A stretch of DNA of 64,000 bases, from NCBI GenBank assembly GCA_944362555.1, contig CALVTL010000003.1, positions 28,030 to 92,029 of the forward strand, given 5' to 3'. Source of the DNA: an uncultured Clostridia bacterium. Its GTDB lineage: Bacteria > Bacillota > Clostridia > Christensenellales > Borkfalkiaceae. The position numbers were made by a program, and so were the translations under genes. The notes below the pieces were generated by a model, which saw nothing but the letters and a program-made list of their open reading frames with translations, searched no databases and was not told where the DNA came from. Shown here one piece after another: positions 1 to 64,000 of this stretch (positions are counted from its first letter, which is position 1; every line of letters begins with the position of its first letter).

Positions 1-36
1 TTTGAATGGGTGATGGGTGTACGTCCGCTCGTCCAT
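1..36 (-). CDS. start of an unidentified gene, cut by the window edge
   Basis: Only the first 12 codons are inside the window (MDERTYTHHPFK), so the product cannot be named. The start is supported by a purine-rich ribosome binding site (GGGGAGGGG) just upstream of the ATG and by a good promoter about 50 bases further upstream on the same strand. The rest of the gene lies to the left of base 1. Confidence 0.5.
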   Translation of the reverse strand, partial: MDERTYTHHPFK

Positions 37-89
37 CCGCCCCTCCCCTGCGCCGCACAGGGCGCAAACAAAAGTTTGTATCTTCCACT

Positions 90-118
90 ATGATAGCGCG
101 AACGGCGCAAAAAGTCAA
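90..118 (-). promoter_or_regulatory. sigma-A-type promoter for the gene leaving the left edge
   Basis: On the minus strand TTGACT and TATCAT are separated by 17 bases. Transcription would start near base 83 and read into the partial gene at the left edge. Confidence 0.6.
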
Positions 119-166
119 GCGCTGCGAGGCAGCCGCGCAAAATGCTCCGTGCGCAAATGTGAGAAA

Positions 167-201
167 GCGCGCTTTCCCCGCCGCGGGCGGGAGAAGCGCG
201 C
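167..201 (-). terminator. probable terminator after the CvpA-like gene
   Basis: A GC-rich hairpin (GCGCGCTT... paired with ...AAGCGCGC) is followed on the minus strand by TTTCTC. It would end the glnS-membrane protein transcript. The U tract is weak. Confidence 0.45.
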
Positions 202-232
202 ACCAAACCCTGTCTTCCGCCGTCCGTCTCCG

Positions 233-1285
233 TCAGCCCAAAAAGAGGGTGACGGGGTTGCAGGAATAGAGCAGCGCCGACACGGGCGAGGAGGAAAACA
301 GCGAGGCGATGTTTTCAAACACGGGGCCGAGCGCCTCCCCCATCGGAAGGGACGCGGCATTCGCCGCGACATACGAAACGCCGAAGTCGACGCCCGCGCC
401 CAGCGCGAAGAAGAGCGCCGTGAACACGACCGCCATCAGCGCGCCGTCGATGATGCTCAACACGGTGCAGCCCTTCATCTTTCGGACGAGCAGGTTGATG
501 AGCACGGTGATGAGGATGATGATGACGAGCAGGACGACGAAGCAGATGACGGCGACGATGATCGTCCCCAGTATGCCCGTCGCCGCGCCGAGCGAGGCGG
601 GCAGGCTCCCCGCGATGGCGGCGGCGAGCTGCGCGAGGAAGGGCACGCGCACCGCGAGCACGAAGGAGAGGATGAGCGCCCCCACCCCGAGCGCGAGCGT
701 GAACACCGTCCAGACGGTGCGCACGAAGCCGATGCGGTACCCCGCGCGCATCATGATGAGAAAGACGGCGACGACGAACAGATCGAAGGCGTGTCCGCCA
801 AAAAGCTCCCAGACGGGGCTGTTATAGACGACGTCGAGCGCCGCCACGTCCACGTGGAATACGGGCAGCGCCGCCAGAACGGGCGCGCCGAGCACGAGGA
901 AGAAGACAGCAAAGTTCCCCAGCGCCGTGATGCCGCCCAGCAGCCTGCTCATAAAGCGGAAAAATCCGTTCGCGGGACGGGCGCGCATGAGCATGGCGTG
1001 CCGCACGACGCCGCCCACTGCGAGCACAACGGCGCCCGTTCCCGCAAGCAGCCCCGCGGCGAGCAGAAAGCCGTTCCACCCCACACGTCCCCCCTCGGGG
1101 ACGGGCAGGACGTTCAATAAAAAGGTCGCCGCAAAGACGATGAGGATCTGCCACGACAGCCACGACACGCGCGGAAACCTGCGCACAAAGCCGTAAATAA
1201 AGACAGCGAGCGCAAGCACCCCCGCGGCGATGGCGGCGGGGAGAACGAGATCGGAAGGGTTGATGGCAAGAATGCCGCTCTGCAT
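233..1285 (-). CDS. CvpA-like multi-pass membrane protein
   Basis: The product has 350 residues and about eight hydrophobic segments. The first (residues ~10-30) and following helices are unassigned. The second half resembles the CvpA family: a helix followed by a short basic loop with G-Y-R-x-G-F (near residue 190), then more helices ending in a small-residue-rich segment. CvpA proteins are inner-membrane proteins linked to colicin V production and envelope stress, with no known enzymatic activity. The start ATG has AAGGAGGAACC directly before it. It lies 32 bases after the glnS stop on the same strand, so it is probably cotranscribed with glnS. The family call is by resemblance only. Confidence 0.6.
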   Translation of the reverse strand: MQSGILAINPSDLVLPAAIAAGVLALAVFIYGFVRRFPRVSWLSWQILIVFAATFLLNVLPVPEGGRVGWNGFLLAAGLLAGTGAVVLAVGGVVRHAMLMRARPANGFFRFMSRLLGGITALGNFAVFFLVLGAPVLAALPVFHVDVAALDVVYNSPVWELFGGHAFDLFVVAVFLIMMRAGYRIGFVRTVWTVFTLALGVGALILSFVLAVRVPFLAQLAAAIAGSLPASLGAATGILGTIIVAVICFVVLLVIIILITVLINLLVRKMKGCTVLSIIDGALMAVVFTALFFALGAGVDFGVSYVAANAASLPMGEALGPVFENIASLFSSSPVSALLYSCNPVTLFLG

Positions 1286-1317
1286 GGTTCCTCCTTGACG
1301 CTGCGTTCAGGCAGACG

Positions 1318-2943
<1,626 letters not shown>

Positions 2944-3089
2944 AGTTTTCTCCTGTAAAATGCGTGCGAAAAAATTATCGTTTATAATTGCGCCTATATT
3001 ATACTGCAAGGGAGTAATACGAACCCGATCAAAAGCGTCCATTTTGCGGTGATGCATTGTTGAAAGGCTTGCCCGTGCCACACGGCACG

Positions 3090-3235
3090 CGCTGCGCCTT
3101 TTTCTCGGCGGCGCCGATGGAAAGCGCCGCCTCGGACACGGTTTTTGCGCTGATAAAGCAAAAACCTCAGTTCGGGGCGCGCGCACGGCACACTGTGCCG
3201 ATGCGCATAACGCGTCCCTCACCGCGCCTGACCGC
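3090..3235 (-). repeat. copy of a dispersed repeat module, inverted and diverged
   Basis: Read on the minus strand, this stretch matches the module found at 24.42-24.65 kb and 36.50-36.72 kb: GCGTTATGCGCATC, then CGAACTGAGGTTTTTGC and a paired GCAAAAACCGTG. It is more diverged than those two. It lies in the gap between glnS and glyS; bases 3004-3450 hold no convincing gene. Confidence 0.6.
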
Positions 3236-3522
3236 AAAATTAACTGCTTTTGATTGCTTTGCACTTTTTGCGGCAAGATTTTGGGATGATTTGCCGCGAA
3301 GAGGATGCAGCAATACCCAAGTATTGCAAAGACGATGAACGGCAAGGCGCCCAAAAGATGCCGCAAAAAGCGTGTTCGCATTGTTCCCTTGCAGTATTAT
3401 AGCACATTTTTGAGAAAAATGATACCGTTTCCGCACAACTTCGCAAAAAATCGTGAAGGAACTTAGCGGAGGCAAAACGGCGGTGAAATCGTCACGCAGG
3501 AGCTGTCCGCTTCACGTCCGCC

Positions 3523-3790
3523 CCATCCCCGTAGGGGAAGGCGATGCGCCCCTCATCCGTCAGGCTCGTTCCTCGCCCGCCGCCTTCCCCCGAGGGGGAA
3601 GGCGAAGCGCCCCCTCATCCGTCAGGCTCGTTCCTCGCCCGCCACCTTCCCCAAGGGGGAAGGCAATGCGCCCCTCATCCGTCAGGCTCGTTCCTCGCCT
3701 GCCACCTTCCCCCGTGGGGGAAGGCGAAGCGCCCCCTCATCCGTCAGGCTCGTTCCTCGCCTGCCACCTTCCCCCGTGGGGGAAGGCTTG
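3523..3790. repeat. tandem array of about four 62-bp palindromic units
   Basis: The unit is CCCTCATCCGTCAGGCTCG, a short spacer, then a hairpin CCTTCCCC-NN-GGGGGAAGG. Four units follow each other with only a few base changes (CCCGCC or CCTGCC before the hairpin). Short open frames across it simply translate the repeat and are not genes. Confidence 0.85.
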
Positions 3791-3856
3791 AAGCGCAGCC
3801 GACCGAGCCCCTCGCTCCCCTTCCCCGTTCCGAGAAATGAAATGGCAAGGCATTTC

Positions 3857-3960
3857 CTCTCTGCGTCATTCCGAGGAATGAAATGACGAGGGATCTCCTC
3901 CCCGCGTCATTCCGAGGAATGAAATGACGAGGAATGAAATGACGAGGAATCTCCTCGAAT
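3857..3960. repeat. short palindromic repeat cluster
   Basis: Two copies of CGTCATTCCGAGGAATGA followed by AATGACGAGG and ATCTCCTC, with an extra partial unit. The same vocabulary recurs at 36.2, 38.7 and 45.4 kb, so it is a dispersed intergenic family. It ends directly before the glyS promoter. Confidence 0.75.
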
Positions 3961-3965
3961 TTTGC

Positions 3966-3994
3966 TTGCCAATCCACGCGGAATAGAGTATAAT
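3966..3994 (+). promoter_or_regulatory. glyS promoter
   Basis: TTGCCA and TATAAT are separated by 17 bases, 33 bases before the glyS ATG. The short leader leaves no room for a T-box. Confidence 0.75.
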
Positions 3995-4026
3995 ATCTGC
4001 GAATATCTGCAAAAAAGGACAACGTT

Positions 4027-5403
4027 ATGGCAAAGAGAGCGGTCACGATGGACAAACTCGTCGCGCTGTGCAAGGCGCGCGGCATCATCTTCCCCGGCAG
4101 CGAAATTTACGGCGGCATGGGGAACACCTGGGACTACGGCCCCGTGGGCGTGGAAATTAAGAACAACTTAAAGCGCGCATGGTGGAAGCGCTTTGTACAG
4201 GAGAGCGACAACTCCTACGGCGTGGATGCCGCCATTCTCATGAATGCGCGCGTCTGGGAAGCGAGCGGACACACCGCGTCCTTCTCCGACCCCAAGATGG
4301 ACTGCAAAAACTGCAAGTCCCGCCACCGCGCCGACAACCTCATCGAGGCGCACTCCAAGGGTAAAGTCAACCCCGACCTCATGTCCAACGAGGAGATGGA
4401 GGCGTATATCAACGAGCATCACGTCTGCTGCCCCATCTGCGGCAAGTGCGACTGGACGCCCATCCGCACCTTCAACCTGATGTTCGAGACCTCGCGCGGC
4501 GTCACCGACGAGAGCCAGAACAAGATCTATCTGCGCCCCGAGACGGCGCAGGGCGAGTTCGTCAACTTCCTCAACGTGCAGCGCACGACGCGCGCCAAGA
4601 TCCCCTTCGGCATCGCGCAGGTGGGCAAGGCATTCCGCAATGAGATAACGCCCGGAAACTTCATCTTCCGCACCATCGAATTTGAACAGATGGAGCACCA
4701 GTGGTTCTGCAAGGAAGGCACGGACAGCGAATATTACGCCGCGTTCAAACAGAAGGCGTGGCAGTTCCTGCTCGACCTGGGCTTTCAGGCAGAGCATCTG
4801 CGCTATCACGACCACGACAAGCTCGCCCACTACGCAAAGGAGGCGTGCGACATCCAATATGAATTCCCGATGGGATGGAACGAGCTCAACGGCATCCACA
4901 ACCGCACCGACTACGACCTCTCCCGCCATCAGGAATATTCGGGCAAGTCGCTCACCTATATCGACCCCGTCTCGGGCGAGAAGTACATCCCCTACGTCAT
5001 CGAATACTCCATCGGCGCCGACCGCCTGATGCTCGCCGTCCTCTCCGAGGCGTACGACGAGGAGACGCTCGAAAACGGCGAAGTGCGCACCGTCATGCAC
5101 TTCCACCCCGCCATCGCCGCCTATAAGGCTGCCGTGCTGCCCCTGCAGAAAAATCTTGCCGCCCCCGCCAAGGAACTTGCGGAGAAGCTCAAAAAGTACT
5201 TCCCCGTCACCTATGACGACGCGGGCTCCATCGGCAAGCGCTACCGCCGCCAGGACGAGATCGGCACGCCCTACTGCCTGACCATCGACTTCACGACGCT
5301 CGAGGACGGCACCGTGACCGTGCGCGACCGCGACACGATGGCGCAGGAGCGCATGACGCCCGACGACGCCATCGCCTTCCTGCTCAAAAAGTGCGCGTTC
5401 TGA
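4027..5403 (+). CDS. glyS: glycyl-tRNA synthetase, single-chain (dimeric) type
   Basis: The 458-residue protein is the alpha2-type class II GlyRS found in Gram-positives, archaea and eukaryotes, not the alpha2beta2 form. Visible signatures include GGMGNTWDYGPVGVE near the N-terminus, a zinc-type CKNC...CCPICGKC insertion (residues ~95-145), motif 2 region FRNEITPGNFIFRTIEFEQ, and the motif 3 region with SIGADRLML. The C-terminal anticodon-binding domain ends at DAIAFLLKKCAF. AAAAGGAC precedes the ATG. It is monocistronic between its own promoter and a strong terminator. Confidence 0.97.
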   Translation: MAKRAVTMDKLVALCKARGIIFPGSEIYGGMGNTWDYGPVGVEIKNNLKRAWWKRFVQESDNSYGVDAAILMNARVWEASGHTASFSDPKMDCKNCKSRHRADNLIEAHSKGKVNPDLMSNEEMEAYINEHHVCCPICGKCDWTPIRTFNLMFETSRGVTDESQNKIYLRPETAQGEFVNFLNVQRTTRAKIPFGIAQVGKAFRNEITPGNFIFRTIEFEQMEHQWFCKEGTDSEYYAAFKQKAWQFLLDLGFQAEHLRYHDHDKLAHYAKEACDIQYEFPMGWNELNGIHNRTDYDLSRHQEYSGKSLTYIDPVSGEKYIPYVIEYSIGADRLMLAVLSEAYDEETLENGEVRTVMHFHPAIAAYKAAVLPLQKNLAAPAKELAEKLKKYFPVTYDDAGSIGKRYRRQDEIGTPYCLTIDFTTLEDGTVTVRDRDTMAQERMTPDDAIAFLLKKCAF

Positions 5404-5463
5404 CCGCGCCACCCCTTTCCCGCGCTGCAAAAACCCATAAAAACCGCACCCGCACATAGAGCT

Positions 5464-5500
5464 CCCGCAAAAATGCCGCGCATTTTTGCGGGATTTTTAC
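5464..5500 (+). terminator. glyS terminator
   Basis: A perfect 13-bp stem (CCCGCAAAAATGC, loop CGC, GCATTTTTGCGGG) is followed by ATTTTTAC. It lies 60 bases after the glyS stop. Confidence 0.85.
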
Positions 5501-5555
5501 TGTACGAGGGGGCATTTTTACTGTACGAGGGGGCATTTTTACTGTACGAGGGGGG
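5493..5555. repeat. three tandem 21-bp repeats
   Basis: The unit ATTTTTACTGTACGAGGGGGC occurs three times in a row with one change in the last copy. The first unit begins within the T tract of the glyS terminator. Confidence 0.9.
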
Positions 5556-5644
5556 CAAGGATCAGATATTATAACGCGCGCTCAATTCCACTCATCGGCA
5601 AAGTCTCTCCTGAACCCGCGGACGAGCCGCGGGTTTTCGTTATG

Positions 5645-5669
5645 AAAAAAGCAGCTCCCGAGGGGGAGC
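5645..5669 (-). terminator. rsmA terminator
   Basis: On the minus strand GCTCCC-CCTC-GGGAGC is followed by TGCTTTTTTC, 20 bases after the rsmA stop. A second hairpin (AACCCGCGG/CCGCGGGTT, 5613-5635) next to it ends in TTTTCG on the plus strand. Confidence 0.75.
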
Positions 5670-5688
5670 CGCTCATAAAACAAGCGCA

Positions 5689-6525
5689 TTAGGTGAGGAC
5701 ATGGCGGGCGGTGAGGACGTCGGCAAGGCGGGCGAAGCCGGCGGGAGAGAGCGTCTCTCCCCGTACCATGTCCGCGATGCCCGCCTCCGAAAGCACTTCC
5801 CTTGCCCGCTCGCGCGGGAGGCGGAAGGCATTCATCAGATTGTTCTCGAGCGTCTTTCTCCGCCCCGCAAAGGCGCACCGCACGACGGCGCGGTAAGCCG
5901 CCTCGCTGACGACGGGGAGCCGCCCGCGCTCAAAGTCGATGCGCACGATGGCGGAATCCACGTTGGGGCGGGGGGTGAACATGGTGCGCGGCACTCTGCG
6001 CGTGATGCGCGCCTCGCCCTTTAAGGCGATGGCGGCGGTGACGGCGCCGTAGTCGGGCGTTCCGGGCTGCGCCGTGAAGCGCAGCGCCACCTCCTCCTGC
6101 ACCATGACGGTGAGCCCCGCGCACCGCTCCGCCTCCTCCAAAAAGCGCATTAAAACGGGCGTCGTGACGTAATAGGGAAGGTTGGCGACGACGCGGTATT
6201 CCCCGAGCTCCCCTTCGAGTGCCGCAAGGTCGGCGCGCAGAAAGTCGCCGAATACGACCTCCACATTTTCACATCCCGAAAGCGTTTCGGCGAGCACGGG
6301 GCGCAGGGAGGAGTCGATCTCATAGGCGAGCACGCGCGCCGCCGCCCCGGAGAGCGCCCGCGTGAGCGCGCCCGCGCCCGCGCCGATCTCCAAAACGGTG
6401 CCACCGTCCACGCCCGCGTCGCGCACGATGGCGCCGAGCAGGTTGGCGTCCGTGAGAAAATTCTGCCCGAATTTCTTTTTGAAGGAAAACCCGTGCCTTG
6501 CAAGAATGGTGCGGATGTCATCCAT
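5689..6525 (-). CDS. rsmA: 16S rRNA dimethyladenosine transferase (KsgA)
   Basis: The enzyme methylates A1518 and A1519 of 16S rRNA with S-adenosylmethionine late in small-subunit assembly. The 278-residue frame has the classical start FKKKFGQNFLTD (residues ~14-25), the SAM-binding loop LEIGAGAGALT (near 50), and the catalytic NLPYYVTTP motif (near 120). The ATG at 6525 is preferred over an earlier in-frame start because AGAGGAAAG precedes it and known family members begin here. It is the last gene of the metG-tatD-radical SAM-rsmA run; the same metG...tatD...ksgA order is typical of Firmicutes. A weak hairpin (6604-6623) lies between it and the radical SAM gene. Confidence 0.95.
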   Translation of the reverse strand: MDDIRTILARHGFSFKKKFGQNFLTDANLLGAIVRDAGVDGGTVLEIGAGAGALTRALSGAAARVLAYEIDSSLRPVLAETLSGCENVEVVFGDFLRADLAALEGELGEYRVVANLPYYVTTPVLMRFLEEAERCAGLTVMVQEEVALRFTAQPGTPDYGAVTAAIALKGEARITRRVPRTMFTPRPNVDSAIVRIDFERGRLPVVSEAAYRAVVRCAFAGRRKTLENNLMNAFRLPRERAREVLSEAGIADMVRGETLSPAGFARLADVLTARHVLT

Positions 6526-6630
6526 AACTTTCCTCTTGTAAAAAGCCGCGCGCGGCGGATACTGCAAAGTGAGGGAACGACCCTCCCGACAAAAGAACAA
6601 AGGGAGCCGCCACAGAGCGGCTCTCTCGCT

Positions 6631-7221
6631 TTAATCGATCATGGGGCGCACGCGCAGCGGGACGCCGACGCGCTCCGCAAGAGCGCGGCACGCCTCCACT
6701 TCCGCCTCCCCCACGCAGTCCACCACGGAGAACCAGCAGTTCAGGCGGTAATTTTTGCACGATTGGGCGAAGAAGAGCATGGAGTCGAACGCCATGTCGG
6801 GATATAGGGGGCGGCACAGCTTTTCGTAGAGCTTGGCGCTGGACGCGTTCAGCGAGATGTTGATGCCGTCCAGCTTGCCGGCGAGCTCGGGCGCGATGTC
6901 CCGCCCGTTGATGATGCTGCCGTGCCCGTTGGTGTTGAGGCGGGTCTTTTTTCCGCACGAATGGACATAGTCGCAGACTTCCAGCATGGTCTGCAGGCGG
7001 TATGTGGGCTCGCCGAAGCCGCAGAACACGACCTCGTCGCAGTCGCAGTTTCCGAGCGCGCTGATGACCTGCTCCGCGGAGGGCTCGCCGTCCTTGAGCC
7101 AGAGGGAGTACCCCTCGAACGTCTCCTTGCCGTTGCGCACGCAGAACGTGCAGCGGTTGGAGCAGCGGTTGGTGAGGTTGACATAGAGATTGTTTCCGAT
7201 CTTATAGACGTAAGTATCCAT
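6631..7221 (-). CDS. TatD-linked radical SAM protein
   Basis: The 196-residue protein has the radical SAM cluster motif CSNRCTFC (C-x3-C-x2-C, residues ~18-25), followed by GFGEPTYR (the glycine-rich SAM-binding GGE equivalent) near residue 70 and NTNGHG near 100. It matches in size and context the family defined by being encoded next to TatD, whose reaction and substrate are unknown. It follows tatD by 20 bases and precedes rsmA. The ATG was chosen at 7221 because the longer frame runs through tatD in another reading frame. QueE-like function is possible by fold, but no queuosine genes are nearby. Confidence 0.85.
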   Translation of the reverse strand: MDTYVYKIGNNLYVNLTNRCSNRCTFCVRNGKETFEGYSLWLKDGEPSAEQVISALGNCDCDEVVFCGFGEPTYRLQTMLEVCDYVHSCGKKTRLNTNGHGSIINGRDIAPELAGKLDGINISLNASSAKLYEKLCRPLYPDMAFDSMLFFAQSCKNYRLNCWFSVVDCVGEAEVEACRALAERVGVPLRVRPMID

Positions 7222-7241
7222 ATTTCTGTCCCCGAACGATT

Positions 7242-8006
7242 TTATTGTCTGCACTTGGGAAAGAGGGTCTGCGCGTTCTCCGCGACCTGCGCCGCGAACG
7301 CCCCTTCGTCCTCCCCGCGAAGCTGCGCGAGGCGCGCCGCAATGACGGGGATGTTGGCGGGCGAGTTCTTCTCCCCGCGGAAGGGAGAAAGATAGGGGCT
7401 GTCCGTCTCGGTGAGGATGCGCTCTTTGGGGCAGGCGCGCACGCTCTCCCAGACGTTTCTGGCGTTTTTGAAGCACGCCACGCCGCCGAAGGAAAAATAG
7501 GCGCCCAGCTCCAGAAAGGCGGGCAGATTTTCCGCCCCGTGCGAATAGCAGTGCATGAGGAACCCGCGCCGCAGGAGCGCGCGGTGTGTGCGCAGAACGT
7601 GCAGCATATCGGCGCAGCAGTCGCGCGAGTGGATCTGCACGGGCAGCCCCGCCCCGTCGGCGAGCTCGAGCTGCCGCACAAAGAGCGCCTGCTGGGCGGC
7701 GCGGGCGGGCGTATCCCAATGATAGTCCAGCCCGATCTCCCCGACCGCCACGCATTTTTCCTCCTGCAAGAGCCGCGCGACGGCGCAAATGTCCGCCTCA
7801 GAGACGCGCTCCGCCTCGGAGGGGTGGATGCCCGCCGCAAAGTACATTCCGTCATACCGCGCGCAAAGATCGCGGTGCATGGCGCTGTGCGCGGACGTAT
7901 CGCCCGCGAGGACGACCATCCCCACCCCCGCCGCGCGGATGCGCTCCCATTCGGCGGGGACGTCGTAGCCCTCCTCCGCGAAATGGGCGTGGATATCGAG
8001 ATACAT
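7242..8006 (-). CDS. tatD: TatD family metal-dependent hydrolase/DNase
   Basis: The 254-residue TIM-barrel hydrolase has the N-terminal metal motif LDIHAHF (residues 3-9), the GEIGLDYH motif (near 92), IHSRD (near 130), MHCYSHG (near 155) and TETDSPYLSP (near 205), all hallmarks of the family. TatD proteins are cytosolic 3'-5' exonucleases/deoxyribonucleases or D-aminoacyl-tRNA deacylase-like enzymes. The ATG lies one base before the metG stop region, so the two are tightly coupled. In Bacillus the equivalent gene (yabD) also follows the MetRS gene. Confidence 0.93.
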   Translation of the reverse strand: MYLDIHAHFAEEGYDVPAEWERIRAAGVGMVVLAGDTSAHSAMHRDLCARYDGMYFAAGIHPSEAERVSEADICAVARLLQEEKCVAVGEIGLDYHWDTPARAAQQALFVRQLELADGAGLPVQIHSRDCCADMLHVLRTHRALLRRGFLMHCYSHGAENLPAFLELGAYFSFGGVACFKNARNVWESVRACPKERILTETDSPYLSPFRGEKNSPANIPVIAARLAQLRGEDEGAFAAQVAENAQTLFPKCRQ

Positions 8007-8007
8007 A

Positions 8008-10020
8008 TCAGCGGATGAGCGCGCCCGACGGCAGATCCTTTTCGGGCGAAAGGAGGGAGAGATTGCCCTCCGCGTCCTCGGCGCAGAGCACCATGCCCTC
8101 CGAGAGCACGCCGCAAAGCGTTGCGGGCTGCAGGTTGGTGACGAGCACCACCTTTTTGCCCACCATCTCCTCGGGCGTATACCACCTGGCGATGCCCGAG
8201 ACGACCGAGCGCACCTCGCTGCCGACGCGGATGGTCTCGTGCAGCAGCTTTTTGGACTTGGGAACGCGCTCGCAGGCGATGACCTCGCCCACCTTCAGCT
8301 CCACCTTGGCAAAGTCGTCGATGGTGATGCGTTCATTGCACACGTCCCCCGCCCTCTCTTTTTGGGAAGGGGCTTTTGCGGCGCCCGCCTTGCCGCCCTG
8401 ATTTTTTGCGGCGGCAGTTTCGCGCTCGTACTCCGCCCTCTGCGCGGCGCGGATGGCGTCCACCTTGGGGGAAACTTCCTTCCAGTCGAAGCGGGCGAAC
8501 AGGGGCTCGTCCGTCTCCGCGACGGCGCTGCCGGAGGGGTACGCGCCGAACGTGCGGCATTCTTCGAGCGTCTTGAAGGGCGCGTTGAGATAGACGGAAA
8601 TTTTCTGCGCCGTGTCGGGCAGGAAGGGCGCAAGCAAGCTCGCGCCCGTCAGGATGCTCTCCGTGAGGTTATATAAAACGGTCGCAAGGCGCGCCTTCTT
8701 CGCCTCGTCCTTGCCGAGCACCCAGGGCATCGTCTCGTCGATATACTTGTTGGCGCGGCGGAAGATGAGAAAGATCTCCTGCAAAGCGTCCGCGACGCGG
8801 TAGTCCTCCATGCACGCCGTCACCTTGTCCGCCGCCCCCGTGACGACGGCTTTCAGTTCTTCGTCCACCGCCTCCGCGGCACCCATGTCCGCGACCGTGC
8901 CGCCGAAATACTTCCGCGTCATGGCGAGCGTGCGGCGGACGAGGTTGCCCAGCGTGTTGGCGAGGTCGGCGTTCACGCGCTCGCAGACGAGCTCCCAGGT
9001 GATGTTGCCGTCCCCCTCGCAGGACATCTCGTGCAGGACGAAATACCGCACGGCGTCCACGCCGAACACGGAGGCGAGGTCGTCCGCATAGATGACGTTC
9101 CCGCGCGACTTGCTCATCTTTTCGCCCCCCTGCAGCAGCCACGGGTGCGCGAAGATGTGGTCGGGCAGTTTTTCACCCAACGCCATCAGAAAGATGGGCC
9201 AATAGATGGTGTGGAAGCGCGCGATGTCCTTGCCGATGACGTGCAGCACCTCGGCGTTCCTCCAATAGGTATCGTAGAGCTGCCCGCTCCTGCCGTCGGG
9301 GTCGTAGCCCAGCCCCGAGATGTAGTTGGTGAGCGCGTCCAGCCAGACGTAGACGACGTGCTTTTTGTCAAATTCGACGGGGATGCCCCAGGTGAAAGAG
9401 GTGCGCGAGACGCACAGGTCCTGCAACCCCTTCTTCAGGAAGTTGTTCATCATCTCGTTCTTGCGGGAGACAGGACGGATGAACGCGGGATGGCTCTCGA
9501 TATGGGCGATGAGGCGGTCGGCGTACTTTCCCATCTTAAAGAAATACGCCTCCTCCTTCGCCCGACGGACCTCCCTTCCGCAGTCGGGGCACTTTCCGTC
9601 CACGAGCTGGCTCTCCGTCCAGAAGCTCTCGCACGGGGTGCAGTACCAGCCCTCGTATTCGCCCTTGTAGATGTCGCCCTGCTCGTAGAACTTTTTGAAG
9701 ATCTTCTGCACCGTCCGGACGTGGTCCTCGTCGGTGGTGCGGATGAAGCGGTCGTACCCGACGTTCACGCCGTCCCAGATCGCCTTGATGACGCCCGCCA
9801 CCCGATCGACGTACGCCTTGGGCGTGACGCCCGCCGCCTCCGCCTTCTCCTCGATCTTCTGCCCGTGCTCGTCCGTGCCCGTCTGGAAGCGGACGTCGTA
9901 GCCCTGCATCCGCTTGAAGCGGACGATGGCGTCCGTTAAGATCGCCTCGTAAGTGTTTCCGATATGCGGCTTGCCCGAAGTGTAGGCAATGGCCGTCGTC
10001 ACATAATAGGGTTTTTTCAT
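8008..10020 (-). CDS. metG: methionyl-tRNA synthetase with C-terminal tRNA-binding domain
   Basis: The 670-residue class I synthetase has PHIGN (HIGH equivalent, residues 18-22), a zinc knuckle CTPC...CPDC (residues ~127-147), and KMSKSRGN near residue 300. After the anticodon-binding helical domain comes a lysine/alanine-rich linker and a C-terminal EMAPII/Trbp111-type OB-fold (from ~570, FAKVELKVGEV to LPSGALIR) that aids dimerisation and tRNA binding. AGGGAAA precedes the ATG, and a good promoter lies 35 bases upstream. It heads the metG-tatD-radical SAM-rsmA operon. Confidence 0.97.
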   Translation of the reverse strand: MKKPYYVTTAIAYTSGKPHIGNTYEAILTDAIVRFKRMQGYDVRFQTGTDEHGQKIEEKAEAAGVTPKAYVDRVAGVIKAIWDGVNVGYDRFIRTTDEDHVRTVQKIFKKFYEQGDIYKGEYEGWYCTPCESFWTESQLVDGKCPDCGREVRRAKEEAYFFKMGKYADRLIAHIESHPAFIRPVSRKNEMMNNFLKKGLQDLCVSRTSFTWGIPVEFDKKHVVYVWLDALTNYISGLGYDPDGRSGQLYDTYWRNAEVLHVIGKDIARFHTIYWPIFLMALGEKLPDHIFAHPWLLQGGEKMSKSRGNVIYADDLASVFGVDAVRYFVLHEMSCEGDGNITWELVCERVNADLANTLGNLVRRTLAMTRKYFGGTVADMGAAEAVDEELKAVVTGAADKVTACMEDYRVADALQEIFLIFRRANKYIDETMPWVLGKDEAKKARLATVLYNLTESILTGASLLAPFLPDTAQKISVYLNAPFKTLEECRTFGAYPSGSAVAETDEPLFARFDWKEVSPKVDAIRAAQRAEYERETAAAKNQGGKAGAAKAPSQKERAGDVCNERITIDDFAKVELKVGEVIACERVPKSKKLLHETIRVGSEVRSVVSGIARWYTPEEMVGKKVVLVTNLQPATLCGVLSEGMVLCAEDAEGNLSLLSPEKDLPSGALIR

Positions 10021-10054
10021 GATGATTTCCCTGCCGTTTTTCTTTTCGCTGAAT

Positions 10055-10083
10055 ATTATATCGCATTTGCAAAAAAATGTAAA
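10055..10083 (-). promoter_or_regulatory. metG operon promoter
   Basis: TTTACA and TATAAT with a 17-base spacer on the minus strand. The leader is only about 28 bases, so no T-box is present. Confidence 0.8.
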
Positions 10084-10169
10084 CTTATTTTGCGCGTTTT
10101 GCGCGCCGCGCACGGCGGACGGCGCGCAGAGCGGAAGTTGCGCCTGTTTTGCGGCGATCTCACAATTTG

Positions 10170-10199
10170 TTCATGCCGCGGGGCACGCCCTCATACAAT
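10170..10199 (+). promoter_or_regulatory. sigma-E-like (sporulation) promoter of spmAB
   Basis: CATACAAT at 10192-10199 matches the -10 consensus of the mother-cell sigma factor (CATACA-T). The -35 region (TTCATGCC, spacer 14-15) matches only partly. The spmAB operon is controlled by sigma-E in Bacillus, which makes this reading attractive. The box ends five bases before the spmA ATG and there is no Shine-Dalgarno sequence. Confidence 0.5.
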
Positions 10200-10204
10200 A
10201 CCCT

Positions 10205-10798
10205 ATGAACGTCATCTTTGCCGCCGTGATGCTGGGGGCGTGCGCCGTGTTTTTGTTCACCGATCCCGAGGGGTTTTTGCCCGCCATGCTCGCGGGCGGG
10301 GAGAAGGCAGCGCACGTCTGCCTTGCCCTGCTCGCCTCCTACTGCGTGTGGCTGGGGTTCTTTCGGGTGCTGGAAGCAACGGGGCTTGCAAAAAAGCTCT
10401 CCGCCGCGCTCTATCCCGCCGCGCGGCGGCTCTTCCGCTCCGGGGACAGGGAGGCGCTGGGCGCCGCGTGCGAAAATATCGCCGCCAACCTTTTGGGACT
10501 CCCCGGCGCGCCCACTCCCTTGGGCATCGCCGCCACCAAAAAATTCCTCGCCGCCAAAAACGGCTACGCCGCCGAGATGCTCTTTGTGCTCAACGCGACG
10601 AGCCTGCAGCTTCTTCCCACGACCGCCATCGCCCTGCGCGCCGCGGCGGGCTCCGCCTCCCCCGCCGCCGTCCTGCTGCCCACCCTGCTCGCAAGCGCCT
10701 GTTCCACGCTCGCGGGCGTGGCGCTCCTCGCCCTCTTTTCCCGTCCGCGCCCTTGCGGCAGACGGGCGCGCAGCCGCACAAAGGAGCAGCCCGCGTGA
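10205..10798 (+). CDS. spmA: spore maturation protein A
   Basis: The 197-residue membrane protein has the nucleoside-recognition/gate fold of the SpmA family: MNVIFAAVM start, a helix with YCVWLGFFRVLEATGL (near residue 48), and the conserved ENIAANLLGL...TPLGIAATKKF (residues ~95-120). SpmA and SpmB are needed for spore core dehydration and heat resistance. The ATG at 10205 fits the family start; an earlier in-frame ATG would add an unlikely N-terminus across the metG promoter. It overlaps spmB by four bases. The C-terminal tail is short and basic. No Shine-Dalgarno is seen. Confidence 0.9.
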   Translation: MNVIFAAVMLGACAVFLFTDPEGFLPAMLAGGEKAAHVCLALLASYCVWLGFFRVLEATGLAKKLSAALYPAARRLFRSGDREALGAACENIAANLLGLPGAPTPLGIAATKKFLAAKNGYAAEMLFVLNATSLQLLPTTAIALRAAAGSASPAAVLLPTLLASACSTLAGVALLALFSRPRPCGRRARSRTKEQPA

Positions 10799-11304
10799 AG
10801 TACGCCGCCCTCCTTTTGCCCCTTCTTTTTCTCGCCGTGTTCGCCGTCGCGCTCATCAAAAGGGTGAAGCTCTACGACTGCTTCACGGAGGGCGTGAAGG
10901 GCGCCGTGCCCCTCGTTTTGTCCCTCTTTCCCTATCTCGCCTCCGTGCTCATCCTGGCGGAGCTCTTTGAACAAAGCGGCGTCTCCGCCGCCCTCACGCA
11001 GGCGCTCTCCCCCGTCTTTTCCTTCCTCGGCATCCCGCCCGAGATCGGAAAGCTGGTGCTCATCAAACCCTTTTCGGGGAGCGGCGCGACGGCGCTCCTT
11101 GCCGAGGTGCTGCACACCTACGGCGCGGACAGCTACATCGGAAAATGCGCCTCCGTCGCCTTCTCTTCGAGCGAAACGGTGTTTTTCATTTCCGCCGTCT
11201 ATTTTGCGGGCAGCAAAAAAAATTTGGCGAAACCCGTCGTAATTTCGCTGCTCGCAAATTTTTTCAGCCTGATTTTGGGGTGTTTTTTGTGCCGCGTCCT
11301 CTGA
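10795..11304 (+). CDS. spmB: spore maturation protein B
   Basis: The 169-residue membrane partner of SpmA starts with GTG, preceded by AAAGGAGCAGCCC, and overlaps the spmA stop. Family features are the stretch LYDCFTEGVKGAVPLV (near residue 25), FPYLASVLILAEL (near 43) and IKPFSGSGATALLAEV (near 82). The pair is membrane-embedded and acts in spore maturation. Their presence implies that the organism, or a recent ancestor, forms endospores. Confidence 0.9.
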   Translation: MKYAALLLPLLFLAVFAVALIKRVKLYDCFTEGVKGAVPLVLSLFPYLASVLILAELFEQSGVSAALTQALSPVFSFLGIPPEIGKLVLIKPFSGSGATALLAEVLHTYGADSYIGKCASVAFSSSETVFFISAVYFAGSKKNLAKPVVISLLANFFSLILGCFLCRVL

Positions 11305-11418
11305 AAAAGGGCGAATTTGTGCGTTCCGAAAAAATTTCGGCGTCAAATTGATAGATTTTTTGCACGGTTGCGCAAAATTCACAGAAAACACTTTTTTAAA
11401 AATTTTTCGACGAAATGT

Positions 11419-11447
11419 TTTACTTTTCGTATGCGGGCGGTTATAAT
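11419..11447 (+). promoter_or_regulatory. promoter of a predicted small RNA
   Basis: TTTACT and a perfect TATAAT with a 17-base spacer. No open frame with a ribosome binding site follows before the strong terminator about 110 bases downstream. Confidence 0.75.
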
Positions 11448-11453
11448 ATGAGT

Positions 11454-11562
11454 GTCAGAAGCGAGAGAGAGCTCCCGCGAGACACTTCAAACAGCTCATC
11501 ATTTTTCCCCCTTATCATATAGTAAGACCCCGAGACGCAAGTCTCGGGGTCTTACTGTTTTT
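11454..11562 (+). ncRNA. predicted small RNA, about 110 nt
   Basis: Promoter and terminator define a short transcript between spmB and the convergent O-antigen-ligase-like gene. The 5' part can fold with AGTGTC (11451-11456) pairing with GACACT (11481-11486) around a GCG/CGC inner stem; a pyrimidine-rich single-stranded stretch (TTTTTCCCCCTTATC) follows, then the terminator hairpin. I do not recognise it as 6S, SRP, tmRNA or a known riboswitch. Whether it acts on its own or is a spurious transcript cannot be told from sequence. Confidence 0.55.
11521..11562 (+). terminator. strong terminator of the predicted small RNA
   Basis: A perfect 16-bp stem (AGTAAGACCCCGAGAC) closes a GCAA tetraloop and is followed by GTTTTTGC. 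There is no T tract on the other strand, so it works for the plus strand. Confidence 0.9.
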
Positions 11563-11581
11563 GCATTTTCAAAGGAAAAGA

Positions 11582-11610
11582 GCGCCCGCCGCTGTTCATG
11601 CGGCGGGCGC
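11582..11610 (-). terminator. terminator of the O-antigen-ligase-like gene
   Basis: An 11-bp perfect stem GCGCCCGCCGC/GCGGCGGGCGC is followed on the minus strand by TCTTTTCCTTT, 25 bases after the stop. Confidence 0.7.
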
Positions 11611-11635
11611 TCCCCATTTTTCAAATGTCATGCCG

Positions 11636-13090
11636 TTATGCCCCGCAGGGAAGGAGGGCGGGTCTGCCCGCGCCGTCCTTTTCGCCAAAGACGAGCAGCA
11701 CGGAGTAGAGCAGCCCGGGGCCCATGTTGAAGACGTGGTTGTCGACAAAGCTCGTGAGCAGCATGGAGGCGACGCACAGCGCGGCGACCACCCTGACGGG
11801 CGTGGGGTCGCGGAACACGAGGAGCACCGTCTGCGTGCGGTGGACAAGGTAGGTGACGAGCGCGAGCGCCCCGCCGCAGCCGATGAGCTGGAAGAAGGTA
11901 TCGTGCGCGAATCCGGGGACAAAGTACCCCTCAAGGCGGGGATCGCCGTTCGGGAACATCCCCCCGTTCCCGAGCTGGATGCCCGGGGCGTCGTACCAGC
12001 CCGCGCCGAACACGGGCAGCTCCTTCAACGTCTCCCAGCACTGTTCATACAGATTGAATCTGCCCGAGTCGTTCATGCCCGCGTCGAGCAGCGAGCGGAA
12101 GAGGTCCTCGAGCTTGTCGCGGAAGACGAGCGCGGCGATGGCGGCGCCCGCGAGGAGCGCGGCATAGACGATGCCGCACCAGAGCTTGTTCCACTTTTCC
12201 GCACGGAAGATCGTATAGGCGATGCAGGCGGCGAACACGACGGCGCCGAAGATGATGGAGCCGCGGCTCTGCGTTAAAATGACGCCGAGGAAATACACGC
12301 AGCACAGCAGCGCGAAGGGCCAGCCGTGCTTTTTTGTGACGGCAAAGTAGACGGGCGCGGGCATACACATCGCCATGACGCAGCCCACGCAGTTCCAGAC
12401 GCCCCAGCCCGTGTAGAGCGAGCCGCGGTTGCCCTCGCCGTCAAATCCGGGCGCGTTCGGGTTCGCATACAGCCCCACGATCTGCGCGAGGATGCCCGCG
12501 CCGACGATGGCAAAAAGGGTGGCAAGATACCCCTCGGGCACCTTCTCCCAATCCACCGTAAAATAGAAGTAGAAGTAAAAGCCCGAGAGCGCCGCGATCT
12601 GCACGAAACCGAAGAGCACCGACTCCTTGTCCCAGCCGTCCGTGCCCAGCCCGCCCAGAAGATAGGCGATACCCAGCAGCACGAAGCCCGTAAGGAGCTT
12701 GGGAACGCCGCGCTTCTTCTTTTCCATGAGTTTGGAGATGAGGCGGCCCAGGAGCAGCACGGCGATGACGACGGCGGCGAAGAGGATGGTCGCCTGCGCA
12801 TAGGGCTGCGCGAGCAGTGAATCGGGGTGAAAACCGATGTTGTTTTCGGAGGAGATGAGCATATAGCCGCACGTCACCATGGGGACGATGGGCAGGGTGT
12901 CCTCGCTCACGAGGACGATGAGCAGTCCCAGCGTGATGTACGCGCCGATGACGTAGAGTTCGAGGGAGAAAATTTCGCTGCACGCCATGAGCAGCACGAC
13001 GAGCGCGATGAACCACGGCGAACGCAAAAACGCGCGGAGAAAACTGACCGCGCGGGATGAATTGAGTTTGGGAAAGGCTTCCGTAAGCAT
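11636..13090 (-). CDS. O-antigen ligase/polymerase-like membrane protein
   Basis: The 484-residue protein has 11-13 predicted membrane helices and the Wzy_C/RfaL pattern: a central Q-S-R-G-S motif (LTQSRGSIIFG, near residue 275), then a large outside loop with NLYEQCW...VFGAGW (residues ~345-370) and AHDTFFQLIGCGG (near 415). Such proteins ligate or polymerise surface glycans, or glycosylate teichoic/S-layer polymers in Gram-positives. It stands alone between spmB and rsmI. Its promoter's -10 box ends six bases before the ATG and no Shine-Dalgarno lies at normal distance, so the mRNA may be leaderless. Confidence 0.8.
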   Translation of the reverse strand: MLTEAFPKLNSSRAVSFLRAFLRSPWFIALVVLLMACSEIFSLELYVIGAYITLGLLIVLVSEDTLPIVPMVTCGYMLISSENNIGFHPDSLLAQPYAQATILFAAVVIAVLLLGRLISKLMEKKKRGVPKLLTGFVLLGIAYLLGGLGTDGWDKESVLFGFVQIAALSGFYFYFYFTVDWEKVPEGYLATLFAIVGAGILAQIVGLYANPNAPGFDGEGNRGSLYTGWGVWNCVGCVMAMCMPAPVYFAVTKKHGWPFALLCCVYFLGVILTQSRGSIIFGAVVFAACIAYTIFRAEKWNKLWCGIVYAALLAGAAIAALVFRDKLEDLFRSLLDAGMNDSGRFNLYEQCWETLKELPVFGAGWYDAPGIQLGNGGMFPNGDPRLEGYFVPGFAHDTFFQLIGCGGALALVTYLVHRTQTVLLVFRDPTPVRVVAALCVASMLLTSFVDNHVFNMGPGLLYSVLLVFGEKDGAGRPALLPCGA

Positions 13091-13096
13091 AGTGAC

Positions 13097-13125
13097 ATTA
13101 TACTCCCTTCCGACAAAGAATACAA
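13097..13125 (-). promoter_or_regulatory. promoter with -10 box six bases before the ATG
   Basis: TTGTAT and TATAAT with a 17-base spacer. The -10 box, GTCACT and the ATG are contiguous, so +1 falls on the A of the start codon. Confidence 0.7.
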
Positions 13126-13222
13126 GCCTTTTTCCGAACTTTTTGTTGAATTTTTGAAGAGGACGTGAAAATGCGCGCGGCGGACGGGCCGGGAAAGGCG
13201 CGCTCCGCCGTGACGCCCTCTT

Positions 13223-14041
13223 TCACTCGCCCTCCTGTTCGGAGCGGAGCAGTTCGCGGTAGACGTCGCTCTTGGAGACGCCCCTGTCCTTTGCGGTGCG
13301 CTTCAACGCCTCCTTTTTGTCCAGCCCCTGCGCCATGTAGGCGGCGACGTGTCCGGAAACGGTGAGGGCGTTCAAGGGATTCTGCGCCTCCTGCGCACCC
13401 TCGACGACGAGGACGTACTCCCCCCGCTTTTCGCCCGGGAGCCCCCCGGAGAGCAGAAAGGGCGTGCTCTCCTCATGCAGTTTGGTGATCTCCCGCACGG
13501 CGCAGGCGCGGCGCTCACCGAACGCCGCAAACAGATCGCGCACGTCCCTGTCCACGTCCTGCGGGGCGCTGTGGAAGAGGAGCGTCTCGCGCGCAGCCGC
13601 GTACCGCTCTAAAAGGGCGCGGCGCTCGGCGTTCTTTTCGGGCAAAAAGCCGACGAAGGTGAAGCGGTCGGCGGGAAGAGCGGAGAGCACGAGCGCGCAG
13701 AGGGCGGCGTTCGCCCCGGGGAGCACGGTGTACGGCTCCCCCGCCTCCTTTAAGATGCGGCACACTTCCCGCCCGGGGTCGGAGACGACGGGCATCCCCG
13801 CGTCCGAGACGATGCAAACATTCTTTCCCTCCCGCGAGAGGGCGAGGATGCGCTCCGCCGCCTCCCGCTCGTTGAACTTATGGCAGGAAAAGAGCGGCTT
13901 TTTCATGTCGTACGCGTTGAGCAGTTTGACGGTATGGCGGGTGTCCTCGCAGAACACGGCGTCCGCCCCGCGCAGCGCCTCGAGGGCGCGCAGGGTGATG
14001 TCCTTCAGATTTCCGATGGGCGTGGCGACAAAACTGATCAC
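13223..14041 (-). CDS. rsmI: 16S rRNA (cytidine-1402-2'-O)-methyltransferase
   Basis: The 272-residue tetrapyrrole-methylase-fold enzyme adds the 2'-O-methyl group to C1402 in the ribosomal P site. Family signatures are FVATPIGNLKDIT (residues 4-16), FCEDTR (near 31), VSDAGMPVVSDPG (near 80) and LPGANAALCALVLSALP (near 108). It starts with GTG and overlaps the upstream methyltransferase stop (GTGA). The C-terminal KKEALKRTAKDRGVSKSDVY is a helix-turn-helix-like tail common in Firmicutes. The order yabB-yabC of Bacillus is conserved. Confidence 0.95.
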   Translation of the reverse strand: MISFVATPIGNLKDITLRALEALRGADAVFCEDTRHTVKLLNAYDMKKPLFSCHKFNEREAAERILALSREGKNVCIVSDAGMPVVSDPGREVCRILKEAGEPYTVLPGANAALCALVLSALPADRFTFVGFLPEKNAERRALLERYAAARETLLFHSAPQDVDRDVRDLFAAFGERRACAVREITKLHEESTPFLLSGGLPGEKRGEYVLVVEGAQEAQNPLNALTVSGHVAAYMAQGLDKKEALKRTAKDRGVSKSDVYRELLRSEQEGE

Positions 14042-14712
14042 GTTCCCCTCCCGTTGCTCACGGCGGGCAGCAGCTCGCAGCCCGGCTTTCCGCCCTTGAC
14101 CGCCGCAACGAGCACGGCGTAGGGCTTCTCCCCCGCCTTCCCCGCGACGGGCACGATCTTCTTCACTTCGAGCGCGTGGGCGTGCAGCGTATACACGACC
14201 TCGGCAAGGCGGTCGGCGCGGTGGATGAGGGCGAACCGTCCGCCGAATTTCAGACAGCGCGCGCTCGCGGCGCAGAGCTCTTCGAGCGTCAGGGAAATTT
14301 CCTTGCGGCAGAGCGCCCTGTGCGCGTCCGCCGCCGCAAACCCGCCACGTTCATAGGGCGGATTGCACAAAATGAGCGAGAACGCCTCCGTATAACAGGC
14401 GGGGATGTCCTGCACGCGCACGTTCTCCACCGTGAACGCCCCCTCCAGCCCGTTGAGGGCAACAGAGCGCGCGGCAAGCGCGGAGAGCGCGGGCTGCATC
14501 TCAAACAGCGTGACGTGCTCCACACCCTCGTTCTCCGCATAAAAACACAGCCCCACGACGCCGCTGCCCGCGCAGAAATCGGCGACCCGTTCCCCGCGTT
14601 TGGCGCGCAGAAAGCGCGCAAGCAGCACCGCGTCCGACGTGAAGCGGTAGAGCGCGCTGTCCTGATAGATGCGCACGTTCCCTGCAAGAAGTTCTTCCGT
14701 CAACATAGACAT
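14038..14712 (-). CDS. TrmN6/YabB-type SAM-dependent N6-adenine methyltransferase
   Basis: The 224-residue Rossmann methyltransferase has the SAM loop VADFCAGSGVVGL (near residue 44) and the N6-adenine catalytic motif ILCNPPYERGG (near 118). It is the orthologue by position of Bacillus yabB and resembles tRNA1(Val) A37 methyltransferases. MSM or the second Met could start it; both match family N-termini, but no Shine-Dalgarno is evident because the ferredoxin terminator ends only five bases upstream. Its own promoter is not visible, so expression may need read-through. It overlaps rsmI. Confidence 0.85.
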   Translation of the reverse strand: MSMLTEELLAGNVRIYQDSALYRFTSDAVLLARFLRAKRGERVADFCAGSGVVGLCFYAENEGVEHVTLFEMQPALSALAARSVALNGLEGAFTVENVRVQDIPACYTEAFSLILCNPPYERGGFAAADAHRALCRKEISLTLEELCAASARCLKFGGRFALIHRADRLAEVVYTLHAHALEVKKIVPVAGKAGEKPYAVLVAAVKGGKPGCELLPAVSNGRGT

Positions 14713-14716
14713 TACG

Positions 14717-14741
14717 AAAAATACCCGAGCCTGCGCTCGGG
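14717..14741 (-). terminator. ferredoxin terminator placed five bases before the next start codon
   Basis: CCCGAGC-GCAG-GCTCGGG is followed on the minus strand by TATTTTTC, and the methyltransferase ATG comes next. Confidence 0.8.
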
Positions 14742-14758
14742 CATTTTTTCGTCCTCGG

Positions 14759-14932
14759 TCAGTCAGCCGCCTTGATAGCGCCGACGGGGCAGCCGTCCTC
14801 GCAGGCGCCGCAGTCGATGCAGGCATCGGCATCGACGACATATTTGCTGTCGCCGGGAGCGATGGCATTGACAGGGCAGGTATCTGCGCAAGCGCCGCAG
14901 GAGATGCATTCATCCGAAATCACGTGTGCCAT
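14759..14932 (-). CDS. 2[4Fe-4S] ferredoxin, clostridial type
   Basis: The 57-residue protein carries two copies of C-x2-C-x2-C-x3-C-P: CISCGACADTCP (residues 9-20) and CIDCGACEDGCP (residues 38-49). Each cluster takes its fourth ligand from the other motif, giving two low-potential clusters for electron transfer with hydrogenase, PFOR or radical SAM enzymes. It is too short for common ORF cut-offs. GGAGG lies eight bases before the ATG, and it has its own promoter and terminator. It sits where Bacillus has yabA, between ricT and yabB. Confidence 0.95.
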   Translation of the reverse strand: MAHVISDECISCGACADTCPVNAIAPGDSKYVVDADACIDCGACEDGCPVGAIKAAD

Positions 14933-14964
14933 TTCGATAACCTCCGATATGATCTTGTAATGAT

Positions 14965-14993
14965 ATTATATCACAACTTTTGGCGGGCGTAAA
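14965..14993 (-). promoter_or_regulatory. ferredoxin promoter
   Basis: TTTACG and TATAAT with a 17-base spacer, about 30 bases before the ferredoxin ATG and just after ricT. Confidence 0.8.
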
Positions 14994-15015
14994 GTCTTTT
15001 GGCGGAATTCGTCCC

Positions 15016-16095
15016 TCAATTTTCGGGATTTTTTTCGGGAGCGGACGGCTTATCCCCCTGCGGGGAACGGAGCGGGCGCTCCTTCCGGAAGGGAGGCTTG
15101 CCCCCCGCGGGGCGCTCGGAACGTTCGGGGCGCTCCCTGCGCCCGTCCTGCTTATGACGGTCGCGGCGGCCCTGCTCCCGCTTCTTTCCGCCCTCGCGCG
15201 GCTCTTCGCGCCTCTTTCCGCCCTCCTGCGCGCCCTCTTCGGGAGCGGACGCCTCCGACGGGGCGGGTGCCTCTTTGCGCGCCTCATGCGCGCCGCGCGC
15301 AACGTCGGCGGCGGGGAAGTCGCGGTAGACGAGCGCGCCGTCCTTTTCGATCTTGACGCGCACTTCCATTTTGAGCATATTGACGGAGACCACCGTCCCC
15401 TCGCCCTCGGGCGTCACGACCGCGGCGCCCGTCTTGGGCACCTGCTTGCTCGCCTCCGCGTAGTAGTCGTCCTCGTACGCGAGGCAGCACATCAGCCTGC
15501 CGCACAGCCCGCTGATCTTGCCGGGGTTTAAGGAGAGCCCCTGGTTTTTCGCCATTTTGATGCCCACTTTTTTGAAGTCGGGCAAGCTCCCCGCGCAGCA
15601 CACCTCCCTGCCACAGGGCGCGATGCCGCCCAGGATGCGCGCCTCGTCGCGGATGCCCACCTGCCGCAGCTCGATGCGCAGGTGAAAGACGCTCGCAAGG
15701 TCGCGGACGAGCTCGCGGAAGTCCACCCGCCCTTCCGAAGTGAAGGTGAAGATGACTTTGCTCCCGTCGAAGGTGAATTCGCAGTCGATGAGCTTCATGG
15801 GCAGCCCGCGCGCCGCGATCTTCTCCTTGCAGATCCTGATCGCCTCGGGACGGCGGGCGTCCTGATCGGCGAGCGCCGCCCTGTCGTGCTCGTTGGCGAC
15901 GCGGATGATGTTTTTGAGGGGCTGCACGACGCTCTCGTCGGGCACTTCGCGCGCGGGGTCGACGACGACGGCATATTCCAGCCCGCGCGCCGTCTCCACA
16001 ATGACGCCCTGCCCCTTCTCGGGCGAGGTCTGCCCCGCGCCGAAATAGTAGGGCTTGCAGCCCTTTCTGAATTTGACTACGACAACTTGTGCCAT
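15016..16095 (-). CDS. ricT: RicT/YaaT PSP1-domain protein
   Basis: The 359-residue protein has the PSP1 domain with its cysteine signature: CGREVCCAGSLPDF (near residue 165) and CGRLMCCLAYED (near 200). In Bacillus RicT forms a complex with RicA and RicF that carries [4Fe-4S] clusters and affects RNase Y processing, sporulation and biofilm formation. Residues ~270-359 form a long Arg/Lys/Glu-rich low-complexity tail (RREEPREGGKKREQGRR) that is likely disordered and could bind RNA. AAAGGAG precedes the ATG. It overlaps the holB end by 19 bases. No ricA or ricF homologue is in the window. Confidence 0.92.
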   Translation of the reverse strand: MAQVVVVKFRKGCKPYYFGAGQTSPEKGQGVIVETARGLEYAVVVDPAREVPDESVVQPLKNIIRVANEHDRAALADQDARRPEAIRICKEKIAARGLPMKLIDCEFTFDGSKVIFTFTSEGRVDFRELVRDLASVFHLRIELRQVGIRDEARILGGIAPCGREVCCAGSLPDFKKVGIKMAKNQGLSLNPGKISGLCGRLMCCLAYEDDYYAEASKQVPKTGAAVVTPEGEGTVVSVNMLKMEVRVKIEKDGALVYRDFPAADVARGAHEARKEAPAPSEASAPEEGAQEGGKRREEPREGGKKREQGRRDRHKQDGRRERPERSERPAGGKPPFRKERPLRSPQGDKPSAPEKNPEN

Positions 16096-17012
16096 TTTTC
16101 CAACTCCTTTCCGATGCGCAAAGCGAGCGTGAGCGCCGCCTGCGCGCCGTTTGCATTGAAGATGAGTTCCCGCTCCGACTGCGCCGCGAACCCGAGCGCC
16201 GCGGCTGCCGCGCCCGCGGGATAGCGCGCGGCGAGCGGACGGACTTCGGATACGGGAAGGGCGAGATAGCGCTCCTGCCCCGCCGCGCAGAACATGACGT
16301 CGCGCAGAACGAGGCGTACCGCCGCAAAGAAGGGCGCGCCGCGCTCGCCCGCCCTGCGGCAGAGGGGAACGAGGTCTTTGCCCGAAAGAAACTGCTCCGC
16401 AAGGCGGAAGTCCTCGCCGCCGCCCGCGAGCAGCGCCTCCGCCGCCGAGAGCACGCCGCCGCACGCCGCCGCGCAGGCATGGACGCCCTCCGCCCCAGGG
16501 TGCAGCCTCCGGAGCGCCCCTTCCACCGCCTCCTCCGCGAAGGGGGGCACGCGCCGCACGTTGGCGCGCGAGAGGACGGTGGGCAGCACGGCGTGTTCCG
16601 CCGCCGCCCCCGCAAGGAAATACACGCCCTGCGGCGGCTCTTCGAGCAGCTTTAAGAGCTTGTTCTGCACGAGGGGGGTGACGGTGTGGAAGGCGTCGAG
16701 CACGAAGAGCTTTTTCTCCCCCTCGACGGGGCGAAGAAGGCTCTCGTCGGTGATCTCCCCCGCAAGGTCTGCGGAGAGTTTTCCCCCCGCCGCGGGATAG
16801 AAGAGGCAGTCGGAGAAGCTCTCCGCCTCGATGAGCTTTTCCTCACGCGAGCCGTCCTCCGCCGCAAAGAACGCCTTGGCGCACTCCTTTAAAAGGGCGC
16901 GAAGATAGGCGGCGTCGGGAAAGAGGACGAGCGTGAAGTGCGCCGTCTCCCCCGTGCGCGCGCCCTCCGAAAAGGCGCGGTATACATTTGTCGAACGAAA
17001 GAGCTGCCGCAT
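16077..17012 (-). CDS. holB: DNA polymerase III clamp-loader delta' subunit
   Basis: The 311-residue protein is recognised by position (between the decarboxylase-like gene and ricT, as in Bacillus) and by the stretch LFVLDAFHTVTPLVQNKLLK (residues ~90-109) followed by LEEPPQGVYFLAGAAAEHAVLPTVLSR (written here in part: LEEPP, then PTVLSR), the clamp-loader AAA+ signature with the SRC-like motif degenerate as SRA. No Walker A lysine motif is seen, as usual for delta'. The ATG directly after the upstream stop was chosen; earlier in-frame residues lie inside the neighbouring gene. It acts in loading the beta clamp. Confidence 0.85.
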   Translation of the reverse strand: MRQLFRSTNVYRAFSEGARTGETAHFTLVLFPDAAYLRALLKECAKAFFAAEDGSREEKLIEAESFSDCLFYPAAGGKLSADLAGEITDESLLRPVEGEKKLFVLDAFHTVTPLVQNKLLKLLEEPPQGVYFLAGAAAEHAVLPTVLSRANVRRVPPFAEEAVEGALRRLHPGAEGVHACAAACGGVLSAAEALLAGGGEDFRLAEQFLSGKDLVPLCRRAGERGAPFFAAVRLVLRDVMFCAAGQERYLALPVSEVRPLAARYPAGAAAAALGFAAQSERELIFNANGAQAALTLALRIGKELEKWHKLS

Positions 17013-17013
17013 A

Positions 17014-18231
17014 TCATTCCCCGTAGACGGTGATGTTGCCGCCATGTAAGCCGAAGGTGTGCCTTGCGCGGGCAAGGCGCTCCGCCTTCTGCCGCGTCAC
17101 CACCTCGCCCGCGGCGATGAGCGGGATGCAGGGCGGGACGATGCCGCAGGCGCGCGCGCACACCCTGCCCACCGCCTGCATGAGGGGCACCTCGACGGTG
17201 TTCCCCCCCACCATGCCCGAGGTCACCCCTTGGGTGAGCACCTCGCCGTGCGGGAGGCGGCGTGCGAGCCGCACCAATTTTTTCAGCTCCCGCGCCCTGG
17301 TCGCGGGGGAGAGATAGAACATGAGATACTGCCCGTCGTTGAATTCGGGATAGACGCCGTGCGCCTCGAAATACGCCTGCGCCGCAGACGCGTATTCCCC
17401 GAACGGGAGGACGATCTTCGTCCAATCGTCGTTTGCAAGGGCGCCGAGCGCGCGCTTTGCCGCAACGGAGAGCCGCTCGATGCGCGCGTTTTCGGGATAT
17501 TTGACGGCATACTCCACCGACGCCAGAATGGGATAGGAGGGCGAGGAGGTGCGGAAAAAATCCGCCCCCTCCCTTGCCGCCTGCGCCCAGGCTGCGTTCG
17601 CCGAGAGCACGGCACCCTGCGTGAGCGCGGGGAGGGACTTGTGCACGCCGTCCACCCACAGATCGGCGAACGCGCCCGCATAAAAGGGCGTGCCGTGCAG
17701 GTGCGCGCCGTGCGCGCCGTCCACGAGCAGCGGCTTTCCCGCCGCCGCGCACAGCGCCTTCGCCTCCGGGAGCGGGGCGAAAAAGCCGTAATAATCGGGC
17801 GAGGTGAGCAGCAGCGCATCCGCCGCCGCAAGCCCCTTTTCCATCTCCTCCGCGCGGGGCTGACGGGGGATGCCGCACACCGTCTCCTGCGCAAGGAGCA
17901 CGGGGACGAGCCCCAGTGCCTCGCAGGCGTGAAAGACGCTCTTATGCGCATACGTCGGCACGCAGACGCGGCCGCAGCCCCTCTTTTTGAGCGCGAAGAG
18001 CATTGCATAGACGCCACACGTCGAACCGTCCGTCAGAAACAAACTCACGTCCGCGCCGAGGATGGCGGCGGCGTCCTGCTGCGCCGCGAGCAGCACGCCC
18101 GTGGGGTCGGAGAGGTCGTCCGAATAGGAGAGCTCGGTGATGTCCCACCCCGCGCGCTTGTGCCCGGGCGTGTGGAAGGAGATATGCCGCTTTTGCGCGC
18201 GCAGCATCTGCGCGATGCGGAGCTGCGTCAT
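17014..18231 (-). CDS. Orn/Lys/Arg decarboxylase family PLP enzyme
   Basis: The 405-residue fold-type I PLP protein begins with the family hallmark SFHTPGHKRAG (residues ~18-28), has DLSDPTG (near 40), STCGV (near 70) and the lysine-bearing WVDGVHKSLPALTQGAVL (near 193, K is the PLP Schiff base). It matches the short YaaO-like subgroup that lacks the C-terminal inducible-decarboxylase domain. The substrate (arginine, lysine or ornithine) cannot be assigned. It overlaps the upstream gene by four bases and precedes holB, the same order as yaaO...holB in Bacillus, but tmk, yaaQ and yaaR are missing. Confidence 0.88.
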   Translation of the reverse strand: MTQLRIAQMLRAQKRHISFHTPGHKRAGWDITELSYSDDLSDPTGVLLAAQQDAAAILGADVSLFLTDGSTCGVYAMLFALKKRGCGRVCVPTYAHKSVFHACEALGLVPVLLAQETVCGIPRQPRAEEMEKGLAAADALLLTSPDYYGFFAPLPEAKALCAAAGKPLLVDGAHGAHLHGTPFYAGAFADLWVDGVHKSLPALTQGAVLSANAAWAQAAREGADFFRTSSPSYPILASVEYAVKYPENARIERLSVAAKRALGALANDDWTKIVLPFGEYASAAQAYFEAHGVYPEFNDGQYLMFYLSPATRARELKKLVRLARRLPHGEVLTQGVTSGMVGGNTVEVPLMQAVGRVCARACGIVPPCIPLIAAGEVVTRQKAERLARARHTFGLHGGNITVYGE

Positions 18232-19187
18232 GCGTAGTGCTCTAACAGATAGTTGAGGAAGGAGACGATCTCAAAGCACAGATCGTGCCCGTCCAGATAG
18301 TTGTTGTAGAGGATGACGAGGTTGACGTTCTCGCTCGTGCGGACGCCGTCCTCTTCGTAATACACCAATTCTTTGAGGCGGTTGAGCCCGCCCACGTCGA
18401 TGCCCAGCGCCTTTTCATACGTCTCGCCGTTCTCCTCGAACGTATAAACCGTATGGCGGAAGGTGCCGCTCTCCAGCGCCCCGTCCACGGCGAGGTAGTC
18501 CTCGCGCAGCTTTTTAAGGCGCGCCTCCTCGTCCTTCAAGCCCTGCGCCTTCTGCTCGTCCGTGCGGTAGCGCTTGTCCTTTGCATTGCGCGAGAAGCTC
18601 TCGGCGGGCGTGCGTTCGCCGTCGAAGGCGTCGTTCGTGCGCCAATCGTCGCCGAAGAAGGAGATGAGGTACTCCTCACACAGCGAGAGAAAGTACTCCG
18701 TATCGTACACCGCGCCCGACGCGCGCGACGTTTCGTCCACGGCGCCCGCGGCGAAGTTATAAAGTTCGGACGCCGTTTCGATCTCGGGCTCGCCGTCCTC
18801 GCCGAGGACGAGATTCCCGTCGTCGTCCGTCTTGTAGACGGGGTTGTCGGTGATGAACATGGCGTTCCCCTGCCCCGCCGCGCGGCGCGCCGCGAAGGTG
18901 GCGGAGGCGTAGCTGTTGCCCGCAAAGGACTCCGACGTCACCGATAAGATGTCATAGGAAAAGACGTCGCGCTTCAAAAGCGTGGCGGCGAGGTCGGAAA
19001 AGTCCTCTTCCGGCTGCAGGTCGGTGTGCGCATAGATGGCGATCTGCTGCTCCTTGGCGGGGCGGGTCGCCGTCGTGGTGAAGAGGACCACCAGCACCAG
19101 AACAAACGCGGCGATGGTGACGAGGATCTTGAGCCAATCGTAGGAGATGAGGTTGGCGAGCCTCTGTTTTGTGATACGGGCATCCAA
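18228..19187 (-). CDS. unidentified single-pass membrane-anchored protein
   Basis: I do not recognise this 319-residue product. A basic N-terminus (MDARITKQRLANLISYDWLK) leads into one hydrophobic helix (residues ~21-38), and the remaining ~280 residues, acidic and polar, would lie outside the membrane. The start is TTG, chosen because GGAGGG is eight bases before it; an ATG four bases on is out of frame. It sits between lysS and the decarboxylase-like gene and overlaps the latter by four bases, so it is part of the greA-lysS operon. It might be a substrate-binding or cell-surface sensor protein; no motif supports a specific role. Confidence 0.75.
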   Translation of the reverse strand: MDARITKQRLANLISYDWLKILVTIAAFVLVLVVLFTTTATRPAKEQQIAIYAHTDLQPEEDFSDLAATLLKRDVFSYDILSVTSESFAGNSYASATFAARRAAGQGNAMFITDNPVYKTDDDGNLVLGEDGEPEIETASELYNFAAGAVDETSRASGAVYDTEYFLSLCEEYLISFFGDDWRTNDAFDGERTPAESFSRNAKDKRYRTDEQKAQGLKDEEARLKKLREDYLAVDGALESGTFRHTVYTFEENGETYEKALGIDVGGLNRLKELVYYEEDGVRTSENVNLVILYNNYLDGHDLCFEIVSFLNYLLEHYA

Positions 19188-19246
19188 CGGACAAGCCCTC
19201 CTTTTTTACAAAGGACACGGAGAGCCCCGTGTCCCGTCTGTGTACC

Positions 19247-20737
19247 CTATTTTTTGGGTTTCATCGTGGGGAAGAGCAGCACGTCGCGGATGCTCGCGCT
19301 GTCCGTGAGCAGCATGACGAGGCGGTCCACCCCCATGCCCAGCCCCCCCGTGGGCGGCATTCCGTATTCGAGGGCGTTCAAAAAGTCCTCGTCCACCTCG
19401 GCATTCGCACCCTGCGCGCGCTTTGCCGCCGCCTGCGCCTCCATGCGGGCGCGCTGGTCGATGGGGTCGTTGAGCTCGGAGAAGGCGTTGCCCATCTCCA
19501 TGCCGCTGATGAAGTACTCGAACCGCTCGGTCATGGAGGGGTCCTCCGGCTTGCGCTTGGCGAGCGGGCTGATCTCCACGGGATAGTCGTAGATGAAGGT
19601 GGGCTGGATGAGCTTGTCCTCCACGAAGGCGTCGAAGAACGCCGAGAGGATGTGCCCCTTGGTGTCCTTTCCCTTTTCCGGCTCCACGCCATGCTCCTTG
19701 GCGGCGGCGCGCGCCTCCTCGTCGGAGGCGATGGCGGAAAAGTCCACGCCCGAATGCTTCTTCACCGCCTCCGTCATCGTGAGGCGCTCCCACTTGGAGA
19801 GGTCGATGACGTTGCCGCGGAAGGGCACCTGCAGCGTGCCGCACACCCTTTCGGCGACGTGCTTGTAGAGCCCCTCGATAAAGTCCATCATGTAGCGGTA
19901 ATCGACGAACGCCTGATACATTTCGATGGTGGTGAACTCGGGATTGTGCGAGGAATCCATGCCCTCGTTGCGGAAGATGCGCCCCACCTCGTACACCTTT
20001 TCGTAGCCGCCCACGATGAGGCGCTTTAAATAGAGCTCCGTTTCGATGCGGAGGTACATATCGAGGTCGAGGGCGTTGTGATGCGTCTTGAAGGGACGGG
20101 CGTCCGCGCCGATCTCCAGCGTGAGCAGGACGGGCGTCTCCACCTCCATATAGCCGTTGCCGTCGAGATAGGCGCGGATCTCGCGCAGAATGGCGGCGCG
20201 GCGGCGGAAGGTCTCCTTGACGTCCGCGTTCATGATGAGGTCGACGTGGCGGAGGCGGTACTTCATGTCCACGTTCTGCAGCCCGTTGTACTTTTCGGGC
20301 AGCGGCAGCAGCGATTTGGTGAGCATCTCAAGATGGGTGACGTGGATGCTCACTTCCCCCGTCTGCGTCTTGAAGACGGTGCCCCTGACGCCCACGATGT
20401 CGCCGATGTCGAAGTCCTTTTTGTAGGAGGCGTACACGTCCTCGCCCACATCCTGACGGGTGACATAGATCTGGATGTCGCCCGCGCCGTCGCGGATGTG
20501 CGAGAAGGACGCCTTGCCCATCACGCGGCGGGAGATGAGCCTGCCCGCGACAGAGACTTCCTTGCCCTCGAACGCGGCAAAATCCCCCTTCACCTGCGCG
20601 GAACGGGCGGTGACGGGGTAGTTGGTCTTGACGTAAGGGTCGTTGCCCTCCGCAACAAGTTTTTGCAGTTTTTCGCGGCGGATGCGCGCCTGCTCGATGA
20701 GTTCGGCGCCCTCTGCCCTTGTTTCGTTCTCTTGCAT
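19247..20737 (-). CDS. lysS: lysyl-tRNA synthetase, class II
   Basis: The 496-residue enzyme has an N-terminal OB-fold for the anticodon (residues ~55-150) and a class II catalytic core: motif 1 around YMEVETPVLLT (near 178), motif 2 as FRNEGMDSSHNPEFTTIE (near 255) and motif 3 as GLGMGVDRLVMLLT (near 465). It starts four bases after greA, and its ribosome binding site is poor, which suggests translational coupling. It charges tRNA-Lys in the cytosol. greA-lysS neighbours are common in Clostridia. Confidence 0.97.
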   Translation of the reverse strand: MQENETRAEGAELIEQARIRREKLQKLVAEGNDPYVKTNYPVTARSAQVKGDFAAFEGKEVSVAGRLISRRVMGKASFSHIRDGAGDIQIYVTRQDVGEDVYASYKKDFDIGDIVGVRGTVFKTQTGEVSIHVTHLEMLTKSLLPLPEKYNGLQNVDMKYRLRHVDLIMNADVKETFRRRAAILREIRAYLDGNGYMEVETPVLLTLEIGADARPFKTHHNALDLDMYLRIETELYLKRLIVGGYEKVYEVGRIFRNEGMDSSHNPEFTTIEMYQAFVDYRYMMDFIEGLYKHVAERVCGTLQVPFRGNVIDLSKWERLTMTEAVKKHSGVDFSAIASDEEARAAAKEHGVEPEKGKDTKGHILSAFFDAFVEDKLIQPTFIYDYPVEISPLAKRKPEDPSMTERFEYFISGMEMGNAFSELNDPIDQRARMEAQAAAKRAQGANAEVDEDFLNALEYGMPPTGGLGMGVDRLVMLLTDSASIRDVLLFPTMKPKK

Positions 20738-20741
20738 AGCG

Positions 20742-21206
20742 TCAGTTTATCTTCTTGATCTTGAGTTTATACTCGCCGTTGGGCGCCTGGACGGTGACCA
20801 CGTCCCCCACCTTCCTGCCCATGAGCGCCGCGCCCACGGGGGACTCGTTGGAGATGATGTTCTTCATGGGGTCGGCTTCCGTCGTGCCCATGATGGTGTA
20901 CTCGACGTCCTCGTCGAAGTCCTCGTCGTGAACGGTCACGACCGAGCCGAAGTGCACGGCGGAGTTGTCTGCGCTCTCGCCGACGATGCGCGCGTTCTTG
21001 ATCTGGAAGTCGAGCTCCTCGATGGCGAGCTCGTTCGCCGCCTGCTCGTTGCGCGCCGCGTCGTACTCGGCATTCTCCGAAAGATCGCCGTGGCTGCGCG
21101 CCTCGGCGATGCGCTGCACGATCTCCGCACGCTTATCCTTGCGCAGATACTCGAGCTTTTTGACCGCCTCATCATACCCCTGCTGGGTCATGAGAAATTC
21201 TGCCAT
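20742..21206 (-). CDS. greA: transcription elongation factor GreA
   Basis: The 154-residue protein has the N-terminal coiled coil (residues ~1-75, with LRKDKRAEIVQRIAEARSHG and LSENAEYDAARNEQ, acidic tip included) and the C-terminal FKBP-like domain ending in KLKIKKIN. It rescues backtracked RNA polymerase by stimulating transcript cleavage in the secondary channel. It heads the operon with lysS. The promoter upstream is a perfect consensus, and the ~128-base leader holds several hairpins. Confidence 0.96.
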   Translation of the reverse strand: MAEFLMTQQGYDEAVKKLEYLRKDKRAEIVQRIAEARSHGDLSENAEYDAARNEQAANELAIEELDFQIKNARIVGESADNSAVHFGSVVTVHDEDFDEDVEYTIMGTTEADPMKNIISNESPVGAALMGRKVGDVVTVQAPNGEYKLKIKKIN

Positions 21207-21340
21207 GTTTTCTTACCCTCTCTTCCTTCGGGCATTTGCCCGAAAAATTCAAAAATCGACCCCCGCAGCAGCGCGGGAGCCCCCGAAAGACGACCGTGAC
21301 TTCCGCAAAATGCGGAAATCACGGAGCTTTCACTTTCTTT

Positions 21341-21369
21341 ATTATACGTTGTCCGCGGCAATTTGTCAA
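21341..21369 (-). promoter_or_regulatory. perfect consensus promoter of the greA-lysS operon
   Basis: TTGACA and TATAAT with a 17-base spacer. The predicted leader (about 21334 to 21207) holds a near-perfect hairpin with CCGTGA...TCACGG outer stem (21295-21323), a CCCGC/GCGGG hairpin and CGGGCA/TGCCCG just before the ribosome binding site. Confidence 0.9.
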
Positions 21370-21384
21370 CCGCTTTGCCCGTTT

Positions 21385-22563
21385 TTACACATTTTTCCCC
21401 AACTTTTCAACAAAGCGGGAGATGCGGCGCACCGCCTCTTTGAGCTCGTCCATGCCCGTCGCGTACGAACAACGGACGTGCTCCCCGCCGCACGCGCCGA
21501 AGGCGCTGCCCGGCACGACGGCGACCTGCTCCTCCATGAGCAGCCGCTCGGCGAACTGCTCGCCCGTGAGCCCGGTCGCCTTCACGGACGGGAACACATA
21601 GAACGCCCCGCGCGGCTCGAAGCAGGTGAGCCCCATTTGGTTGAACGCGCCGACCAGAAAGCGCCGCCGCCTGTCGTACTCCGTACGCATGGCGGAAACG
21701 GCGGCAAAGTCGTCCGCGAACCCGCCCGAGAGCGCCGCGACGGCGGCGTGCTGCGCGGTGCGGGGGGCGCAGAGCATGGTGTACTGATGTACTTTGAGCA
21801 TGGCGGAGCCGAGCGGCTCGGGCGCGCACGCATAGCCGATGCGCCAGCCCGTCATGGCGAACGCCTTGGAAAAGCCGGACAACAGCACGGTGCGCTCCCG
21901 CATCCCGGGAAGGGCGGCGACGGAGCAGTGCCGTCCGCCGTAGGTGAGTTCTGCGTAGATCTCGTCGGAGATGACGAGCAGATCGTGCTTTTGGATGACG
22001 GGGAGGATGGCTTCGAGCTGCGCCTTCGTCATGATGCCGCCCGTCGGGTTGTTGGGATAGGCAATGATGACCGACTTCGTCCTGGGCGTGATCGCCTCCT
22101 CAAGGGCGGAAGGCGTCAGGATAAACCCCTCCTCCGCGCGGCAGCGCACGGAGACGGGCACCCCGCCGCACAGCGACACGATGGGCGCATAGGAGACATA
22201 GGCGGGGTCGGGGATGAGCACCTCGTCCCCCTCCTCGCAGGTGGTGCGCAGGGCGAGGTCGATGCCCTCGCTCGCCCCCACCGTGACGATGATCTCGTCG
22301 GGGGAATAGTGCGCCGCAAAGCGCTCCGCAAGATAGCGGGAGATGAGCTCGCGCAGCTCCTTCAGCCCGCGGTTGCCCGTATACGAGGTGTAGCCGCGCT
22401 GCAGCGAGCGGATGCCCGCCGAGCGGATGTCCCACGGGGTGACAAAGTCGGGTTCGCCCACGCCGAGGGAGATGGCGTCGGGCAGCGTCTCGACGATGTC
22501 GAAGTACTTTCTGATGCCGCTGGGCTTCAATGCCCGCGCGCGCTGCGTCAAAAAATCCCTCAT
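21385..22563 (-). CDS. class I/II aminotransferase (PatA/AspB-like)
   Basis: The 392-residue PLP enzyme has SLGVGEPDF (residues ~32-40), YTSYTGNRGLKELR (near 60), the AYPNNPTGG motif (near 165), DEIYAEL (near 197) and the PLP lysine in SGFSKAFAMTGWRIGYA (near 230). These fit the aspartate/aromatic aminotransferase subfamily often called PatA or YugH. It overlaps the stop of the Lrp-type regulator (ATGA), a pairing (Lrp then aminotransferase) that is widely conserved in Firmicutes. The amino acid substrate is not clear. Confidence 0.9.
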   Translation of the reverse strand: MRDFLTQRARALKPSGIRKYFDIVETLPDAISLGVGEPDFVTPWDIRSAGIRSLQRGYTSYTGNRGLKELRELISRYLAERFAAHYSPDEIIVTVGASEGIDLALRTTCEEGDEVLIPDPAYVSYAPIVSLCGGVPVSVRCRAEEGFILTPSALEEAITPRTKSVIIAYPNNPTGGIMTKAQLEAILPVIQKHDLLVISDEIYAELTYGGRHCSVAALPGMRERTVLLSGFSKAFAMTGWRIGYACAPEPLGSAMLKVHQYTMLCAPRTAQHAAVAALSGGFADDFAAVSAMRTEYDRRRRFLVGAFNQMGLTCFEPRGAFYVFPSVKATGLTGEQFAERLLMEEQVAVVPGSAFGACGGEHVRCSYATGMDELKEAVRRISRFVEKLGKNV

Positions 22564-23051
22564 GCCTGAACGGAGAGCCTCCGCTGTTTGTCGCGTTTTG
22601 CGGTGAGCGCTCCCTCGATCTTGTACTTTTTGAGAATAAAGTGCGTCGCGGTGGAGAGGACGCAGTCGAACGTCGAAATGCACTCCGAAACGAAGCGCGA
22701 GACCGATTTTATAGACCCCGCCTCCACGATGACGAGCAGGTCGTACGCGCCGCTCATGAGATAGAGCGTCTTGACCTCCTCGTGCGAGGCGATCTCCTCC
22801 GCCACGCCGTCAAATCCCGAGCCGCTGCGCGGGGCGATCTTCACCTCGATGAGCGCCTCCACGCACTCGTCCTCCTCCTCGTCGAGGTTGGCGATGGCGG
22901 TGTATTTGACGATAGTGCCGCGCTTCTCCATTGCGCGGACGGCGGCGGCGACGGACGCCTCCTCCTCGCCCAGCATGAGGGCGATCTGTCCGATGTCCGT
23001 GCGGCTGTCCTCCTCCAGAATGCCGAGGATCTCCCGCTCCAATTTGTTCAT
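22560..23051 (-). CDS. Lrp/AsnC family transcriptional regulator
   Basis: The 163-residue protein has an N-terminal winged HTH (LEREILGILEEDSRTDIGQI, residues 4-23, with AAAVRAMEKRGTIVKYTAI as the recognition helix and wing) and a C-terminal RAM ligand domain (residues ~65-140, LYLMSGAYDLLVIVEAG). RAM domains sense amino acids. It is the first gene of a two-gene operon with the aminotransferase and probably controls it and itself. The promoter lies back to back with that of the divergent small gene. Confidence 0.92.
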   Translation of the reverse strand: MNKLEREILGILEEDSRTDIGQIALMLGEEEASVAAAVRAMEKRGTIVKYTAIANLDEEEDECVEALIEVKIAPRSGSGFDGVAEEIASHEEVKTLYLMSGAYDLLVIVEAGSIKSVSRFVSECISTFDCVLSTATHFILKKYKIEGALTAKRDKQRRLSVQA

Positions 23052-23160
23052 GCGTCCACCTCCGTTCGGTGCGAAGTTTTTTGAGTGCCGCCCCCTTTTC
23101 CGTGCGGAATGGCGGAACAGCCCTTCTTTCGGGCTTCCTTGCAGACGCCCGATTTTGTTT

Positions 23161-23190
23161 ATTATACCCCACCCGACCCCTTCAAGTCAA
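23161..23190 (-). promoter_or_regulatory. promoter of the Lrp-aminotransferase operon
   Basis: TTGACT and TATAAT with an 18-base spacer on the minus strand. Its -35 lies seven bases from the -35 of the divergent promoter, so an operator here could affect both. Confidence 0.75.
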
Positions 23191-23197
23191 ATTATAT

Positions 23198-23225
23198 TTG
23201 CTTTTTTCGGAAAAATTCGTATAAT
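23198..23225 (+). promoter_or_regulatory. promoter of the divergent small gene, -10 six bases before ATG
   Basis: TTGCTT and TATAAT with a 16-base spacer, followed by AGAAGT and the ATG. The predicted +1 is the A of the start codon. Confidence 0.7.
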
Positions 23226-23231
23226 AGAAGT

Positions 23232-23489
23232 ATGTTCCGCATCTGGGGTAAAGTTTTAAAAGACGGGCACATCCTCCGTCAGACCACTTTGGAGCGCGAG
23301 GAGAAGTTCTCCTACGCGCGCTTTTTCGACTATCTCACCGAGATCTGCGACGCGCTCGACGTGCCCACGCCCGTCCTGCTCAAACCGCATATCTTCAACT
23401 ATGCGAAGTTCAATCACGTTGCCTTCCGCCCCTCCGACTTCTTGGAGGACGTCCCCTTCGACAGGCTGGTGTTGGAGAATATCCTATAG
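23232..23489 (+). CDS. unidentified 85-residue protein
   Basis: I do not recognise the family. The product is soluble and mixed alpha/beta in character, with an N-terminal FRIWGKVLKDGHILRQTTL strand-rich part, a helical centre (FFDYLTEICDALDVPTPVLL) and a C-terminal PFDRLVLENIL. The aromatic N-terminus and lack of low-complexity suggest a real protein. There is no Shine-Dalgarno; the promoter's -10 box is six bases upstream, so a leaderless message is likely. A hairpin repeat begins directly after the TAG stop. Confidence 0.75.
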   Translation: MFRIWGKVLKDGHILRQTTLEREEKFSYARFFDYLTEICDALDVPTPVLLKPHIFNYAKFNHVAFRPSDFLEDVPFDRLVLENIL

Positions 23490-24180
23490 GTTCACGAAAT
23501 TCTTTTTGAACTGACAAAAAGAATTTCCGTGAGGGGAGGAAAAACCCAACGTTCGCTTCGCTCTGCGTTCGGTTTTTCCCGCCGATGGGATTTCGCAACA
23601 ATTATAGCTCCCATCGGCTCCTTTTTCCGCAAAAGCGCAAGTATGCGCAAATGTGGGGCGCTGGCGGAAGGAAACCTTCCTTGCGCGAGTAATCATAGGG
23701 AGTCCACGAATTTTCTCGCGCAAAGGCGCGACAAAATTCCGTGAGAAAGAGAAAACACCGCCGCGACTTTGGCTGCGGCTCGTTTTCTCTCTGCGGGCGC
23801 GCCCCGGGGCTTAACATTCTATCGTGCCCGCATTCACTCTTTCCCCATAAGCTGCGTGAGCAGCAAATAGGGGCGCAAAAGGGAAGAAGGATTCCAAAAT
23901 TTTTAGAATAAAAATTTTGGAAAGAGGAGCCGCAACGGAGAAAATTTTTATTTTTGGTTTGCCAAAAATAAAATAAAACGCAGTTTGCGGCGACGAAGTG
24001 ATGCCTTTTGCCACATCATTATAGCTCATCGCCAAAATGTTTTCTTTAGAAAAGATTTTGGCGAAAGAGGAGCGGCAGGCGTAAAAGGCGCGGCATTCGG
24101 CTGTGCCGAATGCACGCAAAACGCGCCTCGCCGCGACGCGAGTACCGCTGCGGAAAGGTGCGACTTTCCTTGCGGCGTAA
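23490..24180 (+). repeat. composite hairpin-rich repeat element, copy A
   Basis: It starts at the TAG stop of the small gene with GTTCACGAAATTC, whose inverse GAATTTCCGTGAG completes a long hairpin. Further hairpins follow: CCACGAATTTTCTCGCGC/GCGCGACAAAATTCCGTG (23704-23744), TTCCAAAATTTTT/AAAAATTTTGGAA, CGCCAAAAT/ATTTTGGCG, and a CATTCGGCTGTGCCGAATG palindrome (~24098). Parts of it recur at 38.93-39.15 kb and 51.39-51.76 kb. Open frames in it are translations of the repeat. Confidence 0.85.
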
Positions 24181-24411
24181 TTTTAGCCCCCATCCTTGCC
24201 CTCCCTGTGAAAATCCCACAAAAATACTGCGTCTTTTTGCGGGAGCCCTGTTCGGGAGGGTGCCGAGCGAAGCGAGGCGGGAGGGTTGTAAGGTCAGGTG
24301 ATGTGCGGGCACGACAACCCTTCCGTCTTGCCTTCGGCAATCCACCTCCCCTTAAATAGGGCTCCCACAAAAATTTTTAAATTTTTGTGGGATAGACGCA
24401 GGGGAGGCGAG
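24181..24411. repeat. inverted-repeat block with GGGAGCCCT ends
   Basis: GGGAGCCCTGTTC and GGGTTG face CAACCC and AGGGCTCCC about 110 bases apart, and a second hairpin CCCACAAAAATTT/AATTTTTGTGGG (24363-24391) follows. No gene is seen. Confidence 0.6.
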
Positions 24412-24655
24412 AGAGAAGGATGGCTTCCCCTTGGGGGGTGAGGCGCGCGTTATGCGCATCACCACGGTGTGGTGTGCGCGCACGGCGAACTGAGGTTTTT
24501 GCCATTGCGGGCAAAAACCGTGACCGCCGGCGGCGTCGCTCCTTGCGCCGCCGAGACGACTCCGCCGAAGGGACTGATGAGGGGGACGGCAAAGGAACAG
24601 TCGCTCTGCTTGACCCCTCATCCGTCACTTCGTGACACCTTCCCCCGAGGGGGAA
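24412..24655 (+). repeat. dispersed ~230-bp repeat module, copy 1
   Basis: It runs from GGCTTCCCCTTGGGGGGTGAG to CCCTCATCCGTCACTTCGTG and is nearly identical to 36.50-36.72 kb in the same orientation. It contains GCATCACCACGGTGTGGTG and a hairpin around GAGGTTTTTGCC/GGCAAAAACC. Confidence 0.85.
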
Positions 24656-24724
24656 GGCATTCGTGCCGCGCCGAAGTACAAACAAACCGCAAGCCTTGCC
24701 GCAACATTTTCCCCGACAAACTGG

Positions 24725-24830
24725 CGGAAAAGGCGGGCACCATGTCTGCGACCGCGCGGAAAAACATCCGTCGGGCGGCACCATGTCCGCGGCTACGGGC
24801 GGCAACCATGCGCCGCCCGCGCGCCCATCG
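24725..24830. repeat. cluster of CACCATGTCCG-type motifs
   Basis: CACCATGTCTGCG, CACCATGTCCGCG and AACCATGCGCCG occur within about 70 bases. The same motif recurs at 27.7, 31.4-31.6, 43.3 and 46.1 kb. It is not in a reading frame with a ribosome binding site. Confidence 0.6.
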
Positions 24831-24881
24831 TTGAGCAATTTAACAATGTCATAGAATATTATGACATTATCTTGAAAACAG

Positions 24882-24910
24882 TTGCTTTTTCGCGCAGAAG
24901 AGGATATAAT
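24882..24910 (+). promoter_or_regulatory. promoter of the membrane glycosyltransferase
   Basis: TTGCTT and TATAAT with a 17-base spacer, 33 bases before the start codon. Confidence 0.75.
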
Positions 24911-24942
24911 AGAGAGGCAATCGTGTTAAGGAGTTTGCGCCC

Positions 24943-26310
24943 ATGTCGATGTACGAAGCCTTCCTCATCGCCTATATCGTCGTATCCGCCGTCGCGTTCC
25001 TTGCGTATATTCCGAGACTGACGGGGTTCTTTTACGCCTTTCAAAAGCCGCCCTACAAGCAGGCGGAACAGCGGCGCAGGATCGCCCTCGTCGTGCCCGC
25101 CCGCAACGAGAGCAAGGTCATCGGCGATTTGTTCGCCTCCATCGCGCGGCAGGACTATGACGGGGAGTTCACCGTCAACGTCATCGTGAAAGATCGGAAC
25201 GACCCCACCGTCGCCATGGCGCTGGCGGCGGGCGCGAAGGTATACGTCGTTCCCGACCAGAGCTGCAAAGGGGACGCGCTGGACGGCTACTTCAAGGCGC
25301 TCGCCCCGGAGGAATTTGAGAGCTACGACGCCTTCGTCATCGTGGATGCGGACGGCGTGCTCTCCCCCGCCTATGTGCGCGAGCTCAACAACGCGCTCGA
25401 ACTCGACTACGACATCTACATCACCCGCAAATACATGAAGAACGGGCTGGGCGACCGCTCCAAGCGCACCATCTTTTCCAACAACGCCGCCCTCACCTGG
25501 GCGATGCTGGACGACCTCGGAAACCGCTACCGCACCGCGAAGGACATCCCCGTCACCATGTGCGGACAGGGCATGATGATCCGCCGCGAGCTCATCCGGA
25601 AATTGGGCGGCTGGCCCTACCGCTCCATGACGGAGGACCACGAATTGCAGATGGAGAGCGTACTCATGGGGTATAAGTCCATGTACTGGCCGTATGCCGT
25701 GCTCTACACCGAGGAGGCGCCCAGCCACCGCGACAACTACTACCGCAGGATGCGCTGGCTGACGGGGCACATCCAGAGCGACGAAAAGTACCGCAAGCGC
25801 ATCCGCGAACAGGCGAAGGCGCGCGGCGGCAAGATGACTTTGGCGGAAAAGGACTGCCTCTACGGGCTCGTCCCGCTCGCCCTGTTCGCCGCGGGGACCA
25901 TCGTCACCATCGGCGCGGGCGTCGTGCTCTCCATCGGCTACGCGTTCGGCGGCGAAGGGCGGCTGATGCTCGACAGCATCTTCTATCTCATCGTCGTCCC
26001 CTTCGGCGTGTTGTACATCCTGCTGCTGCTCTACAACATCCTCGCCATGTGGGCGAGCAAGGAGGCGTTCGCCATGCTCTCCAAGGGGGAGAAGGCGAGG
26101 ACGCTCCTCTTCGCCCCCTTCCATCTGCTGGAATATATCCCCATCTATATCGTGAGTTTTTTCCGCCTGAAAAAGAAGGCGCGCCTCACCTGGGAGGAGA
26201 GCGAACGGCAGAGCTACCGCGGCGCCGCCGAGCACGCCGAGGACGCCTACCGCAAGACGGAGGCGGCGGAAACGGAACGCGCCGCGCAGTCCGAGGACAA
26301 GAGATCGTAA
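24943..26310 (+). CDS. membrane family 2 glycosyltransferase
   Basis: The 455-residue protein has an N-terminal membrane helix (residues ~5-28), a GT-A catalytic domain with ALVVPARNES (near 48), the UDP-sugar aspartates in FVIVDADGVLSP (near 135, D-x-D), TEDHEL (near 238) and the R-R-M-R-W motif equivalent to Q-x-x-R-W (YYRRMRWLTGH, near 268). Three further helices and an amphipathic segment (residues ~305-415) follow, then an acidic tail. The pattern is that of processive or undecaprenyl/lipid-linked sugar transferases. AAGGAG lies before the ATG. It is monocistronic. Confidence 0.88.
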   Translation: MSMYEAFLIAYIVVSAVAFLAYIPRLTGFFYAFQKPPYKQAEQRRRIALVVPARNESKVIGDLFASIARQDYDGEFTVNVIVKDRNDPTVAMALAAGAKVYVVPDQSCKGDALDGYFKALAPEEFESYDAFVIVDADGVLSPAYVRELNNALELDYDIYITRKYMKNGLGDRSKRTIFSNNAALTWAMLDDLGNRYRTAKDIPVTMCGQGMMIRRELIRKLGGWPYRSMTEDHELQMESVLMGYKSMYWPYAVLYTEEAPSHRDNYYRRMRWLTGHIQSDEKYRKRIREQAKARGGKMTLAEKDCLYGLVPLALFAAGTIVTIGAGVVLSIGYAFGGEGRLMLDSIFYLIVVPFGVLYILLLLYNILAMWASKEAFAMLSKGEKARTLLFAPFHLLEYIPIYIVSFFRLKKKARLTWEESERQSYRGAAEHAEDAYRKTEAAETERAAQSEDKRS

Positions 26311-26383
26311 GAACGTATCCGAAAACCGTGCACACGAATCTACGACGCAGCGCTATCCCGCAACGACCGCGCGCCCGAATGCT

Positions 26384-26422
26384 GCGCGCCCGAGGCAGAT
26401 GCCTCGGGCGCGCGATTTTTTA
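26384..26422 (+). terminator. terminator of the glycosyltransferase
   Basis: A perfect 14-bp stem GCGCGCCCGAGGCA/TGCCTCGGGCGCGC is followed by GATTTTTTAT. Confidence 0.9.
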
Positions 26423-26432
26423 TGCGTTTACG

Positions 26433-27323
26433 TTATTTGTTCCCTTCCGCCTCGTTCGCCCCCTCTGCCTCGTTCGCCCTCTCTGCGCCTTCCGCCCCGC
26501 TCGCCTGCGGGCGGGAGCTCGTTCTGCGGTCGGGAAGATATTCGAGCGGGATGCCGTATTCCCTTTCATAGCATTCGCGCCACGCCGTCTCCGCACGGGC
26601 GCGCATATCGGCAAGGCGCGCCGTTCTCGGAAGGCGCTCGTCCGCGTACATGGCGGGCAGAATGTGCACGCGCAGGCGGCGCAGTCTGCCGCGCTTGTCC
26701 TTGCGGAAGGTGAAAAAGACGGGCAGGACGGGCACTTTATATTTGATGGCGTAGTAGAACGCGCCGTCCTTCATGGGGCGGGGCTTTTGGTAGTTCACCC
26801 ACATCGCCTGCTCCGCATAGAAGTGGACGATCTTCCCCTCCCGAAGGCGGGCGTCCATCTCGTGCATGAGGTTTTTCATCGCCGCGAGATTGGGGCTGAA
26901 CGGCCACAGCCCCGCGTGCCGCATGAACCAGCCGCCCGCGCCCGTCTTGTTGTTCCACGGCGCCATCGTGTAAAACCCGCGGAACTGCCCGATGGCAGCC
27001 CGCGCAAAGAGGGTATCGAGAAAGGAGATGTGATTGGTGACGCAGATCGCGCCCTGTTTTTTAAGCGCGCGCAGGTGCTCCTTGCCGACGACGCGGCAGC
27101 CGTAGACGACCTTCAAAAAGAGGGGCGCAACGAGCTGCAGAACACAGCGGATCGCCCCCGTGCAAAAGGCGTCAAATCCCCTTTGACGGTAGCAGAACGT
27201 GCCGTCGGGGATGGTGTACTTCCCGAAGGGGATATAGTCGAAATCAAAGCGCCGATAGCCCTCGAGCGCCGCCTGGATGCCCTCGCGCTTTTCTTGCTTT
27301 GTGCGCGGTTTTTTGTTGCCCAT
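26433..27323 (-). CDS. PlsC-like 1-acylglycerol-3-phosphate acyltransferase
   Basis: The 296-residue protein has the acyltransferase block I NHISFLD (NHx4D, residues ~95-101), the block II/III region around GAGGWFMRHAGLWPFSPN, and block III FYAEQAMW (near 165, where FPEGT-type residues usually stand, so this block is divergent). It probably acylates lysophosphatidate or another glycerolipid at the membrane. The last ~25 residues are an acidic EAEG/NEAEG repeat. The promoter's -10 box ends six bases before the ATG, with only AGAGG squeezed in between, so the mRNA may be leaderless. It converges with the glycosyltransferase. Confidence 0.85.
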   Translation of the reverse strand: MGNKKPRTKQEKREGIQAALEGYRRFDFDYIPFGKYTIPDGTFCYRQRGFDAFCTGAIRCVLQLVAPLFLKVVYGCRVVGKEHLRALKKQGAICVTNHISFLDTLFARAAIGQFRGFYTMAPWNNKTGAGGWFMRHAGLWPFSPNLAAMKNLMHEMDARLREGKIVHFYAEQAMWVNYQKPRPMKDGAFYYAIKYKVPVLPVFFTFRKDKRGRLRRLRVHILPAMYADERLPRTARLADMRARAETAWRECYEREYGIPLEYLPDRRTSSRPQASGAEGAERANEAEGANEAEGNK

Positions 27324-27329
27324 GCCTCT

Positions 27330-27358
27330 ATTGTAGCCGATTTTCGCCGCGCCGTCAA
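27330..27358 (-). promoter_or_regulatory. promoter of the acyltransferase, -10 six bases before ATG
   Basis: TTGACG and TACAAT with a 17-base spacer; TACAAT, AGAGGC and ATG are contiguous. Confidence 0.75.
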
Positions 27359-27445
27359 GCGCTTGCCCCGAAAATTTTGGTAAGTGTAGAACATTGACAA
27401 AACCGCGCCGCGCGGGGAGCGCCCCCGCTCTTTGTTGCTCTTCCG

Positions 27446-27660
27446 AGGAGATCCCTCACATACAAGGGCGCGCTTTTTTCATAGCGCGCCCTTGTGGTTC
27501 GGGATGACGAAGGAAAAAAACTCCCTTGCAGCCTCCCGCAGGGAGGCGCGTGAGGAGGAGGCTTCGCCTTGGGGAGAAGCTCCGCCGAAGGCGGTGATGA
27601 GGGGGAAAGAAAATGACCTGTTTCCCCGTCCCCATCCGTCAATTTGCGCTCCTCCCGTCA
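27446..27660. repeat. intergenic repeat with a variable-stem hairpin
   Basis: GAGGAGATCCCTCACATAC leads into ACAAGGGCGCGCT/AGCGCGCCCTTGT (27462-27495) and then GGTTCGGGATGACG. Frames of the same kind, with other stem sequences, occur at 31.2 kb. The rest (27.54-27.66 kb) contains GCCGAAGGCGGTGATGAGGGG as in the 36.5-kb module. No gene is seen between 27324 and 27738. Confidence 0.75.
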
Positions 27661-27738
27661 CGGTCCCGGCGGCGCAAAAGGGAGGCTGGGACGCTGCGTT
27701 CGGCGGCTACCATGTCCGAGGCGACACGAAAGCTCCGC

Positions 27739-28428
27739 TCATCCGTTGATACCATGTACGGCAGGTGCGGCGTAGAGGTTGAATTCGCCGTCCAGATCGA
27801 AGTTCTCATCCTCGTCGAAGGCGGCAAGTTTGGACACGGATACCTCGTACGCCGTCATGGTGACCTGCTCGGTCTCCGAAAGGCGCTTGACGTACTCCCT
27901 GCTCTGGATGCGCCCCGAGAGCGCCACCCTGTCCCCCACTTTGAGGTTCTGCACGAAGCGCGCGTTCCTGCCCCACGCGATGCAGGGGATGTAGTCGGAC
28001 TTGTTATAGGCGCGGTTGACCGCGAGCAGCATATCGGCGATCTCACGGTTGAAGGGGGTGGTGCGGTAGACGGGCGGCTTGCACAAATACCCCGAGAGCA
28101 CGATGGAATTGGGGTTTGCCGTGGGCGCGGAGGCGAGGATCTCGCGCACGAACACGGTGAGCATGAGGCGCGACCTGCCCCCTTCCAGCTTGTTGTAGCT
28201 GCGGAACTGTCCCAGCGCGCACAGCGTGCCGCCCTTTACAAGGCTGTGCCCCTCGATGAGCCGTTCGGAGACGGTGACGGGCAGCACGTCCGCCTGCCCC
28301 GAGAGGCGCATGACCCGCACGAAAAACTCGTAAAACCCCTCGCCGTACACCTCGTGAGAGAACGTCGCTTCCGAGACGATCTCCCCCATCAGAAACACTC
28401 TGTTGTTCTTTTCCAAAGCGTGATCCAT
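27739..28428 (-). CDS. SSB-family single-stranded DNA-binding protein, two-domain form
   Basis: The 229-residue protein holds two OB-fold-like repeats: residues ~8-100 (NRVFLMGEIVSEATFSHEV...FVRVMRLSGQADVLPVTV) and ~105-215 (NSIVLSGYLCKPPVYRTTPF...IPCIAWGRNARFVQNLKVGDRVALSGRIQSRE). The second repeat carries the SSB signature of a strand with IPCIAWGRNA followed by GDRVALSGRIQ. It may replace or accompany the regular SSB in repair or recombination. GGAGGT lies five bases before the ATG. A TTG 12 bases earlier is less likely. Confidence 0.75.
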   Translation of the reverse strand: MDHALEKNNRVFLMGEIVSEATFSHEVYGEGFYEFFVRVMRLSGQADVLPVTVSERLIEGHSLVKGGTLCALGQFRSYNKLEGGRSRLMLTVFVREILASAPTANPNSIVLSGYLCKPPVYRTTPFNREIADMLLAVNRAYNKSDYIPCIAWGRNARFVQNLKVGDRVALSGRIQSREYVKRLSETEQVTMTAYEVSVSKLAAFDEDENFDLDGEFNLYAAPAVHGING

Positions 28429-28557
28429 AGATACCTCCAAGTATTTCTATCCCGTTTTTCAATTTTGCGGCGATTTGCCCGCGGGCGCTTATTCCCGCGG
28501 ACGTCTCTGCCTTTTGGCGCCTTCGGCTGCCACCGAAGGCGTACGAAACGCCTGCCG

Positions 28558-29328
28558 CTATTTATCCGCCTGCGGGTGCTGTCTGCCCGCGACGTCGATG
28601 GTGTAATTTTCATAATAGATGAGTTCACCGATGGGGACGAATTCAAACCCCTTGGCGCGCAGCGCGTCGAAGATGACGGGCAGCGCCTCGGCGGTGTGCA
28701 GTCCGTTGTTGTGGCAGAGGATGATGGAGCCCGCCTGCACGCGGGAAATGACGCGGCTTGCGATGTCCGCCGCGGACAAGTCCTTCCAGTCGAGAGAATC
28801 GACGTCCCACTGCACGGGCATGAGCCCCATGTCGCGGCTGGTGTCGATGAGCAGATCGTCGTAATCGCCGTACGGGGGGCGGAACAGGGCGACATTCTTG
28901 CCCGTGACGGACGCGATCGCCTGCGAAGAACTTGTCAGTTCCGCGCGGATCTCCGCCTCCGACAGACGGGACATATACGAATGCGTGGCGCTGTGCGTGC
29001 CCACTTCATGCCCCGCGTCCGACACCTTTTTGAGGTAGTCGGGGTGCTCCTCCGCCCAGAACTGCACCGTGAAGAAGGTGGCGCGCACCCCCGCCGAGGC
29101 AAGTGCGGAGAGGATGGCGTCCGTGTGCTCGGTGCCCCACGCGCAGTCGAAGGAGATGGCGATCTTGTTGTCCTCCCGCTCCACGCTGTAAACGGGCAGC
29201 GAGCGCGCCCCGCTGTTCCACACCTGCGCGGCGTCCGTCGCATAGGCGAGCCCGCTCCCCAGAAGGAGCGCCCCGCCGAGGAGCAGCGCCGTCAGCACAG
29301 ACCTTAAACGTACCGTCACAAACCGCAT
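28558..29328 (-). CDS. secreted polysaccharide deacetylase (NodB homology)
   Basis: The 256-residue protein has an N-terminal signal/anchor (residues ~5-32, ending in LAYA) and a NodB domain: SFDCAWG (catalytic Asp, near 59), HSATHSYMS (metal-binding HxxxH, near 112), RPPYGDYDD (near 153), WDVDSLDW (near 177) and ILCHNN (near 205). It resembles PdaA/PdaB-type enzymes that deacetylate peptidoglycan or its precursors, some of which act in spore cortex formation. It is placed outside the membrane. The ATG has AGGGA a little upstream. Its neighbours give no further clue. Confidence 0.88.
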   Translation of the reverse strand: MRFVTVRLRSVLTALLLGGALLLGSGLAYATDAAQVWNSGARSLPVYSVEREDNKIAISFDCAWGTEHTDAILSALASAGVRATFFTVQFWAEEHPDYLKKVSDAGHEVGTHSATHSYMSRLSEAEIRAELTSSSQAIASVTGKNVALFRPPYGDYDDLLIDTSRDMGLMPVQWDVDSLDWKDLSAADIASRVISRVQAGSIILCHNNGLHTAEALPVIFDALRAKGFEFVPIGELIYYENYTIDVAGRQHPQADK

Positions 29329-29558
29329 CGCACATTCCCTATGATAAAATATTTTTCCGCGCGGGATATGGGAGAATGCAGCGGATACCGTCCCCTTTTG
29401 TCGAAAACGCCTGCCCACCGCCTTGGCGCCCCTTCCCACATTCTACCGTTATGCGCGCAAGGTACAGAATATGCGCGGCGAAATATATGAAAAAACCTTC
29501 CCTGCGGGAAGATTTTGTGATATACTGATATTGCAGAACTTCAAACGGAGGCAAGGCG

Positions 29559-30161
29559 ATGACGCAGAAGGAACGCATGGAGGCGGGCAACTTGTACGAC
29601 CCCGCCGACGAGGCAATTTTGAAAGAGCAAAAAGGGTGCGCGCACTTTTTGAAGGAGTACAATGCGCTGGGGCAGGGCGACGAGGCGGAAATGCAGGCGC
29701 TGCTTGAAAAAATGTTCGCGGAGTGCGGCGAGGGGGTCTATCTCCAACCACCCTTTTATGCGAATTGGGCGGGCAGGAACGTGCACGTCGGCGACAACGT
29801 GTACGCAAATTTCAACCTGACGCTCGTGGACGACGCGCACATCTACATCGGCGAACGCACGATGATCGCGCCCAACGTGACCATCACGACGGCGACGCAC
29901 CCCGTCTCCCCCCGCCTGCGCGCGCGGGGCATCCAATACAACAAGGACGTGCATATCGGGCGCAACGTGTGGATCGGCGCGGGGGCGATCGTTCTGCCCG
30001 GCGTGACCATCGGCGACAACTCCGTCATCGGCGCGGGCGCCGTGGTGAACAAGGACATCCCCGCGAACGTGGTCGCCGCGGGCGTGCCCTGCCGCGTCCT
30101 GCGCCCCATCGGCGAGCACGACGAACGCTTCTTCGACCACACCCGCCCCGTCGATCTATGA
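29559..30161 (+). CDS. maltose/galactoside O-acetyltransferase-like enzyme
   Basis: The 200-residue left-handed beta-helix protein begins with MTQKERMEAGNLYDP, the maltose-acetyltransferase N-terminal domain, and has the hexapeptide repeats (VHVGDNVYANFNL, IYIGERTMIAPNV, VHIGRNVWIGAGAIVLPGVT). The histidine of TATHPVS (near residue 113) is the expected catalytic base. It transfers acetyl from acetyl-CoA to a sugar hydroxyl. GGAGG precedes the ATG. A second family member lies at 37.9-38.5 kb. Confidence 0.9.
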   Translation: MTQKERMEAGNLYDPADEAILKEQKGCAHFLKEYNALGQGDEAEMQALLEKMFAECGEGVYLQPPFYANWAGRNVHVGDNVYANFNLTLVDDAHIYIGERTMIAPNVTITTATHPVSPRLRARGIQYNKDVHIGRNVWIGAGAIVLPGVTIGDNSVIGAGAVVNKDIPANVVAAGVPCRVLRPIGEHDERFFDHTRPVDL

Positions 30162-30238
30162 CCCTCGGGCGGCGGAAGGCGGCGCGATCACGCAACACGT
30201 CCCCCTGCTTGCCGCCTTTGAGGGCGAGAACGGGGCAA

Positions 30239-30284
30239 TGTGTGTGGAGCGCGGGCGTCCTTTGACGCCCGCGCTCCACACACA
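30239..30284. repeat. perfect 21-bp palindrome with CTTT loop
   Basis: TGTGTGTGGAGCGCGGGCGTC and its exact inverse are separated by CTTT. Neither side has a T tract, so it is not a standard terminator. It lies 10 bases beyond the stop of the small minus-strand gene. Confidence 0.9.
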
Positions 30285-30293
30285 ATAATGTGA

Positions 30294-30533
30294 TCATTCT
30301 TCCGAAGTCTGATCTTGAAGACGGTGCACCATAAAACGGTACGCTTTGATGCGATTCCGTGTCCAACGGATGATTTTGACCCGTCCGCTCGCCCAACGGT
30401 AGATGACGTACTCCATTTCAAACGAAACACGCATCAGGCGGCTTGTCCTGCTCTCCCGCTCGATCTCCTCCCGATATTTTTCTGTAACCCGCTCTAAAAT
30501 ATCGTCCGCAAGTTCTTTTCTGTGTGTTTTCAT
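30294..30533 (-). CDS. unidentified 79-residue charged protein, divergent from the regulator
   Basis: The product is basic and helical (MKTHRKELADDILERVTEKY then WASGRVKIIRWTRNRIKAYR) with no membrane segment; I cannot assign a family. It is transcribed away from the small HTH regulator gene. Its promoter spacer contains a palindrome, TTAGGCA-T-TGCCTAA, that recurs in front of the regulator. The base composition of this pair is lower in GC than its surroundings. A role as a regulator's partner or the toxin half of a toxin-antitoxin-like pair is only a guess. Confidence 0.7.
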   Translation of the reverse strand: MKTHRKELADDILERVTEKYREEIERESRTSRLMRVSFEMEYVIYRWASGRVKIIRWTRNRIKAYRFMVHRLQDQTSEE

Positions 30534-30586
30534 ACATTTTCCCCTTTCCTCCCGCTTGGGAGGATTTTTAATTTCCCTTGCAGTAA

Positions 30587-30616
30587 ATTATATATTAGGC
30601 ATTGCCTAAATGTCAA
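30587..30616 (-). promoter_or_regulatory. promoter of the 79-residue gene
   Basis: TTGACA and TATAAT with an 18-base spacer. The spacer is almost filled by the palindrome at 30595-30609, so a bound regulator would block polymerase. Confidence 0.85.
30595..30609. promoter_or_regulatory. predicted operator 1
   Basis: TTAGGCATTGCCTAA is a perfect 7+1+7 palindrome between the -10 and -35 boxes of the minus-strand promoter. Confidence 0.75.
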
Positions 30617-30622
30617 GCGATA

Positions 30623-30637
30623 TTAGGCAATGCTTAA
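30623..30637. promoter_or_regulatory. predicted operator 2
   Basis: TTAGGCAATGCTTAA repeats operator 1 with one broken pair, 28 bases further on, and ends one base before the TATGAT box of the regulator gene. Confidence 0.7.
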
Positions 30638-30649
30638 TATGATAGAGGC

Positions 30650-30868
30650 ATGGAACGCACTTTGGACGAACATATCACCGAAAATCTGCGGCGGGAAATT
30701 GAACAAAGCGGCAGAAAAAAGAGGGAGATCGCAGAGGCGATCGGCGTACGCCCTGCAACGGTCTCTCAATACTGCTCGGGTAGGGCGCAGCCCTCGCTCT
30801 CCACGCTCGCCAAATTGTGCCGTTTTTTGGACTGCTCGGCGGATGACATTTTGGGGATCGGGCGCTGA
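30650..30868 (+). CDS. small XRE-family HTH regulator
   Basis: The 72-residue protein is a bare Cro/CI-type HTH domain: REIEQSGRKKREIAEAIGVR (first helices), PATVSQYCSGRAQPSLSTL (recognition helix region) and a final CSADDILGIGR helix. It has no ligand or catalytic domain. It likely binds the two TTAGGCA palindromes in the divergent promoter region and represses itself and the 79-residue gene. TATGAT lies exactly six bases before the ATG and the only Shine-Dalgarno-like AGAGG is one base from the ATG, so a leaderless message is possible. Confidence 0.88.
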   Translation: MERTLDEHITENLRREIEQSGRKKREIAEAIGVRPATVSQYCSGRAQPSLSTLAKLCRFLDCSADDILGIGR

Positions 30869-30913
30869 ACTTTTGCCCTGCCGGACATTGCACTGCAAAA
30901 ACTGCTCACCTGC

Positions 30914-30951
30914 AATGGGGGGCGCGCGTCTTTCGACGCGCGCCCCCCATT
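30914..30951. repeat. perfect 17-bp palindrome with TTTC loop
   Basis: AATGGGGGGCGCGCGTC, TTTC, and the exact inverse. It follows the regulator gene by 45 bases and has no T tract. Confidence 0.85.
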
Positions 30952-31129
30952 AGCTCATGCGGAAATTCAATTTTCTTGCCGTTCCCCTCATCACCGCCTT
31001 CGGCACTCCCCGCCACATACACGGGGGATGTCGCGAAGTGACCGAGAGATCGTTCCCTGCTTTTTGACGATCCCCCCTTTGCACAAGGGGAGCAAGAATA
31101 AACGCGCGGCTCACCCCCGAGGGGGAAGG

Positions 31130-31330
31130 CTTTCATCCCCCCCCGCTCTCCGTCACTTGCGAGGAGATCCCTCACACACAAGTGAGCGCTTTTTTCAAAG
31201 CGCTCACTTGTGGTTCGGGATGACGTGGGGAAAAAGCGTTCTTGCCTGTGAGCCCCCTCACGCATGAGCACACGCGCCAAACGGCGCGTGTGCTCATGGT
31301 TCGGGATGACGTAGGGAAAAAGCGCTCTTG
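31130..31330. repeat. intergenic repeat with two variable-stem hairpins
   Basis: CACAAGTGAGCGCTTT/AAAGCGCTCACTTGTG (loop TTTC, 31177-31212) and CATGAGCACACGCGCC/GGCGCGTGTGCTCATG (loop AAAC, 31263-31298) are each followed by GTTCGGGATGACGT. Both stems are perfect 16-mers but share no sequence. The stretch 30869-31660 holds no gene. Confidence 0.85.
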
Positions 31331-31349
31331 CCTGTGAGCCCCCACAAAA

Positions 31350-31620
31350 AAAACGGACACCATGTTCGAACGGATCGCAAAGCTGCCGCGCCGTCAACAG
31401 GCACCATGTCCGAGATCGGGCGGAAACTCACGTTGCCCCCTCCGCAAAAAAGGCGAATACCATGTTCAAACGACCTGCAAAGCTGCCGCGCCGCCGGAGG
31501 GCACCATGTCCGAGGCAGGGCGAAAACTCACGATGGACGGCGATAGCAAGTACAAGGCGGAGCGAAAATTCCAGATGGGCGGCGGTACCATGTACGGGGC
31601 GGAGCGAAAGCGCAGCCGCA
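31350..31620 (+). repeat. array of CCATGT motifs with AAGCTGCCGCGCCG units
   Basis: CACCATGTTCGAACGG, CACCATGTCCGAGAT, TACCATGTTCAAACG, CACCATGTCCGAGGC and TACCATGTACGGGGC occur at 31358, 31403, 31458, 31502 and 31588. The first four fall into two ~100-base units that also share GCAAAGCTGCCGCGCCG and CGGAAACTCACG. It is downstream of comF, which lies on the other strand. Confidence 0.7.
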
Positions 31621-31660
31621 CAAATATAATGGCAGCAACTCCCCCATCGGGCGCAAAAAT

Positions 31661-32392
31661 TCAGCCGTCCTTCTTCCCGAAGGGGAATTTATCCTCCACG
31701 CTTGTGACGGTGAGTGCATAGACGGCGGCTGCGCCCGCGCGGCGGAGCGCCGAGGCGAGCTCGTCCACCGTGGCGCCCGTCGTATAGGTATCGTCGATGA
31801 TGACGACCGCCCTGCCGCGCACCTCCTTGCGCAGGCGGATATGAAAGCAGCCCGCGAGATTTTTCTCGCGTTCGTGGCGGGTGAGCGACTTCTGCGCCGC
31901 CGTCTCCCGCTGTTTGACGGCTGCCTGCACGACGGGCACGCCCGTGAGGCGGGAGAGCTCCTTGGCAAGCCGCAGCGTCTGATCGAACCCGCGCTTTTTC
32001 AGGGCGCGCGCCGTCATGGGAACGGGGATGAGCGCATCCGCCGCGGGGAACGCCCGCAAAATGGGCGCCAGCTCTTCGGCGAAGGTGATGGCGAGCCACC
32101 GCTCGCCCCGCTTGAAGGTGCGCACCAGCCGCGCGGCGTCGCCCTCGTGCAGAAAGCAGGAACGCACCGCGTCGGGGACGGGGCGGCGCTGTTTGCACGC
32201 AGCACATACCCCCTCCTCGCGCACGCGGCGGCCGCAGACGGGGCAGAATTTGCGGATGTACGGGAGCCTCTTTTTGCACGCCGCGCAGATGCGCTCGCCG
32301 CCGAACACCTCCCTGCCGCACACGTCGCAGGTGAAGTTATGGGAATGGTCGAGCGCGTCCCACCGCTCGCGCAGCCAGATAAAGAACCTCAT
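31661..32392 (-). CDS. ComF family phosphoribosyltransferase-like protein
   Basis: The 243-residue protein begins with two zinc-binding knuckles (CDVCGREVFGGERICAAC near residue 22 and CPVCGRRV...CAAC near 52) and ends in a PRTase domain with the PRPP loop VVIIDDTYTTGATVDEL (near 200). ComF proteins support DNA uptake in competent bacteria and work with primosome factors. AGGGGAAACG precedes the ATG. It follows the zinc-ribbon acidic protein gene on the same strand after 90 bases, probably one operon. No other competence genes are in the window. Confidence 0.9.
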   Translation of the reverse strand: MRFFIWLRERWDALDHSHNFTCDVCGREVFGGERICAACKKRLPYIRKFCPVCGRRVREEGVCAACKQRRPVPDAVRSCFLHEGDAARLVRTFKRGERWLAITFAEELAPILRAFPAADALIPVPMTARALKKRGFDQTLRLAKELSRLTGVPVVQAAVKQRETAAQKSLTRHEREKNLAGCFHIRLRKEVRGRAVVIIDDTYTTGATVDELASALRRAGAAAVYALTVTSVEDKFPFGKKDG

Positions 32393-32481
32393 CGTTTCCC
32401 CTCTGCGCGCCCGTACGGGCGCGCAACAGCACGGCGGCGGGCGCATCAAGCGCCCGCCGCCCCTCCGCGCACAGCGCGCGA

Positions 32482-32976
32482 TCAGAAATCGTCGTCCTCT
32501 TTTTCTTCGTCGTCCTCGTCGTCCTCGTCGTCGCCGAGCGCATAGATGTCGTCGCCCGTGACGTACTCCATGTCCTCTTCGTCCGAGCCGACGTATTCGT
32601 CCTCTTCGGCGTCTTCCTCCGCCTCTTCCTCGAGCTCGCCCGCCATCGCCTCGTCCAGCTCGCCCATCTCCTGGTCGAGATCGGCGTCGGTGTCGTCGTC
32701 GAGGTATTCGCGCCATTCGTCGTCCTCGTCGGGATCGGGCTCCTCTTCCTCGTACTCCGCCTTCTTGCGGCACTCCTCGCACATTTTTTCGCCGGGGCGC
32801 ATCATATTTTCGCCGCAGACGGGGCAGAGTTCGGTTTCCGCCTCCTCATCCGCCTCTTCGAGATCGATGTCCGTCGTGAGCCCCTTCATCTCTTTGAGAC
32901 AGACGTCGCAGTACTCCTGTTTTTCCGCGTCGATATAGTTGAGTTCGCAGCGCGGACACTTGATGTAACGAACCAT
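32482..32976 (-). CDS. unidentified acidic zinc-ribbon protein
   Basis: The 164-residue protein has two zinc ribbons, CPRC...CDVC (residues 7-26) and CPVC...CEEC (near 50-70), followed by a ~95-residue stretch that is almost entirely Asp and Glu with a YVTGDDIYALGDDED end. It is strongly acidic. AAAGGAGGGAAACC precedes the ATG. Its position directly upstream of comF is suggestive; the role is unknown. Confidence 0.8.
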   Translation of the reverse strand: MVRYIKCPRCELNYIDAEKQEYCDVCLKEMKGLTTDIDLEEADEEAETELCPVCGENMMRPGEKMCEECRKKAEYEEEEPDPDEDDEWREYLDDDTDADLDQEMGELDEAMAGELEEEAEEDAEEDEYVGSDEEDMEYVTGDDIYALGDDEDDEDDEEKEDDDF

Positions 32977-33029
32977 GGTTTCCCTCCTTTGTGCCTTCGG
33001 CGGACGCACCCGCCCGCGCAGGCTAATAA

Positions 33030-33058
33030 ATTATATTAGGAATCTGTTTTTTTGTAAA
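33030..33058 (-). promoter_or_regulatory. promoter of the zinc-ribbon/comF operon
   Basis: TTTACA and TATAAT with a 17-base spacer. Confidence 0.8.
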
Positions 33059-33143
33059 CCGTTTTCTCATAGGTTTTGCAAAAAAATCAGCGGAATATAC
33101 AAAATTTTTGCGGAAACTTCGCCCGACGCTTAAAGAAAAGAAA

Positions 33144-33170
33144 ATGACCCCGCGTTTTAAGCGGGGTCAT
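33144..33170 (-). terminator. terminator of the large lipoprotein gene
   Basis: ATGACCCCGC/GCGGGGTCAT with a 7-base loop, followed on the minus strand by TTTTCTTTTC, just after the stop. Confidence 0.85.
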
Positions 33171-33174
33171 ACTG

Positions 33175-35706
33175 TTATTCGTTGTCCTTTTTCTCCCCGG
33201 AAGGCGCTTCGGCGGGAGCCTCTGCGACCTCTTCGGCGGGAGCTTGGGCAGCCTCTGCCGCCTCCTCTGCGGGAGCAGCCTCCGCAGCAGCCTCGGCGGG
33301 CGTTTCTTCGGCGGGCGCTTCTTCCGCGGGAGCTTCCTCGGCAGTTTCTTCAACAGGCGCCTCGGATTCCGTCAGCGCCTCCTCGGCGGGCGTCTCTGCG
33401 GCGTCCTCCTCGGCGGGGGTGAGCGTCTCGTTGACGCTCTCCGCCTGCGTGTAGACGTCCACATCCTTGTCGTCCGTCGTATCGACCGCCATGCGCTCGG
33501 GTGCAGGCGCGCCCTGCTTGTTCTTTGCGCGCAGGGTGAGGATGACCGCAAGCGCCGCGCCGATGACCACGACGCCGATGCCGACGCCGATGAGCGCCCA
33601 CGCCCATGCGGGCAGCCCCTCGTCCTCCTCCGTCTCGGTATAGCGCTCGAGGGAGTTCTGCCAATAGTCGGCATACATCTCCTCGTCGTCCTCCGTCATG
33701 ACGCCCAGAAGGCGGGTGAAGTAGGAGAGCTGCGACGTGGCGAGATACCCTTCGCCCAGCGCCGCCTTTGCGTCCTCGCTCGTGCCCTCGGTGAACGCCT
33801 CGAACTCCTTCTGCTCGTCCTCGCTGTAGAGGTAGGTATTGCGCTTGCCGTAGTCCTCTGCCTCGGCGATGTTGTCGTAGAACTGCTGCGTCTCGCCCGT
33901 GTAGAAGAAGTAGCGCAGCGCGGAGGAGAGCTTGGAATCGCCGTCATCGGAGAGCTTGGCGAGATACCCGTCCTCCTCGTCCGTCATCTTGCCGTAGAGC
34001 TCGTTGAACTCCTCGAGCTCGGCGTTGTTTTTGAGCCCGTTCTCCCCGTTCAGATCGACCGTCCAGAGATAGGTATACGCCGTCTCGGTGAACGTCTCGG
34101 CATTCGCATAGAACAGGACGCCGTCCAGCACCTCGTAATTATACCAGCCCGAGACGTGCTCGACGTTGAGGACGCGCACGGGGCGGTAGGCGGCATTGTC
34201 CGTATCCGCGGGGGTAAGTGTGCGGTAATCTTCCACCGTGCCGTTGTAGACGGCGCGCTCGACGGAGAGACCGTTGTCCGTCGTGCAGGTGTAGTACACA
34301 TAGTCGTACGTCTCATCCGACGCAGCATCGAGCCCCACGAGCACGGCGTCCGTCGCGCCCTTGGCGATGCGCAGGCTGGTGGGATCGCTCTCCGAACCGA
34401 TGCGCGCCTTGGTGCCCTTGCCGTCGTTGACGACGTCCACGCGGCGGATCTCGCCCGCGTCATTGACATAGAGATAGTGGTGAACGCCGCTGCCTTCGTC
34501 CGAGGTGAACTCCTCGCGGTAGAAGTACGCCGTCGCCGAGGCGTTGGAGGTATCCGTCGCGCCCGCGACCACTTCCAGCGCGCCCGAGGCGCTCTGTCCC
34601 GCGCCCGTTCCGTAGGCGGTGTTGCCCGTCACGGCGTTCCAGCCCTCCCCGTCGATGTCCTCGGCAGCGAGGTAGTAGAGCTCGCCCGACGTCCCCACCG
34701 AGCTGCCCGAGGCGGGCTGGGCGGTGCGGGTGAAGTAGATGCCGCCGTTCGAGTACGATTGCAGCGTGTAGGTGTATCTGCGCAGGCTGCGGTTGTCGTT
34801 CTCCGTGCCCGCGTTCTCCACGTCGTGGTTGAATTGGGTGACGGGGTCGTTGATGCTCACGCCGTCCAGAACGAGCTCGCCGAGGTTGTAGTAGGGTTCT
34901 TCGCCCTCGTTCTCCTCCTCCATCCACGTCTCGTCCCAGGTGTAGTCATAGGGCGCTTCGGTGGCGTCGGCGCGCACGCGGTAGATCTGGTTGTAGTCCA
35001 TGGCGACGGGCGCGTCCGAATCCTGCTTGTCCGTCACCGTCATCGTATAGTAGATATAGGGGTCGGTCTTGTCCGAGCTGTTCAGCGCATACGTCTCGAC
35101 GCTGCGCGCGAGCTCGGTGCGGGTATCCGTCGCCGTGTTGTAGGAATAGAGCGTCTCGTTGAGCTCATAGACGACGTACACCGTGTTCCCCTCGCCCGCC
35201 TGCACGAAGCGGTAGAGCGCCGCGTTGTCGGAGATGCGGAAGTAGTCCTGCCTGTCCGAGCCGTCCAGCCGCACGCTCTTGAAGTCGAGGTAGGTGTTGT
35301 CCACCGTACCGCTCGTGTTGGCGACGTTGTTGGGGGTGGCGTAGTAGATGCGGTCGCCGTAAATGAAGATGCCCGACGTGTAGTCCGCCGCGACCATCAG
35401 CGAGGGGATGACCGTCTCTGCCTCGTTCTTGCCCGCCTTGACGTCCGCCATCCTGGCGCGCATGAGCGCGCCCTTGACGGGCGTTCCGTAGGTGTTGTCG
35501 GACGTGTACGCCCCGACGCCGTTGATGAAGTAAACGTACTCCCCCTTCTGCACGACGAAGCCGCCCTGCGAGCTGACTTCGGCGTCCGCCGCGGGATTGT
35601 TTTCAAGCGGCGTGAAGGAATATCCGCAGGCGGACATCGCCGCCGCGGAGACCGCCAGCGTTGCGGCAGTCGTGATGACACAGATTTTTTTGAATACTTT
35701 GCGCAT
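33175..35706 (-). CDS. large lipoprotein with C-terminal membrane helix and acidic Pro-Ala-Glu tail
   Basis: The 843-residue protein has a lipobox at MSAC (Cys27), so it should be anchored outside the membrane by lipid. Residues ~28-690 are a long, polar, strand-rich region with repeated Y-Y-F-I, Y-I-Y-Y-x-T patterns (EYVYFINGVGAY, DRIYYATPN, DPYIYYTMT, YDYVYYTCT, YEVLDGVLFYANA), reminiscent of beta-propeller proteins of the DUF5050 kind. Near residue 715 a hydrophobic helix (AWALIGVGIGVVVIGAALAV) is followed by a basic stop and ~100 residues of PAEEA/TPAEE repeats. If both anchors are used, the tail lies in the cytoplasm. I do not recognise a function. Confidence 0.82.
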   Translation of the reverse strand: MRKVFKKICVITTAATLAVSAAAMSACGYSFTPLENNPAADAEVSSQGGFVVQKGEYVYFINGVGAYTSDNTYGTPVKGALMRARMADVKAGKNEAETVIPSLMVAADYTSGIFIYGDRIYYATPNNVANTSGTVDNTYLDFKSVRLDGSDRQDYFRISDNAALYRFVQAGEGNTVYVVYELNETLYSYNTATDTRTELARSVETYALNSSDKTDPYIYYTMTVTDKQDSDAPVAMDYNQIYRVRADATEAPYDYTWDETWMEEENEGEEPYYNLGELVLDGVSINDPVTQFNHDVENAGTENDNRSLRRYTYTLQSYSNGGIYFTRTAQPASGSSVGTSGELYYLAAEDIDGEGWNAVTGNTAYGTGAGQSASGALEVVAGATDTSNASATAYFYREEFTSDEGSGVHHYLYVNDAGEIRRVDVVNDGKGTKARIGSESDPTSLRIAKGATDAVLVGLDAASDETYDYVYYTCTTDNGLSVERAVYNGTVEDYRTLTPADTDNAAYRPVRVLNVEHVSGWYNYEVLDGVLFYANAETFTETAYTYLWTVDLNGENGLKNNAELEEFNELYGKMTDEEDGYLAKLSDDGDSKLSSALRYFFYTGETQQFYDNIAEAEDYGKRNTYLYSEDEQKEFEAFTEGTSEDAKAALGEGYLATSQLSYFTRLLGVMTEDDEEMYADYWQNSLERYTETEEDEGLPAWAWALIGVGIGVVVIGAALAVILTLRAKNKQGAPAPERMAVDTTDDKDVDVYTQAESVNETLTPAEEDAAETPAEEALTESEAPVEETAEEAPAEEAPAEETPAEAAAEAAPAEEAAEAAQAPAEEVAEAPAEAPSGEKKDNE

Positions 35707-35795
35707 GAACTTGTCCTCGGATCGCCGTGGGATGCGGGCACGGGCTCGCCCGCAGGCAATTCCGTGCACGATCTCGTTCTAACGATACGCTATTC

Positions 35796-35824
35796 ATTAT
35801 ATACTAAAACAGGGCTTTTTGCAA
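35796..35824 (-). promoter_or_regulatory. promoter of the large lipoprotein
   Basis: TTGCAA and TATAAT with a 17-base spacer, 90 bases before the ATG. Confidence 0.7.
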
Positions 35825-35885
35825 TCAAAAACCCGCGCCGCAGGCGCTTTTCTTTGAGAAAATTTGCAGAAAAAGGGATAAAAGT

Positions 35886-36197
35886 ATGGAAAATTTCGGG
35901 TTATTTGAACTGCTCGACGCGCTCTCCGCACTCACCGCGCGCGGAGAGGACGGGGCGGGCGCGCCGCAGGACGCCCCGCCCGCCGCAAAGACCGCCCCTG
36001 CCGATGCACGAAATGCCGACGGCGCACCCCCTGCCCGCGAAGGACCGCGCGCGCATTCCGCCCCCGCGGCAGGCGGACGGACGGAGCGCGCGCCCACAGG
36101 CGACGCGGAACAGACGGGGCTGGGCGCGGAGGCGTTCGCCGCCTTTTTGTCCCGCCACGACGCGTTGAGCAGGAAGATCCCCCGCAAAAAGGAGTAG
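35886..36197 (+). CDS. unidentified 103-residue protein, possible
   Basis: The product has a hydrophobic-patterned start (MENFGLFELLDALSALTARG), an Ala/Pro/Gly-rich middle that looks disordered and a helical end (EAFAAFLSRHDALSRKIPRKK). AAGGGA lies nine bases before the ATG. Codon use is like neighbouring genes, but low complexity in the middle and the lack of a clear promoter leave doubt. Confidence 0.5.
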   Translation: MENFGLFELLDALSALTARGEDGAGAPQDAPPAAKTAPADARNADGAPPAREGPRAHSAPAAGGRTERAPTGDAEQTGLGAEAFAAFLSRHDALSRKIPRKKE

Positions 36198-36204
36198 GGC
36201 GCGG

Positions 36205-36440
36205 CTCACGCCTTCCGTCATTCCGTCCGACGCGAGGAGAAATGCCTGCCTCCCCCTTTTTGCCATTCCGAAGCGAAGCGAGGAATCCCCCCGCCCTCTG
36301 TCGCTTGCAAGGGGATCCCTCCACTTCACTACGTTCCGTGTTCGGGATGACATAAGGGGCGGGAACGTTCCGTGTTCGGGATGACATAAGGGGCGGGAGC
36401 GTTCCGTGTTCGGGATGACGTAAGGGGCGGAAGCATTCCG
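36205..36440. repeat. intergenic repeat cluster with GTTCCGTGTTCGGGATGACG units
   Basis: Three tandem ~34-base units (CGTTCCGTGTTCGGGATGAC, ATAAGGGGCGGGA) lie between 36325 and 36440. Before them comes CGTCATTCCGTCCGACGCGAGG and CATTCCGAAGCGAAGCGAGG, the same vocabulary as at 38.7 and 45.4 kb. Confidence 0.8.
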
Positions 36441-36499
36441 CCGACGCGGCGCACGAGTCCCATAGGGGCGAAGTCAGCGAAGCGAGGGATCCCCCGCGC

Positions 36500-36722
36500 C
36501 AAAGGCTTCCCCTTGGGGGGTGAGCCGCACGTTATGCGCATCACCACGGTGTGGTGTGCGCGCGCGGCGAACTGAGGTTTTTGTCATTGCGGTCAAAAAC
36601 CGTGACCGCTGGCGGCGTCGCTCCTTGCGCCGCCGAGACGACTCCGCCGAAGGCGGTGATGAGGGGGACGGCAAAGAAACTGTTGCTCTGCTTGACCCCT
36701 CATCCGTCACTTCGTGACACCT
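36500..36722 (+). repeat. dispersed ~230-bp repeat module, copy 2
   Basis: Nearly identical and in the same orientation to 24.41-24.65 kb, from GGCTTCCCCTTGGGGGGTGAG to GTCACTTCGTGACACCT; a more diverged inverted copy is at 3.1 kb. Confidence 0.88.
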
Positions 36723-36779
36723 GTCTCGGCAACGCACAAGCCCGCCCGCGCAGCCGAACAGGCGCAGCCGAAAGGGCGC

Positions 36780-36810
36780 AAAAAAACCTGTCCCGCAGGA
36801 CAGGTTTTTT
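36780..36810 (-). terminator. rplM-rpsI terminator, bidirectional
   Basis: AAAAAACCTGTCC-CGCA-GGACAGGTTTTTT: T tracts on both strands. It lies directly after rpsI. Confidence 0.9.
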
Positions 36811-36811
36811 G

Positions 36812-37225
36812 TTATCTCTTGGAGAACTGGGGAGCGCGGCGAGCCTTTTTGAGGCCGTACTTTTTGCGCTCCTTGACGCGGGGATCGCGCGTTAAGAAGC
36901 CCGCTTTTTTGAGCGCGGGACGCGTTTCGGGCTCCGCCTGCAGCAGCGCGCGGGCGATGCCCAGACGGATGGCGCCCGCCTGACCCGTGTATCCGCCGCC
37001 GATGACGTTGACGAACACATCGTACTTGCCCTCGGCTGCGACTTCGGCAAGGGGCTGCTTGACGACGTACTGATTGGTGCCCATCGGGAAGTAATCCTCG
37101 AGCGTGCGGTCGTTGATGACGATGGCGCCCGTTCCCGAAGGGATGAGGCGGACGCGGGCGATCGCCTTTTTGCGGCGTCCCGTGCCCCAGAACTGCAACT
37201 TCTTCTTCGCATTTGCCTTAGCCAT
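36812..37225 (-). CDS. rpsI: 30S ribosomal protein S9
   Basis: The 137-residue protein has the family pattern [21 protein letters not shown] (first 17 shown in the N-terminal third), [19 protein letters not shown] and the conserved end [12 protein letters not shown], whose last arginine touches P-site tRNA. It follows rplM after 14 bases, the standard bacterial pair. Confidence 0.98.
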
Positions 37226-37239
37226 ACGATCACCTCACC

Positions 37240-37671
37240 TCAAAGAATTTTCAGCGCTTCGGGTTTCTGCGCCGCGTGATTGTGCTCCGCGCCCTTGTAG
37301 ACGCGCAGCTTTTTGATCATCTGTCTGCCGAGGGAGTTCTTGGGAAGCATCCCGCGCACTGCCTCGTAGACGGCAAGGTCGCTCCTCTCTGCCATCATCT
37401 TGCTGTAAGGCACCTCTTTGAGCCCGCCGATGTAACCCGTATGATAGCGATAGAACTTGTTCTCGAGTTTCTTGCCCGTGAGCAGCGCCTTATCGCTGTT
37501 GACGATAATGACGAAGTCGCCCGTGTCCACGTTGGGCGTGAACGTAGGCTTATTTTTGCCGCGCAGAATGGACGCGACTTTGGAGGCAAGTCTGCCGAGC
37601 GGGACATTGGTCGCGTCGACGACATACCACTTTCTTTCGACCGTCCGGGCGTTTGCCATGTAGGTTTTCAT
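37240..37671 (-). CDS. rplM: 50S ribosomal protein L13
   Basis: The 143-residue protein has [17 protein letters not shown] (near residue 13), [26 protein letters not shown] and [14 protein letters not shown], all standard L13 features. The ATG at 37671 is favoured over an earlier in-frame start by AAGGAG and by family length. L13 is an early assembly protein of the large subunit. Confidence 0.98.
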
Positions 37672-37796
37672 AAGTCTTTGACTCCTTGATTGCTTTGACA
37701 TCCCGCGCGGGCGAATGCCCTGCGCAAGCGCTCTCGGCGGTTCCGCAAAACGGGGAAGCGGACGGGGAAACCCCCTCTCCGACCGATTACTTCATC

Positions 37797-37825
37797 ATTA
37801 TAGGACTTCCGAAAAATTCCGTCAA
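37797..37825 (-). promoter_or_regulatory. rplM-rpsI promoter with a ~120-base leader
   Basis: TTGACG and TATAAT with a 17-base spacer. The leader (about 37790-37672) has GC-rich hairpins (GGGGGTTTCCCC and GCGCAGGGCATTCGCCCGCGC). Firmicutes often have an L13 leader for autoregulation; I cannot confirm that this is one. Confidence 0.8.
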
Positions 37826-37944
37826 GCTGTTTTGCATGACGAAAACAAGATTTTTTTGTAAATCGGAAAATTTTTCTCGCCCCGTTTTTTGCAAAAATCC
37901 CCCCTTGCGGGGGACTTGACGGCTTATTTTGCGCCCTTTGCGGC

Positions 37945-38514
37945 TTATTTTGCGCCCTGCGGCGGAAGATACTTTATGACGCGCGCGGGATTTCCCGCCG
38001 CAACGCAGCCGGAGGGGATGTCCTTCACGACGACGCTGCCCGCGCCGATGACGACGTTGTCGCCGATGGTCACGCCCGGGCAGACGGTGACGCCGCCGCC
38101 GAACCAGACGCTGCTGCCCACCGTGATGGGCACGCCCGTCTCCACGCCGCTGTTGCGAAGATCAGCGTCGAGCGGGTGATTGACGGCGTAAAAGCCGCAT
38201 TTGGGGCCGATGAACACGTTGTCCCCGAAGGTGATGGGCGCGCAGTCCAGAAAGGCACAGTCGTAATTGGCAAAGAAATTGTCGCCCGCGCGCACGTTGA
38301 AGCCGTAATCGATGCGGATGTTCTTTTCGATGAGCGGATTTTTGCCGAGCGCCCCGAAGAGCTCGCGCAGGATGCGCTCCCGCCTTTCAAGCTCGGTGCG
38401 CCCCGTATTGTTGTACTCGTCGCACAGTTCCACCGCGCGGACGTGCGCCGCGCGCACCTCGGGGTCGGAATAGTCGTACAGCTCCCCCGCCTTCATCTTT
38501 TCAAGTTCTGTCAT
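37945..38514 (-). CDS. second maltose O-acetyltransferase-like enzyme
   Basis: The 189-residue hexapeptide-repeat protein starts with MTELEKMKAGELYDYSDPEV and has the catalytic-site YAVNHPLDAD (His near residue 115), then repeated ITVGSSVWFGGGVTVCPGV and TIGDNVVIGAGSVV. It acetylates a sugar or related hydroxyl group from acetyl-CoA. A 19-base direct repeat (CGGCTTATTTTGCGCCCT) spans its stop codon. It has about the same length as its relative at 29.6 kb but differs clearly in sequence. Confidence 0.9.
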   Translation of the reverse strand: MTELEKMKAGELYDYSDPEVRAAHVRAVELCDEYNNTGRTELERRERILRELFGALGKNPLIEKNIRIDYGFNVRAGDNFFANYDCAFLDCAPITFGDNVFIGPKCGFYAVNHPLDADLRNSGVETGVPITVGSSVWFGGGVTVCPGVTIGDNVVIGAGSVVVKDIPSGCVAAGNPARVIKYLPPQGAK

Positions 38515-38689
38515 ATTGCTTTCCCGAATAAATTTATGGATCTATGGAATTTTTATGGATTTTATCGTTTTGTATGGCTCTCGCTCTTCCGCCCGCCGTT
38601 TTCGCCATGGTCTTTTCCAATGAAAATACTTTGGCGAGGCTGCGGTTTCTTTGTGCTTCGGCAAGGCGCGTTTTTCGAGGGAATTCCCT

Positions 38690-38915
38690 TTTCACGTCAT
38701 CCCGAACCAAGCCGAAGGTTTAACGCGTCATCCCGAACGAATGTGAGGGATCTCCCCGTATGTTACAACCTGTCCCTTACGAGGAGATTCCTCGCTTCGC
38801 TTCGGAATGACGGAAGAACGTGGGCACGCCCCAACTTCGCCCCTTTGGGGCTCGTGCGCCGCATCGTCGAAATGCTCCTGCAAGCAGCCATTTCTCCTCG
38901 CGTCGGGCGGAATAA
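38690..38915. repeat. intergenic repeat, CGTCATCCCGAACG...TCGGAATGACGG type
   Basis: CGTCATCCCGAACGAATGTG, AGGGATCTCC, a CCTTACGAGGAGATTCCTCG block, CGGAATGACGGAAGAACG, GGGGCTCGTGCGCCGC and ATGCTCCTGCAAGCA. A close copy is at 45.43-45.62 kb in the same orientation. It does not encode a protein. Confidence 0.85.
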
Positions 38916-38929
38916 CGGAAGAATAATCC

Positions 38930-39146
38930 TTGCTAAAATTTCGCCGCAAGGAAAGTCACACCTTTCCGCAGCGGTACCCAATTTGCGCATACCTGCGCTT
39001 ATGGGGAAAGAGTGAATTGACGCGAGCTAAAATCGTAAGCCCCTAAAATCGCGTCAAGAGAGAAAACGAGCCGCAGTCTTGCCGCGGCGGTGTTTTCTCT
39101 TCCTCACGGAATTTTGTCGCGCCTTTGCGCGAGAAAATTCGTGAAC
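38930..39146 (-). repeat. composite hairpin-rich repeat element, copy C, after alaS
   Basis: On the minus strand it begins at the alaS TGA with GTTCACGAATTTTCTCGCGC, whose partner GCGCGACAAAATTCCGTGAG follows; then GAGAAAACACCGCCGCGG and GAGAAAACGAGCC as at 23.75 kb, and GTACCGCTGCGGAAAGGTG as at 24.15 kb. Same orientation as alaS transcription. Confidence 0.88.
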
Positions 39147-40964
39147 TCATTCCAGTATCGCCTTGATCCTTCTCACGCCGGCGGAGGAGGACTGTTCTTT
39201 GACGATCTTGAAGTGTCCCAGCTCGCCCGTGTGCGCGACGTGAGGACCGCCGCACATCTCCTTGGAAAATTCGCCGATGGAGTACGTCTTGACGACGTCG
39301 CCGTATTTGCTGTCGAACACGCCCACGAAATGCTCTGCGCGCGCCTCGTCGAGGGACATCTCCTTGTACACAACGGGGATATCCTCTTTGATCTTCTCGT
39401 TGACGAGCGCCTCCACCGCCTGCACTTCCTCGGGCGTCATGGCGCGGGGGAAGTTGAAATCGAAGCGCATCCGCTCGTCGGTGATGTTGCTGCCCTTCTG
39501 GTTGACGTCGGGGGAGAGCACCTGCTTTAAGGCGGCGTTCAGAAGGTGCGTGGCGGTGTGATACTTAACAGCCTGCGCGGAATGGCTCTCCAATCCGCCC
39601 TTCGCCTCGCCCGCGTGGACGTCGCCACGGCTCTTTTCCTGATGCTCCTTGAAGGCGGCGTCAAAGCCCTCTTTGTCCACCGCGAGCCCGCGCTCCGCCG
39701 CCATCTCCTCGGTGAGTTCGAGGGGGAAGCCGTAAGTATCGTACAGGCGGAACGCCTGCTTTCCGCCGATGATCGTCTCGGGAACGTAGGACGCATCCTT
39801 CTGCGCCATGAAGGCGTTTTTGCGCGCGATGCCCGCGACGCACTTTTCGAATTCCGCCATGCCCTTTTCGAGCATCGCCTCGAAGCGCTCCGCCTCCTTT
39901 TTGATCTCGTCAAGGATATACGCCTTCTTTTCGGTGAGAAGGGGGTACGCCTCGCCGTAGACGTCGTCGATGAACACTTCCGCAACGGCGGACATGGTGG
40001 AGGCAGGCTCGACGGCGAGCTGGCGGCAGTAGCGGATGGCGCGGCGCATGAGGCGGCGCAAAATGTACCCCGCGCCCGTGTTGGAGGGCAGGATGCCGTT
40101 GACGTCGCCGATGAGCATGACGGTGGTGCGGGTGTGGTCGGCGATGATGCGCATCGCCTTGCGCGCGCCCTCGTCCGCGTCGTACGCCTTCCCCGAAATG
40201 CGCTCCAGGGCGGAGATGGCGCCCGCGAAGAGGTCGGTCTGATAGCCGTCGTGCAGCCCGTTGAGAAAGAGCAGCATCCTGTCCAGCCCGAAGCCCGTAT
40301 CCACGTTCTTGTTTTCGAGCGGGACGTACCCCTCCTCCGTCTTGCGGTACTGCATATAGACGTCGTTGCCGATCTCCACATAGTCCTCGGGGAACCTGGG
40401 CGCGGGATTTTCGGGGTCGATGGGATAGAACCACTCGTTATCGGGCCCGCAGGGCGTGCCGACGGTGCCCTCGAGCTCCCACCAGTTGTCCGACTTGGGG
40501 AGATAGAAGATGTGCTCGGGCGCGATGCCGAGCGCCTTCAGAAAGCCCGCCGTCTCCTCGTCGCGCGGGGCGGCGTCGTTGCCCTCGAACACGGTGGAAC
40601 ACAACTTGTCCTTTTCCAGCCCGTACACCTTGGTGAGGATCTCGAACGTCCACGCCGTCTTTTCCTTTTTGAAATAGTCGCCCAGCGACCAGTTGCCCAT
40701 CATCTCGAAGAAGGTGAAGTGCGAGGCGTCGCCCACCGACTCGATGTCCACCGTCCTGACGCACCCCTGCACGTTGCACAGGCGCTTGCCGAGGGGGTGC
40801 GGCTTGCCCAGAAGATAGGGCATGAGCGGCTGCATCCCCGCGACGTTGAACATGACGCCCGTCGTGCCGTCGCCGATCAGCGAAACCGCGCCCACGTTGA
40901 CGTGACCCTTTCCTTCGTAGAATCTGAGCCAGCTCTCGCGGAGCTGCTTGGAAGTGATTTTCAT
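39147..40964 (-). CDS. alaS: alanyl-tRNA synthetase lacking the C-Ala domain
   Basis: The 605-residue class II enzyme starts normally (MKITSKQLRESWLRFYEGKG), has motif 2 and 3 elements (FTFFEMMGNWSLGDYFK near 85; TGFGLDRMLLFLNG near 230), the tRNA-recognition GYILRRLMRRAIRY, and the editing domain with HTATHLL (near 470) and CGGPHVAHTGELGHF (near 575). A typical AlaRS has ~870 residues and continues with the DHHA1/C-Ala domain; here it stops at SAGVRRIKAILE. A repeat element starts at the stop codon. The short form keeps aminoacylation and editing sites, so it may work, perhaps less efficiently. Own promoter, no T-box. Confidence 0.92.
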   Translation of the reverse strand: MKITSKQLRESWLRFYEGKGHVNVGAVSLIGDGTTGVMFNVAGMQPLMPYLLGKPHPLGKRLCNVQGCVRTVDIESVGDASHFTFFEMMGNWSLGDYFKKEKTAWTFEILTKVYGLEKDKLCSTVFEGNDAAPRDEETAGFLKALGIAPEHIFYLPKSDNWWELEGTVGTPCGPDNEWFYPIDPENPAPRFPEDYVEIGNDVYMQYRKTEEGYVPLENKNVDTGFGLDRMLLFLNGLHDGYQTDLFAGAISALERISGKAYDADEGARKAMRIIADHTRTTVMLIGDVNGILPSNTGAGYILRRLMRRAIRYCRQLAVEPASTMSAVAEVFIDDVYGEAYPLLTEKKAYILDEIKKEAERFEAMLEKGMAEFEKCVAGIARKNAFMAQKDASYVPETIIGGKQAFRLYDTYGFPLELTEEMAAERGLAVDKEGFDAAFKEHQEKSRGDVHAGEAKGGLESHSAQAVKYHTATHLLNAALKQVLSPDVNQKGSNITDERMRFDFNFPRAMTPEEVQAVEALVNEKIKEDIPVVYKEMSLDEARAEHFVGVFDSKYGDVVKTYSIGEFSKEMCGGPHVAHTGELGHFKIVKEQSSSAGVRRIKAILE

Positions 40965-40994
40965 GATAAAGACCTCTTATTTTGTTTCGGGATA

Positions 40995-41023
40995 ATTTTA
41001 CGTTACAATGCAGAAATTGTCAA
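40995..41023 (-). promoter_or_regulatory. alaS promoter
   Basis: TTGACA and TAAAAT with a 17-base spacer, 31 bases before the alaS ATG. Confidence 0.8.
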
Positions 41024-41087
41024 ATGATTTTTCGGGCGTCGCTGCCGCGATCACTGCGCCGCCGCGGAGAACGGGCGGCGCCGATCA

Positions 41088-42473
41088 TCAGAGCTTGGTG
41101 AGCGTGTAGCCCTCTTTGGCGTCCTTGACGGCGTAGCCCATCTGCTTCAATCTCTCGCGCAGCTCGTCCGACTTCGCCCAATCCTTCTGCGCGCGGGCAG
41201 CCCTGCGCTCCTCGGCGACGGCGCGCACTTCCGCGGGGATCTCCTCCTCTCGTTCATACCGCCTGCGGTATTCGGCGGGGTCGAGCTTGAAGAGCCCCAA
41301 AAGCGCATACGTCCTGCGGATCTGGTTGGTCATGCGGCGGGCGCGGGCGTCGCCTGCGTCGAGCAGGCGGGCGACCTCCTTGAAATATCCGAAGAGGTCG
41401 GCAAGGGCGAGCGCCGTGTTGAAGTCGTCCGACATGGCGGCGTCGAACTTCCGGTCGATCTCCTCCTCCACGCCCTGCTCCGCGGGGAACGCCGCCTCCG
41501 CGCGGGCGATGAGGGAATAGAAGCGCGCGACGTGCGCCTCGGCGGAGGGGAACAGTTCGTCCGTCACGTTGACGTCGCCGCGGTAGTTGTTGGAGAGCAG
41601 CGCGAATTTGAGCGCGTCGGGCGAGAACTTGTCCATGAGGTCGTCCAGAAGCAGGCTGTTGCCCAGCGACTTGCTCATCTTCTGCCCGTTCACCTTGATG
41701 AGCCCGTTGTGCATCCAATATTTTACGAACCGTTTGCCCGTGAGCGCCTCCGACTGCGCGATCTCGTTCTCGTGATGGGGGAAGATGAGGTCCCTTCCGC
41801 CGCCGTGGATGTCGATCTGTTCGCCGAACGCGGCGCGGATCATGGCAGAGCACTCGATGTGCCAGCCGGGGCGCCCCTTGCCCCAGGGGGAATCCCAGCA
41901 GATCTCCCCCTCCTTTGCCGCCTTCCAGAGGGCGAAGTCGTAAGGGTGGCGCTTTTCGCCGTCGTTTTCGACGCGCACGCCGTCGAGCATATCCTCTTTA
42001 TCCCTGCCCGAGAGCTGCCCGTAGGCGGGGAAGGTGTCGACATCAAAGTACACGTCCCCGCCCGTCACGGGGTAGGCGTGCCCGTTTTCGACGAGCGCCC
42101 CGACGAAGGAGATGATGTTCCCGATATTCTCCGTCGCCTTGAGCCAGAGGGTGGGTTCGCCCACGTCGGCGCGCGCCATGGAGACGTCGATCTTTGCGAT
42201 CATCCTTCTGGCGTACTCGTCGGCGGGGATGCCCGTCTCGCGCGAGCGGGCGATGATCTTGTCGTCCACGTCCGTATAGTTGCGGGCGTACGTCACCTCA
42301 AATCCCTGCTTTTCGAGGAATTTGCGGAAAATATCGTAGAGGATCGCCTGGAAGGCGTGCCCGATGTGCGCCTCGCCCGAGACGGTGATGCCGCAGGCGT
42401 ACATCTTCACCTTGCCCGCCTCCAGCGGAACAAACTCCTCCTTTCTTCTTGTGAGCGTGTTATAGATCTTCAT
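41088..42473 (-). CDS. cysS: cysteinyl-tRNA synthetase
   Basis: The 461-residue class I enzyme has the zinc ligands and first motif [20 protein letters not shown] (C and HIGH, residues ~23-42), HIECSAMIR (near 225), [19 protein letters not shown] (near 243), and KMSKSLGNS (near 275). AAGGAGAACGGAT precedes the ATG. Its start overlaps the end of cysE by 14 bases. It is regulated with cysE by the Cys T-box leader upstream. Confidence 0.97.
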
Positions 42474-43170
42474 ATCCGTTCTCCTTCCGCTGCTGCGGTG
42501 TTTTGCCGCCTTCTGCCGCGTCCTCGTCGCGCGAGAGGCGGCGGGTGACGCTTTCGAGGCGGTCCTCAAGTTCATAGATGCGCTCGCGCAGGGCGCAGAT
42601 CTCCTTTAAGACGGGGTCGTCCTTGTCGGGGAGCAGGTCCTGCGTCTTTTCGCCGTTGATGCGCACGACGCGCCCCGGCACGCCCACGACGGTGGCATAG
42701 GGCGGGACTTCCTTCAATACGACCGCCCCCGCGCCGATGCGCGCGCCCTCTCCCACGGTGAAGCCGCCCAGCACCTTCGCCCCGCACGAGATGACGGCGT
42801 TGCGACGGATGGTGGGGTGGCGCTTGCCCTTTTCCTTGCCCGTGCCGCCCAGCGTGACGCCCTGATAGATGACGACGCCCTCCTCCACTTCCGCCGTTTC
42901 GCCGATGACGACGCCCGCGCCGTGGTCGATGAACACCCCGGGCGCGATGTTGGCGGCGGGATGGATCTCGATCCCCGTCAGAAATTTTGCGAACTGCGAC
43001 GTCATGCGGGCGAGGAGCTTCAGATGCATTTTATACAGCCTGTTCGCCCAGCGGTGCCACGAGAGCGCGTGCACGCCCGAATAGGTGAGCCAGATCTCGA
43101 ATTTGTTGCGCGCGGCGGGGTCGTTCTTCTTTGCCGCGGCGATGTCCTTGCGGAGCCTGGAAAAAAACAT
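42460..43170 (-). CDS. cysE: serine O-acetyltransferase
   Basis: The 236-residue left-handed beta-helix enzyme makes O-acetylserine, the precursor for cysteine. Family features are YSGVHALSWHRWANRLYK (near residue 30), GIEIHPAANIAPGVFIDHGA (residues ~66-85, catalytic Asp-His), GETAEVEEGVVIYQGVTLGG and GKRHPTI. The ~50-residue C-terminal extension (LRERIYELEDRLESVTRRL) is a coiled coil not found in the shortest members. It precedes cysS in one operon, as in many Firmicutes. Confidence 0.95.
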   Translation of the reverse strand: MFFSRLRKDIAAAKKNDPAARNKFEIWLTYSGVHALSWHRWANRLYKMHLKLLARMTSQFAKFLTGIEIHPAANIAPGVFIDHGAGVVIGETAEVEEGVVIYQGVTLGGTGKEKGKRHPTIRRNAVISCGAKVLGGFTVGEGARIGAGAVVLKEVPPYATVVGVPGRVVRINGEKTQDLLPDKDDPVLKEICALRERIYELEDRLESVTRRLSRDEDAAEGGKTPQQRKENGYEDL

Positions 43171-43301
43171 TGCTCTCCCCCTTATTTATGGTATACAATA
43201 TTGTATGCAGGTCAGATGCGCCGCGCCCGCACGGGCGGCGCCGCAAACGCGCCCGCACGGCGTTCCGCGGAAAACGGGCATACCATGTCCGCGACGGACG
43301 C

Positions 43302-43533
43302 AAAAAAGCGCCCTTACCCCGCCGAAAACGGCGAACGTAAAGGCGCTGATAAGCGCGGTCCCACTTTACTTCGGGGCAAAGACGCCCCCTCTCTCGTCCG
43401 GTAACGGCGGACTGCCGCGGGCATTGCCCCGGCCTTGACGAACGGGCGCACGTTCCCCTCCGAAGCAGGCGGCTTGCAGCGGATGCCGCCCTCTCTGGAG
43501 CGTCGGACGCGGGGAAAACTTCCCGTTCACGGC
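43302..43533 (-). promoter_or_regulatory. T-box riboswitch (Cys) upstream of cysE-cysS
   Basis: The T-box core AAGTGGGACCGCG is at 43354-43367 (minus strand). The stem I part has GAGAGGGCGG and a GCATCCGCTGCAAGC distal part; the likely specifier is TGC (43448-43450) in GAACGTGCGCCC, matching cysteine. The antitermination partner is a strong terminator (AGCGCC...GGGCGCT, 43307-43347) followed by TTTTTT. Uncharged tRNA-Cys should keep transcription going into cysE. Confidence 0.92.
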
Positions 43534-43539
43534 AAGAAT

Positions 43540-43569
43540 ATTTTACAATATTTCCCCTTCCGCTGTCAA
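43540..43569 (-). promoter_or_regulatory. promoter of the Cys T-box operon
   Basis: TTGACA and TAAAAT with an 18-base spacer. The -35 box overlaps the stop codon of the upstream HTH-like gene. Confidence 0.8.
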
Positions 43570-44198
43570 GCGTTTTTCAAAAAGCGGACGGGAAGGTTGG
43601 TGAGGCGGTACTCCGCAAGGCAGTCGGCGATCATCTGCTCGTTGAAGATGCTCCGTTCGATGAGGAAGCGCACCACGATGTCGCGCACCTCGTCCTCGCG
43701 GAAGGAAAATCCGCTCACGGCGAGCAGATTGAGGACGTCCTGCCACTGCATCCGCGCGACGAGCGCGAGCGCGAGCACGGTGCTCTTTTCGGGGTACACC
43801 CTCCCCTTTACGATCATCTGCCAGAAGCGCGGCTCGATGGCGAGTTTCTCCCCCGCCTCCTCCGCCGTCATACCGCAGTGGCGCAGCGCCTCGGGCAGAA
43901 GTTTTGCGAACGTCACCTTGCGGAAGCGCCCCGCGATGCGCTCGCGCAGCGTGGGGAAGGAGAAGGAGAAGGTGAACGTGGTGTCGGCAAGCCCCGCCTT
44001 GAAGCGGGCGAGCACCCCCTCGCAGTCCTTCTGATGGCACAGCCGCATACAGGAAGGGTCGCGGCGGGCGACGTTACCGTCGTCGGCGATGTATAAAACG
44101 TCGGGCATGACATAGCCCTCGATGGCGGAAAGCCTGACGTAATCGGAATAGAGCGCGCAGAAATATTCGTCGAGCGCGCGCAGGTGCTCACTTCTCAT
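43566..44198 (-). CDS. unidentified protein with a Cro/CI-like helical region
   Basis: The 210-residue soluble protein starts with MRSEHLRALDEYFCALYSDY. Residues ~105-160 look like an HTH: FAKLLPEALRHCGMTAEEAG, EKLAIEPRFWQMIVKGRVYP, and the C-terminal half (VLNLLAVSGFSFREDEVRD) resembles the tail of some phage-type XRE proteins. Function is unknown. The promoter's TATAAT lies six bases before the ATG with no Shine-Dalgarno. Its last bases overlap the -35 box of the Cys T-box promoter. Confidence 0.65.
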   Translation of the reverse strand: MRSEHLRALDEYFCALYSDYVRLSAIEGYVMPDVLYIADDGNVARRDPSCMRLCHQKDCEGVLARFKAGLADTTFTFSFSFPTLRERIAGRFRKVTFAKLLPEALRHCGMTAEEAGEKLAIEPRFWQMIVKGRVYPEKSTVLALALVARMQWQDVLNLLAVSGFSFREDEVRDIVVRFLIERSIFNEQMIADCLAEYRLTNLPVRFLKNA

Positions 44199-44204
44199 GC
44201 CGCG

Positions 44205-44233
44205 ATTATACCACCCCTGCGCAAAAAAGGCAA
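44205..44233 (-). promoter_or_regulatory. promoter with -10 box six bases before the ATG
   Basis: TTGCCT and TATAAT with a 17-base spacer; TATAAT, CGCGGC and ATG are contiguous. Confidence 0.75.
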
Positions 44234-44413
44234 GCGTTCTTTCGTGCTCGCCGCTTTTTTCCGTTTTTTTTAGCACGTTCCGCTTTTTCCGTCCCCTTCC
44301 CGCCCGAAAACACCGCTGTTCCGTTCATTCCTCCGCCCAGTTCACATTTTGAATTAAAGTTTCAAAAAATGTTTTAGTAATAAAATTTTTTTGTAAAATT
44401 ATGGGAAAACCAC

Positions 44414-44442
44414 TTGATTTTTTTGGAGATATGTGTTAAAAT
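44414..44442 (+). promoter_or_regulatory. promoter of the DeoR-type regulator
   Basis: TTGATT and TAAAAT with a 17-base spacer. The 44280-44410 region before it is unusually AT-rich for this genome. Confidence 0.7.
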
Positions 44443-44483
44443 TTTACACGAGAAGGACCGATAATAAAAATGCGGAGGAGAAC

Positions 44484-45242
44484 ATGAAACGCGAACGGAT
44501 CGAAGAAATTGCGGAGCTTTTGGATAAGCGCGGGAAGCTCACCCTGGAACAGCTTGACGAACAATTCCCCAACGTCTCGCAGATGACGCTGCGGCGCGAT
44601 TTGTTCCAGCTCGAACAGGAGGGGCGCATCATCCGCGTGCGCGGCGGCGCGATGTCCGTCAAGGAAGTGCAGAAGGTGTCGGGCGAGCCGTACACCAAAA
44701 AGACGACCATCCACACGGACGAAAAGATCAAGATCGCCCAGAAGGCGGCGAGCCTCATCGACGACGGCTGCTCCCTGTTTATGGACGGCGGCACGACGGC
44801 GATGTACCTTGCAAAGGAGCTGCCCGACAAAAACTTACATATCTTCACGAACGGGCTGGCGGTCGCCATCGAGCTTGCGCAGAAAAAGAACTTCCACGTC
44901 ACGATGCTGGGCGGACAGGTGATGAAGGACAACCTCTCCACCGCCTCCCCCGTCGCCAAGGCGTATTTCGACAATACCAATTTTGAACTTGCCATCATCT
45001 CCGCCTCCGCCTTCACGCCCGAAAACGGGTTCTCGTGCGGGTCGCAGATCGAGGCGGACCTTTTAAAGCTCGTCCGCTCCAAGGCGAAGGCGACGTATAT
45101 GATGCTGGACAGCTCCAAGATCGGCAAGATCATGCCCTACACCTTTGCGCGCGTCGAGGACATCGACGTACTCATCACGGACGACAACTTCCCCGCCGAC
45201 CTCAAAGAGGAATTCACCGCCCGCAATATCGTCGTCATGTGA
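44484..45242 (+). CDS. DeoR family transcriptional regulator
   Basis: The 252-residue protein has an N-terminal DeoR HTH (ERIEEIAELLDKRGKLTLEQ, with QMTLRRDLFQLEQEGRIIRV as the signature recognition helix) and a sugar-phosphate-binding DeoRC domain (DGGTTAMYLAKELPD near residue 105, ISASAFTPENGFSCGS, MLDSSKIGK near 210). Such repressors respond to a phosphorylated sugar and usually control neighbouring sugar operons, but here the gene stands alone. GGAGGAGAAC precedes the ATG. AT-rich upstream DNA may hold its operators. Confidence 0.93.
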   Translation: MKRERIEEIAELLDKRGKLTLEQLDEQFPNVSQMTLRRDLFQLEQEGRIIRVRGGAMSVKEVQKVSGEPYTKKTTIHTDEKIKIAQKAASLIDDGCSLFMDGGTTAMYLAKELPDKNLHIFTNGLAVAIELAQKKNFHVTMLGGQVMKDNLSTASPVAKAYFDNTNFELAIISASAFTPENGFSCGSQIEADLLKLVRSKAKATYMMLDSSKIGKIMPYTFARVEDIDVLITDDNFPADLKEEFTARNIVVM

Positions 45243-45429
45243 GCCGTGCGGCAGCGCCGCCGTAAAATGTGTATTCCGCCGCCTTCCCCCTCGCGGGAAG
45301 GCGGTTTTTTGCCCCTGCGGCAATGCCCCATGCGCCGCCGGGAAGCCGAGCGCAGCGAAGCACTCTCTGCCCTTGCCCCCCCTTGCGATTGTCCCCTGCG
45401 TCATCCTGCGGAAAAACGCCCCGCCCCCC

Positions 45430-45620
45430 TTGCGTCATCCCGAACGAATGTGAGGGATCTCCTCGTTTTTTGTCACTTTCCGGGGGATTCCTCGCTCCGC
45501 TTCGGAATGACGGAAGAACGGGGGCGCGCCCCTCGGTACTTCGCCCCGATGGGGCTCGTGCGCCGCTTCGTCGGAATGCTCCTGCAAGCAGGCATTCCTC
45601 CTCGCGTCGGACGAAATGAC
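45430..45620. repeat. intergenic repeat, copy of the 38.7-kb element
   Basis: Starts CGTCATCCCGAACGAATGTG and runs through TCGCTCCGCTTCGGAATGAC, GGGGCTCGTGCGCCGC, ATGCTCCTGCAAGCAGGCAT to GTCGGACGAAATGAC. The stretch 45243-45650 has no gene. Confidence 0.85.
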
Positions 45621-45651
45621 ATGAAAAAGGAGCTCACGGCTCCGCTCGGCG

Positions 45652-45695
45652 GCAAAAAGGTGCGGCTGCAAATGCAGCCGCACCTTTTTGCATCT
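45652..45695 (-). terminator. terminator, bidirectional
   Basis: AAAAAGGTGCGGCTGC-AAAT-GCAGCCGCACCTTTTT is a perfect 16-bp stem with A/T flanks on both sides, after the stop of the small minus-strand gene. Confidence 0.9.
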
Positions 45696-45708
45696 CCGTC
45701 CTTACAGG

Positions 45709-46068
45709 TCATTCGCCGAGGTCGATGCCGAACGCCCTGCCCGTCACCTCGATCTCGCGGCGGCAGAGTGCGGCGGCAAGCGCCCAGGCGTCCTTTTCGC
45801 CGAACAGGCGGCGCAGCTTCCAGCCGCGCACGAAGGACGCGTACTTCTTTTCGGGCGAAGGGAACTTGCGCTCCCCGTTGACGAGGGCGAAGAGGTTGCG
45901 CTCGCGCGCGGAGAGCACGCGGTATTCAAAGTAATTCGCCGCGTCCTTTTTGAAGCGGTAGATCTGCGTGCAGGAGGAGTCGGTCGCCTTGTTGTAGTCC
46001 CGCTCGAACACGAACCCCCTCTCCAACACAAACGAAAATAACTGCGCGATGCGCTCGTCCTCGGTCAT
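45709..46068 (-). CDS. unidentified 119-residue soluble protein
   Basis: The product is mixed alpha/beta with many charged residues (MTEDERIAQLFSFVLERGFV, FKKDAANYFEYRVLSARE, SFVRGWKLRRLFGEKDAW). I cannot assign a family. AAAGGAGGGGAGC directly before the ATG makes translation likely, and codon use is ordinary. A strong terminator follows. CCATGTCCG-type repeats lie upstream, at 46.1 kb. Confidence 0.75.
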   Translation of the reverse strand: MTEDERIAQLFSFVLERGFVFERDYNKATDSSCTQIYRFKKDAANYFEYRVLSARERNLFALVNGERKFPSPEKKYASFVRGWKLRRLFGEKDAWALAAALCRREIEVTGRAFGIDLGE

Positions 46069-46094
46069 GCTCCCCTCCTTTCCTCTGTTCCGCC

Positions 46095-46160
46095 GCCCGA
46101 ACGCGGACATGGTGCGACCCTTTGCATGATTTTCCGCGCAAAGGCGGACATGGGCTGCCC
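46095..46160 (-). repeat. two CCATGTCCGC motifs, inverted
   Basis: On the minus strand CACCATGTCCGCG and GCCCATGTCCGCC occur 40 bases apart, the same motif as at 24.7, 31.4 and 43.3 kb. Confidence 0.55.
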
Positions 46161-46264
46161 GCGCGCCGCCCCCGCAGACACGGGTGCGCTCTGCGCACTC
46201 TGATATAAAAAATTATAACACATTCCCGCAGCCCTTGTCCACCGATTCCGCGAAACGTTTACAC

Positions 46265-46295
46265 AAAAAAGCGCCCTGCCGCTCGGGCAGGGCGC
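46265..46295 (-). terminator. pckG terminator
   Basis: GCGCCCTGCC/GGCAGGGCGC stem followed on the minus strand by TTTTTTGTG, seven bases after the pckG stop. Confidence 0.9.
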
Positions 46296-46301
46296 CTAAC
46301 T

Positions 46302-48071
46302 TTACGCCTCGCAGTTCTTTTTGAGGACGGCGAGATTTTCCGAAAGTTCCTTGGGCAGCTTGTCGCCGAACTGCTTGTAGAACTCCTTGATCTCGTCCGC
46401 CTCGGCGCTCCAGCGCGCCTTGTCGATGTAGAGGATGCTCTCGAGCGTCTCGCGCGAGTAGTCCAGCCCCTCGAGGTCGATGTCCTTTGCATAAGGGACG
46501 TAGCCGATGGCGGTCTCCTGCGCGTCCACGGCGTTCTCGCAGCGCTTCAGGATCCACTCCAGAACGCGCATATTGTCGCCGAAGCCGGGCCAGAGGAATT
46601 CGCCCTTCTCGTCCTGACGGAACCAGTTGACGTTGAAGATCTTGGGCGGGTTCTTCACCTTCTTGCCCATCTCGATCCAGTGTGCGAAGTAGTCGCCCAT
46701 GTGATAGCCGCAGAAGGGCTTCATCGCCATGGGGTCGTGGCGCAGAACGCCCGTCGCGCCCGTGGCGGCAGCCGTCGTTTCGCTCGACATGATGGAGCCG
46801 ACGAACACGCCGTGATCCCAATCGCGGGATTCATACACAAGGGGCGTGGTGCTTGCCCTGCGGCCGCCGAAGATGATGGCGTCGAGCGGCACGCCCTCCT
46901 TGGAGTTGAACGCCTCCGAAAGGCAGGGGCAGCCCGTGGCGGGCGCGGTGAAGCGGGAGTTGGGGTGCGCCGCCTTGGTGCCCGCATCGGGCGTCCACTC
47001 GTTGCCGAGCCAGTCGATGAGGTGCGCGGGCGCCTGCTTGGTGAGCCCCTCCCACCACACGGTGTTGTCCTCGGGATTAAGGGCGACGTTGGTGAAGATG
47101 GTGCCCTGCCGCGTTGCCGCAAGGGCGTTGGGGTTGCTCTTTTCGTTCGTGCCGGGCGCGACGCCGAAGAAGCCGTTTTCGGGGTTGACCGCCCAGAGCC
47201 TGCCGTCCTTTCCGGCGCGGATCCATGCGATGTCGTCGCCGACCGTCTCCACCTTATACCCCTTTTCCAGATAGTGCTTGGGGGGGATGAGCATGGCGAG
47301 GTTGGTCTTGCCGCACGCGGACGGGAACGCCGCCGCGACGTACTTCTTTCTGCCGTCGGGGAAGGTGACGCCCAAAATAAGCATATGTTCCGCCATCCAG
47401 CCCTCCTGCCTTCCGAGGTAGGAGGCGATGCGCAGGGCGAAGCACTTTTTGCCGAGCAGGACGTTTCCGCCGTAGCCGGAATTCACCGAGATGATGGTGT
47501 CGTCCTCGGGGAAGTGCATGATGTAGCGCCTCTCCTGGTCGATGTCGCACTTGGCGTGGAAGCCCTTGATGAAGTCGCCGTCCGCGCCGAGCTGCGCATA
47601 GCACTCCTTGCCGACGCGCGTCATGATGGACATATTGAGGACGACATAGATGGAATCGGTGACCTCGATGCCGATCTTGGAGAAGGGCGAGCCGACGACG
47701 CCCATCGAATAGGGAATGACGTACATGGTGCGCCCCTTCATCTTGCCGCGGGCGATGTCGGCGCACAGCTTATATGCCTCTTTGGGGTCCATCCAGTTGT
47801 TGGTGGGACCTGCGTTCTCCTTCTCGCGGCAGCAGATGAACGTTCTGTCCTCCACGCGGGCGACGTCGTTCTTGGCGGTGCGGTGGTAGTAGCAGCCGGG
47901 GAGTTTCTCCTGGTTGAGCTCCATCATTTCGCCCGTGGAGCAAGCCTCGCGGCGGAGCGCGTCGAGCTGTTCCTTGCTGCCGTCGATCCAGACGATGTTG
48001 TCGGGACAGGCGAGCGCGGCGCTCTCCTCGACGAACGCGATGACCTTCTTGTTGTTGGTAGGATATGCCAT
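46302..48071 (-). CDS. pckG: phosphoenolpyruvate carboxykinase (GTP)
   Basis: The 589-residue enzyme interconverts oxaloacetate and PEP with GTP/GDP and CO2. It has the GTP-type signatures FPSACGKTNLAM (P-loop, near residue 275), GDDIAWIRAGKDGRLWAVNPE (first 20 residues shown in part), FFGVAPGTN (near 325), and the mobile lid region near 450 (RASTTPLVYESRDW). GTP-dependent forms occur in some Clostridia and anaerobes where the enzyme fixes CO2 to make oxaloacetate for mixed-acid fermentation. AGGAGG precedes the ATG. It is monocistronic. Confidence 0.97.
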   Translation of the reverse strand: MAYPTNNKKVIAFVEESAALACPDNIVWIDGSKEQLDALRREACSTGEMMELNQEKLPGCYYHRTAKNDVARVEDRTFICCREKENAGPTNNWMDPKEAYKLCADIARGKMKGRTMYVIPYSMGVVGSPFSKIGIEVTDSIYVVLNMSIMTRVGKECYAQLGADGDFIKGFHAKCDIDQERRYIMHFPEDDTIISVNSGYGGNVLLGKKCFALRIASYLGRQEGWMAEHMLILGVTFPDGRKKYVAAAFPSACGKTNLAMLIPPKHYLEKGYKVETVGDDIAWIRAGKDGRLWAVNPENGFFGVAPGTNEKSNPNALAATRQGTIFTNVALNPEDNTVWWEGLTKQAPAHLIDWLGNEWTPDAGTKAAHPNSRFTAPATGCPCLSEAFNSKEGVPLDAIIFGGRRASTTPLVYESRDWDHGVFVGSIMSSETTAAATGATGVLRHDPMAMKPFCGYHMGDYFAHWIEMGKKVKNPPKIFNVNWFRQDEKGEFLWPGFGDNMRVLEWILKRCENAVDAQETAIGYVPYAKDIDLEGLDYSRETLESILYIDKARWSAEADEIKEFYKQFGDKLPKELSENLAVLKKNCEA

Positions 48072-48145
48072 ATTCTTTCCTCCTGAAAGGTTTTTCCGTT
48101 TTCTTACGGAATACGGCGAAAATATCCGCTCGCATCCCACGATAT

Positions 48146-48174
48146 AGTATAGCAGAAAAAAAACAACTTGTAAA
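48146..48174 (-). promoter_or_regulatory. pckG promoter
   Basis: TTTACA and TATACT with a 17-base spacer. Confidence 0.8.
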
Positions 48175-48279
48175 GGGAACGGATGCACATTCCGTGCAAA
48201 AATTTTTGCGCTTCGTCCTGCGCCGCCCCCTTTTTGCCGCAACAAAAAGGGCGCGGGGCGTTCTCCTTGCGTTATCCTC

Positions 48280-48762
48280 TTAATTCTGCCTCCATATCAC
48301 AATTTCGAGCGGGGAAGCGTAACAAATCTGCACGCCGCCGACGCTCACCCAATTTTCGAGATCGACGGCGGGAAATTCGACGAACGGCTCGTTCAGCATG
48401 ACCGCATGGCAGCCGTGATAGGCGCCGTAATATTTTACGATCCGCATATCGTCCGCCGTGACCCGCTTCCCAAGCTCTTTCTGCCATTCGCGGGCTGCCG
48501 CCTTGCGGATCGCCCTGTCGGTCTCCTCCGGCAGCTCCTGCCGCTCCTGCGGCGCATACCCCTCGGGCATGAGCGCCTCGTTCCTCTCCCTGCCGCCGTT
48601 CTGATAATAGGCGATGGAGAGGAGCTCCTCCTGCGTTAAAAGCTCCGCCTCGTAGGCCTCCTCCAAGGAGCAGAGCGTGCCCTTGGGCGAACACGCCGCA
48701 AGGCTCAACCCCGTTGCAAGCAGCAATGCGCCCGCAAGCAGTGCGGAACAAAATTTTTTCAT
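48280..48762 (-). CDS. unidentified small lipoprotein
   Basis: The 160-residue protein has a lipoprotein signal MKKFCSALLAGALLLATGLS with the lipobox LAAC (Cys near 24). The mature part (~135 residues) is acidic to neutral, with SIAYYQNGG, KYYGAYHGCHAVML and a C-terminal WVSVGGVQICYASPLEIVIW that looks like a beta domain. GGAGG precedes the ATG. It follows the other lipoprotein gene on the same strand with a hairpin between, so it may depend on read-through. No function is assigned. Confidence 0.8.
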   Translation of the reverse strand: MKKFCSALLAGALLLATGLSLAACSPKGTLCSLEEAYEAELLTQEELLSIAYYQNGGRERNEALMPEGYAPQERQELPEETDRAIRKAAAREWQKELGKRVTADDMRIVKYYGAYHGCHAVMLNEPFVEFPAVDLENWVSVGGVQICYASPLEIVIWRQN

Positions 48763-48822
48763 CCCCTGCCTCCTTTTTCTTCGCCGTATGCCGCGGCATC
48801 CCGCCCCCATTCATGCAAAACC

Positions 48823-48844
48823 GGGCGCCCGCACGGGGCGCCCG
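48823..48844 (-). terminator. hairpin between the two lipoprotein genes
   Basis: GGGCGCCCCGTGCGGGCGCCC followed on the minus strand by GGTTTTGC. Terminator strength is moderate. Confidence 0.6.
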
Positions 48845-48861
48845 CCTTGCTTTGAGACCTG

Positions 48862-49749
48862 TTATTTGACCTCGGGAAGGGTGTTGCTCTGTCCGCCGTA
48901 GGAGTAGACGAGCCCCATCTCCGCCTGCGTATCGAAGGACACGACGTCCTCCTTCGCCGCATCGGCAGACGCCTGCGCGTAGATGGCGCCGAGCTTGCCG
49001 TCTTTGATCTTATAGACGAGCTCCCCGCCCATGGAGAAGGCGCTGTCGCCCGCCTCGCCGGACAGTTCGGCGTCCGCAGCGACGTAGCCCTTCTTTTCGG
49101 CGCTGTATGTATACTCCGCAAACGCGCCCGCGAGCGCGCTCTGATCGAGCATCTCCATGAGCCCGGCGCTCATGGACTGCGCCATCTCGCTCACACTGCT
49201 GCCCACAGAGCCGCCCGCCGTGAAGCTCACCCAATTCCCGTCGTCGTCCTTTATGTAGTACCCGACGGGATCGGCATAGGAAATATAGATGTCAAGAGAC
49301 CCCTCTTCGGTGGTCGCCCCGTCCATATCCATGAGGGCGAGCAATTCTTCGGAACCGTCCACCTTCACCGAGAAATCCATTTCAAGATGCACGATGTTGT
49401 CGGCAATGGTGACGGCGGCGGAGGCGGACATCGCAAGGCTCGCATTCATCGCCTCGATGGTTTGTCCGAGCAGCTCTCCCTCCTCGGTGGAAAACGAATA
49501 GCTCATCTTCATCTCGTACTCCGCCTTGAAGTTGGGCGCTTCCGCCTCGTCGGCGACCGTCTGCACGGGCAGCGCCGCAGAGCTTTCCGTCGCATACGCC
49601 GTGCCCGCCATGGCGGCGTCCCACACGTCCTCGGTGACTTCCTCGCCGCGCATACTCTTCGCCTTTCCGACCGTGCCGCAGCCCGCGAATGCAAACACCA
49701 GGCACCCCGAGAGCGCCACGGCAGCCGTACCCATCCAAACCTTTTTCAT
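48862..49749 (-). CDS. unidentified lipoprotein, 295 residues
   Basis: The signal MKKVWMGTAAVALSGCLVFA ends in the lipobox FAGC (Cys24). The mature part is Ala/Ser/Glu-rich and reads like a LolA/LppX-type or DUF-type beta-sheet lipoprotein: KAEYEMKMSYSFSTEEGELL, NIVHLEMDFSVKVDGSEEL, YIKDDDGNWVSF. Methionine is frequent (MDMDGA, MAQSMSAGLMEMLDQ). No known motif. It has its own consensus promoter and leads the two-gene lipoprotein group. Confidence 0.8.
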   Translation of the reverse strand: MKKVWMGTAAVALSGCLVFAFAGCGTVGKAKSMRGEEVTEDVWDAAMAGTAYATESSAALPVQTVADEAEAPNFKAEYEMKMSYSFSTEEGELLGQTIEAMNASLAMSASAAVTIADNIVHLEMDFSVKVDGSEELLALMDMDGATTEEGSLDIYISYADPVGYYIKDDDGNWVSFTAGGSVGSSVSEMAQSMSAGLMEMLDQSALAGAFAEYTYSAEKKGYVAADAELSGEAGDSAFSMGGELVYKIKDGKLGAIYAQASADAAKEDVVSFDTQAEMGLVYSYGGQSNTLPEVK

Positions 49750-49816
49750 AATTATTTCCTCCTTTTTCCCTCCCGCGCCGTCGGGGGCGCGCCCCCTCTG
49801 CGGGATCGGTACCTCT

Positions 49817-49845
49817 ATCTTATCCCATCTTCTTCATCTTGTCAA
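49817..49845 (-). promoter_or_regulatory. promoter of the lipoprotein group
   Basis: TTGACA and TAAGAT with a 17-base spacer. Confidence 0.8.
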
Positions 49846-49925
49846 GAGTTTAATTGCAATTTTTTGTCATAAAAAAGGACGCATTTTGATAAATACGTCC
49901 ACTTTATGAACAGATTTGCGCGTTT

Positions 49926-50612
49926 TTACAGGAGAAGGAGCAGGATGGAGGCGAATTGCAGCGCCGTGCCCGCGATGTCGAAGAGGTGCCAGACGGGGTG
50001 GAACCAGCGCATTTTTTTGCCGAGGGCGAAAAAGACGATGCCCACCGTGTAGGCGATGCCGCCCGCCAGCAGCAGCCAGAGAGCGGGCGCGGGCAGCGCG
50101 GCGGCGAGCTGCGGGAACACCGCGAGCGCCATCCAGCCCAGCACGACGTAGAGCGCCATCGAAACGCCCTTGACGAGCTTGTTGTTCATGGCGACGGCGT
50201 TCATCGCAATGCCGACGGCGGCAAGCCCCCACTGCAGCCCGAACACCATCCAGCCCTCCACCGTTCCGCCGAGGGCGATGAGGCAGAAGGGCGAGTACGT
50301 TCCCGCAATGAGCAAAAAGATGGTGCAGTGGTCGAAGATGCGGAATACCCCCTTCGCCCTGCCGTCGGGGAGAAAGTGATAGAGCGCGCTCATCGTGTAC
50401 AGCGCGAGCGCACCGAACCCGAACAGCGAGACGCCCATAAGCGCCATCCCGTCGGGATAGGCAAAAAAGGCGAGCACCGCCCAGAACACGAGCCCCAGCC
50501 CGCCGCCCACGATGTGCGAGACGGCGTTGAACACCTCCTCGCCCTTCGTGTAAAAGGAAGTAAATTTACCGTTGACCGTTGTCCCCCTGACGGGGGTGAT
50601 GACCGCCTGCAT
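49926..50612 (-). CDS. hemolysin III family membrane protein
   Basis: The 228-residue protein has seven helices of the HlyIII/PAQR superfamily, with the conserved residues NAVSHIVGGGLGL (near residue 28), ALYHFLPDGRAKGVF (near 80), RIFDHCTIFLLIAGTYSPF (near 92) and KMRWFHPVWHLFDI (near 200). The histidines and aspartate bind a zinc ion in relatives. Function in bacteria is unclear despite the name. GGAGG precedes the ATG. It is monocistronic. Confidence 0.93.
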   Translation of the reverse strand: MQAVITPVRGTTVNGKFTSFYTKGEEVFNAVSHIVGGGLGLVFWAVLAFFAYPDGMALMGVSLFGFGALALYTMSALYHFLPDGRAKGVFRIFDHCTIFLLIAGTYSPFCLIALGGTVEGWMVFGLQWGLAAVGIAMNAVAMNNKLVKGVSMALYVVLGWMALAVFPQLAAALPAPALWLLLAGGIAYTVGIVFFALGKKMRWFHPVWHLFDIAGTALQFASILLLLL

Positions 50613-50685
50613 TGCGTATCCTCCGGGATGATGTCTTATTCGGGGCGGCGCCGCGCTCTGCACTTATCCCCCGCCCTGCAAAAAA

Positions 50686-50714
50686 AGTATATGACGGCGG
50701 CGCAAAAAACGCAA
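50686..50714 (-). promoter_or_regulatory. promoter of the hemolysin III gene
   Basis: TTGCGT and TATACT with a 17-base spacer. Confidence 0.6.
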
Positions 50715-50784
50715 CCTACTTTCAAGGCGCGCCGCTCTCCTTCTTTTTTTGCCATTTCTACCCGAAGATATGCCCATTCTACCC

Positions 50785-50818
50785 AAAAAACAAGCCGCTC
50801 TACTCACGGTAGAGCGGC
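50785..50818 (-). terminator. pfl operon terminator
   Basis: GCCGCTCTAC/GTAGAGCGGC stem followed on the minus strand by TTGTTTTTTG, seven bases after the last gene of the operon. Confidence 0.85.
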
Positions 50819-50824
50819 ATTCTC

Positions 50825-51091
50825 TTACAAAAAGAGGATGATGAGGGCGATGGCAACGGCAATGACGGTGCCCGCAACGTAGCACACGGTGCGGATGCGC
50901 TGCTTCTTTTTTTCATCCATCGGGGAATACCCCTTGGGTCGGAGCGCGCCGCCGCAATAGGGACAGCGCGTCATGTGGTCGAGCACGCTCTTTCCGCAGT
51001 GCGGACAGGGAAGAGCGTGCTTTTCGAGTTTCTCCCGCCGCCGCCTTGCCCGTTCCTCCTCGGCGGCGCGGCGCTGTTCTTCTTCCGTCAT
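50825..51091 (-). CDS. small zinc-ribbon membrane protein at the end of the pfl operon
   Basis: The 88-residue protein has a highly basic/acidic N-terminal helix (MTEEEQRRAAEEERARRRRE), a zinc ribbon CPHCGKSVLDHMTRCPYCGG (residues ~36-55), and a C-terminal membrane helix (YVAGTVIAVAIALIILFL). The zinc ribbon would face the cytoplasm. It begins four bases after the glycyl radical domain gene. I cannot assign a function; a role in the pfl system is only suggested by position. Confidence 0.75.
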   Translation of the reverse strand: MTEEEQRRAAEEERARRRREKLEKHALPCPHCGKSVLDHMTRCPYCGGALRPKGYSPMDEKKKQRIRTVCYVAGTVIAVAIALIILFL

Positions 51092-51095
51092 GGCG

Positions 51096-51332
51096 TCACA
51101 TACTCTCGTGGATGGTGCGCGCAATGACGTCATCCTGCTGTTCTTTGGTGAGTTTGTTGAAGTTGACGGCATACCCGCTCACGCGGATGGTGAGCTGGGG
51201 ATATTTTTCGGGGTGCTTCTGCGCGTCGAGCAGCGTCTCGCGGTTGAAGACGTTGACGTTGAGGTGATACCCGCCGTCGCCCACATAGGCGTCCAGCATA
51301 TTGACGAGGTTTTCCGTTCTCTCGTTTGCCAT
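51096..51332 (-). CDS. glycyl radical domain of pyruvate formate-lyase as a separate protein
   Basis: The 78-residue protein is the missing C-terminus of Pfl[21 protein letters not shown] (residues 20-39), [20 protein letters not shown] (residues 40-59, radical glycine Gly53 in RVSGYA) and [18 protein letters not shown] match the PFL end almost residue for residue; the free-standing homologue GrcA/YfiD has the same layout. GGGAGGAAACAAC gives a strong ribosome binding site for the ATG at 51332. PflB (675) plus this (78) is 753 residues, the size of normal PFL. It is encoded in the same operon, downstream of pflB. Confidence 0.93.
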
Positions 51333-51759
51333 GTTGTTTCCTCCCGATATTGTTGATTTTGTTGATTTTTTATCCATCTTGCCGTCGCGGCAAGGCGCAC
51401 GGAACGCGAATAACCGCACACGTCGTCGCGGCAAGGCGCATTTTGCGGGCATTCGGCACAGCCGAACGCCGCGCCTTTTACGCCTGCCGCTCCTCTTTCG
51501 CCAAAATCTTTTCCAATGAAAATATTTTGGCGATAAGTTATAATGACGTAGCAAAAGGCTTCACTGCGTTATGCCTTTTGCACCCCTATTTGCTGCTCAC
51601 GCAGCTTTTGCGGAAAGGTGAATGCGCGGGCGCTATAACTGTTGCGAACTGCCCGCGCAGAGGAAAACCGCGCGGTCAGCCGCAAGGCGTGCCCGCGGGG
51701 TGTTCCTCCCCCTCACGACGTTTTTCCGCGTCAGTTCGCGGAAAAACGTGTGAACTTTT
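51333..51759 (-). repeat. composite hairpin-rich repeat element, copy B, between pflB and its glycyl radical domain
   Basis: After the pflB TAA, on the minus strand, comes AAAAGTTCACACGTTTTTCC, whose partner GGAAAAACGTCGTGAGG completes a hairpin; then TTCGCAACAGTTATAGC, CTGCGTGAGCAGCAAATAGG, CGCCAAAATATTTTC/GAAAAGATTTTGGCG, GAGGAGCGGCAGGCG and CATTCGGC palindromes as in copy A (23.5-24.2 kb, opposite strand). The last ~45 bases before the next ATG are not repeat. No IS transposase is present. Confidence 0.88.
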
Positions 51760-53787
51760 TTACTCCTTCCCCAGCGACTGCGGCGTCACGGAGAAGGTGT
51801 TGGAGATGCCGTCGCGGGCGTAGTCGTAGGGAAGTTTTGCGACCGATTCGAGCGAGGCGAGCGCGCCGTGGCTGTCCCTGCCGTGCATGGGGTTGGCGCC
51901 CGGGGCGAGCGGTTCGCCCGCCCGCCTGCCGTCCGGCGTGTTGCCCGTCTTTTTGCCGTACACCACGTTGGACGTGATGGTGAGGATGGACATGGTGGGC
52001 ACCGACTCGCGGTAAGTGGTGTGCGACTTGATAAAGTTCATGAACGTCTTGACGAGCCAGACGGCGATCTCGTCGGCGCGGTCGTCGTTGTTGCCGTACT
52101 TGGGGTAGTCGCCCTCGATCCGAAAGTCGGTGACGATGCCCTTTTCGTTGCGGACGGGGTACACTTTTGCGTACCTGATGGCGGAGAGGGAATCGGCGGC
52201 GCAGGAGAGCCCCGCGATGCCCGTTGCGAAGAAGCGGCGCACCTGCGAATCGTGCAGCGCCATCTCGAGCGCCTCGTAGCAATACTTGTCGTGCATATAG
52301 TGGATGACGTTGAGCGTGTTCACATACAGCCCCGCCAGCCAGCGCATCATCTCGGTATACTTCGCCTTCACCTCTTCAAAGTTGAGAGGACCGTCCCCCG
52401 CAACGGGCGCATAGGGCGGCGACACCTGCAAGGGCGCGCCCGTCTTGTCGCACTCGAGCTCGTCCTTCCCGCCGTTGATGGCATAGAGAAGGCACTTGGC
52501 GAGGTTGGCGCGGGCGCCGAAGAACTGCATATCCTTCCCCACGCGCATACTCGAAACGCAGCAGGCGATGCAGTAGTCGTCCCCCATCTCGGGGCGCATC
52601 AGATCGTCGCTCTCGTATTGGATGGCGGACGTCCTGATGGAGATCTCCGCGCAGAACGTCTTGAAGTTTTTGGGCAGCCGCCGCGACCAGAGCACCGTGA
52701 GGTTGGGTTCGGGCGCGGGCCCGAGGTTGATGAGGGTGTGCAGGATGCGGAAGCTGTTTTTGGTGACGAGCGTTCTGCCGTCCACCCCCATGCCGCCGAT
52801 GCTCTCCGTCACCCACGTCGGGTCGCCGCTGAACAGCTCGTTATACTCCTTGATGCGCATGAACTTGACGACGCGCAGCTTCATGACGAAGTGGTCGATG
52901 AGCTCCTGCGCCTCCTGCTCGGTGAGCGTGCCCTCGTCGAGGTCGCGCTGGATGTAGACGTCGAGGAAGGTGGAATTTCTGCCGATGGACATGGCGGCGC
53001 CGTTCTGGTCTTTGACGGCGGCGAGATAGCCGAAATACAGCCACTGGATCGCCTCCTGCGCCGTCTCGGCGGGACGGGAGATGTCGAACCCGTAGGAGGC
53101 AGCCATCTCTTTGAGCCTGCCGAGCGCCTTCACCTGCTCGGAGATCTCCTCCCTGTCGCGGATCTTGTCGGGCGTCATTTCGCCGTCCAGAAGGCGCTTG
53201 TCCTCCTGCTTCTTCCGGATGAGGTAGTCGACGCCGTAGAGCGCGACGCGGCGGTAATCCCCCACGATGCGGCCTCTGCCGTAAGTGTCTGGCAGCCCCG
53301 TCAGGATATGCGCGTGGCGCGCGAGGCGCATTTCGGGCGTGTAGGCGTCGAACACGCCGTCGTTGTGCGTCTTGCGGTATTTGGTGAAGATCTCTTTGAC
53401 GCGCGGCGAAATGTGATAGCCGTACATCTCGAGCGCCTCCTCCGCCATGCGGATGCCGCCGAAGGGCTGCAGCGAGCGCTTGAAGGGCGCATCCGTCTGA
53501 AGCCCGACGATCTTTTCGAGCATTTTATCAAAATATCCCGCCGCGTGCGAATTGACGCGGGAGACGGTCTCGGTATCGGCGTCCAGCACGCCGCCCCTTT
53601 CGCGCTCCTCTTTCGAGAGCTCCATGACCTGCTGCCAGAGCTTGTTGGTCGCCTCCGTTGCGGGGGCGAGGAAGGAGGCGTCCCCCTCGTAAGGGGTGTA
53701 GTTGCGCTGGATGAAGTCGCGCACGTCCACTTCATCGTCCGACCATTTTCCGCGTTCAAAGCCGCGCCATGCCTTTTCAAAGTCCAT
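51760..53787 (-). CDS. pflB: pyruvate formate-lyase catalytic chain without glycyl radical domain
   Basis: The 675-residue protein matches PflB from [15 protein letters not shown] on. It has the active-site cysteine pair in [20 protein letters not shown] (Cys409-Cys410), FGARANLAK, the [20 protein letters not shown] block and [16 protein letters not shown] at the end. Normal PFL (~760 residues) goes on from LGK with the ~80-residue glycyl radical domain; here a TAA stop follows. That domain is encoded by the next small gene. No residues seem to be lost at the break. The two are in different frames and 427 bases apart, so neither a simple frameshift nor read-through joins them. GGAG precedes the ATG. 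Confidence 0.96.
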
Positions 53788-53849
53788 ATCCGTATTCTCC
53801 GAAGTATATTTTGTGCAGAGAGCTTTTGTACATTCCTTGTCTGCGCCCC

Positions 53850-54125
53850 TCACCCGTCCTGCGCGAGCTTGGCGTCCAGCCACAGCTCCAGGATCTCCTC
53901 GGGCTGATAGCCCGTGCAGCGGGCGATCTCTTTGCCGTCCCGGAAGACGATGAGCGTGGGAACGCGGTCAACGGCGAGCGAACGCACCCTGTCCGCAGTC
54001 TGCTCGCTCACTTCAAGGTGCTCGACGGGGATGCCGCGCGCCGCCGCCAGACGGCGGACGACGGGCAGAAGGGTGAAACAGTTCGCGCAGCTCTCGCCGC
54101 TCACTTCCAGAAGCAATTCGTTCAT
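53850..54125 (-). CDS. thioredoxin-like protein with CANC site, in the pfl operon
   Basis: The 91-residue protein has a thioredoxin fold pattern: strand [10 protein letters not shown], active site [12 protein letters not shown] (C-x-x-C, residues ~13-16), [17 protein letters not shown], then [20 protein letters not shown] with the cis-proline (near 60) and a final helix. It is shorter than thioredoxin and lacks the WCGPC sequence. It overlaps the pflA stop by four bases and lies upstream of pflB, so it is translationally coupled to the activase. It may keep PFL or its activase thiols reduced; this is inferred from context. Confidence 0.85.
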
Positions 54126-54856
54126 ATCTCCTCCCGCTGCCATCCCGCGCGCAGGATGCGCTTTGCGTTCTCCACCCGCTCCTTGGCGGGCGGCTGTACC
54201 CCCTCGAGCGGGAACGCGATGCCGAGCTTTTTGTATTTGGGCACTCCCATCGTGTGATAGGGCAGCACCTCCACCCTCTCTACATTGGAGAGGGTATCGA
54301 GGAAGGCGCGGAGCTCATGAAGCGCCCCGTCGTCGTCCGTAATGCCGGGGACAAGGACGTGCCGCACCCACATTTTGACGCCCTTTTGGTCGAGAAATCT
54401 TGCAAACGTGAGCGGATTTTGGTTACTCTGCCCCGTGAGCAGGCGGTGCGCGCCGTCGTCGATGTGCTTGATGTCGAGCAGGACGAGGTCGGTGAGCGCG
54501 GCAAGGCGCTCGTAGCGCGCGTCCCCCGCCGAATAGCAGATGCCAGACGTATCGAGGCAGGTGTTCACCCCCTTCGCCTTTAAAAGCGCAAAGAGTTCGA
54601 GCACGAAATCGAGCTGCAAAAGAGGCTCTCCGCCCGAGACGGTCACACCGCCCCTGTCCGCGAAATAGCTCTTATATTTGAGCACCTCGCGGGCGACGTC
54701 CTCCGCCGTGCGCGCCTGCCCGCCCGAAGGGTGCCATGTATCGGGATTGTGGCAGTATTTGCAGCGCATGGGGCAGCCCTGCAAAAACACGACCGTGCGG
54801 ATGCCGGGGCCGTCCACCGTGCCGAACGATTCAAAGGAATGCACTCTTCCCGTCAT
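54122..54856 (-). CDS. pflA: pyruvate formate-lyase activating enzyme
   Basis: The 244-residue radical SAM enzyme abstracts the Gly hydrogen in PFL to make the glycyl radical. It starts with VHSFESFGTVDGPGIRTVVF, has the cluster motif CPMRCKYCHNPDTW (C-x3-C-x2-C, residues ~29-42), VTVSGGEPLLQ (near 76) and VEVLPYHTMGVPKY (near 200), all typical of PflA. GGGAGGGGGTC precedes the ATG. It is the first gene of the operon; the ZTP riboswitch and its terminator lie in the leader. Confidence 0.96.
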   Translation of the reverse strand: MTGRVHSFESFGTVDGPGIRTVVFLQGCPMRCKYCHNPDTWHPSGGQARTAEDVAREVLKYKSYFADRGGVTVSGGEPLLQLDFVLELFALLKAKGVNTCLDTSGICYSAGDARYERLAALTDLVLLDIKHIDDGAHRLLTGQSNQNPLTFARFLDQKGVKMWVRHVLVPGITDDDGALHELRAFLDTLSNVERVEVLPYHTMGVPKYKKLGIAFPLEGVQPPAKERVENAKRILRAGWQREEI

Positions 54857-54870
54857 GACCCCCTCCCGAC

Positions 54871-54908
54871 AAAAACAGGCAATCTTTGACCCTCGGTCAA
54901 AAATTGCC
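54871..54908 (-). terminator. terminator of the ZTP riboswitch expression platform
   Basis: GGCAATTTTTGACC-GAG-GGTCAAAGATTGCC is followed by TGTTTTTG. Its 5' stem takes in the conserved GGGCA end of the aptamer, as in other ZTP riboswitches. Confidence 0.88.
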
Positions 54909-54972
54909 CAGACGAAACGGCGACACCTCCCTGCGGCTTCACGCGGTACTCCGCTCACTTCGTCAGTCACCG
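54905..54972 (-). promoter_or_regulatory. ZTP riboswitch (pfl RNA motif)
   Basis: On the minus strand GTGACTGACGAA is at the 5' side and GCCGTTTCGTCTGGGCA at the 3' side, with GACGAA pairing with TTCGTC and a GCGGAGTACCGC hairpin between. These are the conserved parts of the ZTP (ZMP)-binding aptamer. ZTP signals low 10-formyl-tetrahydrofolate; binding should disrupt the terminator and turn on pfl, which supplies formate for that pool. Confidence 0.92.
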
Positions 54973-54993
54973 CAGGAACTTTCAACTGCCCCT

Positions 54994-55022
54994 ATCATAC
55001 CACAGCCCGACGGCTTTGTCAA
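54994..55022 (-). promoter_or_regulatory. pfl operon promoter
   Basis: TTGACA and TATGAT with a 17-base spacer; +1 near 54987. Confidence 0.85.
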
Positions 55023-55120
55023 GGGGAAGGCGCTATATTTTTGCAATTATTTTTTGGCAGACACCACAAGATATAGTATTGGTACACAAAGTAAATTTCC
55101 ATATTTTGTGATAAACGGCA

Positions 55121-55150
55121 GCGCGCCGCGGGCGGATGCCCGCGGCGCGC
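55121..55150 (-). terminator. hairpin after panE
   Basis: A perfect 13-bp GCGCGCCGCGGGC/GCCCGCGGCGCGC stem ends the pheST-panE transcript; the T tract (GTTTATC) is weak and offset. Confidence 0.55.
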
Positions 55151-55174
55151 CATACCGCAAAACCTTATAAAAGC

Positions 55175-56185
55175 TCACTTTCTGAAGAGGTCGGAATACT
55201 TTCCGATATTGGTAAACGTGATGGGCGCGCCCTCCTCGAGCAGGTGGACGAGCCCCACCGTCCGCTCGCAGAAGGGGGTGGGCACGCCGTACTTTCTGCC
55301 GAAGTCGCACACCACGCCGTTGATGGCGTCGATCTCGCACTTCTTGCCCGCGCGGATGTCCTGCAGCATACTCGCAACGAGCGAGGCGTGCTTTTTCATC
55401 GCCACGGGGATGAGGGCGAAGGAGACCGCCTTTTTGAGAGGACCACGATAGTCGAAGAGCTTGTCGATCTTGTGCCCCTGCACGGGCTCGATGGTGATGC
55501 CCGCCGCCTTGGCGACGTCGATGCACTCCTTGATGATGCGCTGGGCGACGCGGCGGGACGCCTTGTTCCGGGCGACCTCGCCGAACGTGGCGCCCGTCAC
55601 GGTGGAGAGCCCCGAGAAGGCGCTGTTGATGAGCAGCTTGGACCACCTTGCGCCGAGGAAGTTTTTCTCCACGACGACGGTGCCCATGCACTCGAAGAGG
55701 GCTTTGACGTCGTCGAGATGGTTCCCCTTGCCGAGCGCGCCCAGCGAGAAGGTGAGCGCGGAGGGATCGGAGGTGAGTTCGCTGACCCCCTCCCCCTTGA
55801 AGGTCGCGCCCCATGCGATGGCGCAGCCGAGCGTCCTGTCCGCGCCGATCGCCTCGGCGATGGCGGGCTCGGGCAGCCCGTTCTGGCAGGTGCAAAGCGC
55901 CCCGTCCTCCTTTAAGAATTGCTTCAGAAAGGCGACGACTTCGGCGTTGTGCTGCTGCTTGGTCATCAAAATGATGACGTCGTACTCGCCCGAGAGCTCT
56001 TCGGGAAGGAGGGCGCTCACCTTCTGCACGAAGTCGGCTTTGCCCGTGACGTGCGCGCCGCTTTCTTTGAGCGCCGCGACGTGCGCACGGTTGCGGTTGA
56101 CGAGGTCGACCTGCCGCCCCGCCCTTGCAATGTAGGCGCCGAGCACCGTTCCCAGCGCTCCCGCCCCGTAGATCATCGTTCTCAT
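55175..56185 (-). CDS. ketopantoate reductase family protein
   Basis: The 336-residue protein has the Rossmann start MIYGAGALGTVLGAYIARAG (residues 4-23), the NADPH-binding region, CQNGLPE (near 100), the catalytic lysine/asparagine segment RWSKLLINSAFSGLSTVTGA (K near 180) and a C-terminal domain ending EGAPITFTNIGKYSDLF. It is PanE/ApbA-like; ketopantoate reduction is the type reaction, but paralogues act on other 2-oxoacids. AAGGAGGGAGCT precedes the ATG. It follows pheT after 10 bases, an odd partner for pheST. Confidence 0.85.
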   Translation of the reverse strand: MRTMIYGAGALGTVLGAYIARAGRQVDLVNRNRAHVAALKESGAHVTGKADFVQKVSALLPEELSGEYDVIILMTKQQHNAEVVAFLKQFLKEDGALCTCQNGLPEPAIAEAIGADRTLGCAIAWGATFKGEGVSELTSDPSALTFSLGALGKGNHLDDVKALFECMGTVVVEKNFLGARWSKLLINSAFSGLSTVTGATFGEVARNKASRRVAQRIIKECIDVAKAAGITIEPVQGHKIDKLFDYRGPLKKAVSFALIPVAMKKHASLVASMLQDIRAGKKCEIDAINGVVCDFGRKYGVPTPFCERTVGLVHLLEEGAPITFTNIGKYSDLFRK

Positions 56186-56195
56186 AGCTCCCTCC

Positions 56196-58589
56196 TTACC
56201 GAAGCTGCGCGCCGAGCTGCTTTTCGAGCGCGGCGACGATTTTTTGGAAATACTTTTCCGAAAGTTCGGGCGTGACGGGCTTGTCCCCCTCCGCCGCAAA
56301 GGTGATGTGGAACGCCATGCTCTTTTTGCCCTCGCCGAGGACGGCGCCGCGGAACACGTCGAAGAGTTCGGCGCGCACCGCCGCCTTGCAGCTCTTTAAG
56401 ATGCACTCCTCCATCTGCGCGCAGGTGACCTCCTCCGCGACGACGACCGCAAGGTCGCGCAGCGCGTCGGGGAACTTGGGCACGGGGCGGAAGGTGATGT
56501 CCTTTGCGAATTTTTTGGAGAGCAGGGCGTAGTCGAGCTCGGCAAGATACACCTTCTTTTCAAGGGCGAGCTCCTCGCAGATGGCGGGGTGCAGTTCGCC
56601 CAGCCAGCCCGCCTCCCTCTCGCCCGTCATGACGACGGCGGACATGCCGGGATGCAGGAAGGGCTTTTGCGCGCGGGCGAAGGTGAGATGCAGCCCGAAC
56701 GCCTCGGCGAGCGCCTCGACGGCGCCTTTGAGGTCGAAGAAGTCCCCCTCCCCCCACAGCGCGAGGGAGATGTGCTTTCTCTCCTCGGGGAGCTCGGTGA
56801 GCGGGAGCGACTTGGCGAGATAGACGTTGGCGAGCTCGAACAGCCGCCCCGCCTCATTGCCGCGGCGCACGTTGCGCACGACGTTGGCGATCATGCTGGG
56901 CGCGAGGATGGTGCGCATGACGGAGAGGTCCTCGCCGATGGGGTTGAGGATCCTGATGGCGGCGCGCTCGGCGGCGTCCTCGGGAAGGCGCAGAAGTTCA
57001 AAGTCCCTGGGCGAATAGAAGGAGTAGCTGCACGTCTCCATGAAGCCTTCCGCCTGCAGGGCGCGCTTGCACTTCTCCTCCTCCTTCTGCGCGGTGTTCA
57101 GCCCGCCGCGCGTGACGCTCGCGCGCTGCAAAAAGGTGGGCGTGAGGTGCTCGTAGCCGTAGGAGCGGATGATCTCCTCGGCGAGGTCGGGATAGCCGTC
57201 CACGTCCTCCCGCCACAGGGGGACGGTCACGGACATACCCCCCTCCTTTTCCGTCACGCCGAAGCCGAGGCGCGTCAGGATGGCAGCCATGTCCGCGTGC
57301 GGCACGCTGATGCCGAGCACGGCGTCGATCTTGTCGTACGCCGCCTCGATGGTCTTGGGAGTGAGGGGGTCGGCATTGACGTCGGCGCGCATCGCGGTGG
57401 GCACGCCGCAGCCGAGCTCCTCCACGAGGTGGAGCGCCCTGTCCATCGCGAAGCCGCACGTCCAGGCGTCCATCCCCTTTTCAAAGCGGGCGGAGGAATC
57501 GCTGCGCTGCCCCAGCGCGCGCGACGTCCTGCGCACGTTGTCGCGCACGAATTTGGCTGCCTCGAAGAACACCTCGCGCGTGTCGGGCTTGATTTCGCTG
57601 TTGAGCCCGCCCATGATGCCCGCGAGCGCCACGCCCTTCTTCTTGTCGCAGATGAGCAGGTTCTCGGGCGAGAGCGTGAACTCCTTCTCGTCCAGCGTGA
57701 CGATCTTCTCACCCTCTCTGGCGCGGCGGACGACGATGCCGTCCCCCTCGAGGAAGTTCCTGTCGAAGGCGTGCATGGGCTGCCCCAGCTCCAGCAGCAC
57801 GAAGTTGGTGATGTCCACCATGTCGGACACCGAACGCAGCCCGCACAGCGCAAGGCGGCGGCGCATCCGGCGGGGAGAGGTGCCGATCTTCACGTCCGCA
57901 ACGTAGTTGCCCACATAGCGGGGGCAGAGGGCGGGCTCTTCCACCTCCACCGTCATGACGACGTCCGTCTTGCGCGGGGTATAGCGCGTATCGGGCGCCC
58001 TCAACGGCTTTTGGAGGATGGCAGCCACCTCGCGCGCCATGCCGAACACGCACTGACAGTCGGGGCGGTTGGCGGTGACGGCGATGTCGAAGAGGTAGTC
58101 GTCGATGCCGACGACGGGGCGGATGTCCACGCCCAGGGGGGTATCTTCATCGAGGATGAGGATGCCGTTCACCTCCGCGCCCTCGTAAAAGTCGTCGGAG
58201 ATGCCCAGCTCCTCGCCCGAGCAGAACATCCCCTCCGAGGTGACGCCGCGCAGTTTGCCCGTTTTGATCTTCTGTACCCCGCCCTCGTGCAGGACGGTGG
58301 AATTGTCGAGCGCGACGGGGACGACGGCGCCCGCAAAGACGTTGGTCGCCGCCGTGACGATCTGCCGCATCCCGAGCGCGCCGCAGTCCACCGCGCAGAC
58401 GGTAAGCCTGTCCGCGTCGGGGTGCTTTTCCGTCTTGGTGATGCGCCCCGTGACGACGCCGGAGACGTCCTTTCCGAGATAGGTGAGCTCCTCCACTTCA
58501 AACCCGCAGGAGAAGAGCTTTTTTTGCAGCTCTTCGGGCGCGACGTCCACGTCCACATAGTCTTTCAGCCAGCTCAAAGGTAAAATCAT
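56196..58589 (-). CDS. pheT: phenylalanyl-tRNA synthetase beta subunit
   Basis: The 797-residue subunit has the normal order: N-terminal MILPLSWLKDYVDVDVAPEE, the EMAPII-type tRNA-binding domain (residues ~40-150), B3/B4 editing domain (near 210-390, with RSDSSARFEKGMD), B5 and a C-terminal ferredoxin-like anticodon domain ending DKPVTPELSEKYFQKIVAAL. It forms an alpha2beta2 complex with PheS and edits Tyr-tRNA-Phe. An intergenic region of 156 bases with a long inverted repeat separates it from pheS. Confidence 0.97.
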   Translation of the reverse strand: MILPLSWLKDYVDVDVAPEELQKKLFSCGFEVEELTYLGKDVSGVVTGRITKTEKHPDADRLTVCAVDCGALGMRQIVTAATNVFAGAVVPVALDNSTVLHEGGVQKIKTGKLRGVTSEGMFCSGEELGISDDFYEGAEVNGILILDEDTPLGVDIRPVVGIDDYLFDIAVTANRPDCQCVFGMAREVAAILQKPLRAPDTRYTPRKTDVVMTVEVEEPALCPRYVGNYVADVKIGTSPRRMRRRLALCGLRSVSDMVDITNFVLLELGQPMHAFDRNFLEGDGIVVRRAREGEKIVTLDEKEFTLSPENLLICDKKKGVALAGIMGGLNSEIKPDTREVFFEAAKFVRDNVRRTSRALGQRSDSSARFEKGMDAWTCGFAMDRALHLVEELGCGVPTAMRADVNADPLTPKTIEAAYDKIDAVLGISVPHADMAAILTRLGFGVTEKEGGMSVTVPLWREDVDGYPDLAEEIIRSYGYEHLTPTFLQRASVTRGGLNTAQKEEEKCKRALQAEGFMETCSYSFYSPRDFELLRLPEDAAERAAIRILNPIGEDLSVMRTILAPSMIANVVRNVRRGNEAGRLFELANVYLAKSLPLTELPEERKHISLALWGEGDFFDLKGAVEALAEAFGLHLTFARAQKPFLHPGMSAVVMTGEREAGWLGELHPAICEELALEKKVYLAELDYALLSKKFAKDITFRPVPKFPDALRDLAVVVAEEVTCAQMEECILKSCKAAVRAELFDVFRGAVLGEGKKSMAFHITFAAEGDKPVTPELSEKYFQKIVAALEKQLGAQLR

Positions 58590-58617
58590 AGCACTGTTTT
58601 CCTTATTTTCTCATTTT

Positions 58618-58745
58618 CTTTTTTGGAAAAAGTTCCGCGCAAGACAAGGAGCGTGCGGAACGTCCCGAGGGAGTTTACACCCCCGTAAATGACCGAGGGA
58701 AGCCGTAAACGCGACACCGTATCGCGCGAGAAATTTTTCCAAAGA
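58618..58745. repeat. long inverted repeat between pheS and pheT
   Basis: TTGGAAAAAGTTCCGCGCAAG near 58623 faces CGCGCGAGAAATTTTTCCAA near 58740, with GTTTACACCCCCGTAAATG-type smaller hairpins inside. It should form one branched structure on the pheS-pheT mRNA and does not contain a gene. Confidence 0.7.
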
Positions 58746-59768
58746 TCAATCCTTGAATTGCGCAAGGAAGCGCACATCATTCTCCGTCAGGAGTTTGATG
58801 TTGTTGATGCCGTATTTGAGCATGGCGATGCGCTCGATGCCCATGCCGAAGGCAAAGCCCGAATACTCGTCGGGATCGATGCCGCAGTTTTCGAGCACGC
58901 GGCGGTTGACCATGCCCGCGCCCAGCACCTCGATCCAGCCCGTGCCCTTGCAGAGCGCGCACCCCGTTCCGCCGCAGGCGTGGCAGGAGACGTCCACCTC
59001 GACGGAGGGTTCCGTGAAGGGGAAGTAGGAGGGGCGCAGGCGCGTCTTGCTCCCCTTGCCGAAGATGACGCGCGCAAACTCGTCGAGCATCCCCTGCAGA
59101 TCGCAGAGGGTGATGTTCTTATCCACCACAAGCCCCTCCATCTGATGGAACATGGGCGAATGGGTGGCGTCGTCGTCCGAGCGGAACACCCTGCCCGGAG
59201 AGAGCATTTTGATGGGCGGCTTCTTTTTTTCCATGAGGCGGATCTGCCCCGCGCTCGTCTGCGTGCGCAGCAAAAGCCCGTCGGCGAGATAGAAGGTGTC
59301 CTGCATATCGCGCGCGGGATGGTCGGCGGGCGTGTTGAGCGCCGTGAAGTTATAGTAATCGTTCTCGATCTCGGGCCCCTCGAACACCTCGAACCCCATG
59401 CCCGCGAACACGTCGATGAGCATATTTCTGACGCGCGTGACGGGATGGAGCGTCCCCTGCGCCCGCCTGCGCCCCGGCATGGTGACGTCGATGCGCTCGC
59501 TTGCGAGGCGCTCGGAGAGCTCGCGCGCGCGAAGGTCCTGTTCGATGGAGGCAAAGCGCGCCTCGATCTCCTCCTTTAAGGCGTTGATGCGCTGCCCGAA
59601 GGCGGGGCGCTCCTCGGGCGGGATCTCCTTCATGCGCTTATAGAGCGCCGTCAGCTTGCCCGTTCTGCCCAGAAAGCGCATCCGCGCCTCGTGCAGTTCG
59701 CGGCTGGAATGAAATTCGCGGAGGAAGGTCTTGATCTCCTCCATCAGTTCGTCGAATACGCTGCTCAT
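58746..59768 (-). CDS. pheS: phenylalanyl-tRNA synthetase alpha subunit
   Basis: The 340-residue class II catalytic subunit has the N-terminal coiled coil (residues ~1-85), motif 1 around [21 protein letters not shown], motif 2 as [20 protein letters not shown] (near 200), and motif 3 as [19 protein letters not shown] (near 305). [13 protein letters not shown] stretch (near 265) is unusual but seen in many Firmicutes. Expression is controlled by a Phe T-box. AAGGAGCTTTGT precedes the ATG. Confidence 0.97.
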
Positions 59769-59790
59769 ACAAAGCTCCTTTGAAAAATTA

Positions 59791-60030
59791 AAAACGCCCC
59801 GCTCTCCCGAAGGAGAACAGGGCGAAATGACCGCGGTACCACCTGTCTTTGCGCCCGGAAAGGGGCGCCTCGTTGCCCCTTAACGCGAGGGAACGGCTCC
59901 GCTTGAAGTTCTGTTCGGCGGAGCGGCCTGCGGGGGAATACCGTGTGCGTCGGCGCGGGGGTCTTTCAGCCTGCGGACGCCCCTCTCTTTGGCGCTTCGT
60001 GCGCACGTCTGTTCCGCTTTCATGCCTTAT
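59791..60030 (-). promoter_or_regulatory. T-box riboswitch (Phe) upstream of pheS-pheT
   Basis: The T-box AGGTGGTACCGCGG is at 59832-59845 (minus strand). The specifier is TTC (59936-59938) in CGGTATTCCCC, matching Phe. The terminator GCCCTGTTCTCC-TTCG-GGAGAGCGGGGC (59796-59823) is followed by GTTTTTAATTTTTC. The T-box core can pair with uncharged tRNA-Phe acceptor end and open the terminator. Confidence 0.94.
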
Positions 60031-60036
60031 AACAAT

Positions 60037-60065
60037 ATTATAGTCTCCCGCCCGCCCTTTGTCAA
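60037..60065 (-). promoter_or_regulatory. consensus promoter of the pheST operon
   Basis: TTGACA and TATAAT with a 17-base spacer. Confidence 0.92.
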
Positions 60066-60150
60066 ATGTTTTTACGCGCGTTTTTCGCGCCGCCGCCCGC
60101 CGCCGCAGCACGGAAAACGCGCCCCGTTCCCGAAAAACGCGCCCCGCCCG

Positions 60151-60179
60151 TTGACATTTTTTGCAGATTGCGCTACAAT
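60151..60179 (+). promoter_or_regulatory. promoter of the MGDG-synthase-like gene
   Basis: TTGACA and TACAAT with a 17-base spacer. Confidence 0.85.
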
Positions 60180-60232
60180 AGAGAAAACAGTTTTTTGAGC
60201 GCGCCGCGCGCGGCGCCCTTTCGGGAAAGGTC

Positions 60233-61480
60233 ATGGAACGGAAAAAACGCATTCTCATCCTCACCGTCACGGCGGGGAACGGACACAACGCCTGCGCCAA
60301 GGCGATGCAGGCGGAGCTGGAGGCGGCGGGCGCCGAAGTGCGCACGGTCGACTTTTTAAAGGAGTGGTCGGACGACCTCACCGTGTGGACGGTGGACAAG
60401 GGCTACAACATTGCCGCGGCGTACTTTCTGTACGTCTACAACGCCTCCTTCCGGAGGCTCAAACAGCGCCCGCCCGAAAAGCGGTATATGCTGGGGCTGG
60501 CGCAGAAAATCTCCCTCTCGGGTGCGGAGGGGCTGCTCCGCGAGGTGTATTCCTACCGCCCCGACGTCATCTACTGCACCCACCTCTATCCCGCCATCGC
60601 GATCACCGATATGCGGCTTCTGACCGCCATCCCCGCGAAGGTGTACATCACCACCTTCGACTATACGTTGAGCCCCTTCTGGGAGAGCTGCATCGGCGTG
60701 GACTACCTCAACCTTCCGTCCGAGGACTTTGCCGAGGAGAGCAGGCGGCTGGGATACCGCGACGAGCAGTTCCTCTGCTGCGGCATTCCCGTGGCGTCCA
60801 AGTTCCTCGCCCCCATGGACAAGGCGAAGGCGAGAACACAGCTCGGGATGCGCGCCATGTTCACCGTGATGGTGATGTTCGGCGGCGGACAGTGGAGCGG
60901 CGGGCAGAAAATTTTCAAGAGCGTCGTGCGCGCCCTTGAAGGCGTGCCCGCGCAGATCGTGATGATCAACGGCAGGAACGAGCGGGAAAAGCGCGCCATC
61001 GACCGCGAGATCGCCGCGGGGGAATATAAGGACCGCCCCATCGTCAACGTGGGCTTTACCGACAAGGTGGACGTCTACATGGCGGCGTCCGACGTCATCG
61101 TGACCAAATTGGGCGGAACGGGCGCCTCCGAGTGCATCGACCGCCTGCTCCCCATCGTGGCGGCGCAGCGGCTGCTGCCGCAACAGGAGGCGGAGAACGC
61201 CGACTATCTGACGCAGCGCGGCGCGGCACTCACCTACAGGACGGAGAAGGAGCTGCGCGCGCACCTTCTGCACCTGATGAGCGACCCCGAATTTTACGAG
61301 GGCGTGCGCGCGGCGCAGGCAAAGCTGCGCAAGGACGGCGTGACGGCGCTTGCCGCGCACATCCTCTCGCAGCCCTATGCCGATTACGAGCACATCGCCC
61401 TCCCCGAACGGGAGAACTTCAAGCGCGAACTCTCCCGCCTGTTAAAAGAAGCGGACAAGGCGATCCGCGGCAAAGATTGA
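60233..61480 (+). CDS. MGDG synthase/UgtP-like glycosyltransferase
   Basis: The 415-residue GT-B protein has an N-terminal MGDG_synth domain (RILILTVTAGNGHNACAKAM, residues 6-25, GNGHN nucleotide-interaction motif), and a GT28-like C-terminal half with MVMFGGGQWSGG (near 205), NGRNEREK, GFTDKVDVYMAASDVIVTKLG (near 265) and ASECIDRLLPIVA. Relatives (UgtP/YpfP, MGD1) transfer glucose or galactose to diacylglycerol to make membrane glycolipid anchors. GGGAAAGG precedes the ATG. It faces away from pheS and is monocistronic with a terminator. Confidence 0.92.
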   Translation: MERKKRILILTVTAGNGHNACAKAMQAELEAAGAEVRTVDFLKEWSDDLTVWTVDKGYNIAAAYFLYVYNASFRRLKQRPPEKRYMLGLAQKISLSGAEGLLREVYSYRPDVIYCTHLYPAIAITDMRLLTAIPAKVYITTFDYTLSPFWESCIGVDYLNLPSEDFAEESRRLGYRDEQFLCCGIPVASKFLAPMDKAKARTQLGMRAMFTVMVMFGGGQWSGGQKIFKSVVRALEGVPAQIVMINGRNEREKRAIDREIAAGEYKDRPIVNVGFTDKVDVYMAASDVIVTKLGGTGASECIDRLLPIVAAQRLLPQQEAENADYLTQRGAALTYRTEKELRAHLLHLMSDPEFYEGVRAAQAKLRKDGVTALAAHILSQPYADYEHIALPERENFKRELSRLLKEADKAIRGKD

Positions 61481-61500
61481 ATCTGAAAATTTGACGAGAG

Positions 61501-61539
61501 GGAGCGGCGCGCCGAATGGCGCGCCGCTCCCCGCTTTTA
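61501..61539 (+). terminator. terminator of the MGDG-synthase-like gene
   Basis: A perfect 13-bp stem GGAGCGGCGCGCC/GGCGCGCCGCTCC with GAAT loop, then CCGCTTTTA. Confidence 0.8.
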
Positions 61540-61552
61540 CTCTGCGATCAAT

Positions 61553-62317
61553 TTATAAGAGCGCCGCGTATTTTTTGCGCTCATGGCAGACGTATGCCTT
61601 GGTGAAGAGGGCGAACAGCTTTCTCCCGAACAGGTAGTAAACGCCGCGGAGCACCTTCTCGCGGAATTTTAATTTTTTGGAGAACCACGAGGCGTCGAAA
61701 TAGTGGATGGAGTACGTCCGCGGCGTGCGGCGCAGCTTTTTCGTCGTATAATTGATGGGCGAAAAGTAGTCGGCGGGATACACCGTGACCCCCATCTCCC
61801 CCGCGAGGCGCTGCTCCCGCCCGTTCGTTGCGATGCGGAATGCGTAATACTTTTCCAGCGCGAGCGTAAAGAGGACGGTGTTGGGGGTGAGGTCGGCTCT
61901 CTTTCCGACAAAAAACTGCTTCCTCTCATAGTGCGCGAGCAGCTTTTGCAAAAAGGGATGGCGGGGCGCCGCGCCCAGCGTCGCCGTCTCCACATAGACG
62001 TCGTTCTCGAAGGAGAGGAAGAAGTCGTTCGCGAGCAGGTCGTCGAAGGGCTTCACCATCTCCACGTCGGTATCCAGATAGATGCCGCCGTATTCGTACA
62101 GAACGCGCAGGCGGATATAGTCGGCGACGTAGCCGTATTTTTTGGCGCGGTACGCCTGCACGGCAAAGGCGTTGTCCGAAAAATCGAAGTTGCTCTCGTT
62201 CCACTCCCGGATCTCGTAATCGGGGCAGTGCGCCTTCCAGCTCTCCAGACAGCGGGAAAAGAGCGGCGGTTTGGCGCCGCCCCCGAGCCAGACATAGTGG
62301 ATGATCCTGGGTATCAT
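61553..62317 (-). CDS. GT32-like glycosyltransferase (OCH1/capsular type)
   Basis: The 254-residue protein begins with IPRIIHYVWLGGGAKPP (residues 2-18), the hallmark of sugar-transferase proteins with the DXD motif, which appears as YEYGGIYLDTDVEMVKPFD (near 75; D-T-D). The last ~50 residues are basic (FREKVLRGVYYLFGRKLFAL) and may bind the membrane. It likely adds a hexose to a surface polysaccharide or lipid-linked glycan. It starts 10 bases after the flippase-like gene and is the second gene of that operon. Confidence 0.88.
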   Translation of the reverse strand: MIPRIIHYVWLGGGAKPPLFSRCLESWKAHCPDYEIREWNESNFDFSDNAFAVQAYRAKKYGYVADYIRLRVLYEYGGIYLDTDVEMVKPFDDLLANDFFLSFENDVYVETATLGAAPRHPFLQKLLAHYERKQFFVGKRADLTPNTVLFTLALEKYYAFRIATNGREQRLAGEMGVTVYPADYFSPINYTTKKLRRTPRTYSIHYFDASWFSKKLKFREKVLRGVYYLFGRKLFALFTKAYVCHERKKYAALL

Positions 62318-62326
62318 GCCGCCCCC

Positions 62327-63631
62327 CTATGCGCGCTTTTTGCGCACGATATTCTTGCGGAAGAGGTCGGTGATCGACCAGATGAGCCCGATCCCGATAT
62401 AGATATAGTAGACGGAAAAGCGCCAGAAGAACACCGACCACGCGAGCGTGGCGCCCGCCGCCACCGAGAAGGCGAGCACACCCATGCCCTCGATGACGCC
62501 CGAGCTCCCGGGCGTGGGGATGAAGGAGCCGCCGAACGTCGTGAACACGTTGAGCGCCATGACGGCGAAGAACATCCCCTCCAGATCGCAGGAGAGCGCG
62601 TTCATGACGAAGTAGGGCGTGGAGAGCGTCAGCGCGTTCTCCGCAAAGCAGCTCACCAGAAAGAGCGCGAGCCACAGCGGACGGCGCGCGATGAGGCGGA
62701 AACAGTCGATAAAATCCTGCACGGTGCGCAGCGCCCTGCGCATGACGCGCTCCTTGTGCTTGACGATATGCAGCTTCCAGCCCAGAAAAATGAGCCCGCC
62801 CGTCAGCTTGCGCGCAAAGCGGGGAAAGAGCACAAAGAAGAGGATGAAGAGCGGCAGCAGGCAGTTGAGCACCAGCCCCACCCAGCCGAACACCATGAGG
62901 AGCGTTCTGCCGCTCACGCCGTCCAGCACGTTGAGCGCCGTTCCCGCGACCATGAACGTGATGCCGAACAGCGTAAAGGCGAACATACTGCCAAAGTAGC
63001 GGATGAGCACGACGGCAGAGGACGCGCCCCCGCTCACCCCTTTCGTCGTCATGTAATAGATCTGCATGGGCTGACCGCCCGAGGAGAAGGGGGTGACGCC
63101 ATCGTAAAACTTGCCCAAAAAGCTGGTTTTGAGCGCGACGAGGGGGCGGAATTTGCCCAGCACCGCCTTGTTGACCGTGAGGAATTTGCAGCAGTCGGCG
63201 GTCATTGTGAGGAGGATGACGGCAAGCAGAAGAACAAGCCCTACGGCGTCGATGCGGGAGAGCGCCTCTGCAAAGGACATCCCGCCGCCGTTGATCTCGC
63301 CCGAAATGCCGAACATGCTGTAAATGCCCAGCCCGATGAGAACGACGAGGATGAGGTTCCACAGCCACTTCCGCTTGCGCTTGGGCGGCTCTACGGGGTG
63401 CATCTCCCCTTCCGCATTCTCTGCGGACGATTCTGCCGCGTTCTCCGCAGCAGACGTCTGCCCTTCCGCATTCTCCGCAACGGGGACGGACTGTTCCGCC
63501 GCGTTCTCTGCGGCATTCTCCGCAGCGGGTGCAGGCATTTCCGCCGTATTCTCCGCGGCATTCTCCGCAGCGGGTGCAGGCGGCGCGCCCTGATTCTCTT
63601 GTTCGGGGAGCAGTTCCTGCTTCTCGTCCAC
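62327..63631 (-). CDS. flippase-like (YbhN/LPG synthase TM domain) membrane protein with Ala-Glu-Asn repeat N-terminus
   Basis: The 434-residue protein has ~7-8 helices of the LPG_synthase_TM/UPF0104 family: NLILVVLIGLGIYSMFGISG, then ADCCKFLTVNKAVL, FSSGGQPMQIYYMTTKGVSG (near 190, conserved), and the C-terminal TTFGGSFIPTPGSSGVIEGM (near 360, the P-x-P-G-x-x-G-x-x-E motif). The N-terminal ~95 residues are not of this family: repeated PAPAAENAAEN, AAEQSVPVAENAEG units ending in a basic PPKRKRKW before the first helix. The start GTG is chosen for GAGGTATC eight bases upstream; ATG is not available in frame. Cotranscribed with the GT32-like gene. Confidence 0.83.
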   Translation of the reverse strand: MDEKQELLPEQENQGAPPAPAAENAAENTAEMPAPAAENAAENAAEQSVPVAENAEGQTSAAENAAESSAENAEGEMHPVEPPKRKRKWLWNLILVVLIGLGIYSMFGISGEINGGGMSFAEALSRIDAVGLVLLLAVILLTMTADCCKFLTVNKAVLGKFRPLVALKTSFLGKFYDGVTPFSSGGQPMQIYYMTTKGVSGGASSAVVLIRYFGSMFAFTLFGITFMVAGTALNVLDGVSGRTLLMVFGWVGLVLNCLLPLFILFFVLFPRFARKLTGGLIFLGWKLHIVKHKERVMRRALRTVQDFIDCFRLIARRPLWLALFLVSCFAENALTLSTPYFVMNALSCDLEGMFFAVMALNVFTTFGGSFIPTPGSSGVIEGMGVLAFSVAAGATLAWSVFFWRFSVYYIYIGIGLIWSITDLFRKNIVRKKRA

Positions 63632-63737
63632 GAAAGATACCTCGACCTTGATTAGTCGCCCCGCGCGCGTTTCCACAAAAAACCGCCGCGAAGCCGCGCC
63701 CTGCGCGCATCCTTCTGCGCGCGGGGAAGATACTGTG

Positions 63738-63766
63738 ATTATACGCCCGACGGGGCGCAATGTCAA
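63738..63766 (-). promoter_or_regulatory. perfect consensus promoter of the flippase-GT32 operon
   Basis: TTGACA and TATAAT with a 17-base spacer; +1 near 63731, about 100 bases before the GTG. Confidence 0.9.
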
Positions 63767-63881
63767 CCGTTTTTGCAAACCTCCGCCCCCGTCCCCCTCC
63801 GCGCGCCCGCGCGGCAAGCGGCGCCGCGCGGGCGAAAGAAATATTTTCCGAAAAAAATATGCAAATTGCAAGAAAAATCGC

Positions 63882-63910
63882 TTGCAATTCACGGCGGGAT
63901 ATGGTATAGT
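63882..63910 (+). promoter_or_regulatory. tRNA promoter
   Basis: TTGCAA and TATAGT with a 17-base spacer, 14 bases before the tRNA. Confidence 0.75.
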
Positions 63911-63924
63911 AAACAAGCTACGTC

Positions 63925-64000
63925 GGAAGCATAGCTCAGCTGGGAGAGCATCTGCCTTACAAGCAGAGGGTCACAGGTTCGAGCCCTGTTGTTTCCACCA
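63925..64000 (+). tRNA. tRNA-Val (anticodon TAC)
   Basis: A complete 76-base cloverleaf with encoded CCA end: acceptor GGAAGCA/TGTTTCC, D arm GCTCAGCTGGGAGAGC, anticodon arm TCTGC-CTTACAA-GCAGA (anticodon TAC at 63958-63960), T arm ACAGG-TTCGAGC-CCTGT. It ends on the last base of the window; further tRNAs may follow. Confidence 0.97.

Follow-up and report, generated by a model that had tools for sequence, protein, structure and literature searches.

Pyruvate formate-lyase (PFL), a key fermentation enzyme and textbook radical enzyme that turns pyruvate and CoA into formate and acetyl-CoA, has a single weak spot, in that oxygen cuts it at its radical glycine, and the locus described here raises the question of whether a PFL can be encoded, by design, as two separate chains. 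The window, i.e., the whole stretch of 64,000 nucleotides that was analyzed, belongs to the genome of a gut bacterium of the genus Candidatus Gallimonas (1.80 Mb, 92% complete). On its minus strand lie, in order, the gene for the PFL activating enzyme, a radical SAM protein (pflA, 54122..54856, with the start placed by us at the ATG of MTGRVHSF; 304.2 bits against TIGR02493, above the cut-off of 231.75, as scored on the frame 54122-54913); a gene for a small thioredoxin-like CxxC protein of 91 residues (SCANC; 53850..54125; PF00085, E 2e-7); the gene for the 675-residue catalytic chain, PflB (51760..53787; TIGR01255, PF02901), with the cysteine pair C409/C410 in IACCVSS and the terminus VTPQSLGKE; a 427-base spacer (51333..51759); a gene for a stand-alone glycyl radical chain of 78 residues (51096..51332; PF01228, NF038360) with the radical glycine G53 in RVSGYA; and a gene for an 88-residue zinc-ribbon protein with a hydrophobic C-terminus (50825..51091; PF13240, 27.1 bits, cut-off 25), which tblastn recovers in only part of the genus. 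The first-pass annotation had the coordinates, lengths, frames, and the 427-base gap right: these are two genes in different frames, and the smaller has its own ribosome site and start. The spacer contains three inverted repeats, one of them a perfect 13-bp repeat directly past the pflB stop (51718-51730/51737-51749), and a 17-base direct repeat; it was considered and rejected as a dispersed repeat, the 17-base motif being present twice in the window, both times in the spacer, with one further match elsewhere at two mismatches. At another point of the window (34828-34918), a 91-base tRNA is called as tRNA-Val(cac), which is long for a valine tRNA and perhaps a miscall.

The large chain scores as a PFL (1083.1 bits against TIGR01255, above the curated cut-off of 994.2, and 701 bits against PF02901), and its predicted fold is that of a PFL (pLDDT 84; best match 2pfl, TM 0.91 by query). 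The glycyl radical domain that a PFL of the TIGR01255 type has in the same chain is absent from it and is supplied by the next gene. E. coli PflB shares with the window pair the barrel fold and sequence (64% identity in the fold match), the cysteine pair, the RVSGYA loop, and the type of activase, but it is one chain of 759 residues; aligned to it, the large chain of the window stops at the equivalent of residue 677 and the small chain, from its separate gene, resumes at 681, so nothing of substance is lost at the junction, just as had been claimed of the VTPQSLGKE terminus. The profiles give the same picture, with positions 1-662 of the 744 in TIGR01255 covered by the large chain and 664-744 by the small one, a single position being missing, while the 106 positions of the Pfam Gly_radical profile are divided in mid-domain (2-48 in the large chain, 51-106 in the small). 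Among 33 aligned large chains, C409, C410, and the bulk of the PFL core do not vary, nor does G53 among 11 aligned small chains. Modeled without its partner, the large chain is poorly predicted over its last 75 residues (block means 32-74), and the small chain modeled alone is mostly of low confidence (mean 62).

Among known free-standing glycyl radical proteins, E. coli GrcA/YfiD likewise completes a PFL barrel and aligns closely with the window's small chain over 60 C-terminal residues; however, it has about 60 disordered N-terminal residues and supplements an intact PFL (PMC8683613), whereas the window's small chain is without that extension (100.9 bits against the GrcA/YfiD model TIGR04365, below its cut-off of 170), carries the segment equal to PFL 681-695, and has a partner that, unlike that of GrcA, never had a radical domain. 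Closer is the NCBIfam model NF038360, ‘autonomous glycyl radical cofactor GrcA3’, whose 78 positions align end to end with the small chain; the score of 154.9 bits lies 3 bits below the cut-off of 158, and we therefore call the chain GrcA3-like rather than GrcA3. None of the 61 genomes sampled from its near kin, the window's included, has a match above that cut-off. The name of the model implies a spare part, not a subunit. Two PDB chains of Formate acetyltransferase, 38la and 38lb, are catalytic chains from other organisms that fall inside the split lineage in our tree; 38la ends one residue past LGKE, and 38lb is nearest to Olsenella/Lancefieldella (82-84% identity), while the sole small stand-alone radical protein among the PDB matches is the 127-residue GrcA 6owr.

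That a PFL might work in two pieces is indicated by the laboratory construct of Andorfer et al., which like the window pair combines a truncated barrel with a separate radical domain and is active, though it was cut at residue 695 and the natural cut lies at about 677: E. coli tPFL (1-695) with truncYfiD (61-127) formed the radical and had a kcat of 204 per s, compared with 105 for intact PFL, with a radical uptake of 2.7 uM against 17.2 uM for the intact enzyme, while activation of tPFL with full YfiD was 32-fold below that of cPFL with YfiD, and its binding was invisible to ITC, the KD of cPFL:YfiD being 14 uM (PMC8683613). Since the two-chain E. coli PFL is poorly activated, natural pairs must outperform the artificial one. 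In Fannyhessea vaginae, pflB (-14.31) and grcA (-17.96) are both listed as falling (PMC11979175). The first-pass annotation knew of no described PFL split in such a way by design: among open-licence PMC papers we indeed found none that describes a split PFL or an experiment on a natural one, but the GrcA3 model and the structures 38la and 38lb already exist, and the split enzyme is possibly about to be described.

No intact second PFL, for which a search had been suggested, was found in the window's genome (92% complete), where the sole PFL-like match is the truncated chain; this is also where the pair differs from GrcA/YfiD, which works beside an intact PFL. The Gly_radical matches in this genome comprise only the two PFL pieces and NrdD, which is encoded on another contig adjoining NrdG and carries its own radical domain. 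The genome also encodes a pyruvate:ferredoxin oxidoreductase, so PFL is not its sole route from pyruvate. Given this enzyme, and given that 66 of the 103 genomes counted in the genus show no PflB-type enzyme, PFL is not essential in Candidatus Gallimonas.

Within these 103 genomes, 43 have some PFL-like match and 37 a PflB-type enzyme, which is truncated in 30 and fused in 7. A small gene lies downstream on the same strand of 28 of the 30 truncated chains, and the other two are cut by a contig end, which makes chance or decay very unlikely. In two of the seven fused cases (G420, G463) the radical domain is joined to a chain of the same type, and the remaining five are ordinary fused PFLs, one with its frame cut short (G523). 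Six further genomes of the genus (L085-L090) have a different glycyl radical enzyme, in open frames of 847-963, and no PflB-type match. For the large chain of the window, dN/dS against 21 relatives is 0.064-0.201, and for the small chain it is 0.009-0.188 against 20 (L195, whose small gene was not extracted, being left out); both genes are under purifying selection.

The split also extends well beyond the genus, and the suggestion to look for relatives in which a PflB of about 675 residues precedes a gene of about 78 codons was borne out in many genera. Matches above the GrcA3 cut-off occur in 20 of 391 genomes drawn from the class, in 70 of 200 from the family of genome G222 (at least two of the 70 being fused frames, G964 and G986), and in 1 of 398 in a wider draw from the phylum. 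In the family of G222, at least 80 of the 200 genomes have a short free-standing frame (10 of the 80 with two free copies), and 29 of the 30 loci inspected have a truncated PflB upstream of it. Closer inspection of 51 free small genes (L134-L154, L162-L191) shows the truncated PflB upstream in 49, with none seen in the stretch examined for L154 and L188. In a collection of named records, the best 80 of at least 585 confirmed matches to the small protein comprise 63 split loci, 6 fused, and 11 whose examined stretch shows no catalytic chain; these 80 were chosen by similarity to the small protein, so the share of split loci is not a frequency. Records with the split are titled Collinsella aerofaciens, Olsenella uli, Lancefieldella rimae, Ruminococcus albus, R. 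bicirculans, and Lachnospiraceae, and also Gastranaerophilales and spirochaete bins, many of them being metagenome bins whose titles may err. One Mollicute bin, titled Ureaplasma sp. Hg2, encodes a truncated PflB, open only if TGA is read as Trp, followed by one other frame and then the small gene (L263:2026-5216), and about 20 residues are inserted around residue 550 of two catalytic chains (L177, L237). The split PFL is thus a widespread lineage and not a peculiarity of the window's locus. The spacing of the pair, for the 112 of 116 split rows where the start codon could be placed, has a median of 76 bases (range -38 to 741); hence, the 427 bases of the window, though correctly measured in the first pass, are not typical. 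Ribosome sites of the small gene are on average stronger (mean -9.39 versus -8.72 kcal/mol; stronger in 42 of 71, p 0.033), which lends weak support to a higher output of the small chain.

How often the split arose was addressed with a tree of catalytic chains comprising 176 rows and 454 columns, none of them from the radical domain; the rows were taken from 217 as the chains starting by residue 260 and reaching residue 660 of the window's chain, with identical tails entered once. The split label requires 5 changes on this tree, against a mean of 48.8 under shuffling, and again 5 by a second method on a hand-picked subset of 79 rows (4 with the two PDB chains added). A clade uniting the split rows with six nested fused rows is not rejected (log-likelihood 5.1 better, AU p 0.575), whereas one restricted to the split rows is rejected (258.6 worse, p about 1e-72), the AU-test groups having been named after the first tree seen and the root being fixed neither by the shuffles nor by the AU tests. 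Accordingly, one old split with at least three re-fusions, namely L203, G420 with G463, and L155 with L156 and L261, would be the simplest history and the one that best fits the tree. A partial fused protein from Candidatus Fimimonas merdipullorum (L208), left out of the main trees, was placed later, on 263 columns, within the window's branch and possibly represents a fourth re-fusion; two other fused rows, L022 and L027, branch off at the base of the split lineage and are perhaps its nearest unsplit kin. A signature residue follows the same grouping: the glutamine of the motif LLDAQ is present in 116/116 split, 6/6 nested fused, and 2/2 basal rows, and in 1/48 of the other fused rows, of which 33 have methionine at this position and 8 were not read by the pattern. 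The main point against re-fusion is the linker, which has a length of 8 in five of the six nested fused proteins and 7 in the other, with 8 also in 47 of the 48 outside fused proteins (the outside rows L028 and L098 gave no radical domain in this comparison), and this usual length could reflect retention of the ancestral fusion. We disfavor such retention because forbidding re-fusion on the 176-row tree demands 15 splits, against one split and four fusions (L022/L027 as one) when it is allowed, and because the nested fused rows have radical domains that most resemble those of the split branch around them.

The split lineage has two branches of distinct organization. In that of the window, the catalytic chain has nearly no tail past LGKE (median 1 residue, 40 rows), and the genes run from the activase through the CxxC protein and PflB to the small gene; in the other branch the tails are acidic (median 24 residues, 76 rows), with two or more cysteines in 45 of the 76, and the activase, where found, is usually after the small gene. 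The CxxC gene is present at 35 of 38 judgeable split loci of the window's branch (missing from L069, L115, and L275) versus 0 of 3 fused loci (L079, L117, L203; Fisher p 0.0019), and the CxxC motif is kept in all relatives possessing the protein. As the three fused loci represent two independent cases, we take this only as a hint that the CxxC protein is tied to the split state.

Taken together, the split PFL looks like a long-established, functional design and not a broken gene, and, going by anatomy, conservation, and selection, the window pair is very probably an obligate two-subunit PFL; a PFL permanently of two chains by design, as envisaged from the first pass, is the best reading of a pair conserved in many genera under purifying selection. 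An alternative is that the small protein is a mere repair part for oxygen-cut PFL, as E. coli GrcA/YfiD is thought to be, with fresh enzyme independent of it. Its resemblance to proteins named as autonomous cofactors in NCBIfam favors this, as do the replacement-part reading given by the authors for the small protein of Ca. Mycoplasma girerdii (PMC5476646) and the treatment of such small proteins as repair parts in a review (PMC12288474). It might also be favored by unlinked copies: in 10 genomes a small gene has no PflB within flanks of about 5 kb (L252, which looked like an 11th, is 229 bases away from a contig end), and the neighbors of 7 scanned orphans include a Crp/Fnr-type regulator twice and a Fur-type one once. 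However, these orphans do not signify that the two chains can be unlinked, as we first guessed: in all 10 genomes a truncated PflB elsewhere has its own adjacent small gene, so the orphan is a second copy, sharing 92-97% identity with the linked one over about 72 residues. The regulators fit, if thinly, a stress-made spare of a subunit. Moreover, the catalytic chain is encoded without any radical glycine in a genome where no intact PFL was found, so that a fresh large chain could not work alone. We accordingly regard the repair part as an improbable account of the pair, although the second copies may in addition be used for repair.

Even less probable, to the point of being a distant outsider, is that the truncated chain has a radical-free job and the small protein serves another enzyme, e.g., NrdD, the argument for which comes from rumen viral contigs. 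In two of these, the small gene, which has no PflB within 5 kb, adjoins NrdD and NrdG, in the order NrdD-NrdG-small gene in L273:2236-5228 and NrdD-small gene-NrdG in L279:2812-5802. However, the NrdD of each contig, like that of the window's genome, has its own radical domain, and the invariant catalytic cysteines and PFL core of the large chain, along with the activase in the operon, are at odds with a radical-free role. Other viral contigs show further arrangements. A 73-kb rumen viral contig (L272:1962-7273, plus strand), of which L286 (79 kb) is a near-copy, has NrdD, NrdG, a radical protein of 77-78 residues, and a truncated PflB of 675 residues in a row, adjoining a DNA ligase, a ThyX-like protein, and a topoisomerase II matched by phage families; its PflB, open only if TGA is Trp, is 78-79% identical to those of the window's genus and 81% to that of L275. 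Both chains of a split PFL seem, from this gene content, to be encoded by a phage. In L274, L277, and L280 the small gene is near genes matching phage RNA ligase/tail or head families. The viral contig L275 (2941-5231) contains the split pair with an ECF transporter and PriA as neighbors and may for that reason be a host or prophage edge.

Finally, recent decay or misassembly of an ordinary PFL, which a split gene with a spacer resembles and to which the differing spacer lengths of close relatives might point, has a negligible chance of being correct, given that 116 distinct split chains all stop 0-49 residues beyond the same point, that the split is shared by many genera and assemblies, and that both parts have low dN/dS and the small gene its own translation signals.

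For the obligate two-subunit enzyme, we propose that the small chain would dock in the barrel where an intact PFL has its C-terminus, that the activase would form the radical at G53 in this chain, and that the radical would then pass from G53 to C409/C410, whereupon pyruvate would be cleaved. The probable benefit of this arrangement is that the part destroyed by oxygen would be a cheap, separately made, replaceable subunit, with the large chain surviving each hit; the similar second copies in 10 genomes fit such an exchange of small chains after oxygen damage. More tentatively, we can imagine a wider scenario, which we think somewhat less likely to be right than wrong as a whole, wherein the radical part became an exchangeable subunit once, passed from phylum to phylum among gut anaerobes and into phages, and was fused again on several occasions, letting cells swap only the 78 residues killed by oxygen, with the thioredoxin-like protein of the window's branch and the cysteine-rich tails of the other joining in the exchange or protecting the bare barrel.

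If the two-subunit reading is true, a natural PFL with its radical segment as a separate subunit would be common in gut anaerobes, many proteins annotated as ‘spare part’ GrcA would be essential subunits, and a central enzyme would have been split and re-fused in the course of evolution. A natural pair of this kind would make subunit exchange after oxygen exposure testable and would be open to structural work on how the activase gains access to the glycine.
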